A stretch of 36,452 nt of DNA from a virus. The notes below the pieces were generated by a model. The model was not told the origin of the DNA, made no database searches, and saw nothing but the letters and a program-made list of their open reading frames with translations. Where the stretch lies: the IMG/VR virus record IMGVR_UViG_3300025843_000004, positions 1 to 36,452 of that record; one strand, 5' to 3'. This document shows positions 1 to 36,452 of the stretch, in pieces. Positions within the stretch are counted from its first letter, which is position 1. Each line of letters starts with the position of its first letter. A program made the position numbers and the translations under genes.

Positions 1-151
1 AACTACCCCCCCCTACGTCCCCTGTGCGTTCCAGGCCACTTCGCAGCTGGTCCTGGCCCATGTGCCGGTGCAGAGCTACCCCGTAGAATCGCCTTGATTC
101 GCTCCTGCGCTGGAGTGGGCCCGCAGTCCTACGATTGGAGTTGGCGTTCAT
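1..151 (-). other. possible partial ORF at the window edge
   Basis: Downstream of the DpdA-like gene there are about 195 bases to the window edge. An ATG at 149-151 is preceded by AAGG and opens a frame that stays open to base 1, but its composition (many Arg and Gly) is poor. A second frame, without a start codon, reads more like protein (TPAQERIKAILRGSS) and ends in a TAG near base 5. One indel near the GGGCCC at about 120 would join the two. This may be a short gene, a broken gene or non-coding. Confidence 0.2.
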
Positions 152-195
152 GTTGACCTTACATTGACCTTGCCAGCTCGGATGCCTGGTAGAGA

Positions 196-849
196 TCACG
201 CCATTGCTCCGAATATGAGCCGTTGGGCGACGGTCGGAATCTCTCCCGCCTGTTCTGCCAGGAAACTCCTCAGTCCTTCACGTTGAGCCTGGTCGCCTCT
301 AAACCAGCCGGTTCCGTCCACTGACTTTGCCCCGTGCTTTGCCGATACCCGAAGCCAGCGTAGGGTATTGACGCGACCGATATGAACATGGTCAAATGCG
401 TCACACCACATGCCAGCGGTGTTCCATTTCCATTCCGTTGATCCTCCAACGAAGATGACTTCGGCTGCGTCCGGTACGTCCTCTGGCATCATGCCGTCCT
501 GTACGGCGAAGGCTGGCCGGAATCCGCATGCCTTGACTTCTGATGCGTACTGATGCCAGAGATCCAGAGTTGCCAGCTTATCGCCAACTACGTCAGGGAC
601 GAGGCTCCAGATTGGTCTCTGTCCACATTCCTGCGCCCATCCCAGGAGTGACCGCCATGCGTGAACGTCCCATGCCTTGCCGCTTGTGAATGCTCCGAAC
701 GCGCCGTTGTCGAGCGCATATGGCAGGAAGGGGAACGGGCCACGTTGAGCGCCTGGGCTGTAGAGGTGTCCAAGTTGCCCCTCGTAGCGTCCGGCGAGGT
801 AGCCGACCCATGCTCCGGTGCAGTTTGCCGGCATGATGGTCATGGTCAT
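196..849 (-). CDS. DpdA-like / queuine tRNA-ribosyltransferase-like phage protein
   Basis: The 217-residue product resembles the phage DpdA/TGT-like family, related to enzymes that exchange guanine for a 7-deazaguanine base in DNA or tRNA. Visible signature segments are ALDNGAFGAF near residue 46, PDVVGD near 85, FAVQDG near 113, FVGGSTEWK near 133, HIGRVNT near 156 and SVDGTG near 175. The Asp residues in DNG, PDV and VDGTG are the likely active-site acids by analogy with TGT folds. The zinc-binding Cys cluster of bacterial TGT is not visible. The ATG overlaps the stop of the primase-helicase gene (ATGA), so it is probably translated with it as the last clear gene of the early operon. No preQ0 synthesis genes lie in the window, so the substrate would have to come from the host. 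Family assignment is from motif pattern; activity on DNA is inference. Confidence 0.65.
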   Translation of the reverse strand: MTMTIMPANCTGAWVGYLAGRYEGQLGHLYSPGAQRGPFPFLPYALDNGAFGAFTSGKAWDVHAWRSLLGWAQECGQRPIWSLVPDVVGDKLATLDLWHQYASEVKACGFRPAFAVQDGMMPEDVPDAAEVIFVGGSTEWKWNTAGMWCDAFDHVHIGRVNTLRWLRVSAKHGAKSVDGTGWFRGDQAQREGLRSFLAEQAGEIPTVAQRLIFGAMA

Positions 850-2750
850 GTCATCTCCCTTGCCAGTTCGTTTGCATTGGCGATCCGTTGTTCCTCGCTG
901 ATGCGCCTGGTGTTCCTGATAGCAGGTGAAACGAGAGTCGGCGTTGATGCTTTTGGTTTGGATGCCTTCTCGTCATCAGGTGCCAGTATGCCAACATCAC
1001 GGAACCTCAACGTCTGGCCGTCAAATAGACATCCAACCGTGAGTCCACCTCCACGACCGTGCCTGCTTTTCGTGATCTTTATGGATCGGTTGCATGAAAG
1101 GATGTCTCCGTTGACATCCCTTCGCTCCTGGTTGTCGAACTTCTCCAGCCACAAGGCAGAATGGCTAAATCTTGGGTATGCGCTTCCGCCTGCCATTCCT
1201 GCCAGGCTTGACCCCTTAGATGATCCTCGGGGGTGAGTAACAAGTATCACGCTAGAGCCGTGTTCACGGGCAATTTTCTTAACTCGCATGAGGAACGCGG
1301 TATCTGCCGCCCAAGGTTCACGCTCCGTTACTGCTGCCGTTACAGGGTCCACAACGATGATGCGTGCCCCTCCCTTTGATTTAAGTTCAATCCATTCTGC
1401 AATGTCCGCCATTGTCATCTGGTTCTCAGCCTCGGCCTTGATGCACGAACCTATTGAGTCGATGACTTGCCGGTACTGCTCTAGGTGTTGCATGGCTGTT
1501 GCCGGATTTGCCAGGCACCATTCATCATCTACAAGGTGCGATGCTCCGATCGTCTGCGCCAAGATGCGTTGGAGGTGGATTCTTCGTTCATCCTCTAACG
1601 CCAACATGGCAACCTTATGCCCACCATTCGACCAAGACATAATCATCTGGAGCATGAGCAATGACTTTCCTGCGCCTGGATCAGCGCAGAGGGTCGTTAT
1701 GCACCCAGGAAGCAGAGCCTTGGACAGCGACCCCACGCGAAGCATGTCCGGCCAAGGGACAGCCACATACTTGCCGGATGCGATGTCTCCAAACAGCCCT
1801 TCCAACTCATAGCTTGCCCCTTGTGGTGCGGCGTCGTCCATGATCCCGTTGATGGTCGATGCTATTTCTGATGTCGTCTTGCTGTCCAAGGCTTCGATCA
1901 GGTCGGCGACATCACCCTTTGGAGGAAGTCCGATTCCCGATGGGTCGATGGTTGCGACCGTACATCCGATGCCATCTAAGATATCTCGAACCTGCCGCAT
2001 ATGCTCGATGCCCGTACTCTTTCCGCTCTTGGGGTCGGTGGGATCGTTGTCGGGCCATAGGTACACCATACGTCCGGCCATCGTAGACCAGTCAGACGCA
2101 TCTGCCTTCCCAGCCCCCATCGCACTTGTCGTGGCCGGTATTCCGACTGACCAGGCTGCCTCGGCTGCCTTCTCGCCTTCGACAACAAGCACTCTGGGTC
2201 CTAACTCGTCCACCCGATAGAGCGGGATGCGGCCACGCTCCACTAAGTTGCGCGGAACCCAGCCGCCAGCGGTGGGGGTGAATTGGCGGAAGGTCTTTTT
2301 TCCGGTCGGGGGCATGATCCTGGCGACCACCAGGACCGGCTCCGCCTTCGTGCCGTAGGTGTACCATGATTCGATGCGTCCGATCCTCTCAGCGTATGCC
2401 TTGACAGCCATCTTGTCTGCCAATTGCAGATCCTCAGTAGGTGGCCTAGCGTTCAATTTGGGAGACTTTATTTCCAGATCCATCTCAGATTGCCTCGCGT
2501 GCTCTTTGAAGGCTTGGCGGGCATCCTGGCCGGTCGCGTGGGCGATCAGGTCGATGGCGTTGGCGTGCTTGGCGCAGACATGGCAGTACATGCGCCAGGT
2601 ACCGTCTTGTCCCTGTGACCATTGAGCAGATGGCGTTCGGTCGTCATGGAACGGGCATGAGCATGTCCGGCCCTTCACTTTGGAACCGGCTTGCTCCAGG
2701 GCGGCGATGAAGGCGGATTCGTCGCTTAGGATGGCTGGCGTTGAGTTCAT
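846..2750 (-). CDS. bifunctional primase-helicase
   Basis: A 634-residue replication protein with three parts. Residues 30-59 form a CHC2-type zinc finger (C32-P-F-H35 and C56-x-x-C59). A TOPRIM core follows, with VLVVEGEKAA at 187-196 and the acidic LWPDND at 231-236. The C-terminal half is a RecA-like helicase/ATPase: Walker A CADPGAGKS at 355-363, Walker B IIVVDPV at 464-470, and a THPRGSSKG segment near 515, as in RepA/AAA_25 helicases. It would prime and unwind DNA at the phage fork. The start is fixed by the ATGA overlap with the upstream O-like gene, which supports an initiator plus primase-helicase pair. The last 60 residues are Lys/Ser/Pro-rich and probably disordered. Confidence 0.92.
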   Translation of the reverse strand: MNSTPAILSDESAFIAALEQAGSKVKGRTCSCPFHDDRTPSAQWSQGQDGTWRMYCHVCAKHANAIDLIAHATGQDARQAFKEHARQSEMDLEIKSPKLNARPPTEDLQLADKMAVKAYAERIGRIESWYTYGTKAEPVLVVARIMPPTGKKTFRQFTPTAGGWVPRNLVERGRIPLYRVDELGPRVLVVEGEKAAEAAWSVGIPATTSAMGAGKADASDWSTMAGRMVYLWPDNDPTDPKSGKSTGIEHMRQVRDILDGIGCTVATIDPSGIGLPPKGDVADLIEALDSKTTSEIASTINGIMDDAAPQGASYELEGLFGDIASGKYVAVPWPDMLRVGSLSKALLPGCITTLCADPGAGKSLLMLQMIMSWSNGGHKVAMLALEDERRIHLQRILAQTIGASHLVDDEWCLANPATAMQHLEQYRQVIDSIGSCIKAEAENQMTMADIAEWIELKSKGGARIIVVDPVTAAVTEREPWAADTAFLMRVKKIAREHGSSVILVTHPRGSSKGSSLAGMAGGSAYPRFSHSALWLEKFDNQERRDVNGDILSCNRSIKITKSRHGRGGGLTVGCLFDGQTLRFRDVGILAPDDEKASKPKASTPTLVSPAIRNTRRISEEQRIANANELAREMT

Positions 2751-3517
2751 ACCAGCCCTGCCTTGATCTGCGCCTCAAGCTCACGGGCAGCGGCGATGGC
2801 GTCGGCGCTTGGTCGCTCGCTCGGCGGACACTCGTAAGCCTGGGGTTTCGGGTGGTTGCGTGATATCCAGTTCAAGACGAATCGGAATACTCCGCTCTTG
2901 GGTGCCCGCTTGGGGTTCTCAGTCGTCCAGCTCGCAGCCGCCTGGATCTCGGCGGTTATCCGCACGTCGGGGAACGTGTCAGTGAGCGTCGTCATCTCGC
3001 CAACCGATAGCCGTGCCGCCGATCCTGACTTGAGAGTAAACAATGGGCCGATGGAGTCGGCTTCGTTTCCAATCGCGCCTGTATTGTCTTGTTCTGTCTT
3101 GTCCTGTTCTGTCCTGTCCTGTCTTGTCTTGTAGTCCGGATGGTGTCCGGATGCTGTCCGGATGGTATCCGGATGCTGTCCGGATGAGTCAACTTCCTCT
3201 AACCATCCATTTTCCAAAAGCGTTGCGATACATGCCTTTATGTCGGCCTCGTTGGAGCGCGTCTTTAGTGCGATTTCTCTTGCACCGAGAATCCTTCCTG
3301 AGTCGGCAACGAGCAAACCCCTGGTCGGGCACTTACTCGCCACCTGGAGGATCAGGAGCCATCCGCCGATCATCCGGATGCCATCCGGATGACTCATCAG
3401 TTCCAGGTAGCCTAGTCCGTCGTGGTTCGTCGGGACAGCTACCCATGCCATCGTCTTGCACTTTCCGCTGTCTGATTTCTCAAACAGGGACCAGTTAGAG
3501 ATACGGAGAGCCTTCAT
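2747..3517 (-). CDS. replication initiator-like (O-like) protein
   Basis: The 256-residue product sits directly upstream of the primase-helicase. The N-terminal third (to about residue 107) reads as a winged-helix DNA-binding unit, with an ILGAREIALKTRS helix-turn-helix-like segment followed by IKACIATLLENGWLEEVD. This pattern is common in phage replisome organisers. Residues 114-145 are low complexity (HPD, SGH, TEQD units) because the DNA there is an array of 11-bp and 5-bp repeats. The C-terminal part, with FPDVRITAEIQAAASW and GVFRFVLNWI, resembles the end domain of phage replication proteins that load helicase. An ATG with GAGGT upstream overlaps the HNH gene stop (ATGA). By analogy with lambda O, the repeats inside the gene could be the origin it binds. 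Function is inferred from context and layout. Confidence 0.65.
   Translation of the reverse strand: MKALRISNWSLFEKSDSGKCKTMAWVAVPTNHDGLGYLELMSHPDGIRMIGGWLLILQVASKCPTRGLLVADSGRILGAREIALKTRSNEADIKACIATLLENGWLEEVDSSGQHPDTIRTASGHHPDYKTRQDRTEQDKTEQDNTGAIGNEADSIGPLFTLKSGSAARLSVGEMTTLTDTFPDVRITAEIQAAASWTTENPKRAPKSGVFRFVLNWISRNHPKPQAYECPPSERPSADAIAAARELEAQIKAGLV
3085..3129. repeat. nine tandem TGTYY pentamers
   Basis: The plus strand reads nine uninterrupted copies of a five-base unit TGT followed by CT, TC or CC. Five is not a multiple of three, so the minus-strand reading gives a 15-base cycle (the TRQD/TEQD run in the O-like protein). The array lies immediately beside the 11-bp repeats. The minus strand is purine-rich here and the plus strand pyrimidine-rich. 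Confidence 0.9.
3135..3189. repeat. five 11-bp iteron-like direct repeats (candidate origin)
   Basis: TCCGGATG occurs at 3135, 3146, 3157, 3168 and 3179, an exact 11-bp period with consensus TCCGGATGSTG. Eleven bases is close to one helical turn, so a bound protein would meet each copy on the same face. Since 11 is not a multiple of 3, the same octamer is read as HPD, IR and SG in turn, which argues that the DNA rather than the peptide is conserved. Placement inside an initiator-like gene matches the lambda O/ori layout. Origin activity is inference. Confidence 0.7.
3373..3391. repeat. second pair of the same 11-bp repeats
   Basis: TCCGGATG is found again at 3373 and 3384, with the same 11-bp spacing, about 190 bases from the main array and still inside the O-like gene. 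A separated pair with identical periodicity makes chance slippage a weaker explanation. Confidence 0.7.
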
Positions 3518-3876
3518 GATGCCGACCTCATAGCGATGCGCATTATGTGGATTGCCAGGAATGTAGGAAGCGCCCGTATGTCTCGCTCTAGGGCGCTGCG
3601 CTCACCGTGGCAGTCCTCGCATAGTGTTTCCAGAGCCTCGTTTGGTGCATCCCAGGGATCACCAGCATAGGACAGGTGGTTTACATTCAGAGTCTTGTCT
3701 GCGGAGCGACATCGGCAGCACATAAAACCATCGCGCTTCATTACCTCCATCCTACGCCGCTGCCATCTCGGATCGCGCAGCCTCTCGCTGTCGGTCACTG
3801 GCGTACCATCCGCCATGATCTCGTCGCATACATATCCAATATGGTAGACCCGGCCGCCTGGATCATCTTCGTGCAT
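3514..3876 (-). CDS. HNH endonuclease-like protein
   Basis: Starting at the ATG at 3876 the product has 120 residues. An upstream in-frame ATG at 3990 exists, but the segment between is low-complexity and lies in a self-complementary leader, while GAAAGGG precedes 3876. The core motif DPRWQRRRMEVMKRDGF leads into C-x-x-C, then NVNHL, then LCEDCHGE, the zinc-supported HNH pattern of a widespread phage family. The expected role is a metal-dependent DNA nicking or cutting activity. Phage HNH proteins often sit by terminase genes; this one opens the replication genes and overlaps the O-like start by ATGA. It could instead be a mobile homing-type nuclease, though its small size and integration in the operon argue for a resident role. 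Confidence 0.75.
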   Translation of the reverse strand: MHEDDPGGRVYHIGYVCDEIMADGTPVTDSERLRDPRWQRRRMEVMKRDGFMCCRCRSADKTLNVNHLSYAGDPWDAPNEALETLCEDCHGERSALERDIRALPTFLAIHIMRIAMRSAS

Positions 3877-3892
3877 GCTATCCCTTTCAGCC

Positions 3893-3972
3893 ACCGACGA
3901 GCGGCGCATCCAGCTAGCAGCCAGACAAGCGGGCATAACTCCGCTGCTGGTTTCTGGTGCGCCGCTCGTCGG
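3893..3972. repeat. 15-bp perfect inverted repeat in the HNH leader
   Basis: Bases 3894-3908 and 3958-3972 are perfect reverse complements (CCGACGAGCGGCGCA). They enclose about 50 bases that contain further partial pairing. On the minus-strand transcript this hairpin ends 18 bases before the chosen HNH start, so it could modulate translation or expose a binding site. No run of T follows, so it is not a standard intrinsic terminator. The rest of the 3877-4117 gap holds the promoter candidate and no convincing gene. Confidence 0.6.
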
Positions 3973-4039
3973 CTTGGTTGATATAGGCATTTGTTATGCT
4001 CCGCCGTCTTTCGGGCTGCTAGGCCCTTGGATGTTTTTA

Positions 4040-4099
4040 ATTATGAAACTGACCGGGATTCGTCAACCGCCAGATGCCGGGTTACGCACATTTGGCGGT
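4040..4099 (-). promoter_or_regulatory. candidate promoter with flanking operator-like palindrome
   Basis: On the minus strand TTGACG (4061-4066) is followed after 15 bases by CATAAT (4040-4045); a TAATTA with 17-base spacing overlaps it. The spacing to CATAAT is short for a sigma-70 promoter. An inverted repeat, ACCGCCAGATG at 4066-4076 and CATTTGGCGGT at 4089-4099 (one mismatch), abuts the -35 element as an operator would. It would drive the HNH, O-like, helicase and DpdA-like genes. This is read by eye only. Confidence 0.35.
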
Positions 4100-4117
4100 C
4101 AATCATCTATTGGACAC

Positions 4118-4405
4118 TCACTCGCCCATCTCCACCCCAGCCGCGATCAGAGCCTCCCGAAGCTCTCTCAGGCCGCAAACGTCCGGTACTCCGTAGCGTA
4201 CTGGCTTGAACGCCTTGCTGGTGGCCTTGGCCGCCTGGATCAGCCGCGCGTGGCCGGAAGCCTGCCCCTTGAGGACATCGACCTCCGCCCTGGCGGCATC
4301 GCGCTCGGCGATTGCCTTCCAGAGTGCCTTCTGCCCTGGTGGACAGGTACAGTTGTCGACTCCAGGGCCTACGGACTCAAAGCAGGTTGGGCAATGGCCG
4401 CTCAT
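4118..4405 (-). CDS. small zinc-ribbon / coiled-coil phage protein
   Basis: The 95-residue product begins with C-P-T-C and C-T-C-P pairs (residues 5-21), likely a small zinc ribbon. A charged helix, AIAERDAARAEVDVLKG, follows, and the protein ends LREALIAAGVEMGE. GGAAGGTGAG precedes the ATG at 4405. Two downstream-numbered neighbours share the plan of an N-terminal zinc ribbon and a helical body. Its C-terminal tail resembles that of the 187-residue neighbour (AIRAAGMEVES). Such proteins are typical accessory genes of early phage operons, similar in style to Ea22-like proteins; no function can be assigned. Confidence 0.7.
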   Translation of the reverse strand: MSGHCPTCFESVGPGVDNCTCPPGQKALWKAIAERDAARAEVDVLKGQASGHARLIQAAKATSKAFKPVRYGVPDVCGLRELREALIAAGVEMGE

Positions 4406-4444
4406 GACTCACCTTCCGCGCCTTCGTCTTGGATACAGACTCGA

Positions 4445-4861
4445 TCAGTGGAACTCGACATTTTCACCCTTCATTGCCGCGTCTTCAAGACCGGTGATAA
4501 ACTGCATGGTCTTTGAGCGCCAATTCCCGATATGCCCACCAACGTCCTCGTCCGGTAACAACGGTATAAGTTCACGAAGCCTAGCCGCTAGCGGCCTAGA
4601 CTGATCTGGCTTAATGATCCCATCGCAGTCGCTATGCGCGATCAGATAAACCAGGGCGTCAGACTGTGGCTTATCCCACTCGCCCATCAGCGCGGATTCT
4701 GGAATATGGCCCCAATCAAGCATCACGGTTGGTGCTACCATTCCATCGTCGTATGTAACCTTCCAGGTGGCGTACCCGGCGACCGATGCCAGCTTCTGAC
4801 GCCACCGTGAGAATGCGGAGTAGGCTCCGTGCCAGCAACCATGTGAAGTGTCTAGCCCCAT
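4445..4861 (-). CDS. conserved phage hypothetical protein
   Basis: The 138-residue product starts MGLDTSHGCWHGAYSAFSRWR, an opening I recognise from a family of uncharacterised phage proteins. The middle contains LIAHSDCDGIIKPDQ, and the end FITGLEDAAMKGENVEFH, both also typical. There are no membrane segments or catalytic signatures I can name. It lies in the early accessory block between two zinc-ribbon genes, about 40 bases from one and 30 from the other. Confidence 0.75.
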   Translation of the reverse strand: MGLDTSHGCWHGAYSAFSRWRQKLASVAGYATWKVTYDDGMVAPTVMLDWGHIPESALMGEWDKPQSDALVYLIAHSDCDGIIKPDQSRPLAARLRELIPLLPDEDVGGHIGNWRSKTMQFITGLEDAAMKGENVEFH

Positions 4862-4892
4862 GTTATCCCCCGTCGCCTGTGGTTATTGTCGC

Positions 4893-5213
4893 TCATGTCG
4901 TCCCCTTCTTTTCCGCATTGTGGGTGGCTAGGGATTTGTCGATACGCTCATTCAAGGCATCCGGGTAGTCGATGAACTGACTATCCGCGTGGTCAACAAA
5001 CGGACGAACCTCCAGCAGAAGTCCGGCCAGCTTATCCGCCTTGGTGTCGGTTCTTGTGTCCCATGCCAGTTCCAACTCGCGCAACGGGACATCACGACCT
5101 CCACGTTTGCCCATGTGGAGCATGGCAAGCTCAGCAATCTTGTAGTTGTAGCATTCCGGCCCGCAGGACGGGTAGTCGGCTCCACAAAACGGGCAGGTCT
5201 TGATGTTTCTCAT
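4893..5213 (-). CDS. zinc-ribbon protein, unknown function
   Basis: The start chosen is the ATG at 5213, preceded by GGAGGTGGAATC and overlapping the stop of the upstream gene (ATGA), giving 106 residues. The longer frame to 5255 lacks this support. The product begins MRNIKTCPFCGADYPSCG, a four-Cys zinc ribbon like that of Lar-type restriction alleviation proteins. The C-terminal half, EVRPFVDHADSQF and ALNERIDKSLA, looks like other Ea22-like early proteins. The Lar link rests on the short zinc motif only. Confidence 0.65.
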   Translation of the reverse strand: MRNIKTCPFCGADYPSCGPECYNYKIAELAMLHMGKRGGRDVPLRELELAWDTRTDTKADKLAGLLLEVRPFVDHADSQFIDYPDALNERIDKSLATHNAEKKGTT

Positions 5214-5773
5214 GATTCCACCTCCATCCCGGCGGCACGGATGGCGTATGTGCATGCGTCTAGTCCGGAGTTAAACCCCATCTGAACAGGCCCGTAATTC
5301 ATCGCCGATTCATTTGCTCCAGCACGGGGAGGCAACTTCACCTTCCGGGCCTTGAGCGCGGCGACCTCGGCCCTAAGCGCCAAGACGCTGGCCGCGCGCT
5401 CGCCGAGATCAGGCCGGTCCAACACCTCACGCTTGATCGCTACTTGGTTGTCGTGGTTGGTTTTCCAGTGGGCCACCTCAGCCCTCAACTCCAATAATTT
5501 CACCTCGGCCGTATGCCACTGAGAGTGGAAGGACTTGCCCTCCAGCTCAGCCACGCGGGCGCGTAGATTTTCAACCTCATTCAGCCTAGCGATCTCCTCC
5601 ATGAGAGCGCGCGCCAGAGGTGAAACGTAGTATTTTTTAGCCTCATCAGCGCATCGTTTGCAAGGCTCTGGTCTGCGGTGCATTACCAGGCACATTGGCC
5701 GGCTGTCGGGACATGGGATGCTGACATACCGGAGTTCATCTCCGCAGTTAGGACACTTGGTTGTGGTGGTCAC
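5210..5773 (-). CDS. zinc-ribbon and coiled-coil phage protein
   Basis: 187 residues from a GTG whose GTGA overlaps the RusA stop. It begins with C-P-N-C (residues 7-10) and a second cluster C-x-x-C near 38-41, so probably binds zinc. A long heptad-like coiled coil follows (about residues 55-145, with ENLRARVAELEGK and EVAALKARK). The end, GFNSGLDACTYAIRAAGMEVES, matches a tail common in Ea22-like phage proteins. It probably oligomerises; its partner is unknown. Confidence 0.65.
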   Translation of the reverse strand: MTTTTKCPNCGDELRYVSIPCPDSRPMCLVMHRRPEPCKRCADEAKKYYVSPLARALMEEIARLNEVENLRARVAELEGKSFHSQWHTAEVKLLELRAEVAHWKTNHDNQVAIKREVLDRPDLGERAASVLALRAEVAALKARKVKLPPRAGANESAMNYGPVQMGFNSGLDACTYAIRAAGMEVES

Positions 5774-6189
5774 TTGATCTCCTCGACGGTGAACGTGATT
5801 AGGGATGGCCCGGTGATGATCTTAGCCGAGATCGACTTGAACTGGCTATCGTTGAGAATCAGGCCCCAGCCTCCGCCCTTCATCACTGGGATCTTGCCCT
5901 TGCTCATACGCCTGGGCGGCACCTGGATGGCGTCCCACAGGGCGCCGATGGCGTTGTCCAGGTCAGGCTTCATCTCGCCCTTGGGAGCCGAGAACGTGGC
6001 CGAGAACGCAAGCCGGCCGGTCAGCGGCAGCCTGGGGATGTCGTCATGCCGCACCTGGCTCCGGACCAGCCAGCGGACCATCTCGCGCCATGCCTCGTAG
6101 GCGTGGGGCATGAACGTGCCAAACTTGGTGACGCGAGGACGCTCTTTTGCAGCCGGGATGATCCGTAGAGCGAAGGTCATGGCCGTCAT
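5770..6189 (-). CDS. rusA: RusA-family Holliday junction resolvase
   Basis: 139 residues from the ATG at 6189, which overlaps the upstream stop (ATGA); the longer frame to 6321 is rejected because it overlaps the MmcB-like gene. The N-terminus IIPAAKERPRV, the acidic PDLDN at 75-79 and LNDSQF at 112-117 are the RusA pattern. The Asp residues at 76, 78 and 114 are the probable metal ligands. RusA resolves four-way junctions made during recombination and replication, which fits the RecT/Cas4-like cassette a few kilobases upstream in the same operon. Length is close to that of E. coli RusA (120). Confidence 0.85.
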   Translation of the reverse strand: MTAMTFALRIIPAAKERPRVTKFGTFMPHAYEAWREMVRWLVRSQVRHDDIPRLPLTGRLAFSATFSAPKGEMKPDLDNAIGALWDAIQVPPRRMSKGKIPVMKGGGWGLILNDSQFKSISAKIITGPSLITFTVEEIK

Positions 6190-6800
6190 GCAGCACCGTC
6201 GATCTTGACCGTCATCTGCATATCGTTTCCAGTGACATGCGCCCAATACCGCATCCCGAGTTTCGCCATCAGCTCGTCGCGGTACTTCTGTAGTAGTGGC
6301 GTCCGGTGAAGTGATTTGCATGGGTGGACGTAGCCACGGTTAGGATTGTCCGTAACATGAACACCATCGTCATAGGTATGCATCGTGCGCTTGTTATTGA
6401 GAAAGACGATCCCAGCGTGGGATGGAACCCACTCGGGGATGATTGGCCTACTGATGGTCCCGCCTGTTTTGCCAGGCATCTCTTGCCACCGAACCAGTGT
6501 CTCAGGGACCACATAATAGAAGCGTGCCGGTGATACCCCGCTTTGATACCGACTCTTGCCCAGGTCCCGCTTCCAGTCTGCGATTGATGTCTTGATCTCA
6601 AACGCCCACAGAACCCCGGCCTTGGTCAATACGGCAACGTCAATCTCGCGGTGGTTCGGTCCCAGGTAGATGTTCGGGACTACGGTGTTTCGCCACCATT
6701 CGATATACACGGCGATGGCGCTACAGATAGATCCCTCTGTCCAGATCACAGGAAGCGCCTTTGCCTCTGGCATAGATTGAACAACTCGCCAGCTGTTCAT
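6186..6800 (-). CDS. MmcB-like PD-(D/E)XK nuclease-fold protein
   Basis: The 204-residue product carries REIDVAVL near residue 51 and WAFEIKTSIADWKRDLGKSRY near 65-85, the D...E-x-K core of PD-(D/E)XK nucleases in the arrangement of the MmcB DNA-repair family. The following FYYVVPE is also typical of that fold. It would act on DNA, perhaps with RusA, whose start overlaps its stop (ATGA). The C-terminal 80 residues (LNNKRTMHTYDDG, HPCKSLHRTPLLQKYRDEL) are not recognised. Catalysis is inferred from the intact core residues. Confidence 0.7.
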   Translation of the reverse strand: MNSWRVVQSMPEAKALPVIWTEGSICSAIAVYIEWWRNTVVPNIYLGPNHREIDVAVLTKAGVLWAFEIKTSIADWKRDLGKSRYQSGVSPARFYYVVPETLVRWQEMPGKTGGTISRPIIPEWVPSHAGIVFLNNKRTMHTYDDGVHVTDNPNRGYVHPCKSLHRTPLLQKYRDELMAKLGMRYWAHVTGNDMQMTVKIDGAA

Positions 6801-6940
6801 GGGTCAACCTGGGCGATGGCAGCCATGATCGCCGCTCGGATCGCTTCCTTCCAGACCTCGGAGGTGTGCGGCCGAGATTTCAGAGACTCGTGCATGGCGT
6901 CCATCGCGGCCTTCACTTGGGCGTCAGTTACTTCGGTCAC
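6797..6940 (-). CDS. 47-residue hidden ORF with overlaps on both sides
   Basis: A GTG at 6940 overlaps the stop of the AP2/HNH-like gene (GTGA), and its own TGA overlaps the ATG of the MmcB-like gene (ATGA). The product begins MTEVTDAQVKAAMDAMHES, contains EVWKEAIRAAIMAA and is helical and acidic to neutral. It fills the only gap between these genes exactly, which strongly supports it as a real gene. Function unknown. Confidence 0.7.
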   Translation of the reverse strand: MTEVTDAQVKAAMDAMHESLKSRPHTSEVWKEAIRAAIMAAIAQVDP

Positions 6941-7461
6941 AGGGCCACCAGGACAGTTGCAGCAAAATGGTAGTCTCTAGGACTTCGTGTAATCGCGTCA
7001 TTTGCCGTCCATCCAGCATTCAATCGTTTCTGTAGTGAAGAATAACTTACAGCACAACGCGGATCTTCTGCCCATTCAGACATGCATTTAGATTCACCAA
7101 ATGCTATTACTGTCCTGTTGCTCGATTGGTTCCTCGTCTGCTGTTTTGTTGTTGCCCACCGGCAGTTATCAGGCCCATAGGGCAGATCCCTTTTGATGCG
7201 ATCTAATGACAACTTCTTTGAACCAGCCATTCCCATGTCGATGATGAATGCGATTGACGACCTACGCCATTTTTCAACAACGGTAACTCCCTTGGCTCCG
7301 TAATTCTTATAATTCTCACAGTTTTTGTTATAGCACCTAGTCATCATTGATGACCATGCTCGATATTCCTTCGTGTAATTCTTCTTCACTCGTAATCCAA
7401 GGCTACGTAGTTCCATATCTCTAGGGAACACGGCTTCGGTGGTTGATAATTCTTGTATCAC
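6937..7461 (-). CDS. AP2/HNH-type homing-endonuclease-like protein
   Basis: 174 residues from a GTG at 7461 preceded by TAGGAGA. The segments YRAWSSMMTRCYN, YKNYGAKGVTV, LSLDRIKRDLPYGPDNCRWAT and KQQTRNQ are the signature of a phage family related to AP2/HNH homing proteins. The C-terminus (FGESKCMSEWAEDP, SYSSLQKRLNAGWTANDAITR) resembles the DNA-binding helix-turn-helix region of these proteins. The gene is visibly more AT-rich than its neighbours and is flanked by a strong hairpin, both consistent with later acquisition. Whether it still cuts DNA is unknown. Confidence 0.75.
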   Translation of the reverse strand: MIQELSTTEAVFPRDMELRSLGLRVKKNYTKEYRAWSSMMTRCYNKNCENYKNYGAKGVTVVEKWRRSSIAFIIDMGMAGSKKLSLDRIKRDLPYGPDNCRWATTKQQTRNQSSNRTVIAFGESKCMSEWAEDPRCAVSYSSLQKRLNAGWTANDAITRSPRDYHFAATVLVAL

Positions 7462-7487
7462 TTGAATCTCCTATAGGTGGTTGCCAA

Positions 7488-7512
7488 TCTCCTGACCATG
7501 GTCGTCAGGAGA
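7488..7512. repeat. 9-bp perfect hairpin upstream of the AP2/HNH-like gene
   Basis: TCTCCTGAC (7488-7496) and GTCAGGAGA (7504-7512) pair across a 7-base loop. In the minus-strand RNA the 5' arm could alternatively pair with the downstream AGGAGA ribosome site of the AP2/HNH-like gene, so the element could switch translation. There is no T-run for an intrinsic terminator. Confidence 0.6.
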
Positions 7513-7523
7513 AAGGGGACAGC

Positions 7524-7682
7524 CTATCGGTGGCGGATCTCGACTCCGATCCGTTCCAGGTGCCGGCGCAGGCATGGGGAACTGACCAGGGCAATCTTTG
7601 CCAGCGATGCGATACTCTCTCCTTTCGCATATCGCTTGGCGATGGATTTCAGTTTGGTTATGGTTTTACGATGGGCGGACAT
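7524..7682 (-). CDS. small helix-turn-helix DNA-binding protein
   Basis: The ATG at 7682, with CAAGGAGTCTGAC upstream and one base after the preceding stop, gives 52 residues; the longer frame to 7745 runs inside the upstream gene. The sequence is strongly basic. IAKRYAKGESIASLAKIALVS followed by LRRHLERIGVEI is a helix-turn-helix of the resolvase/transposase-like type. Its likely role is DNA binding or regulation. No palindromic target can be assigned to it. Confidence 0.6.
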   Translation of the reverse strand: MSAHRKTITKLKSIAKRYAKGESIASLAKIALVSSPCLRRHLERIGVEIRHR

Positions 7683-7683
7683 G

Positions 7684-8661
7684 TCAGACTCCTTGGCCGG
7701 TGGTTGGGTCAACTTCCTCTGGACCGTGATCGGGGTCAGATGCAAACAAATCCTCCTCAGTAGCCGGCTCGTCGGCCGCCTGTGGAGTCATGTTGGGTTC
7801 GGGGGGAGCGTAGGCCAGATGCAGCGCGTCCTTCTGCGGTCCCACGACATAGGACTTCTTGCCGACCTTAACAACCAGGCCGCAATAGATCCCGCCGAAC
7901 TGGCGCTGGCTCTTGGCCTCGTCGGTCTGGTCGAACACCTGGACCGCGCGGCCGAACTGCGCTTCGTGGAGCTGGCTCCATTCGTCCTTGGTGTAGAGCC
8001 GCACCGTGTTGGCGCGCGCCAGGCCCTTCTTCCCGTCCCACCAGTAGTGGGTCACGATCCACGGCGTCCCGTACACCATGACGGTCTTGACCTTGCGGAC
8101 CTCGCCGGCCATTTCCGTGTCGGTGAGGAGTGCCGATGCCAGGGCATCCACGGTGGGAAGCTCCTCGCCGGCCGAGGCGTCGAGGATTCGGACCTGCTCC
8201 GGTGATACGGATGGCAAGACCGATTCCCATGGGGTCGCCGATGCCTTGGCGTCGTCGATGGCCTTGCCGATGGGTGTCTCGCCGAAGGGGACAGGGAGGG
8301 GTTCCCGGAGGAGAGCCGCGATCTGTTCCTCGATCTCGGCCAGCCCTTGCTTCTCTGCCGCCACTCGTGCCTTGGCCCCTTCGATGGCATGGATTGAGGC
8401 GTCCCGCTGGGACAGGAGGCTCTGTTCCTTCTCTCGCCGTCCCTCAAACAGAACGATGCGCTCCTTTAGCGAAGCAACCTCCAGGATCAGTTCCGCCTCG
8501 CGCGTGCTGGGGATCTCTGGAGCTTCTTCTTGCGGTGGTTGATCCTGGGACGCTGCCGATCCAGCCGAGATCAGGACATGATCGCCTAGCGTCTTGGTGT
8601 TGGTATCGTCGCCAGCCGCGAGCGCGGCCGTGTCGATTGGTGATGTGTTTTCCGGTTTCAT
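7684..8661 (-). CDS. unrecognised early protein with coiled coil
   Basis: 325 residues from the ATG at 8661, which has CCAGGAG upstream; a longer frame to 8781 lacks such a site. Residues 1-50 are acidic and disordered. A coiled coil follows (about 50-115, with LILEVASLKERIVLFEGRR and GLAEIEEQIAALL). The C-terminal half has an ordered, aromatic segment (VMVYGTPWIVTHYWWDGKK, GGIYCGLVVKVGKKSYVVG) and an acidic tail. I do not recognise the family. Its place between the recombination genes and small regulators suggests an early DNA-related role. Confidence 0.7.
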   Translation of the reverse strand: MKPENTSPIDTAALAAGDDTNTKTLGDHVLISAGSAASQDQPPQEEAPEIPSTREAELILEVASLKERIVLFEGRREKEQSLLSQRDASIHAIEGAKARVAAEKQGLAEIEEQIAALLREPLPVPFGETPIGKAIDDAKASATPWESVLPSVSPEQVRILDASAGEELPTVDALASALLTDTEMAGEVRKVKTVMVYGTPWIVTHYWWDGKKGLARANTVRLYTKDEWSQLHEAQFGRAVQVFDQTDEAKSQRQFGGIYCGLVVKVGKKSYVVGPQKDALHLAYAPPEPNMTPQAADEPATEEDLFASDPDHGPEEVDPTTGQGV

Positions 8662-8714
8662 TTCTGTTCTCCTGGAGCGTTCTGCTCGTAGGTTGCTGCT
8701 GACTGTTGTAATCG

Positions 8715-9014
8715 TTAGAAGCGGTTGTTCGGCTTCTCGGACGGACCCTTCCGACCCGCCGAAATAGCCTCGTTTGTCCATTCAAAGTCAGGCTGTGGCA
8801 TCACTGGCTCGCTGCTGGTGATTTCCATACGGGCGATGTCGTACCATCCCATCTCACGCTGTTTCCCGTCCTTATCCAATCCAGGGTTCAATGTGACTTG
8901 AACACAACCGTAGAGGTCGAAGGCGACAGATACGGCGACTCCGGTTGCTCCGGTTACTTTGTCCTTTATTCGTTTTCCGAGGATAGACAGGTGTTTCTTG
9001 AGGTTGGTGGGCAT
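8715..9014 (-). CDS. conserved small phage protein
   Basis: The 99-residue product has TAGGAGAACCACAC before its ATG. The central part, KDKVTGATGVAVSVAFDLYGC, then VQVTLNP and GWYDIARMEI, is a pattern seen in many phage hypothetical proteins, probably a small beta-barrel (SH3-like). The end, EKPNNRF, is disordered. No function is known to me. It follows the Cas4-like nuclease gene by about ten bases in transcription order. Confidence 0.65.
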   Translation of the reverse strand: MPTNLKKHLSILGKRIKDKVTGATGVAVSVAFDLYGCVQVTLNPGLDKDGKQREMGWYDIARMEITSSEPVMPQPDFEWTNEAISAGRKGPSEKPNNRF

Positions 9015-9025
9015 GTGTGGTTCTC

Positions 9026-9973
9026 CTATGGGGTGGTTGATTCGGTGGGTGACTTGCTTCGGTTCTCTGTCTCTTGCGCGCGCCAGTGTTTCGCCAGGGC
9101 ATCAGCCTCGGCGACGAACCGCTTTGCCAGGCGGGCCATCTCAGCGATAGCAACACGGTCGGCCGGGTCGGCCCCAAACATGGCGAGTTCATCAATGGCA
9201 GACATGAGGTGGTTCCTTAGAGGGATGCAAAAACACATGGCCTTGCAGAACCTACATGCTTTCAAGCATGGTCGGTGGACTGCGTGAATCGAGAGCGCGT
9301 TCGTTACTCCAGCCCTGATCCGATTGCGGACTCCGGTGATAGCCTCTTGCTCGTACAGGGCGCTGGAGAACTCATGGCGCCGGCCCATTGCCAGATGGAC
9401 AATGACTCCGTTTTTTGGCCGGTACTGGTCAGATGCCATCACGGCATAGCAACCAAGCTGGAGGTGGTCGGCCGCCTCTCCCTGGTAGACAAACCCCGTT
9501 TTCCAGTCCACTACGATTACCAGCTCTAGCTCGCCGTGTTCATTCATACACAGGAGGACTAGATCGGCCGTACCGCCGCGCGGTATCAATAGGCCCTCGC
9601 CTGGTAGATGGATCTCCGCGAGTATCTGCATGAGCGGATAGCGAGGGACATACCGTCGGACCAGATCGCAGAGGTACACGGTACAGGTGCGAACAGCGTC
9701 CTTACACCAGGGCAGCAAGCCGTTCATCCTGACGTGCATGCCCTTGATTACCTCCTCCGCCCTGGACCAGTCGCCAGCGAAGGCGTCCCTGGCGATGTCG
9801 GCCAGGACTTCATGGCCCAGCGTTCCCTGGTGAGCCGCCTCCGTGGTCATGTCGCGCAGGGCAGGGACCAGCTTCACCGCTGCCGCCTCACACCGTGGAC
9901 GCATCGAGCAAATCTCGATTGGTTCCATGGATGACGGCCGGATCATCTCCAGGATGTCGGACTCGTCGATCAC
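9026..9973 (-). CDS. Cas4/RecB-like PD-(D/E)XK exonuclease
   Basis: The 315-residue product has a GTG start overlapping the upstream stop (GTGA). The nuclease core is visible: HQGTLGHEVLAD (residues 48-59, His54), GGTADLVL (133-140, Asp137), VVDWKTG (154-160, Asp156 and Lys158) and DHLQLGCYA (169-177, Gln172). Cys22 near the N-terminus plus a C-terminal cluster C-L-K-A-C-R-F-C-K-A-M-C suggest an iron-sulphur cluster as in Cas4 and AddB. With RecT encoded upstream it would supply 3' single strands for annealing, replacing a RecE or lambda exonuclease. The C-terminal tail is disordered. Confidence 0.8.
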   Translation of the reverse strand: MIDESDILEMIRPSSMEPIEICSMRPRCEAAAVKLVPALRDMTTEAAHQGTLGHEVLADIARDAFAGDWSRAEEVIKGMHVRMNGLLPWCKDAVRTCTVYLCDLVRRYVPRYPLMQILAEIHLPGEGLLIPRGGTADLVLLCMNEHGELELVIVVDWKTGFVYQGEAADHLQLGCYAVMASDQYRPKNGVIVHLAMGRRHEFSSALYEQEAITGVRNRIRAGVTNALSIHAVHRPCLKACRFCKAMCFCIPLRNHLMSAIDELAMFGADPADRVAIAEMARLAKRFVAEADALAKHWRAQETENRSKSPTESTTP

Positions 9974-10143
9974 TTAGCGGCCTCCAGCTCAAGCATCATT
10001 TTCTCTGCCTCCTGGTACGAATGGCATGCGTAGATCAGCTTCCCGTTGACGCGGATCTCGTGTCCGTTCCATCCGTAATATATGGCGTACTTGCGAACCT
10101 TCGACTTGGATGATGCCAGGAAGGCGCGGACCTTTCCCTTCAT
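9970..10143 (-). CDS. 57-residue hidden basic ORF
   Basis: The frame runs from ATG at 10143, which overlaps the upstream stop (ATGA), to a TGA that overlaps the GTG of the Cas4-like gene (GTGA). The product begins MKGKVRAFLASSKSKVRK, contains YYGWNGHEIRVNGKL and ends QEAEKMMLELEAAK. Fitting exactly into the gap with coupled overlaps on both sides supports it. It is small and basic and could be an accessory DNA-binding factor of the recombination cassette; the function is unknown. Confidence 0.7.
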   Translation of the reverse strand: MKGKVRAFLASSKSKVRKYAIYYGWNGHEIRVNGKLIYACHSYQEAEKMMLELEAAK

Positions 10144-10442
10144 GGCTTGTTCCTAGCCAACTTCGGCAGCGGCACCCATAGCATGTGTTTCTCATCTTCC
10201 TTCTCGAATGGCCAGTCGCTTGATTCCGGCCCGCCGATATAGCTTGGCGGTTCAGTTATCTCGCCGCCAGTCATGCTGGTATCCCACCATAGGACATCGC
10301 TATCTTCGTCCTGGTCCCAGGAGTCGAACCGGCGCGGGATCTCGCCGACTTCTATAGTCTGATCCTGGAGGACGATCAACGCTTCGTTGATAACGTCCAT
10401 TGCCTGTTCATGCAGGCGCGTCATCAACTCGTTCTTTCTCAT
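10140..10442 (-). CDS. acidic hypothetical protein
   Basis: The ATG at 10442 overlaps the upstream stop (ATGA), giving 100 residues; a longer frame to 10583 would run through the neighbouring gene. An N-terminal helix (NELMTRLHEQAMDVINEALIVLQ) is followed by a very acidic, Trp-containing body (DSWDQDEDSDVLWWD). Strong negative charge on a small early phage protein can mean a DNA mimic, but this is speculation. Not recognised. Confidence 0.6.
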   Translation of the reverse strand: MRKNELMTRLHEQAMDVINEALIVLQDQTIEVGEIPRRFDSWDQDEDSDVLWWDTSMTGGEITEPPSYIGGPESSDWPFEKEDEKHMLWVPLPKLARNKP

Positions 10443-10633
10443 CGTGTCCCCGGATTCATGGTCGGGACAGCTGCCTCCGCCTGGTATTGAGCGAACCGGG
10501 ACGGGTAGAAGTCGCACGTCGTGTTCGTCGTCTTGATCCCGATGATCCCGGCGCACCGTCGAAGGTGCTTGCAGTCGATGCAAGACTTGCCATCCGGTAA
10601 CGCCATCTGATCGCCTGGCCGCATGTCGTTCAC
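10439..10633 (-). CDS. small Cys-rich (zinc-binding) phage protein
   Basis: 64 residues from a GTG at 10633 that overlaps the upstream stop (GTGA). C-I-D-C-K-H-L-R-R-C followed by CDFYPSRF is a four-Cys pattern found in many short phage proteins. It probably folds around a zinc ion. Function unknown; it belongs to the recombination cassette by position. Confidence 0.65.
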   Translation of the reverse strand: MNDMRPGDQMALPDGKSCIDCKHLRRCAGIIGIKTTNTTCDFYPSRFAQYQAEAAVPTMNPGTR

Positions 10634-11427
10634 GGCGTGCCTCGTCCGGTTGCGCTCAGCGATTCATAGTTTTCAGTCTTGGCCCCAGGCACCGCGACCC
10701 CGGCCTTCATCAGATCGTCGACAGCTCGCTCGTCGATGATGAGGACCTGCTTGCCGAACAGCCGGCCGAGATCCTTACACGCTTCGCCGATCAATAGCAG
10801 CCGATTCTCGATGATGGTACGCCGCTTGGTGGTGGTCCGAACAACCGACTTCGGAAGCACCGGCGCCGGAGCCAGGACAGTCACCGGGACCACAGGCACC
10901 GCCTTGACCGCTGGTGGAGGAGCTACCGGAGCCGGCGCTTCGCCGAACATGGCCGCCTCCTTGGCCGCTGCTGCTTTCTCCTCCTCCCACTTCGCCAGAT
11001 CGGCCTTCCGCTCATCATCCTGGCGCTTGCGGATCTCGGCCGCGATCTTGTTGGCCTCATCCAGCGCCTTCCTTTCGATCTCACGTTGTTCTGCCACCAG
11101 CTTGAGCCGGTATTCAGAGATCAACTTAGCAACCTTGAGTCGGCGATCATCGAGCGGGACCGTTGCGTTGCGCTCCACGGCCATGATCTGTTTCTTGATG
11201 TCGTCGATCTGCCTGGTGAGGACAAGCCGATCCTCGCTGACTTGCTTGGTGAACCTGTCGATGGACACAAACAGGGATTCAGCCTCGGCCAGCGTCGGCA
11301 GGTCGGTGATCCCCTTGAGCGTGTCCGCCTTGCCCGCCAGTTCGTCGCGCTGGCGTACCAGCTCGGCAGACAAAGCGGTGAATTGAGCCGGCAGGGTATT
11401 GGCGACGATGATGGCTCCGGTGGTCAT
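10630..11427 (-). CDS. RecT-associated coiled-coil protein
   Basis: 265 residues from the ATG at 11427, which overlaps the recT stop (ATGA); the longer frame to 11478 is not needed. Residues 1-160 are nearly all helical coiled coil (RQRDELAGKADTLKG, IDDIKKQIMAVERN, IRKRQDDERKADLAKWEEEK). A Pro/Ala/Val linker follows, and the C-terminal domain ends with GKQVLIIDERAVDDLMKAG. Coiled-coil proteins of the DUF1351 type accompany RecT in many phages, and this resembles them in place and build. A role as a recombination partner is inferred. Confidence 0.65.
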   Translation of the reverse strand: MTTGAIIVANTLPAQFTALSAELVRQRDELAGKADTLKGITDLPTLAEAESLFVSIDRFTKQVSEDRLVLTRQIDDIKKQIMAVERNATVPLDDRRLKVAKLISEYRLKLVAEQREIERKALDEANKIAAEIRKRQDDERKADLAKWEEEKAAAAKEAAMFGEAPAPVAPPPAVKAVPVVPVTVLAPAPVLPKSVVRTTTKRRTIIENRLLLIGEACKDLGRLFGKQVLIIDERAVDDLMKAGVAVPGAKTENYESLSATGRGTP

Positions 11428-12443
11428 TTGCCGCCCTCCTGCTGCTGTGCCTTGATGTCCTGTTCGGCATCCTCCCACTTGGTCAGCAGGGACTCGACCG
11501 CCTGGATGTCATCGCCGACCGATACAAGCTCCTTCACGTCCTCTCCGAACGTGGCGAGTTTGGTATCTGATACCTTGGTCGGGGTTTCAGCTCCGTGGAT
11601 CTTGCAGAGCCGTTCGATTACCGTCGAGCCGACGCCCTTGCCGTGCTTGGCCTCCAGTGACTTGAACAAGGCTCGTGCCGCTGCCAGGTGGATCGAGGGA
11701 TGTGGAGCCGCCGGAGCTGCTGCCTGGGCCGGAGGAGCCGGCGCCTGGTCCGTTGCCGGTGAGCTGTCGGCCGGAGCGGTTGAGCTTCCAGGAGCCGGAG
11801 CGGTTCGGGCCGGAGCCGGCTCGGTATCCACCACGGTCCCCACAACTTCGATCTCCTCAGCACGTTCGTCAGGCGTGTAGACTCCCAGGATGGCCTCGGG
11901 GGCAAACAGCCTGGCCCACTGGCGCGTGCCTCGGTAGACCAGCATTGTTTCCGGCATGGTGTCCCATGCGTTCTTCATCGGCTGGCCGTCCTTGCCCTTG
12001 CCGTTGGTCCGCCAGTTCTTGACGGTTCCGCTGATGGAGCACGGCTTGCGCGCGCCCTTGGGAGTTCCGGTGACAGTTACCGATGCGTCCTGGCCGATTC
12101 CGGTGATCTCGTGTTCCAGCCGGCCAACGATGGCCCCCATCGAGCGAAGGACAGCCGCCACCAGCTTGCCCTCATAGCAGAGCCGGCCGTGGACCAGAGA
12201 GGTACACTCGGCCACGGCGAAGGGATCCATTCGCCACTTGACAGCCTGCACCACGACCCGGAAGCAGTCGGCCGGCTTTCCCTTGAGGTGGGAGGGACAG
12301 CTATCCATGTCAGAGATTACCTTGGCAAGCTGGCTGACACCAGCGAAGGTCCGCACGGCGTCAGCGATGAATCCAAGCTGATCGTCAGAGGTAAGAGCCA
12401 TCGTCGGATGTGCCGCGATGAGGGTTCCAGGTACAGTTGTCAT
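11424..12443 (-). CDS. recT: RecT-family single-strand annealing protein
   Basis: The 339-residue product has GAAAGGACAACAC before its ATG. The RecT core is clear: KPADCFRVVVQAVKWRMDP near residue 56, CYEGKLVAAVLRSMG near 89, and MLVYRGTRQWARLFAPE near 165, ending ILGVYTPDE. It anneals complementary single strands exposed by the nearby Cas4-like nuclease. Residues about 200-250 form a Pro/Ala linker, after which a helical domain (LAAARALFKSLEAKHG, IERLCKIHG) is added beyond the usual RecT length (about 270). That extra domain may contact a partner such as SSB; this is inference. Confidence 0.88.
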   Translation of the reverse strand: MTTVPGTLIAAHPTMALTSDDQLGFIADAVRTFAGVSQLAKVISDMDSCPSHLKGKPADCFRVVVQAVKWRMDPFAVAECTSLVHGRLCYEGKLVAAVLRSMGAIVGRLEHEITGIGQDASVTVTGTPKGARKPCSISGTVKNWRTNGKGKDGQPMKNAWDTMPETMLVYRGTRQWARLFAPEAILGVYTPDERAEEIEVVGTVVDTEPAPARTAPAPGSSTAPADSSPATDQAPAPPAQAAAPAAPHPSIHLAAARALFKSLEAKHGKGVGSTVIERLCKIHGAETPTKVSDTKLATFGEDVKELVSVGDDIQAVESLLTKWEDAEQDIKAQQQEGGK

Positions 12444-12473
12444 GTGTTGTCCTTTCAGGACGTATTGGTTTGG

Positions 12474-12833
12474 TCAGGCTAGTTCAATGATAACGATGGT
12501 GATGGCCGCGCCGATGCCCAGTCCAAGGGCGGCCCAGGGTGCAAGAAAACGTAGCATGTCATATCCGGTCATGGCGATTCCAAGCTCGATCTGGCCGCCG
12601 TCTACCAGCCCTTGAGTCATGGCGCCGCTCTGGCCCATGATGTCGGTATTCTTGCGCGCTGCGTTCTCGCAGGCTTTCGACTCAGCGAGTTCGGAGATGC
12701 GCTGTCGGATCTCGTAACGGTTGGAAAACTCGTGGCTTGTTATGCCGACACGCTGAGTTTTAACCTCGCTCCCTCCTGCTCTGGTCGGCCCCATCTCCAC
12801 CGGGTCATCGCCGGGGACAAAAATGCTGGTCAT
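12474..12833 (-). CDS. small membrane-anchored early protein
   Basis: 119 residues from the ATG at 12833 that overlaps the upstream stop (ATGA). The N-terminal 90 residues are soluble and polar, with ISELAESKACENAARKN. The last 24 residues form one hydrophobic segment, FLAPWAALGLGIGAAITIVI, so the protein is a tail-anchored membrane protein. Early tail-anchored phage proteins can act in superinfection exclusion or host takeover, but nothing in the sequence fixes a role. Confidence 0.6.
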   Translation of the reverse strand: MTSIFVPGDDPVEMGPTRAGGSEVKTQRVGITSHEFSNRYEIRQRISELAESKACENAARKNTDIMGQSGAMTQGLVDGGQIELGIAMTGYDMLRFLAPWAALGLGIGAAITIVIIELA

Positions 12834-13060
12834 TTCCCGGCCCCGATCTCGGTGATGTCGACTCCGAGCGCCCGGCGCAGGTTGGTGCGAGTACGGTGGT
12901 GAGCCGGCCAGCAATTCGTGTGCTTGGCCTTCATCACTGTGTCAACGCTGACCTCGGCAGCCGCAGCGATGTAGAGGATAGCGCGGCCGTCCTTTTTAAT
13001 CAGTTCTGTGGGACCGGGTTCGGGGATTCGTTTCATGCCAGAGGCTATAGCCAGCCTCAT
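12830..13060 (-). CDS. small Cro-like DNA-binding candidate
   Basis: 76 residues, or 68 if the ATG at 13036 is used; neither start has a strong ribosome site. ILYIAAAAEVSVDTVMKAKH followed by TRTNLRRALGVD reads as a helix-turn-helix plus third helix, the pattern of Cro-like and YdaS-like phage regulators. It is the first gene of the early operon, next to a repeat-rich promoter region, where a Cro-type repressor is expected. A palindrome GGCTATAGCC at 13043-13052 lies just before the inner start. Confidence 0.5.
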   Translation of the reverse strand: MRLAIASGMKRIPEPGPTELIKKDGRAILYIAAAAEVSVDTVMKAKHTNCWPAHHRTRTNLRRALGVDITEIGAGK

Positions 13061-13106
13061 CCGTTAATCAATACGAAAACCTTACGTCATCGGGTAGGTT
13101 AAGTCT

Positions 13107-13146
13107 AATCGTTGTAAGCTAATGAATCGTAAGCCGTTAAACGATT
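13107..13146. promoter_or_regulatory. repeat-rich early regulatory region
   Basis: Between the last late gene and the early operon, AATCGTTGTAAGC (13107-13119) is partly repeated as AATCGTAAGC (13125-13134). AATCGTT at 13107 is also the reverse complement of AACGATT at 13140-13146. Such clustered half-sites are typical operator DNA. Minus-strand TTACGA and TTACAA elements are present but no convincing -10 could be fixed. No terminator-like hairpin with a T-run was found here. Confidence 0.4.
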
Positions 13147-13151
13147 GGATC

Positions 13152-13583
13152 CTAGATGCTCGCATGGCCGTAGGATGTGGCGACTTCCCATCTCCCGAGT
13201 GGACACCGACTCGATCTGACATCTGGCCGTCCCTCGCCAGCGCAGCCGCACCCTGACGCAGAACATCGTCCATGCTTCTGAGCATCGCATCCGGAGCATA
13301 CAGAGCGCCTGGCCCCGTCAGTGACGGGATCAGATGGCAACGGAGCTTGAGTCATGGCGCGAACAGTCGGATCCCATGTTTCCTTTCCGTCTGCGTACAT
13401 GGTCAGGACACCAATGCCTCCTGTAACAGTGTAGGAGTCTTGATGTGGAAGCCCTAGGTCAGACAGAAGCGCATATAGTCCAAGTGATCGGTAATGACGT
13501 ATTACATGATCCCCAACGTAGCGAGTCGAGTGCATCGCTATGGATGGCACTACTTTAAGCGACTGCAATTGTTCCATCGTCAT
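13152..13583 (-). CDS. hypothetical protein with Cys-rich C-terminus
   Basis: Up to 143 residues, overlapping the previous gene by 29 bases; the ATG at 13535 would remove the overlap, and no start has a good ribosome site. Residues 17-90 look like an ordered domain (HVIRHYRSLGLYALLSDLGL). The end is a Cys cluster, CSGCDAQKHGRCSASGCGC, then RCPLGRW, a zinc-knuckle-like ending I have seen on other small phage proteins. It is the last gene of the late run. Function unknown. Confidence 0.6.
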   Translation of the reverse strand: MTMEQLQSLKVVPSIAMHSTRYVGDHVIRHYRSLGLYALLSDLGLPHQDSYTVTGGIGVLTMYADGKETWDPTVRAMTQAPLPSDPVTDGARRSVCSGCDAQKHGRCSASGCGCAGEGRPDVRSSRCPLGRWEVATSYGHASI

Positions 13584-14103
13584 ATACTGTAACTACAAAG
13601 TTCCTGGGTAATGCGCTAACGCATGATGCCGCTACTGATGTCAGCCTTTTTACTCCGGCGACTGCCGGAGCAACGACAGTTGATCCATAAACATATGGAG
13701 GAACAATTCGTACGCCACCTAGACTTATACCAGCGCCACAATCGAAAGATGCTGCCGGTGTATTTGATGTTACATCGACAGAAATTGCCAGAGATGACGA
13801 CCATAATCCGGCATCCTTAGCTCCCCAAACATCTACCTCTGCCCCCTGCCAATACGTCCCTGCTGTATCTAAACTTAGTATGCCACCAGTTACATAAGGT
13901 GCGGAAGAACATATAGTGAATGACGTAAATCTCCAGTCTCTAAATGTTCCGCCAAATACTGTTAATTTCATACCTGAGTATTGTAATCCTGACGTTGATG
14001 ATCTGCCAATGAATAGATTGCCCCTACATGGTTGGAACCACGGGGCTGCTACTGGACCTGGATTTGGCCCTGTGCCTCCTGGTATTAGTAGGTTTCTGCT
14101 CAT
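13555..14103 (-). CDS. distal tail / fibre-like hypothetical protein
   Basis: 182 residues, starting directly after the TAA of the previous gene. The sequence is rich in Gly, Ser, Thr and Val with beta character throughout (MKLTVFGGTFRDWRFTSF, AISVDVTSNTPAASFDCG) and ends VVTVYDDGTIAV. No catalytic motif is visible. It follows the baseplate-size gene and another structural protein, so a distal tail role is likely. The local DNA is more AT-rich than the rest of the tail operon. Confidence 0.55.
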   Translation of the reverse strand: MSRNLLIPGGTGPNPGPVAAPWFQPCRGNLFIGRSSTSGLQYSGMKLTVFGGTFRDWRFTSFTICSSAPYVTGGILSLDTAGTYWQGAEVDVWGAKDAGLWSSSLAISVDVTSNTPAASFDCGAGISLGGVRIVPPYVYGSTVVAPAVAGVKRLTSVAASCVSALPRNFVVTVYDDGTIAVA

Positions 14104-14814
14104 TTAATATGGAGCCGATGCCAGTATTAGCATTTTCCTTGCCACGCCAGCGTCACAAACGTCGACCTCTCGTATAGTAAGCTTTCTTCCTGTTGCCGTT
14201 ACCAATGATGAGTCGATCTCAACAGCAACTCCAGCTGCATTGGGACTCAGGAGTTGAAGTTTCCCGGCCTTGCTTGTTGCATTGCGTCCTATGTCAACGG
14301 TCAGGACCCACTCTCCTCCAGAGAGGTCTGATTTACTGCACCACACTGTACCGTCATCAGTTGGTAGTGTTGCAGCAGCTCCGCCTCCTCCAGCTCCGAC
14401 ATGGACGACTGCCGTTGTGCTGATGGCGTCATATACAGGGACCTTGATGGTCGGTGCTGTCGTCGTGAGAGCTCCGGCCGTTATCGCGTCTAGGTAATAC
14501 CGCGCGCCCTTCGTTAGCCCTGTCAGTCCGGTTACGATGTGACCTTGGAACACGGCAATAAAACAGTTGGCCGAGATGATTCCTCCGACCACGGCATCAA
14601 CAATACCGTTCGCCTCAGTGTCGGCCTTCGACTTGACCCATCCTGCCGATGTGCAGCGGATCGGAGTTCCGACGACAGTTAATCCGTGCGTTGCCTGGGT
14701 AACAACCAGTTGAGCCGCCGCCATCTTGGAAGCCTGGATTCCTCCAGCGGAAAGCGCCTCGATCTGCTGCTTTATTCGCGCCATGTCGGCCAGGATGATG
14801 TCGATGTCGCTCAC
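14104..14814 (-). CDS. tail-associated structural protein
   Basis: 236 residues, ATGA-coupled to the upstream large tail gene. A short N-terminal helix (MSDIDIILADMARIKQQIEAL) is followed by beta-rich sequence including VFQGHIVTGLTGLTKGARYYLD and GALTTTAPTIKVPVYDAIS. This is a module common in phage fibre and virion decoration proteins. A short trimerisation helix followed by beta structure fits a tail fibre or tip component. Exact role unknown. Confidence 0.6.
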   Translation of the reverse strand: MSDIDIILADMARIKQQIEALSAGGIQASKMAAAQLVVTQATHGLTVVGTPIRCTSAGWVKSKADTEANGIVDAVVGGIISANCFIAVFQGHIVTGLTGLTKGARYYLDAITAGALTTTAPTIKVPVYDAISTTAVVHVGAGGGGAAATLPTDDGTVWCSKSDLSGGEWVLTVDIGRNATSKAGKLQLLSPNAAGVAVEIDSSLVTATGRKLTIREVDVCDAGVARKMLILASAPY

Positions 14815-16868
14815 AGGACAGCCTCCATGTCTGGATACACGATGTCAGTCTCAAACGTGGTTGACCAGTACGGGACCTTGATCCCGTCAGCTCCGGATGC
14901 GTATTCTAGGCGAACGGTTCGCCTAGACACCACGGCTTCGACTACGGTGGTGTTGGCCCAATCTATGACCGATCCAAGGATTGTGCCTGGCCCGTACTCT
15001 GGCCGCGAGTCCCATACTCCGCGATCAGTGAAGGTGACGATCTGATACGGCTCCGTGTACCAGGCGCGCGCTTGTGCCAACATGGCGCGGAGCTGCACAA
15101 GGTTGTCCTTGGTCGTTACTTGGGTTGTCGTGATGAGCGAGCCGGCCGTGGCATAGTCGCATCCGGTTGCCATCCCGTTCATCAGGTACTCCTGAGACAG
15201 CGAAGGCACCTCGATAGTCTTGGTCCGTGGGATGACGCTGGGCCAGTCGGCCGGATCTCGCCGCCAGCTCACCTGGAACGGGAAGAAATCCTCCAGCGCC
15301 AGGGTGACGATGATCTTGCGGCCGGATCTCAGAATGCCCCGGATGATCGCCCCGCCCTGGTGATCGTCGATCAGGACAGCCGGAGGCGATGTCTCTACGG
15401 TCAGCTGCCAGTCGGAGGAGTGGTCGAACCAGGATCCGGCGGTGTAGTCCTCTGCGAGTAGGATGGCCCGGCGGCGAGGTCCGACATTCAAGGCGGTGAA
15501 TCCAACATCGCACGGCAGGTTCGCGTTCGCCTTGTACCAGGCAGCCGGCTTCTTCCCGCCTCCCGCTCCAGACGTGACTGATCCATCCCACCCATTCGCA
15601 CCATAGCTTGCATTGGTAGCTGTAACTAGCGCCCATGGCATGCCGCCAGTCCCGCCGAACTGATCGCCAGTCCATCCCTCTGCCTTGAGGACGAAGCGGC
15701 GGTAGGCGTGGTCGTAGATGGCTCTGGTCGATGGTTCCTTGACCTCATCGAGCGCGGCATCTGCGCCTGTCTCGACTCCAGTTGTCCATCCCTTGTCGAG
15801 TTGTGACGCCGAGTTTGCAACGAACGGGGATCCAGCCCCATAGATCGCCAGGGTGATGCCGATGGTGCGAGGAGATCCCTTGACTACGATCTCATCAGCA
15901 ACTTGGTCGTCGATGCGCTGAACATTGAACGGTGAGATGAACGGATCTCCGCTGTCCGTCTGATCCCATACGTTCGGGTTTGCAGGGATGACGGTAGTGC
16001 CAACGGTGATCGCCGAGACTACCCCGCTGTCTACGTTTATCTTTAGGACGTTCGTTACAGGAGCGACGGTGATCCACCACATCAGGCCGCGCTTTTTCCC
16101 TGCCAACTCATTCCACGCCTGCATCAGAGTCTTGCCCTTGGCATCATAGCGTTCGGGAATGTAGTCGAGGCAGCCTCTAGGGTCGCTGATGGACCAATTC
16201 AGACCCGCCTGCCCTGTGCCTGCTGGTGTTGGAGGATGCTCAACGCGGAAATTGCAGGCCATCAGATAGTCGAGGATCTGCCTGGCGGTCCACGAGTTGC
16301 CTGTCGTCGTGATCGTCCCGTCGTGGCCGTAGACGGCGACCCCTCCAACTGCATAGGTTGCAGTCGACCTGTCCCCCGACGGCCAGTGGTTGAATGGGGC
16401 CAGCTCAAACGCTATCGAGTAGAGGACCGGCGATGTCGCTGTCCTGGATCTGCCCATCCAGCATACCCGCTCATTGAGTACCGTCGCAATGCCGGCTGCG
16501 GTCATCACGGTTACGCCATTCTTCCCATTACTGTCTGACTTCGGCGACAGCATCTTGCCGTACCAGACTTGCTTGAATATGTCGTCGCCATGTATCACGC
16601 GCGCGTCAGGATCGTTATGTGCGACTTGCTGACAGACGCATACAAACTTCCCATTCAGTGATGTCGGATCATCCACAGACGTGGATACAGAATCCCCTGG
16701 CTTGCTTACCTCGCCCCAGTTGATCTTGAACTGAGCGTTGCCCAGGATCTCACTCTGGCCCTCGCTGTATTCGATGAACTCTAGGCTGGTTTGGTAATCC
16801 CACGTCAGGAGGTCACGCGAGGTTAGGACAAGAGCCTTGTCCGCTGGTCCACGGCATGCCTCTGTCAT
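14811..16868 (-). CDS. large tail hub/baseplate-like protein
   Basis: The 685-residue product is the largest tail gene after the tape measure. The N-terminus (LTSRDLLTWDYQTSLEFIEYSE) and the segments VWYGKMLSPKSDSNGK, TARQILDYLMACNF and GKTLMQAWNELAGKKRGLMWW resemble the hub domains of siphophage tail-tip proteins that follow the tape measure. The long C-terminal part is beta-rich. Stop/start overlaps on both sides (ATGA) tie it to neighbours. Assignment rests on size, position and this general character rather than a diagnostic motif. Confidence 0.55.
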   Translation of the reverse strand: MTEACRGPADKALVLTSRDLLTWDYQTSLEFIEYSEGQSEILGNAQFKINWGEVSKPGDSVSTSVDDPTSLNGKFVCVCQQVAHNDPDARVIHGDDIFKQVWYGKMLSPKSDSNGKNGVTVMTAAGIATVLNERVCWMGRSRTATSPVLYSIAFELAPFNHWPSGDRSTATYAVGGVAVYGHDGTITTTGNSWTARQILDYLMACNFRVEHPPTPAGTGQAGLNWSISDPRGCLDYIPERYDAKGKTLMQAWNELAGKKRGLMWWITVAPVTNVLKINVDSGVVSAITVGTTVIPANPNVWDQTDSGDPFISPFNVQRIDDQVADEIVVKGSPRTIGITLAIYGAGSPFVANSASQLDKGWTTGVETGADAALDEVKEPSTRAIYDHAYRRFVLKAEGWTGDQFGGTGGMPWALVTATNASYGANGWDGSVTSGAGGGKKPAAWYKANANLPCDVGFTALNVGPRRRAILLAEDYTAGSWFDHSSDWQLTVETSPPAVLIDDHQGGAIIRGILRSGRKIIVTLALEDFFPFQVSWRRDPADWPSVIPRTKTIEVPSLSQEYLMNGMATGCDYATAGSLITTTQVTTKDNLVQLRAMLAQARAWYTEPYQIVTFTDRGVWDSRPEYGPGTILGSVIDWANTTVVEAVVSRRTVRLEYASGADGIKVPYWSTTFETDIVYPDMEAVL

Positions 16869-17227
16869 GGCGCGGCCTCAACTTGGAGCTGCCAGGTGCA
16901 GACGAGCCAGGTTCGTCCGTCCGGACTCTCGCTCTGCTCTCCGGTGACGCTCTTGACCTTTACGGACCAATACTGGCCCACTGGGTCTATGACATCGACG
17001 GATGATCCATTCATTAAGGCGCGGAATCGGTTGAGGTCAGCGGTCGCATCCGATGGGATCGCGTACCAGTCTGACGTGACGATCGGTTCCGGGTTGGTTT
17101 CCCAGCCGTCAATGACCCACACCGTACCGTTGACGCCAGGCCGGGGAGGTAGGGCAGCAAGCCTTCGGACGGCAGCGTGAAGCCGGCCGCGCCATCCGGT
17201 GAAGGTATATGTCCCGATGTTTGACAT
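16865..17227 (-). CDS. minor tail protein, distal-tail position
   Basis: 120 residues, located directly after the tape measure gene and overlapping the hub-like gene (ATGA). The sequence alternates beta strands and turns (YTFTGWRGRLHAAVRRL, TVWVIDGWETNPEPIV, TWLVCTWQLQVEAAP). The position matches the lambda M or distal-tail genes that cap the tail tube. No signature motif is seen. Confidence 0.5.
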   Translation of the reverse strand: MSNIGTYTFTGWRGRLHAAVRRLAALPPRPGVNGTVWVIDGWETNPEPIVTSDWYAIPSDATADLNRFRALMNGSSVDVIDPVGQYWSVKVKSVTGEQSESPDGRTWLVCTWQLQVEAAP

Positions 17228-17228
17228 G

Positions 17229-18368
17229 TTACTGCCCTCCCATCCCGTTGACTGCTCGCCCGGCTGCTCCTTGCAACTTGCGCCCTTGGAAGTCGTGACT
17301 TCCTTCTCCGCCGAACAGGAGGTCCAGGTTCTTGAGCGAGTCGAGGACGGGTCCTAGCGCATTGGCCGCGTCGATCTGTTGCTGGATCGCCTCGTCCTGT
17401 TTCCGCTTCCACTCCTGGAGAGCCGCAGCTAGAGGATTCAACGCCGCACTTGCCTCGGTCCTGATCGCGCTCTCCGTTGCCCGTGACTTGTAGCGTTCGG
17501 CCTTTTCCTGCGGGACGATATTCTCAGCGCCGATTACTCCTGGAGTTGCGGAACCGGCCGGACCTGCTCCGACCCCGATGTTGCCGATGGCGTTGATTGC
17601 CTCGGCGCGCGATCCCTGTCCGTAGGCTCCGCGCATCATTTGCAGGAGTGTCGCCGCCTGGTTGACGCCGGCAGGCAGGGGGATGCCAGCGTACTCGCCT
17701 CGTCCTGCTCCCAGCACGCGATCTCTGGTGCCACGGTCGGAGAGTTGCTTTATTGTCTCCTCCATCGTGAACTCGCCGGATGCCGCGACTTTGGCGGCAG
17801 TTTCTAGGACTAACGCGCGCAACTCTTTCGGGACTGTCGCCGTGTGTCCCATCGACTTAATGACATCCTCATACGGGACGTTGTATGTCTTTGCCAGAGA
17901 GGTTGCCCGCTGACCAGCATCGGCACCCATCATCGTTTCGGCGACGGCCAGTGACTTCCCGATGCCAGATCCGCCAGCCGACAGTGAGCGGTTCGCCTTC
18001 TCAGCCGACAATGCCGCCTCACGCAGACCGGCAGATGCAGCGGCAAATGCCTGCGCTCGCCCTTCGGCGACAGCCATCACTGACGTGAGCGCCTTAAAGG
18101 CGACTCCGGCGACAGTCGCCGCCATAGCCAGCCGCCCTAGCCCACCTTCCAGGCCAACGGCGCCGAAAAACTTTCCGACAACCTGTGCCAGCGGGCCGCC
18201 CATCTGATTGATGGCAGCGCCTATTTTCTTGAACTCCTTTTCGCCAACGGCCCCGAACGCTCCCAGGCCGTCCTTGGTCTTGGCAACGGAACGGCCAGCC
18301 GCTTCGGCAGCACGGCCGATCATCGCCATGCCGTTCGTTAGGATTGCGTCAAAGCTGCCTCCACTCAT
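17229..18368 (-). CDS. short tape measure-like protein
   Basis: 379 residues, helical and Ala/Gly-rich with few aromatic residues. It has a hydrophobic stretch near residues 80-100 (MAATVAGVAFKALTSVMAV), a helix-rich middle (AFAAASAGLREAALSAEKA) and a C-terminal amphipathic helix (ALQEWKRKQDEAIQQQIDA). This composition and its place between the assembly-position genes and the distal tail genes fit a tape measure. The length is small for one: lambda gpH has 853 residues for a tail of about 135 nm. A tail near 60 nm would be expected if the usual proportion holds. Confidence 0.6.
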   Translation of the reverse strand: MSGGSFDAILTNGMAMIGRAAEAAGRSVAKTKDGLGAFGAVGEKEFKKIGAAINQMGGPLAQVVGKFFGAVGLEGGLGRLAMAATVAGVAFKALTSVMAVAEGRAQAFAAASAGLREAALSAEKANRSLSAGGSGIGKSLAVAETMMGADAGQRATSLAKTYNVPYEDVIKSMGHTATVPKELRALVLETAAKVAASGEFTMEETIKQLSDRGTRDRVLGAGRGEYAGIPLPAGVNQAATLLQMMRGAYGQGSRAEAINAIGNIGVGAGPAGSATPGVIGAENIVPQEKAERYKSRATESAIRTEASAALNPLAAALQEWKRKQDEAIQQQIDAANALGPVLDSLKNLDLLFGGEGSHDFQGRKLQGAAGRAVNGMGGQ

Positions 18369-18994
18369 GCGGCCCCCGTCAACGGTGCGAATAAGGCTTT
18401 CCGCCAGTTTCCGCTCTTGGTGTAGGCTGACTTCTTCACGATATGGCGAAGCTCGATGGCGACTCTGGCCTCAAGCACCGGCTTGTCCCTGGTGAAGTTC
18501 CCGAACGCCGCCGCGTAGGTAGGTCCTCCTCTGACCGGAACTCGCCTGGTGAAAGCATGAGTCGCCGCCTGTGTGCCGGTGCCTGACACATAGGAGGTCG
18601 TCTTGCTCACCCATCCAACAATCGGCCGCATCTTTTCCGTGGTCATGAAATTGAGCGAGCCGCCGCCGAACGCTACCTTGGTTTCGACCGTCCCTGATCC
18701 CCTGCTGGTGCGTGGCTTCCTGCCGAGGATGGCCCGCTCCAGGTCGCCCTTGCGATGGTAATAGGGCGCGCGCCTCCAGCTCACACGAGGACCGAACCCA
18801 TAGAACGAAGCACCGCCAACGGTGAACCGAGCCTTGACGCCTGGCGACACAGCACGCTGTTGCCACCAGACCATCGCTTTGCGCTGAGCCAACGCGATCC
18901 ACTTGGCCCAAATGTCCGAGCGGATCAGGTTCTCCACCATACGAAGCTCCTGCATCGCATGGCTCGTCCCGTTCAACACGGCCCCGGAGATCAT
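18365..18994 (-). CDS. tail/connector-region hypothetical protein
   Basis: 209 residues from the ATG at 18994, which overlaps the upstream stop (ATGA); a longer frame to 19057 is not supported. The protein is basic, with LIRSDIWAKWIALAQRKAMVWW at the front and a C-terminal basic helix (ARVAIELRHIVKKSAYTK). It lies just upstream of the tape measure gene, where lambda has its tail chaperone extension. No slippery frameshift heptamer at its junctions was noticed. I cannot assign a family. Confidence 0.5.
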   Translation of the reverse strand: MISGAVLNGTSHAMQELRMVENLIRSDIWAKWIALAQRKAMVWWQQRAVSPGVKARFTVGGASFYGFGPRVSWRRAPYYHRKGDLERAILGRKPRTSRGSGTVETKVAFGGGSLNFMTTEKMRPIVGWVSKTTSYVSGTGTQAATHAFTRRVPVRGGPTYAAAFGNFTRDKPVLEARVAIELRHIVKKSAYTKSGNWRKALFAPLTGAA

Positions 18995-19605
18995 CCCAGC
19001 AATTCCATGCCGATTCCGGCGATGAGAGTTCGGACTACCAGGACCTCGTTGACCCATCCGGCATTGATGACTTCGTGATCGTCGAACACTTGCCCGAGGT
19101 GGAGGAGATCCAGCGCGACCTTGACGGCCTCTGCGCTGGAGAGATCAGCCTGGTTCGTCCCGATGGCGTGGTTTACCAGCAGCAGCCGGCGCCGGAGGTC
19201 GTCGATCTCCTTGGGGATGCTCCAGTCGGATCCGTTCCACATCCTATCCAGGGCGGTCTTGAACGTGACGATGATCCCTTTCTCGTCACAGACGGGATCT
19301 AGGAGGACCGGCACGCGCCACATATGCCCTTCCTTGGCTCCGCCAGCGTCCACCCAACGGATCAGCCGGGGGTGGATGTCGAGCCGGATCATCAGGCACG
19401 GCGTTGCATCGGTTAGGTTGAACCAGTGGCCGGCCGGGTGCAGGGTCCATCCCTCCTCGCCGATCTCGACGGGTGCTCCATAGCACTTGCCGCCGGGAAC
19501 TGCTCCAGGTGGGCCGGCGTTGTCGAGACATTGCATCTCGCCAGGGATGCAGACGTGGGCCGGCTTGGCAACGCCAGGCGGTGAGTACCAGCGAGGAGGG
19601 AGCAT
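18991..19605 (-). CDS. hypothetical protein in tail-chaperone position
   Basis: 204 residues from the ATG at 19605, which overlaps the TAA of the tube gene (TAATG); the longer frame to 19851 lies inside that gene. The centre has MIRLDIHPRLIRWVDAGGAKEG and MWRVPVLLDP; the end is helical (VALDLLHLGQVFDDHEVINAG). Placement between tail tube and tape measure suggests an assembly chaperone, but the sequence does not prove it. Confidence 0.5.
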   Translation of the reverse strand: MLPPRWYSPPGVAKPAHVCIPGEMQCLDNAGPPGAVPGGKCYGAPVEIGEEGWTLHPAGHWFNLTDATPCLMIRLDIHPRLIRWVDAGGAKEGHMWRVPVLLDPVCDEKGIIVTFKTALDRMWNGSDWSIPKEIDDLRRRLLLVNHAIGTNQADLSSAEAVKVALDLLHLGQVFDDHEVINAGWVNEVLVVRTLIAGIGMELLG

Positions 19606-20483
19606 TAGGCCAGGCTCCAGGTGACGGGCTTGGTGGTGCCGTTGTAGCGCGGTCGGACGATGAGCTGCCGGGTCATGGACGATCCGGCTGATCCGCCGAC
19701 GCCTTCCTCGATGGTCCAGTTGGTGTTGAAGGTGACGGTCACAGTGTTCGACCCCATGCCTCCGCCGTTCGCCAAGCGGGTGAACACGGCAGCAACGGCT
19801 CCAGAGCCGGCCCCGAGATCGCAGTCGCCAACCGTGGCCGACATACGCCACTGGACGGCGCCGTTGACGCCGGCCATCAGGACATCGACCGGCTCCGGCA
19901 GGCCCGCCTGATACTCAAACTCGGCACGCGGGTCGCAGGTGATATTTACGCTGTCCACAGCCGGTATCGCCGAGCCGTTGATCGTCAGAGCCGTCAGCTT
20001 GTAGCCGAAGTCAGGCGTCGGCTGGGTCGGCAGGGCAATGGCGCTGGGTGCCAGGGCGGCGGTCGTGCCATCGGCCGAGACAAACATGCCCTTGAGGGTC
20101 AGTTCCGCCTTTCCCTTCTTGCTCCAGGACAGGGCGGTGGCGAGGAGGATGCCCCGGATGCCTTTACGCGACAGGTGGACCGATCCAGCCTGGAACCCCG
20201 GAGCCTGGCTCGACGCCTTGCCGCCGATCAGTTCCAGCCCATTCGATCCGTCGAACGCCTTGAGCCAGGCATCGGTCGAGCCGTCGAGCGTCGACAGGAA
20301 GCCCAGGTTCCGCGTGGTCATCTCGGCAACCGGCGCAGTCTCGACTCCATGGTGAGCCGTTTCGTGAACGGTCCCGTCCAGCTGGTCGGAGTTGACCTCT
20401 TGCCCTGGGTTGACCTGGAACCCGGCAATGCCGGGGTACAGGGTGCCGTTGAACCGGATCTGTTGGATGGCGAAGCGTGACAT
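19605..20483 (-). CDS. putative major tail tube protein
   Basis: The 292-residue product is beta-rich throughout (FAIQQIRFNGTLYPGIAGFQV, KAELTLKGMFVSADG, KLTALTINGSAIPAVDSVNI) and ends with a long strand-rich region. It follows FII-like and terminator-position genes and precedes the assembly-position and tape-measure genes, exactly where lambda V lies. Internal features such as VDVLMAGVNGAVQWRM and FNTNWTIEEG suit a tube subunit with an added domain. The call rests on order and fold character. Confidence 0.6.
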   Translation of the reverse strand: MSRFAIQQIRFNGTLYPGIAGFQVNPGQEVNSDQLDGTVHETAHHGVETAPVAEMTTRNLGFLSTLDGSTDAWLKAFDGSNGLELIGGKASSQAPGFQAGSVHLSRKGIRGILLATALSWSKKGKAELTLKGMFVSADGTTAALAPSAIALPTQPTPDFGYKLTALTINGSAIPAVDSVNITCDPRAEFEYQAGLPEPVDVLMAGVNGAVQWRMSATVGDCDLGAGSGAVAAVFTRLANGGGMGSNTVTVTFNTNWTIEEGVGGSAGSSMTRQLIVRPRYNGTTKPVTWSLA

Positions 20484-20485
20484 GA

Positions 20486-21013
20486 TTAACCTCTGGCGGT
20501 GATGAGTAGCTGGGTGATGACGTGCTTTTTATGGATACCTTCTTCGTCCATGAACAAGCCTTCGGACTTCACTTCTGCGTCGGCCAGGTATCCGGCCCCT
20601 CCGACGAGCGCCTGCATCTCGGATCGCACGAGTCCGGTCTTGTTCCAGGCACGGCGCGAAGCCTCGGCTGGAGTCTCGTCCCCGATGGTGCGCGGCCATA
20701 CGATCCTGATGCCGATGGTGAAGTCATAATCAACGTAGCCGATGCCTCCGACTTCGGTGTTCATGCCGGGGTCCAGGCCAACAATGGCGTAGGTCGGCTC
20801 TGCCAGGTTGATCTTGGCGCCGTTGACTGCGGTTCCTGTGCCAAGGCGGCCGTCATTCTGCCCCGGCGCTCCAGAGTGAGTCTCCACGACGAAAGCCTGT
20901 GCCTCGGCCGCTGTGGTGGCGCCGACGACGGTTTTCCAGGTCGATGAGTTGGTGAGCATGGCGATTGCCAGGGCGATAGCCTGCGCCTCGTAGCTGTCGG
21001 CGGTGACGGTCAT
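20486..21013 (-). CDS. putative tail terminator/completion protein
   Basis: 175 residues from the ATG at 21013, ATGA-coupled to the FII-like gene. The front is helical (YEAQAIALAIAMLTNSSTWK) followed by mixed alpha/beta sequence (YVDYDFTIGIRIVWPR, LVRSEMQALVGGAGYL). Size and position match the lambda Z/U genes between the head-tail joint and the tube. No diagnostic residue pattern seen. Confidence 0.5.
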   Translation of the reverse strand: MTVTADSYEAQAIALAIAMLTNSSTWKTVVGATTAAEAQAFVVETHSGAPGQNDGRLGTGTAVNGAKINLAEPTYAIVGLDPGMNTEVGGIGYVDYDFTIGIRIVWPRTIGDETPAEASRRAWNKTGLVRSEMQALVGGAGYLADAEVKSEGLFMDEEGIHKKHVITQLLITARG

Positions 21014-21396
21014 GCTTTGGTCGTCCTGGATGCGGCAAACGGACGATCCCAGCGCAGGGCCAGGTTGCATCCGTCGCCTTGGTCAGCGAGGACTCCGGCA
21101 ACGGCCCACTCCCCGGCCATTGCTCCAGTCTCGATCCGTACCGTGTCGCCGATCTGCGGAAGCCTGCCGATTGCGTCACGGATTACAGAGAGCCGGGTCG
21201 TGGCCGGCATGGTCTGTCCGTCTGACGATCCTTCGGGGATGGTCGAGATTCCGTCAATGGGATCGCCGAACACCAGCCGGATCGTCAGGACAGAGCTTGA
21301 CTCAGCCGCCTGGAACGTGGCGTCAACGCCGAGGTCGCTGCCGTCCTCGATCAGTAGGCCGAGGTCCCGTGCTGCCATGGTGTCGAATCGGCTCAC
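21010..21396 (-). CDS. FII-like head-tail joining protein
   Basis: 128 residues from a GTG at 21396 (GTGA overlap with the lipoprotein stop, AAGGGAAAG upstream). MAARDLGLLIEDGSDLGVDATF and the second half, QIGDTVRIETGAMAGEWAVAG followed by LADQGDG, resemble small beta-barrel joining proteins such as lambda gpFII. It opens the connector/tail run. Its separation from the capsid genes by the fibre and membrane-gene block is unusual. Confidence 0.5.
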   Translation of the reverse strand: MSRFDTMAARDLGLLIEDGSDLGVDATFQAAESSSVLTIRLVFGDPIDGISTIPEGSSDGQTMPATTRLSVIRDAIGRLPQIGDTVRIETGAMAGEWAVAGVLADQGDGCNLALRWDRPFAASRTTKA

Positions 21397-22049
21397 GGTG
21401 ACTTTCCCTTGGTGATCCGGTTCCAGAGCTTCGCCACGTCCTTGCGGTGGGTGATTCCGACGATGGCAGCGGTAAGAACAACGGCGATCAGGATGGCCCA
21501 CCAGTAGATCGTTGCCCACACCACGCCGGTCCCCAGGAGAGCCGATCCGCCACCGAGTGATGCCGCAAGCCTGGCGATGCCGGAGGTGATCGGTGAGCCA
21601 ACAATAGACCAGATGATGCCAGCCCATCCCAGACGGCCGGCGATCCAGCCTACCAGGGACAGCGTTGCGCCAATGGCGAATGCAATGCCGCCCCAGCGGA
21701 TCATGAGGTCGCCGAGGTGTCGGAACTGCTCCCAGGGTGACGGAGCCGGAGCCGGAGGAGATTCGTACGTCGGAGCCGGGGCGGTCGACGCGCAGTAGTC
21801 CGCCGGAGCCTTCACTATCTCGGCCGGAGTCAGGAGAGGATCCGGCAAACTCGGTATCTCATCGGTCAGGGCCAGGAGCCGGCGGCCAACAGCGGCATAG
21901 AGTTCCGACCTGGCATTGGCGTCCGTCGTCAGAGCGGCAGCCTGGGCGCCGGAACGGGCGTCGGAGATTGCCTCCAGGTAGGAGCGCGACTCGCAGCCTG
22001 CTAATACCAGGAGCAAGCACAGCACCATGGACCAGGGCCAGAATCTCAT
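21393..22049 (-). CDS. lipoprotein with C-terminal membrane segments (lysis candidate)
   Basis: 218 residues from the ATG at 22049 (ATGA overlap with the upstream gene). The N-terminus is a signal peptide ending LVLAGC with Cys19 as the lipidated residue. A helical region (20-85) and a Pro-rich linker (about 88-105) follow, then several hydrophobic segments from about residue 115 to 205 (IAFAIGATLSLVGWIAGRL, TIYWWAILIAVVLTAAIVGI). The tail is basic (HRKDVAKLWNRITKGK). A lipid anchor at one end and membrane segments at the other recall unimolecular spanins, which link outer and inner membranes during lysis, although those have a single C-terminal segment. It could instead be a holin-like or exclusion protein. 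Confidence 0.55.
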   Translation of the reverse strand: MRFWPWSMVLCLLLVLAGCESRSYLEAISDARSGAQAAALTTDANARSELYAAVGRRLLALTDEIPSLPDPLLTPAEIVKAPADYCASTAPAPTYESPPAPAPSPWEQFRHLGDLMIRWGGIAFAIGATLSLVGWIAGRLGWAGIIWSIVGSPITSGIARLAASLGGGSALLGTGVVWATIYWWAILIAVVLTAAIVGITHRKDVAKLWNRITKGKSP

Positions 22050-22384
22050 TGACGGCCTCCGCGCATCAGTGTGACCTGGATCTCGGCAACGCGCGCGTCG
22101 ATGCGAGCGAGCTGGGTCCTGATCTCGTTGAGGACGACTTGATTGGTAGCCAGCTGAGCCTTGCACTCGGCGATCTGAGCGAAAGCAGCTGAGTCAGATG
22201 CTCGGAGGTCGTCGCGCTCGGTCTTGACGTAGCCCCATGCCGCCAGCAGCGCCATTCCAAATGATGCCAGGACAGTACCAGTCGGGATGATCCACTTGGA
22301 CTCTCCGACTCGGATGCGTACTCCGCCATCCTTTGTCAGAACTTCGGTTGTTTTCTGCTGCTCGTTGTGTGGGTCATGTCTCAT
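22046..22384 (-). CDS. single-pass membrane protein with coiled coil (spanin/holin-like)
   Basis: 112 residues. A charged N-terminus (about 30 residues) is followed by one membrane segment near 31-53 (IPTGTVLASFGMALLAAWGYV) and a C-terminal coiled coil (LRASDSAAFAQIAECKAQL, NEIRTQLARIDARVAEIQ). One anchor followed by a coiled coil is the plan of an inner-membrane spanin, though shorter than lambda Rz. It overlaps the lipoprotein gene (ATGA), the usual partnership in lysis cassettes. No endolysin gene is recognised nearby. Confidence 0.55.
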   Translation of the reverse strand: MRHDPHNEQQKTTEVLTKDGGVRIRVGESKWIIPTGTVLASFGMALLAAWGYVKTERDDLRASDSAAFAQIAECKAQLATNQVVLNEIRTQLARIDARVAEIQVTLMRGGRQ

Positions 22385-22386
22385 TG

Positions 22387-22584
22387 TTAAGCCTGATGAT
22401 CGCTTTTGATTGGTAGGTCGTGAGGCTTAAACTCGCAGTCTCGGCAGCAGTCTGGACTCCTCGCCAGCCGCAATAACTGCGTCACTTCATGGCGTAGAAC
22501 CTCGCCAGCTATCGTAGCGCAATAGGCGTCAGCATTGGCGATTGCCAGGCTTACACGGCGCGAGATAGCGGCGAGGTCTGCCAT
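22387..22584 (-). CDS. small hypothetical protein
   Basis: 65 residues from the ATG at 22584, just after the upstream TAG. A helical body (LAAISRRVSLAIANADAYC, GEVLRHEVTQLLRLA) is followed by a Cys cluster, C-C-R-D-C, that could bind a metal. It belongs to the fibre/membrane block. Not recognised. Confidence 0.5.
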   Translation of the reverse strand: MADLAAISRRVSLAIANADAYCATIAGEVLRHEVTQLLRLARSPDCCRDCEFKPHDLPIKSDHQA

Positions 22585-22586
22585 AT

Positions 22587-22931
22587 CTACTCGTCGTCTG
22601 CCAGTCCGAACGTGGTCAGGAGATCGCCACAGCCGAGCGAGCATGACAGCATGCCCTTTTCTTGTGCCGATGCGATCAGCGCCTTGATCGCGTCACGGGT
22701 ACGCTCGCGCACCTCGACGGCAGCGAACTCGGAATCTGACCATGCCAGCATGCCGGAAGAATCGCCCTTGAAGTCAGGAAGCGGCCGACACAGGACATGC
22801 TCTCGCATGAATTGGCTGACGCGACGTGTCAGAGCTGGCTTGGTAAGCAGGCCGCCAGTTACGGACAGTCTCATCAGCTCGTTGACGGATCCGTTGGACA
22901 AACGGATGTTGTGGGATGGGGATTCGCTCAT
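22587..22931 (-). CDS. hypothetical protein
   Basis: 114 residues, helical, with VNELMRLSVTGGLLTKPAL, EVRERTRDAIKALIASAQEKG and a final SCSLGCGDLLTTFGLADDE. The start overlaps the upstream stop (ATGA). No membrane segment or catalytic motif is visible. It sits between a membrane-like protein and the small Cys protein. Not recognised. Confidence 0.55.
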   Translation of the reverse strand: MSESPSHNIRLSNGSVNELMRLSVTGGLLTKPALTRRVSQFMREHVLCRPLPDFKGDSSGMLAWSDSEFAAVEVRERTRDAIKALIASAQEKGMLSCSLGCGDLLTTFGLADDE

Positions 22932-23389
22932 GGGTGTGGTCCTGGTCCTTTGGAGTGTGCTTTTCGGAGAGATGCGCCTAATCCGCCTGACGTTTTCCAG
23001 CCGATCATTCCCTCTATCTGCCAGATGAGGAAGCGGCCACGGTAGGCGCGGAATGGAAGCTCAATGGCTGACTCGTCGGCCTTGATCCATCCACGGTTCC
23101 ATCCATCGGTGAAGGTGTGTCCGTCGCCATCGCTTACCTGTACGGTGCGTGTCCGGTGGGAGATGCCGATGACGACGGAAAGCAAATTGCACGCCGGGTT
23201 CCTGGTGAACCAGCATGCCCAACGGACTCCTGGGATCATCAACATGATTCGCCACCAGAACATCCACCATGATGTCGGAGCAACGGGCCAGTTACAGTCC
23301 CGCATGTCATCGGACATGAGCCAGATCGGGTTTGCGATCTGATGTCCGGTTGCTGGCGTCCGGTTCGGTTGTCGGCGGTCCTGGTTCAT
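22928..23389 (-). CDS. aromatic, probably membrane-associated hypothetical protein
   Basis: 153 residues from the ATG at 23389, one base after the fibre stop region; the longer frame to 23584 lies inside the fibre gene. SWWMFWWRIMLMIPGVRWACW is very aromatic and hydrophobic and probably associates with a membrane. The C-terminal half has soluble elements (FLIWQIEGMIGWK) that recall a small phage family of unknown role. Its position next to the two membrane-protein genes suggests a shared envelope function. Confidence 0.5.
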   Translation of the reverse strand: MNQDRRQPNRTPATGHQIANPIWLMSDDMRDCNWPVAPTSWWMFWWRIMLMIPGVRWACWFTRNPACNLLSVVIGISHRTRTVQVSDGDGHTFTDGWNRGWIKADESAIELPFRAYRGRFLIWQIEGMIGWKTSGGLGASLRKAHSKGPGPHP

Positions 23390-23390
23390 G

Positions 23391-24512
23391 TTAGTTGAAG
23401 TGGATAACGGCATCAGTGATGACGCCCGCGCCGGTTCCGGTATTGAGGAAGTGGCCGCATTCCTTGAAATGTACGCCGGCCGATGGTGATGCCGTCTGTG
23501 CAACAAGCCCAGCCGTTGTCGCGCTGGAATATAGGACATATCCCTGGGCGGCAGTAACGCCGGTGTCGGGAAGCACGCCAACACGTCCAGAGACTACCAT
23601 CCAGAACGAATCACCGGCAGCAGTAGCAGTAGAGTACGCCACGCCGATTGGCATGTCGTTCTCATTGCCGCTGGTCGGAGTTTTCTTGACGCGGTTCGCC
23701 GTGCCACCCTGGATCGCGGAACACATACTTCCGATAGCGATTGCTTCGTCAGCAACCATGAGGGTAGCGATGCCGCCTTCTGGAGTCAGCTTGACCTTGG
23801 GGCCAGTGATTGCGTCAGACGCCGTCAGCGTGGTGCAGGAGACGCCGCCAGAGAACGTAGCCGCGCCAGTAGATGTATTAATGGCAACCCGCGTATTAAC
23901 GCCCGTGGCGTCAAGCATGACGAAGTTGTCAACCCCTAGATACCCCATCAGCCCAAGGCTCGTCCCCGTGTTTCCAGCTAATTGGAGAAGTGAGATAGAT
24001 GCGTTTCCACCACGGATTCGTAGAACGTTAGCGTCGTTACCGTTCTCAATGAGGTGGACGCCAGCCGTCAGCGTGGTGCAACTGACGCCTGCCGCAAACG
24101 ATGCCCCATGCGTAAATGCAAATGTCGTACCGTCATGATATACGTTTCGCGTACTCCCATCACCAAAATATATTGCCCCGGTTGCGTCACCTCTATCAGA
24201 CCTCAGGTCAACGCCCTTAACGATGCCACTAGCAGTCAGCGTGGTGCAGGAGATAGCAGCCGGGGTCGTCCCGCCGATTGCGCCAGGTGCCGTCCACGTC
24301 GTACCGTTGAGTAACGCCGCGTTGAGGTTCGGGCAGACGGTTGTGCTGACAACCGTGATCGGTGCCGTCCCATTGGGAAGCGTGCTGCTGATCTGTCCTG
24401 ATGCCACAAGGGTTGTGCATCCAATGGCGCCGAACGTAATTGCAACTCCAGTCAGCAGCGCGACGAGTCGGCCGTTGCTGATAGGTGCTTGGGTTGGGTA
24501 TCCTTCGCTCAT
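23391..24512 (-). CDS. tail-fibre-like protein with Cys-containing repeats
   Basis: The 373-residue product is Gly/Thr/Ser-rich beta sequence typical of fibre shafts (GAIYFGDGSTRNVYHDG, LGLMGYLGVDNFVMLDATG). A short unit, (A/G)-hydrophobic-(S/G)-CTTL-(T/V)-A, occurs four times, at about residues 29, 86, 142 and 224, matching repeated GTCAGCGTGGTGCA-type DNA. The C-terminus (KECGHFLNTGTGAGVITDAVIHF) is a module also seen in other phage virion proteins. It may bind the host surface. The ATGA overlap links it to the gene before it. Confidence 0.65.
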   Translation of the reverse strand: MSEGYPTQAPISNGRLVALLTGVAITFGAIGCTTLVASGQISSTLPNGTAPITVVSTTVCPNLNAALLNGTTWTAPGAIGGTTPAAISCTTLTASGIVKGVDLRSDRGDATGAIYFGDGSTRNVYHDGTTFAFTHGASFAAGVSCTTLTAGVHLIENGNDANVLRIRGGNASISLLQLAGNTGTSLGLMGYLGVDNFVMLDATGVNTRVAINTSTGAATFSGGVSCTTLTASDAITGPKVKLTPEGGIATLMVADEAIAIGSMCSAIQGGTANRVKKTPTSGNENDMPIGVAYSTATAAGDSFWMVVSGRVGVLPDTGVTAAQGYVLYSSATTAGLVAQTASPSAGVHFKECGHFLNTGTGAGVITDAVIHFN

Positions 24513-25276
24513 GATCCGACCTCCCGGCGTCCAACGACGAGCGCGGACGACCTAACAAGTGGAACGGTCTTGGTCGCATCTCCGCCGACATCGCCCGTGA
24601 TCTCGTAATACAGGTTCTCGGACATCGTTGTGGATCCAGCCGGGACGATTGAATAGATGTCGGCAGCGGAGCCGAGTGTCCCCAGGCTCTCAGGCCATTT
24701 GACCGTGATGATTCCTCCGGCGCTGGCCGTCAGGACAAATCCAGTTGGTGATCCATTCGTCGCGTCGAGTTTCTTGGTGGTCTGGTTGATCGTGCGGACG
24801 GAGAGAGCTAGACTGGTGTATCCAGAGAGATCGACGGGTGCGCCGGTCTGGTCCACCATTGGGATTGACCATTCCTGGTAGCGGTACGCGATCAGCTCTG
24901 CGGCCCAGGTGAAGCCGAGGTAAACGTTGCGGATCTCGCCGAGCTGGACGGCTGACAGCCCAGTGTACATCGAGTCGAGATCCTGAGTCTCGCACTCGCC
25001 CTCCCAGCTTGAACTCCAGACCGCCCTGCTTGCTACGGCCGGAATGATCTTGACCCGGAACCATCCGGCGGACGGAGGAGCCGAGAACGCCAGCGCATAG
25101 TCGCCGCCACCGATCTCGACAATCGCGGCGTTGCTGGTGAAGGTTGACCAGACCGAAGCTCCGTAGCCGCGAACGCGCGCCGTTACGGTGAAGTCGGCCA
25201 GGGTCAGTCCAGTCACAGCAGCGCCAGCGGCGTCGGTGACGTTGATGACGCGGTGGGTGAGGTCGCCGGCTCTCAT
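24509..25276 (-). CDS. beta-sandwich structural protein (BppU-like)
   Basis: 255 residues, beta-rich. The first half contains repeated immunoglobulin-like character (GLTLADFTVTARVRGYG, GGDYALAFSAPPSAGWFRVKI). The second includes DQTGAPVDLSGYTSLALSVRT and VLTASAGGIITVKWPES, a motif order seen in baseplate upper proteins and their relatives. It probably forms part of the host-recognition apparatus with the fibre gene it overlaps (ATGA). Confidence 0.55.
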   Translation of the reverse strand: MRAGDLTHRVINVTDAAGAAVTGLTLADFTVTARVRGYGASVWSTFTSNAAIVEIGGGDYALAFSAPPSAGWFRVKIIPAVASRAVWSSSWEGECETQDLDSMYTGLSAVQLGEIRNVYLGFTWAAELIAYRYQEWSIPMVDQTGAPVDLSGYTSLALSVRTINQTTKKLDATNGSPTGFVLTASAGGIITVKWPESLGTLGSAADIYSIVPAGSTTMSENLYYEITGDVGGDATKTVPLVRSSALVVGRREVGS

Positions 25277-25277
25277 G

Positions 25278-25619
25278 TCAGGTCGTCGCTTCGCGGCTCA
25301 GGATCACCTTGCCCTGGCGGTGGCGTACTACGGTGGCGGTGACGATGGTTTCCAGGTCCCACACGCCAATAGCGGCGTCCCGCTCGCTGGGTAGCGCATT
25401 GGGAGCCGACAGGCCGGCGGTGATCGTGGCGGTAAGGCTGATCGTCGTGTCGCCACCAGCGGACACAGCGGAGCATGTGAGGTCGGTGAGCTTGGTTCCG
25501 CCGAACTTGTCCCGGATCGAGCCGGTGGGGGTGACGCCGACATACGCGGCACCGATGTTGACGACCTGAGAGAAGGTCGCGCCCTGTTCGATGGTGAGGT
25601 TGAGATTCGTAGCGGTCAT
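25278..25619 (-). CDS. small beta-sandwich structural protein
   Basis: 113 residues. LNLTIEQGATFSQVVNIG, then DTTISLTATITAGLSA, then GVWDLETIVTATVVRHRQGK and a terminal strand match a common short phage family in which QGATF opens an Ig-like domain. It ends one base before the next start. A virion component linked to fibre or baseplate assembly is likely; the precise role is unknown. Confidence 0.6.
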   Translation of the reverse strand: MTATNLNLTIEQGATFSQVVNIGAAYVGVTPTGSIRDKFGGTKLTDLTCSAVSAGGDTTISLTATITAGLSAPNALPSERDAAIGVWDLETIVTATVVRHRQGKVILSREATT

Positions 25620-25662
25620 GGCGTGCCTTATTCAGTCGAGGTACAGAGGATGCCGCTTGCCG

Positions 25663-26490
25663 TCAGGTCTTGGATTGGCGTCCGCGCCTGGTGGAAGTCC
25701 TGACAACGGGTTCGCCTGGGATTGGAACCCCGTTGACGATCACAGCACCGTCCTTGACGGTGATCCGGTTGATCGTCATTCCGGATGCGGTCGCTTCACG
25801 GATGGCAGTCTCAACGGTGGCTCCGATGTCACGGAGAGCAGTTTCCGTTTCGCTGGTCAGGCCATCGACGCCAGGGCCAGGGATCAGGTCGTGGCCGTAG
25901 AGCCAAACGACTTTCGCCCCCATGGCCTTCGCCAGCCGTAGCGCGCAGATCGGCGACAGGATCCCTTCATGGATGCCGAGCCGTTCCAGGTCGAACCAGC
26001 GTCCACCAGGCAGGGACGGAGCATGGCGCAGACGGCAGACCCGGATCGGGTTGCAGTCCGTTACCATGTGAGGGAACGCAAAGCCGTCGTTAGCAACGTG
26101 CCAGTCACAGCCGACCTTGCCGGCGGCATTCACAGCGATGCACGGCCCGCGTGGAGCGATCTCGGCAATCTCACGGCGCAGGTTCGGGCCAGCCGATAGG
26201 ATGCTGACCTCGGCGAACTGCGGAAGCTCGACGATCTCATTCGGAGGAGCTACCCTGGGCAACGATTCCTGGCTCACCTTGATGTCTGGAAAGTGGAGGA
26301 GATATGAGGAAACGATGCCAGGGTAGCCTGGAGCGTGAATGGTGGTGAAGCCGGCCTCTGCATTGCTCTCGGCCTTCCACATCCAGCCGGCGCGCATGGC
26401 GATCCGCTTGAATGTCGGATGCTGCAAAAGCAACGCAGCACGAGCTTCGTGCGGGTCGGTGTTCTCGTTGATGTAGGCGATCAGGTGCAT
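25663..26490 (-). CDS. MptE/DUF115-like Rossmann protein
   Basis: 275 residues. VSILSAGPNLRREIAEIAP (about 95-113), then CIAVNAAG and CDWHVANDGFAF, is the GxGPSL-like nucleotide-binding opening followed by an acidic pocket, as in 6-hydroxymethylpterin pyrophosphokinase MptE-like / DUF115 proteins. Relatives act in pterin or flagellin-sugar pathways. LAKAMGAKVVWLYGHDLIP supports a Rossmann-type enzyme. The end is basic and disordered. Lying straight after the major capsid gene it is probably an added gene rather than a structural part. It might modify the virion surface, but the substrate is unknown. Confidence 0.5.
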   Translation of the reverse strand: MHLIAYINENTDPHEARAALLLQHPTFKRIAMRAGWMWKAESNAEAGFTTIHAPGYPGIVSSYLLHFPDIKVSQESLPRVAPPNEIVELPQFAEVSILSAGPNLRREIAEIAPRGPCIAVNAAGKVGCDWHVANDGFAFPHMVTDCNPIRVCRLRHAPSLPGGRWFDLERLGIHEGILSPICALRLAKAMGAKVVWLYGHDLIPGPGVDGLTSETETALRDIGATVETAIREATASGMTINRITVKDGAVIVNGVPIPGEPVVRTSTRRGRQSKT

Positions 26491-26501
26491 GGCTGCTATC
26501 G

Positions 26502-26532
26502 AGCCGCCTTGCCGGGTTAGGACAAGGCGGCT
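26502..26532. repeat. 10-bp perfect hairpin after the capsid gene
   Basis: AGCCGCCTTG (26502-26511) pairs with CAAGGCGGCT (26523-26532) across an 11-base loop. In the minus-strand RNA it lies about 24 bases after the capsid stop and before the next start. A weaker repeat (26542-26552 with 26560-26570) overlaps the capsid stop. With no T-run it is more likely a partial terminator, RNA-stability or processing element that separates abundant capsid mRNA from the rest. Confidence 0.55.
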
Positions 26533-26555
26533 AGTAGTCGAGTCAGGACCCTAGA

Positions 26556-27554
26556 TTACAGGGACTTGACGCAGACGCCGGCCGAGTGCTTGATGCTGGT
26601 GCTGACCAGATCCCAGTTGGTCGAGAGCAAGAGCGCGGTGTCGTCGGGGTTGGCGCCGCCGTTGCCCATGTCCCAGGTGTAACCCTTGATGCTCACGAAC
26701 CAGTCACGCTCGCCCTGCAGGCGGGTGATGATGTTCGCCTTGCCGGTGATGCGCTGGAGCGTGAATCCGGTGAGCTGGGTGCCCAGTTTCAGACGGATCG
26801 CCCCCTGGGTCAGACCGAGGGTGAAATACTTGTCGGTGGTCACATCGAGGACGAGCGAGGAGCTGTCCGTGACCATGATCGGCTTGCCCATCGTCGGGGG
26901 CGAGGCGCCAAAAATGGCAACCTGGGTCAGGATGTCGGAAGCGCCGGCGGCCGGGGTGATCGCTTCGGTCATCAGGTCGCCATACGCCTTGCTGTGGGCG
27001 ACCCAGCAGACGACAGCGCCGGCGGCATCTCCAAGTTTCTGCTGGGCGTTGTTCAGCGCGATGCGCGATAGCTTGTTGAGGCTGGTCGCGGCGCTGATGT
27101 CGTTGGTGGTCGCCGTCTTGTTGATGGCGCCACGGGCGGCCAGGAGCGCGTCGTTCAGCTCTTGCTGGAGGACCTGTTCGGCGACCATCTTGCCCAGGGC
27201 GAACGAGATGCCCTCGACGGTGGTGCCGATCTTGCGGAGCGCGTCGTCGGTGATGCCGAACGGGCCGATACGCCGCGACAGTCGGACTTCGGCGTTCTCG
27301 CCCTGCGACACGGTGATGTCGGTGGCGTCGGCGGTGGCGCCAGAGCCGCTGGTGATGCGGCGGGACACGCCGCCGGTGGGCAGCTTGAAGAAACTGTTTT
27401 TGATGTAGTCGCCGGGCGAAGCGGCGTCCTCCACGATGATGGCGCCGTTGGCCTTCTCAGTCAAAACCTTGAGGTTCTGAGCAACGGTTTCGGAATACCC
27501 GGTCTGGAACGCCGGGTCGTAGATTTTCATGTCGGAAGCGAGCGAGGTGCTCAT
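26556..27554 (-). CDS. major capsid protein
   Basis: The 332-residue product begins MSTSLASDMKIYDPAFQTGY, an opening typical of one HK97-fold capsid family. Further matching segments are VSRRITSGSGATADATD, RRIGPFGITDDALRKIG and VCWVAHSKAYGDLMTEA; the end is beta-rich (YTWDMGNGGANPDDTALLL). It follows the S49 protease/scaffold gene, as in lambda (C, Nu3, E). Hundreds of copies would form the shell. The ribosome site before the ATG is weak (AAGG about 14 bases upstream) for so abundant a product. Any protease maturation site cannot be read from the sequence. Confidence 0.85.
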   Translation of the reverse strand: MSTSLASDMKIYDPAFQTGYSETVAQNLKVLTEKANGAIIVEDAASPGDYIKNSFFKLPTGGVSRRITSGSGATADATDITVSQGENAEVRLSRRIGPFGITDDALRKIGTTVEGISFALGKMVAEQVLQQELNDALLAARGAINKTATTNDISAATSLNKLSRIALNNAQQKLGDAAGAVVCWVAHSKAYGDLMTEAITPAAGASDILTQVAIFGASPPTMGKPIMVTDSSSLVLDVTTDKYFTLGLTQGAIRLKLGTQLTGFTLQRITGKANIITRLQGERDWFVSIKGYTWDMGNGGANPDDTALLLSTNWDLVSTSIKHSAGVCVKSL

Positions 27555-27579
27555 GGAAGGATGCCTTAGCGTTTAGCTT

Positions 27580-27613
27580 GGGTTGGTTTGATTGGGTTGG
27601 ATGGATGGGTTGG
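27580..27613 (+). repeat. three GGGTTGG repeats between capsid and protease genes
   Basis: GGGTTGG occurs at 27580, 27594 and 27607 on the plus strand, within a 60-base gap. The matching mRNA is C-rich (ACCCAACC-type). The plus strand could fold into a G-rich structure, with an extra ATGG run between copies. Confidence 0.55.
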
Positions 27614-27614
27614 A

Positions 27615-28022
27615 TCAGGCGGGGAGCTGGCTGTAGGCGTCAGCGCCGTGGGCGGCGATGAACGCGCCCTTCTCGTCACTGGTCATCGAGGAGCGGATCT
27701 TGCTTGCCGGGGGAGCGCCCAGGCCGGGATCCTGCGGAGCGCCCTTGGCGAGAGCCAGGAGCTTCGCGTGGTCGGCCTTGAGGGTGGCGAGTTCGGTGGC
27801 GGCGGCCTTGGCCTCCGTCTGCGACTGCTCCAGAGCCGCCTTGGTATCGACCAGCTCCTTCGTCTTGGCCTCATCGGCCAGCGCGGCGCTGCGCGTATTG
27901 GCGAACGCCGTGAGGAGTTCGGGGGTGGCGTCGGGTTTGGCCGCTTCCGCGATCAACTCCGACGACAGAGAGGGATGGGAGAGCGCAAGTGCGGCCATCG
28001 CCGCCATGAGCTGAACGTGCAT
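27615..28022 (-). CDS. nested scaffolding protein candidate (Nu3-like)
   Basis: Within the protease gene an in-frame ATG at 28022 (Met311) follows AAGGAG by six bases; a second ATG lies just before it. The product would be the last 135 residues, helical and Ala/Glu/Lys-rich with a central coiled coil, as scaffold proteins are. Lambda makes its scaffold Nu3 from the same place in gene C. The strong internal ribosome site is visible; separate translation is inference. Confidence 0.6.
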   Translation of the reverse strand: MHVQLMAAMAALALSHPSLSSELIAEAAKPDATPELLTAFANTRSAALADEAKTKELVDTKAALEQSQTEAKAAATELATLKADHAKLLALAKGAPQDPGLGAPPASKIRSSMTSDEKGAFIAAHGADAYSQLPA

Positions 28023-28952
28023 CATAGACTCCTTGGCGATGTCCGCCTTGAGGGGTTGCTTGAATCCAGCCGTCGAGGTGACGGCAGGCATGGAGATAGT
28101 GTGCTTCGTCGTCGGCAGCTTGGCAGCGGACGCCATGAGCTGATCCCAGCTCATCATCTCGTCGGCCAGGCCCATAGCGATTGCAGCCTCGGGGCGCCAC
28201 ATCTCGCCAGTGGTAGCCGCTGCGATCTGCTCGTCGGTCATGCCGCGTCCAGCCTGGACGCCGCCGGCGAACACAGCGTGGAAGTCGGCCAGGTCACGGT
28301 CGATGGCCCGTGCCTGTTCCAGACTCAGGGTTTCTCCCATTGCGCCGGGCGCCTTGAGCGGAGAGGTGCGGAACACTTGGACTTTGACGCCCCGGTTCTC
28401 CTGTAGCCTGGTCTGATCGACGTGGGCGGTGATGACGCCGATGGATCCGACCTCAGAGGTAGGCCCGGCCATCACGATCTTGTCAGCCTGGGAGGCGAGC
28501 CAGTAGGCCGCCGATGCCGCCATGCCGTCGACGAAAGCAATGACCGGCTTCCCACCGGCCGAGACTCGACGGATGGCGTCCGCAGTCTCAGACGTGCCGG
28601 CGACGGTCCCGCCGGGTGAGTCGATCCGAAGGACGATCCGCTTCACGTTGGGGTCAGCTGCCATCGCCAGGAGGTCGCGTTGCAGGCTTTCGGCGCTGCG
28701 GCCGGCGTCCTGACAGTTGCCGTTGATCTGGTCAGCGTAGCGAGCGATGACGCCACGGACGGGGATCACGGCGGTATCGCCGATGATCTGCGGGCCGGGT
28801 TCGCCGCCGCCAGGCGAGTCGCCAGCCCTGGCACTCGGGGTCCGCTCGCCATTGGCGCGGGACTCCAGGAGCGCGGAGAGGATGTCGAAAACCGGGGGGT
28901 GGATGGCCCACACCTGATTCGACAGGAAGCGGAGAGCTGGGGTCATGGTCAC
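27615..28952 (-). CDS. S49-family capsid maturation protease
   Basis: 445 residues of the SppA/lambda C type. The core shows IVLRIDSPGGTVAG (106-119), FVDGMAASAAYWLAS (140-154) with probable nucleophile Ser147, and SPLKAPG with Lys200 as likely general base, 53 residues later. GSIGVITAHVDQTRLQENRG links them. From about residue 310 the protein turns into Ala/Lys/Glu-rich coiled coil (ELATLKADHAKLLALAKG), the scaffold-like part. It would cut the scaffold, portal or itself during procapsid maturation. It overlaps the portal gene (ATGA) and precedes the capsid gene. Confidence 0.88.
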   Translation of the reverse strand: MTMTPALRFLSNQVWAIHPPVFDILSALLESRANGERTPSARAGDSPGGGEPGPQIIGDTAVIPVRGVIARYADQINGNCQDAGRSAESLQRDLLAMAADPNVKRIVLRIDSPGGTVAGTSETADAIRRVSAGGKPVIAFVDGMAASAAYWLASQADKIVMAGPTSEVGSIGVITAHVDQTRLQENRGVKVQVFRTSPLKAPGAMGETLSLEQARAIDRDLADFHAVFAGGVQAGRGMTDEQIAAATTGEMWRPEAAIAMGLADEMMSWDQLMASAAKLPTTKHTISMPAVTSTAGFKQPLKADIAKESMMHVQLMAAMAALALSHPSLSSELIAEAAKPDATPELLTAFANTRSAALADEAKTKELVDTKAALEQSQTEAKAAATELATLKADHAKLLALAKGAPQDPGLGAPPASKIRSSMTSDEKGAFIAAHGADAYSQLPA

Positions 28953-30487
28953 GATTCAACTCCTGCCGGTTGTTCGGCTGGTTTCTCGTCGGCTTCCAGG
29001 TCGGTTTCCTGTTCGTCTGCCGGCTTGTCCTCGCCCGTGGGTGGGATTGCCATGGGAGCGCCGAAAGGTGCCTGTCCGCCGGGGACTGGCTTCGCGGTGG
29101 GGTCAGGAAGCCCCTGGCCCTCGGCGAACTCGATGTCACGGGCCGTCTGTTCCGCCTCGTCCTCATAGTCGAGTCCGAACATGGCGAAGGCGGTTGTTGG
29201 GGACACTCCGGTTTCGATCAGGTTTTTGATCGTCACGGAGTCCTTCTGACGGTCGGTGCTGTATTTGGGCGGCCGGCTGTAACGCCCGGCCATGATGTCG
29301 GTCCAGTCGTCGGTTCCGAACGTGAGCCGGTCGCGGGCGACTTCCTCACGGATGATCGCCTCGTCCATGACGCGGGACACCTGCGCCTGATGGTCCTCCT
29401 GATAGCCCTGACAGGTGCGGTCGTTCTGGTCCAGGCCGGCGCGCGCCGATGCCAGTGAAGCCTCGCCCATCTCGCACAGGACAACCTGCCACGGCAGGCC
29501 CCACATCGCGGACAGAGAGCGGTACATCGTGGTCAGGAAGTCTCGGAGGTCGGCTCCCTGGAAACTGGAGGTCATGAACTTCACATCAGAGGCGCCGTAC
29601 TTAGCAACAAGGACGCTCATCGGTCCCAGGACCGCGTTCTGGCCCAGCCGCGCCTTCGCCGTGATCGAGGCTTTCAGCTCCTCCTCGTCCTCAGTGAAGT
29701 AGATTATCGGGTGGATCGCCTGCGCGCGCTTGCCGGCGACGTGAGCCTCGACAGTCCCTTGGATCTGCCGCATGAGGAGGAGCGCCGGGGCGAACATCGA
29801 GATCCCGCGCACCATGCCGGGAACGCGCATGCCAACTCGGTGAATGACGTTGCGGCTGCCGTCATCTGCCACCATTGGGATTCGGTCCCATCCGGTGATG
29901 TTGATGGTCCCATACGATCCGATCTGCGTCTTCTCAACATAGATCGCCGTCGCTTCTCCGGCCAGGTTGAACTCGATGCCGTCCTGGATCGTCAGGTTGT
30001 TGACGGCTTGGCTTGGGTTGCTGACCCGGTTCGGCATGACCAGACGCCAGCATGTTGCCTGGTAGGCATTGCGGCGTTCGGGTCGCCAGAGCCTCACGGC
30101 GAAGCAATCGCCCATAATGGTCGCGGTCCAGTCCAGCGCGCGCTCCAGCTCAACACGGGTCAGGCCGCCGGATGCGTCGATCTGCCGGCCGGCGCTGGCG
30201 TGTCGGATCGACGCCTCGATGGCCCGGCGCTGGTTGCGCTCCTCGGTCGTGGTCTGGATTACGTCCTTCTCGCTGTAGGTCGAGCGGAGGACCATGCCGG
30301 TAGGGCCATGAGTCTCGCGCAGCTTGGCGGACACCATCGCCGCCGCGAACGGATCGTTGCTGACCAGGGACAGGCCACGGGCGGCCAGGACCTTTGCCTC
30401 GGCCGACCAAATGTGGTTCGGCTCGCTGATCCAGGTATTCCAGTCGGCGAACAGACGATGGTCAGTAGATCCGACGAACTGGCTCAT
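28949..30487 (-). CDS. lambda-type portal protein
   Basis: 512 residues matching the lambda GpB family. Typical segments are FAAAMVSAKLRETHGPTGMVL, DWTATIMGDCFAVRLWRPE, VIHRVGMRVPGMVRGISMFAP and YRSLSAMWGLPWQVVLCEMGE. The C-terminal 60 residues are acidic and Pro-rich and may be trimmed or disordered. The dodecameric portal forms the DNA entry vertex and docks the terminase. ATGA overlaps join it to the gpW-position gene upstream and the protease downstream. Confidence 0.92.
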   Translation of the reverse strand: MSQFVGSTDHRLFADWNTWISEPNHIWSAEAKVLAARGLSLVSNDPFAAAMVSAKLRETHGPTGMVLRSTYSEKDVIQTTTEERNQRRAIEASIRHASAGRQIDASGGLTRVELERALDWTATIMGDCFAVRLWRPERRNAYQATCWRLVMPNRVSNPSQAVNNLTIQDGIEFNLAGEATAIYVEKTQIGSYGTINITGWDRIPMVADDGSRNVIHRVGMRVPGMVRGISMFAPALLLMRQIQGTVEAHVAGKRAQAIHPIIYFTEDEEELKASITAKARLGQNAVLGPMSVLVAKYGASDVKFMTSSFQGADLRDFLTTMYRSLSAMWGLPWQVVLCEMGEASLASARAGLDQNDRTCQGYQEDHQAQVSRVMDEAIIREEVARDRLTFGTDDWTDIMAGRYSRPPKYSTDRQKDSVTIKNLIETGVSPTTAFAMFGLDYEDEAEQTARDIEFAEGQGLPDPTAKPVPGGQAPFGAPMAIPPTGEDKPADEQETDLEADEKPAEQPAGVES

Positions 30488-30792
30488 TCGGCGAACTCCA
30501 TTGGGATGATGGAGATTCCGCCAGTTCGCCCAACATAGGCAAAGCCGGCGCGGACGACATCGAGAGCTTGCTTGAGTTGGGCCAGGTTGGCCGTCACTGA
30601 TCGGCCGTTCATCGTGTAGCTGGCGATGGCGCCACGCTGCAATGCCTCGTTACCGGCAGTCAAAGCGATGATGGCGGACAGTTTTGACTTCGCCTCGGTC
30701 CAGGTCAGACCAAGCAAGGCGTTGGCGAGGTCGCCGTTCATTCCGGCGAGTGACAAGTCTTCGGAGCTGATCGTTAGGCCGAGTACGGTCAT
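30484..30792 (-). CDS. gpW-position head-tail joining protein
   Basis: 102 residues, longer than lambda gpW (68). The second half, RGAIASYTMNGRSVTANLAQL followed by KQALDVVRAGFAYVG, has the 'Gly-Arg-Ser before a helix' character of W-like proteins. It lies between the terminase group and the portal, as W does in lambda, and overlaps the portal start (ATGA). The ATG is directly preceded by a hairpin. Confidence 0.55.
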   Translation of the reverse strand: MTVLGLTISSEDLSLAGMNGDLANALLGLTWTEAKSKLSAIIALTAGNEALQRGAIASYTMNGRSVTANLAQLKQALDVVRAGFAYVGRTGGISIIPMEFAE

Positions 30793-30811
30793 GCGCTCTT
30801 ACAATGAGCGC
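30793..30811 (-). promoter_or_regulatory. hairpin abutting the gpW-position start codon
   Basis: On the minus strand GCGCTC, a 7-base loop and GAGCGC stand directly before the ATG at 30792, and the purine-rich AAGAG lies in the loop/stem. A folded stem would cover the ribosome site, so translation of this low-copy joining protein may be damped. The pairing is perfect over six bases; the effect is inferred. Confidence 0.5.
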
Positions 30812-30859
30812 AACCGTCTTGGACAGCAATGGTTCGATCCTACTATTCTCCGGAATCGT

Positions 30860-31026
30860 CTAACTGTTTGCTGCCAAACAATCTAGCAGATCACTTGTGC
30901 ATTTTCCCTTCTTCTGATTCCGCTTCCTGATGATCCATCCGTCTTGATCTCCGTCCCTCTGAGCCAGGAAGCGGGTATCGTCACTCAGGATTCTGGACGG
31001 TACGGCGGTTCCGAATTATCACTCAT
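30860..31026 (-). pseudogene. short broken ORF after the methyltransferase
   Basis: An ATG at 31026 overlaps the methyltransferase stop (ATGA) but the frame stops after 13 codons. Another frame carries on with protein-like sequence lacking a start (ILSDDTRFLAQRDGDQDGW, then IRKRNQKKGKCTSDLLD) to a TAG at 30860-30862. One frameshift would join them into a gene of about 50 residues. The damage resembles that in the adjoining methyltransferase. The remaining 50 bases to the hairpin hold nothing recognisable. Confidence 0.35.
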
Positions 31027-31857
31027 TGTGGACCGCCAAGCAGTCGCCACGCCGCTGCCGCAGCTAGCGGGACATGCCCGTTGCCGAGGCCTTTTATGCG
31101 ACATGTCCAGTTTCCGTGTGACCCAGCGGCCATCCCATCAACCACTCGACCCATAGGGGGGTTCAGCTTCCCACCAGCCGGGGCGCTGATCGCATCGCGC
31201 AGCGGCTTCGACCTGATTGCTTTCTGCCTCATGAGCGCCTCGCCCCTGTACGGTGTCTTGTGATCCGTCGCGGCCGGTGTCGGCCACGTCAACGCAGCCT
31301 TTGCCAGCAACGGCCTGCCCTGCGATGATCCGCCGGCCATCGACCGGAACCCCTGCTTGTGGCTCGTCGCGGTCACGGTGGGCAAGTAGCCACCATCTGT
31401 CGCGCTGGTGGGGCGCTCCAACATCAGACGCGGACAGGATTCCGTCGCGCCAGGAATATCCGCGCGCCACCAGGTCTCCGATGACGACGTGCCGTCCTTT
31501 GGTTCGGATGCGGGGTGAGTTTTCCAAGAAAACCCAGGAAGGTCGTATAGCGTCGATTGCACGCATGACTTCTCGGTAGAGTCCGCTTCGCTCGCCGTCG
31601 ATTCCGCGCCCGTTGGGATTGGCTGCGCTGATGTCGGTGCAAGGGAATCCAGCGCACAGCGCATCGACGCCAGCCAGCTCTCGCGCGAAGTCCACGGATC
31701 AGACATCGCCTTCGATGACGCGGACGCCGGGGAACTGGCGGCGCAGGACGGCGCAGGCGTATGGATCCCACTCGACGGCGACGACGGGGTAATGGCCGAG
31801 GATGAGGTCGGCAAGCAGTCCGCCGCCGGCTCCTGCAAATAGGTGCGCGGTTCGCAT
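31023..31857 (-). pseudogene. C5-cytosine DNA methyltransferase, interrupted by a stop and frame changes
   Basis: The parts of an m5C methyltransferase are spread over three frames. One frame carries motif I (HLFAGAGGG, from ATG at 31857) and VVAVEWDPYA, then meets TGA at 31699-31701 inside EGDV-stop-SVDF. The same frame resumes with the catalytic DALCAGFPCTDIS (PC motif at about 31640), FLENSP, and GAPHQRDRWWLLAH near 31378. The continuation (LPTVTATSHKQG, WPTPAATDHK, LRDAI, GGKLNP) lies in a second frame. WVEWLMGWPLGH is in the third, after a run of six C. RIKGLGNGHVPLAAAAAW returns to the second frame. An intact ancestor would methylate cytosine, perhaps for protection from restriction. 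Four lesions in one gene indicate decay; recoding is a less likely option. Confidence 0.8.
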
Positions 31858-31878
31858 GTCATGGCCTGCCCGAATCAG

Positions 31879-32014
31879 CGGCATAAGCCACGCACGACGG
31901 GTCGCATCCACCGAGGGGGTAAGCCGCCCCTAGATGGTTCCGTTGTGCGTGGCTTGCGCCGTTGGTTGATTGGTTCATGCGGCTTACTTTCGATGGCACA
32001 GGGTGCGACCCCGG
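31879..32014. repeat. cluster of overlapping inverted repeats upstream of the methyltransferase
   Basis: Three pairings occur in 136 bases. Bases 31879-31900 match 31940-31961 (22 bp, three mismatches, around AAGCCACGCAC). GTAAGCCGC (31919-31927) matches GCGGCTTAC (31979-31987) perfectly. GGGTCGCATCC (31899-31909) matches GGGTGCGACCC (32001-32011) with one G-T wobble. Some are mutually exclusive, as in a switching RNA. The cluster ends about 20 bases before the methyltransferase start. No gene is seen between 31912 and 32130. Confidence 0.6.
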
Positions 32015-32130
32015 TGCTGGTTTGCAGTCTGTCGTCATTTTCAGCACGGTCAACACCACCAGTCCAACCCGTTCCCGTGCTTAGGACATCCCGCCTATGT
32101 GATACAGTTTTGATCGGAACCCGAATCGTT

Positions 32131-32421
32131 TTATGCCCGGTAAGACTTTGCCCTACCAGCGTTTTTGCTTTCCTTCTGACGGCTCTGGCACTCCTCACAA
32201 TGCCAGTAGGCGATCTCTCCGTATTCGTCCCGTCGCCGGAGAGCGGTCGATCCGCACTTCTCGCAGCAGATGACTTCCACCAGGATCCGCCGCTGTCCCT
32301 GCTTCCATGCTGTCGGTTGAGGTGCGACATCCTTGGCCGGTGCTTTCGGAGCTGCCGCCTGTGATTGGGCTGGAGCCTGCGGGACTTCCGGACCGTATCC
32401 ATCGAGCCAGCCGGCGGTCAC
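32131..32421 (-). CDS. zinc-ribbon protein next to terminase
   Basis: 96 residues, ATGA-coupled to the terminase gene. A Pro/Ala-rich N-terminal half leads to a zinc ribbon, CCEKCGST and then HCEECQSRQK, with Cys pairs about 20 residues apart. The tail is basic. A nucleic-acid-binding partner in packaging is possible. Similar small zinc-ribbon proteins occur beside phage terminases, but I cannot name the family. Confidence 0.65.
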   Translation of the reverse strand: MTAGWLDGYGPEVPQAPAQSQAAAPKAPAKDVAPQPTAWKQGQRRILVEVICCEKCGSTALRRRDEYGEIAYWHCEECQSRQKESKNAGRAKSYRA

Positions 32422-34535
32422 AGGGTATACCCGCCCATGAAGTCATCCTTTGGGTTTGGCGCCTGGTACGGTGCTGGCGCTGTCGGCTCCTTGAGGCTGT
32501 CAAACTTGAGGACGTGAGCCGCCGCGATCTGCATGTGTTCTGCGTCCCACCAGTGGTTGTCTCTCCGCTCATCCTCTCGGCCGGTCGGTGTGACGATTAC
32601 TCGCGGCACCCATCGAGTCCTGGCGCGGCCGTGCCTGTTGATGATGCGGACTTGGTATTCAGAGCCGAGCGATGCCAGGTAGGCGTCAGGTACTCCGTCG
32701 CACAGGTGCCAGGGCGGGATGCCAGGAGCCTTTCGCAGCCGGTCGTTCAACATCGTTTTCCAGGCATCGGAATCGGTGTAGAAGTAGCGAACTCCGGTCA
32801 TCAGTTTCCGGCCTCCGTTGGCGGCCTTGCGTGGATCTCTGGCGAATCGTTGGACAATGGGCTGGCTCATAGAGTCGCGGCCGTGGAGGATCATCCTGGT
32901 AGACGCGCGCGCCTGCGCCCAGGTCTGGACATAGACTCGGACGTTGCCGTTGGCGCCGTCCATCGCCACGGCATCGGCGATCTTGGTGGAGTTTCCGATT
33001 GTCCAGCGCCGTTTCTCCAGCGCCTCGACTTCATCCCATCCCGTTACCTCTCCGCAGTCAACCAGCCAGCTCTCGCCGGCAACGCCCCATGCACGGACAA
33101 CATACGGGAACCAAACATGGTCGCGCTCGTTGCCCTGCTGGTCCATCGTGATGAGGATTTTCTGCGCTCCCTGTGGTGCGGTGTATCTCGGGTGCTTGTG
33201 TTCGATGATCTCCAGGAGCTTTCCAGGTGTCTGAGCCTCCTGCGCTGCCTTCGGGATCGTCGGCTCTGCTCGCCAGTTGTTACGGTGCGCGATCCATTCA
33301 TTCTCAGATCCCTGGCGGATCAGCTTCATCTCTCTGGCCGATGCCTCACACAAGTTGACGAAGGAAGAATAGAGTGAATGGACATGCCCCGTCCTGATCG
33401 TCGTTTCGCACTTGGCAAAGCTGGTGATGTGATGCGCCTCGTCGAACTCTGCCCAGGGAGTCCAGAGTCCTGATGGTTGTTGCTCGTTCATCTCCCACTT
33501 GCCAGGGATCCAGTGATTCGCTCGGCATGCGTCGAGAACGATTCGATCACGCTCTGATGCAGTGTGAAGCCGGCCGCAGAACGCGCATGCCCATCGAGCA
33601 AGACCAGCGGCACCGTCAGCTGCCGACACCATGACATGCTGATCCTCGATGCCGACCTTGACGGCCTCGGCGAGACTCAACGGCTTCTCATCGTCCATGA
33701 TCCGCAGGCCGTCCCAGGATAGCTCTTGGCTCGCCCGGCATCCGAGGCAGTCAACCAGCAGTCGCTCGTGACTGCCAGAGAGGAGCCTGCGCCATCCGGG
33801 GTTCCCGATGTCCGTTGGCGTGGTGACTCCGAACGCCAGCCGGCGCCGTCCATATGTTTTCTGCCGGTCTAATCCGAGGTCGATTGCATCGCCCTGCCCT
33901 TCGACATCGACGGGTGATAGATCGAACTCATCCCATGCCTCGTCGCATAGAGGACGAGAGCGCAGATCTATGGCGATGGACGAGCATAGATAATAAATTG
34001 TCGCCGTGTCGAGGTGCCAACGCTTTTCAGTTATCCGGATTTTCCGGACTTCTGTTCCCTTGGTTGGTAGGTGCCTCGCGAGCTGTGGCGACTCCTCAAA
34101 AAACGGCATGATGCGCTCGCGCTGGGTTTCTGACAGGTCCTCCTTTCGTGGAAGGAAGTACCCGGTCGGCCCTGGCTGCTGGTCAATGAGCCATCCCATG
34201 ATGGCGAACAGCATGGAGCGGGTGAACCCAGTCTGTGTTCCCTTCGTCAGCCATATCTGTTCGGTAAGGTGGGCGTATGGGTCACGCTCGCCAATGAACT
34301 TGCGGCCCATCTTGCGCGCGCTTGCCAGGTTGAGCCAGTGGGCGACGTATGGTGTTGAAACATCAGACCAGGCACCAGGGCGCGCGCTGTCCCTCGCCGA
34401 CAGCCGGCCGTGGAGTCGGTTCCAGGTCAGGCAGTCAATAGCCGGCGGCGGACGGAGAGCCGAGAGTGCCGCCTGGTAGAGCCAGTGAGCGCGCGTCTTG
34501 ATCTCCATGGATGAATCAACGAACATGGACGCCAT
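32418..34535 (-). CDS. terminase large subunit, GpA type
   Basis: 705 residues, or 702 from the ATG at 34526, which has a better-spaced GAGG. It overlaps the small subunit gene by 20 bases. The ATPase has a deviant Walker A, K98-GTQTGFTRS, comparable to lambda GpA KSARVGYSK, and a Walker B-like PLCDEAWDEFD at 195-205. Four Cys (263, 266, 317, 320) form the zinc site seen in the family. The nuclease half follows (ILITMDQQG, then VTGWDEVEALEKRRW). It cuts concatemers and drives DNA into procapsids through the portal. Confidence 0.9.
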   Translation of the reverse strand: MASMFVDSSMEIKTRAHWLYQAALSALRPPPAIDCLTWNRLHGRLSARDSARPGAWSDVSTPYVAHWLNLASARKMGRKFIGERDPYAHLTEQIWLTKGTQTGFTRSMLFAIMGWLIDQQPGPTGYFLPRKEDLSETQRERIMPFFEESPQLARHLPTKGTEVRKIRITEKRWHLDTATIYYLCSSIAIDLRSRPLCDEAWDEFDLSPVDVEGQGDAIDLGLDRQKTYGRRRLAFGVTTPTDIGNPGWRRLLSGSHERLLVDCLGCRASQELSWDGLRIMDDEKPLSLAEAVKVGIEDQHVMVSAADGAAGLARWACAFCGRLHTASERDRIVLDACRANHWIPGKWEMNEQQPSGLWTPWAEFDEAHHITSFAKCETTIRTGHVHSLYSSFVNLCEASAREMKLIRQGSENEWIAHRNNWRAEPTIPKAAQEAQTPGKLLEIIEHKHPRYTAPQGAQKILITMDQQGNERDHVWFPYVVRAWGVAGESWLVDCGEVTGWDEVEALEKRRWTIGNSTKIADAVAMDGANGNVRVYVQTWAQARASTRMILHGRDSMSQPIVQRFARDPRKAANGGRKLMTGVRYFYTDSDAWKTMLNDRLRKAPGIPPWHLCDGVPDAYLASLGSEYQVRIINRHGRARTRWVPRVIVTPTGREDERRDNHWWDAEHMQIAAAHVLKFDSLKEPTAPAPYQAPNPKDDFMGGYTL

Positions 34536-35172
34536 CCTCGATTGGCCGGAACTTCTCAGCTGCGGTCGCTAGGTTGCTAAGGGATGCGTCGATCATCTCC
34601 CGGATCCCTTCGGCTGCCTCCTCTGTCCCCTTGGACTGCGCCATCTCCACCGCGCGCGCTGGCAGGTCATGGCGCAGCACCGTCCTAATGTCCTCCATCG
34701 CCGTGATGACGACTGCCCTGGCCTCGTCTGCATCGAGCATGGCGCCAGAGAGAGATGCCAACTTGGCTCCCAGGATGGCGACCTCCTTCTCTAACTTCTG
34801 CTCGCGCAGGGATGCAGCCGGCCCCTGTTCTCCTGGACGCCCTGCCTCCCGCTTCTCGCAGGCCAGCCAGCGCCACATATCCATTTTCCGTATCGGCCCC
34901 TTGGTTGGGACCGGCGCTCCTTGGCGCTTCCACTCATAGAGTGTCCTAACTCCAACAACTCGGTTCAGTCCCTTGCCCAGCTCGTCGGCACACTCTTTCC
35001 GATCCTTCCATACCTGCTCCTGCTCCCTGGACTCCAGGAGCAACCGCCACTCGTCAGGCTTGAGATTATGCCCGGCCTCCGCCTTGCGAACGAACTGAGC
35101 TACAAGCGCGCTCGTGATCGTGTCGTGGGGATCCGGCTTTGCCGGTGGCAAGATGGCGGCTGGTTTTGTCAT
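34516..35172 (-). CDS. terminase small subunit-like protein
   Basis: 218 residues directly upstream of the large subunit. A DNA-binding segment (residues about 60-95) contains KECADELGKGLNRVVGVRTLY and EWKRQGAPVPTKGPI, a winged-helix pattern like lambda Nu1. A helical region follows (ASLREQKLEKEVAILGAKLAS), and DLPARAVEMA precedes a C-terminal helix bundle. It would recognise the packaging site and recruit the large subunit. ATGA overlap with the repeat-protein gene. Confidence 0.8.
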   Translation of the reverse strand: MTKPAAILPPAKPDPHDTITSALVAQFVRKAEAGHNLKPDEWRLLLESREQEQVWKDRKECADELGKGLNRVVGVRTLYEWKRQGAPVPTKGPIRKMDMWRWLACEKREAGRPGEQGPAASLREQKLEKEVAILGAKLASLSGAMLDADEARAVVITAMEDIRTVLRHDLPARAVEMAQSKGTEEAAEGIREMIDASLSNLATAAEKFRPIEDGVHVR

Positions 35173-35639
35173 TTCATGTTTCGTAGGGCGGCGGCTGCCA
35201 TGAGGAGGTCGAGGTAGAGTTTGTTGGCAAGGTACTTGCGGACATGTTCCCGGATCTTCTCAGGATTGGCAGCGCGATACTTTCTTTCATACTCCCGCCT
35301 CTTTTCTAGATTAGCAGCGCGATACTTGCGGTCATGTTCCCGGATCTTCTCAGAATTGTAGGCGCGCCGCTTACGGTTAGATTCCTGGTACTTCTCTGGA
35401 TTGGCCGCGTACCGCTTGCGTGCTTGTTCCCGGTACTTCTCTGGATTGGAAGCACGTTGCCTGCGTGATTTATCCCGGAACTTCTCTGGATTAGCAGCAC
35501 GATTCTTGATTGCTAGTTCCCGTTTCTTATCTGGATTAGCAGCGCGGCACCTGCGGTGATATTCCCGGATCTTCTCTAGATTGGCAGCACGATACTTGCG
35601 GGCATATTCACGCTTCTTCTCTGGATCTTTGTAAGACAC
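35169..35639 (-). CDS. basic 15-residue-repeat protein
   Basis: From a GTG at 35639 the product has 156 residues: four lead residues, nine copies of a 15-residue unit (consensus NPEKIREYxRKYRAA) and a 17-residue tail (LYLDLLMAAAALRNMK). The longer frame to 35798 lies inside the neighbouring gene. Units like this are often found beside HNH nuclease domains in phages, but no nuclease domain is present here. The long, strongly basic helix could bind DNA. It sits between an unknown gene and the small terminase, so packaging or regulation is possible. Its DNA is AT-rich relative to the terminase. Confidence 0.6.
   Translation of the reverse strand: MSYKDPEKKREYARKYRAANLEKIREYHRRCRAANPDKKRELAIKNRAANPEKFRDKSRRQRASNPEKYREQARKRYAANPEKYQESNRKRRAYNSEKIREHDRKYRAANLEKRREYERKYRAANPEKIREHVRKYLANKLYLDLLMAAAALRNMK
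35223..35627. repeat. nine tandem 45-bp coding repeats
   Basis: Each unit encodes 15 residues beginning with N/D-P-E-K. Copies are diverged at the DNA level (for example CGGATCTTCTC, CGGTACTTCTC and CGTTTCTTATC at equivalent points), so the array is old or under exchange rather than freshly duplicated. The repeat length is a whole number of codons, unlike the iteron-like array. Confidence 0.75.
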
Positions 35640-35641
35640 GT

Positions 35642-36211
35642 TCAGCCCATCGCATGAAGCATGTTTGCCAGGTCGATCCGTGACAGGCTGCATGGCCGGT
35701 TGACCATGATCTTTCCGGCCTTGACCGTCCACGCTGACGATACGCCGATGGCCTTGTCCGATACCGCTGAGATTGCCGGAGTCCGAGACTCCACCCATGC
35801 CCGTTGCGCCGACTCGTCCCTGATGTGATCGGAGGCAAACACCTGGCGTGCCTGTTCCGGGGTAAGGTTGTCCACCTGGACGCGGAGTGTTTCGCCGCCA
35901 GCGATCAAGACGGCCACACCTTCATTGAGCGCGCGCGTCTGGATCGGGCCAGGCAGCCGGCGCAGGATGGATGCCCCGGCCGAGCTGTCGGTCAGCAGCC
36001 GGTGATCCAGGATGCCGTTGCCGATGGACTCCAACTTGCGCCATGTGGACGGAGCAATTTTAGGAAACCGCGCGATGATGAGATCTCGGAACTCTGGTCC
36101 GTGTTCCGCGATTCCTTTGGCGAGGATCTGTCCCGCCTCGATGAATCCGGCCGATGCTCGGTTGAACGCATCGTCAAATGCGTCGAAGAATGAATTGGCA
36201 ATGTCGTTCAC
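35642..36211 (-). CDS. unrecognised phage protein upstream of terminase genes
   Basis: 189 residues from a GTG at 36211 with AAAGGAG seven bases upstream. The N-terminal half is helical (FIEAGQILAKGIAEHGPEF, then PKIAPSTWRKLESIGNG) and loosely recalls DUF3102-type phage regulators. The second half includes VDNLTPEQARQVFASDHIRDE and a Lys-containing strand region. No catalytic motif is visible. As the first large gene of the late run it could be a regulator or a packaging accessory. Not assigned. Confidence 0.6.
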   Translation of the reverse strand: MNDIANSFFDAFDDAFNRASAGFIEAGQILAKGIAEHGPEFRDLIIARFPKIAPSTWRKLESIGNGILDHRLLTDSSAGASILRRLPGPIQTRALNEGVAVLIAGGETLRVQVDNLTPEQARQVFASDHIRDESAQRAWVESRTPAISAVSDKAIGVSSAWTVKAGKIMVNRPCSLSRIDLANMLHAMG

Positions 36212-36222
36212 GGGTGTCTCCT

Positions 36223-36348
36223 TTAAGAGATCGGGGTTTTCAACGTGTCATCGGGAATAAAGTGTCGGGTTTCTGACTTGGGAACATCCTCGCCATACGA
36301 CGAGAGGTATTCATCAAAGATCATCACATTTTTACATATGTTTTTCAC
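36223..36348 (-). CDS. 41-residue leader ORF
   Basis: A GTG at 36348 has GAGGAG about ten bases upstream and opens 41 codons ending in TAA, 12 bases before the next start. The product, MKNICKNVMIFDEYLSS then ETRHFIPDDTLKTPIS, has balanced composition. It is plausible as a first small gene or a leader peptide. Confidence 0.5.
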   Translation of the reverse strand: MKNICKNVMIFDEYLSSYGEDVPKSETRHFIPDDTLKTPIS

Positions 36349-36380
36349 AGCCTGACTCCTCTGCGTTGTAAATACTTGCG

Positions 36381-36441
36381 ACACATAACTGTGTATATGC
36401 TAATTTGTGCATTTCGACTATTTTTCCTGCACAGAAGTGCA
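36381..36441. promoter_or_regulatory. AT-rich leader with two palindromes
   Basis: ACACATAACTGTGT (36381-36394) and TGCACAGAAGTGCA (36428-36441) are 5+4+5 palindromes about 47 bases apart, centre to centre, upstream of the leader ORF. A further TGTGCAT half-site lies at about 36406. The stretch is markedly AT-rich. A minus-strand CATATA/TATACA could serve as a -10, but no matching -35 stands out. Operator sites for the late or head operon promoter are a fair guess. Confidence 0.4.
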
Positions 36442-36452
36442 TGTAGATGTAT

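Follow-up and report, generated by a model that had tools for sequence, protein, structure and literature searches.

Iteron plasmids carry direct repeats at roughly helical spacing, which are bound by a winged-helix initiator and adjoined by an opening element. In bacterial oriC, the DnaA-trio is a short one-strand repeat with three fixed bases per unit that lies beside double-stranded initiator sites. In some phages the origin lies inside the initiator gene itself: lambda gene O carries repeats and an AT-rich opening region, and O proteins of the lambda type bind AT-rich single strands as well as iterons (PMC7466680). Similarly, SPP1 oriL lies inside gene 38 and consists of direct repeats bound by gp38 and an AT-rich opening region (PMC6316719). 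For most uncultured tailed phages, origins are unknown.

We analysed a virus record of 36,452 nt (IMG/VR IMGVR_UViG_3300025843_000004, positions 1 to 36,452; the whole stretch is called the window) and found a two-part repeat array within an initiator-like gene that has replication genes beside it. The features are:

846-2750, minus strand: DNA primase/helicase gene, directly downstream of the initiator gene (phrog_239, E 1.2e-39; AAA_25; DnaG zinc ribbon)
2747-3517, minus strand: initiator-like (O-like/replisome-organiser-like) gene, an ORF of 256 aa
3011-3175, minus strand: stretch coding for the predicted disordered linker, residues 115-169 (AlphaFold); contains the pentamers and nearly all iterons
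3080-3132, minus strand: pentamer array of 11 ACANN units (ACAAG/ACAGG/ACAGA/ACAAT), the sole long lag-5 chain of the record
3130-3134, minus strand: CTACA junction from iterons to pentamers, the family consensus before the first ACA
3134-3189, minus strand: iteron array, five copies of (C)ATCCGGA(C/T) at an 11-bp step (repeat and lag-identity analysis, TRF)
3182-3517, minus strand: part coding for the winged-helix DNA-binding domain, residues 1-112 (conserved in family alignments, AlphaFold)
3371-3391, minus strand: two perfect CATCCGGATG palindromes (CATCCGGATG C CATCCGGATG) at an 11-bp step inside the winged-helix coding part, possible extra iterons
3514-3990, minus strand: HNH endonuclease gene, directly upstream of the initiator gene (phrog_589, E 8.8e-10)

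The layout resembles that of the lambda origin in that iterons lie in the middle of the initiator gene past its DNA-binding domain, are followed by an A-rich, T-poor tract and have a helicase-loading gene next. Lambda iterons occupy 39-48% of gene O and precede a tract with 54% A and 20% T on the coding strand; in the window, iterons occupy 43-50% and pentamers 50-57% of the gene length. Unlike the window iterons with their 11-bp step, those of lambda are 18 bp long at 20-24-bp steps, and the lambda opening tract has no 5-bp periodicity, whereas the second part of the window locus is an ACANN array. Bacillus phage SPP1 oriL is also similar, with direct repeats and an opening region within the initiator gene (gene 38, for the replisome organiser gp38). 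In comparison, iteron plasmid origins lie outside the rep coding sequence, have longer iterons and typically carry host DnaA sites; near the window array we found no cluster of DnaA boxes, and the whole window has one TTWTNCACA match (36341). The pentamers share with the DnaA-trio a short one-strand unit with three fixed bases beside double-stranded initiator sites, but the period is 5 rather than 3, and there is no evidence of DnaA at the window array, whereas DnaA reads the trio.

The 11-bp repeats and the pentamers are the strongest signals of their periods in the 36-kb record. Copies of TCCGGATG start at 3135, 3146, 3157, 3168 and 3179, which are exact 11-bp steps, and further copies start at 3373 and 3384; other plus-strand copies in the window number two only (14892 and 25780). 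Lag-11 identity of the best 40-match stretch was 35/40 (at 3136), with a runner-up of 20/40, and was reached in 0/2000 codon shuffles of the linker. TRF recovers the same arrays. All five repeats at 3135-3189 and the two at 3373-3391 that a first-pass annotation of this DNA had described were located, and the peptide that it read as HPD, IR and SG in rotation is indeed what the iterons encode (SGQHPDTIRTASGHHPDYKTRQDRTEQDKTEQDNT). The two copies at 3371-3391 are less certain members of the array because HPDG at this site is partly a protein-family motif, as seen in family alignments. Iteron palindromy was significant in aggregate (p 5e-6); since it is weak for the window alone (p 0.19), we do not use it as a main argument.

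The TGT/ACA triplet recurs in 11 units at exact 5-bp steps (3080-3132); elsewhere in the window the longest lag-5 triplet chain is 4, and codon shuffles of the linker reached the pentamer chain in 0/1000 (p<0.001). The same annotation had listed nine TGTYY pentamers alongside the 11-mers; these nine are present at 3085-3125, but the chain runs to 11 units and is a second, separately conserved element. Because the gene is on the minus strand, the 11-mers come first in gene order and the pentamers after. The window pentamers are 45% GC and so not strikingly AT-rich.

An AlphaFold model of the 2747-3517 protein (20 homologues in the input) has a confident N-terminal winged-helix-like domain over about residues 1-112, with pLDDT >90 over about residues 41-110; residues 115-169 are modelled as disordered, and the C-terminal part as helical. 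Hence, the residues encoded by the array are predicted to form a disordered linker. Foldseek returned viral proteins, among them several whose annotation is replication initiator or replisome organizer; one match was significant and unnamed. A PDB fold search gave only generic winged-helix proteins, none significant. The proposal of an O-like gene with the layout of lambda O stood in its iteron position and adjoining primase-helicase and, less clearly, in its A-rich tract. The O-like sequence match did not reach significance (phrog_391, 'replication initiation O-like', E 0.11), the Phage_rep_org_N match was below the cut-off (E 0.25), and there is no significant sequence homology with lambda O, so that the case for membership in the lambda O family by sequence is weak. 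HNH genes recur beside these initiators, as at 3514-3990 of the window, in Paenibacillus phage Harrison (L190) and in a Synechococcus phage (L199).

The triple 11-mer motif is common to one other IMG/VR contig only (L059), and a pentamer scan picked up a further homologue (L048). Searching by protein pattern alone retrieved 18 nonredundant homologues, L059 and L048 among them; four of the 18 sit in Planctomycetota-lineage assemblies, and nearly all loci are metagenomic contigs. A tblastn search of named phages with the window protein and its relatives L060 and L068 gave no match, and a pattern search of viral contigs with the window protein found none. Because the DNA pattern was itself the means by which several families were identified, our statistics refer to the homologues retrieved by protein.

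Homologues share one plan, in which a winged-helix domain precedes repeats at 11, 10 or 21 bp and these precede a pentamer array; CTACA often links the two arrays. The period is 21 (two turns) in several members and 10 in one. Repeat letters vary among the phages (ATCCGGAT; CTGGTAG/CTACCAG; GCTCAGAGC; CCAGCGGA; TCCCGGG), and the spacing is retained. Over the 90 nt before the pentamers (25 members), pooled identity peaked only at lags 11 (0.465), 22 (0.444) and 33 (0.415); the remaining lags gave about 0.25, without a comparable codon-period peak. Lag 11 over the protein-found loci gave a Fisher p of about 1e-15 against both nucleotide shuffles and codon shuffles. A linker lag-5 triplet chain had a codon-shuffle p<=0.005 in 14/18 of these homologues; L071 is a fifteenth, with six ACA units just beyond the tested stretch that make up the longest chain in this locus, L082 carries 6-bp units in place of pentamers, and the chain in the L072 linker was not significant by codon shuffle. 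The triplet is ACA in most members, GAA in L060, L068 and L081, GAC in L063 and ACG in L083. Within the unit, positions 1-3 hardly vary, and entropy at positions 4-5 is 1.65-1.69 bits; chain selection accounts for part of this pattern. The two letters preceding the first ACA (21 family members) are C in 81% and T in 90%, giving CTACA in all codon frames and in noncoding DNA. Average GC is 0.385 in the pentamer part (window 0.45) vs 0.578 in the iteron part, and T makes up 9% of the coding strand of pentamer stretches on average.

The array does not follow the reading frame. Across homologues its first pentamer takes up each of the codon frames 0, 1 and 2, and the array is noncoding in four: in L059, L074 and L076 it lies past the stop codon, and in L067 the end of the initiator ORF is followed by an HNH reading frame (3324-3770) and then by a 21-bp repeat and ACATAACATAACATAACG. 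The noncoding array of L059, taken by itself, might be a sequencing frameshift; those of L074, L076 and L067 are independent of it. Other homologues have linker peptides such as HNTTVHNTT, ELQDRTLQD or GMEGKEGKG. The pair L116/L119 is identical at 57/60 winged-helix residues but at only 10/20 of those encoded by the iterons, with the 11-bp period kept in both. Since the linker peptide is not kept and the array occurs in all frames and past the stop codon, we conclude from these sequence comparisons that selection on the array acts at the DNA level. Two other indicators were weak: the linker's lower third-codon bias was only marginal (p 0.07), and substitutions in close pairs, grouped by phase of 11, had no significant phasing. 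The first-pass annotation had inferred selection on the DNA, naming homologues that keep the peptide and lose the 11-bp spacing as its refutation; we found the opposite, with the peptide lost and the period kept. Its observation is thus confirmed, if understated, and its interpretation supported. To these our comparisons add the separate conservation of the pentamers and a plan that appears to extend to many initiator families.

ACANN arrays were also found outside the window family. Our scan of viral contigs found eight ACANN units in at least 119 of them. Among the matches listed, 66/121 distinct arrays were imperfect, with at least three kinds of NN; the permuted control CAANN gave 9/75 imperfect arrays, two of those nine again initiator-like. 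The 57 array ORFs outside the family (among the matches listed) match numerous distinct PHROGs, with names such as replication initiation, primosomal, DnaD-like, O-like and replisome organizer, and Pfam matches include DUF1376, Lin1244_N and others. Genes downstream include DnaC-like loaders, DnaB and primase-helicases. In many unrelated initiator or primosomal families of phages, an ACANN array comes after the winged-helix part, usually behind iterons of the family's own; iteron-like clusters often precede the arrays, mostly as judged by eye, and pooled peaks near lag 11 are weak. We found AGANN arrays in Faecalibacterium phage Lagaffe and Roseburia phage Shimadzu, and an ACCNN array in Paenibacillus phage Harrison. 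RepA of mycobacteriophage Miko, a different initiator type, has no array; RepA-type origins have published replication assays (PMC7157519). In the open-access literature searched, we found no account of the pentamer element and nothing that ties it or its peptide to phage origins; a description elsewhere is not excluded.

Other short arrays were seen in these scans. Named Pseudomonas, Xanthomonas, Mycobacterium and Acetobacter phages (L192-L200) have initiator genes with 6-bp arrays after iterons (units GGGACA, AGAACA, CCCAAA, ACCANN and CACCTT). Perfect ACAAG or ACAGA tracts occur in phage DNA methyltransferase-type genes (L014, L019, L020, L025, L028, L029, L056 and L058, and additionally L042, L106, L135 and L158), some copies being in frame past the tract and others frameshifted. 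These look like phase variation by 5-bp slippage, and a pentamer array is not always an origin. In L157 (4481-6607), an ACANN-type array is located close to the N-terminus of an ORF with an additional match to MCM helicase; the virus may be archaeal, or the start may be misplaced.

The methyltransferase tracts bear on whether the array is only a neutral microsatellite, growing by slippage without function in a tolerant linker. The linker is indeed predicted to be disordered, and array length varies (eleven units in L102, more in L107, L134 and L155). Slippage does not readily explain why ACA is retained while positions 4-5 vary (in part an effect of chain selection), why imperfect ACANN arrays (among the matches listed) are far above the CAANN control, why the iteron letters change between phages while the 11-bp step stays, or why the array is present outside the reading frame with order, strand and CTACA junction fixed; we consider it very improbable. 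Even less credible to us is selection for the charged-linker peptide (KTRQDRTEQDKTEQD) with the DNA repeat as a by-product. ACARG repeats do give an RQDKT-type peptide whatever the frame, but four homologues have a noncoding array, linkers differ as listed above, and no constant peptide comes from the 11-bp part.

Two further explanations grant the repeats a function other than replication, and we regard each as improbable. The repeats could be operators, with the initiator autoregulating its own transcription from the 11-mers and no origin role. Many plasmid initiators autoregulate, and helically spaced, partly palindromic sites here adjoin a winged-helix gene. These sites, however, are mid-gene or past the gene end, away from the promoter, and the pentamers and the replication-gene context are left unexplained; operator and origin roles could coexist. 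Alternatively, the pentamers may act as RNA, as a binding site in the initiator mRNA rather than an origin element. ACANN is on the coding strand in those initiator genes that we found and would be transcribed even past the stop codon, but the array is tightly coupled to helically spaced double-stranded DNA sites, and the pentamers occupy the position of the lambda opening tract.

Judging by comparison and layout, and without replication data, the array probably has an origin role, and a lambda/SPP1-type origin inside the initiator gene is the best reading of our analysis. We are confident, short of certainty, in a model in which the origin lies in the linker-coding part of the initiator gene, with iterons that bind the initiator and pentamers that serve for opening or loading. 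The winged-helix domain of the 2747-3517 protein would bind the 11-bp iterons, whose sites, one for each helical turn, would all lie on the same face of the DNA; the initiators would pack into a nucleoprotein complex. This complex would act on the adjoining ACANN array, with its A-rich, T-poor coding strand and lower GC than the iterons. The strands would open within this array, which is also where the primase-helicase would be placed; in other phages its part would fall to a DnaC-like loader or DnaB. What the sequences show is the two-part layout, its DNA-level conservation, its place in initiator genes and its replication neighbours; we infer initiator binding, strand opening and helicase loading, as well as a reading of the array in 5-nt steps, in which ACA would be recognized strand-specifically by repeated protomers of initiator or loader. 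That a 5-nt unit with three fixed letters reflects repeated protomers on one strand, as for the DnaA-trio with another step, is speculation.

We raise tentatively, without quite leaning towards it, the possibility that tailed phages in general use the ACANN array as a strand-specific origin element that has not been described before. Such an element would have 5 nt per protomer, would serve several non-homologous winged-helix initiator families in clade variants (GAANN, ACGNN, AGANN, ACCNN and possibly 6-bp units), and would always stand behind family-specific iterons. If so, the array would be the phage analogue of the DnaA-trio, and origins would be readable from sequence. The two-part signature of helically spaced iterons, CTACA and a 5-bp array, recognizable from sequence alone, would place the origin within about 100 bp in many phages. 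It also accounts for the odd RQDKT and HNTTVHNTT peptide repeats of phage replication proteins, as signals in the DNA and not features of the protein. The question raised is which protein reads a one-strand ACA every five nucleotides, and whether the DNA opens thereby.

GC skew did not mark the array site, its minimum being near 19-20 kb. A perfect 15-nt inverted repeat (CCGACGAGCGGCGCA; 3894-3908 and 3958-3972, 49 nt apart) is present where the HNH gene has its 5' end; lying upstream of the replication genes, it is a possible operator or hairpin. Near the record end (35233-35626), minus-strand reading frames contain about 8.8 tandem copies of a 45-bp (15-codon) unit, the copies being 68-72% alike.
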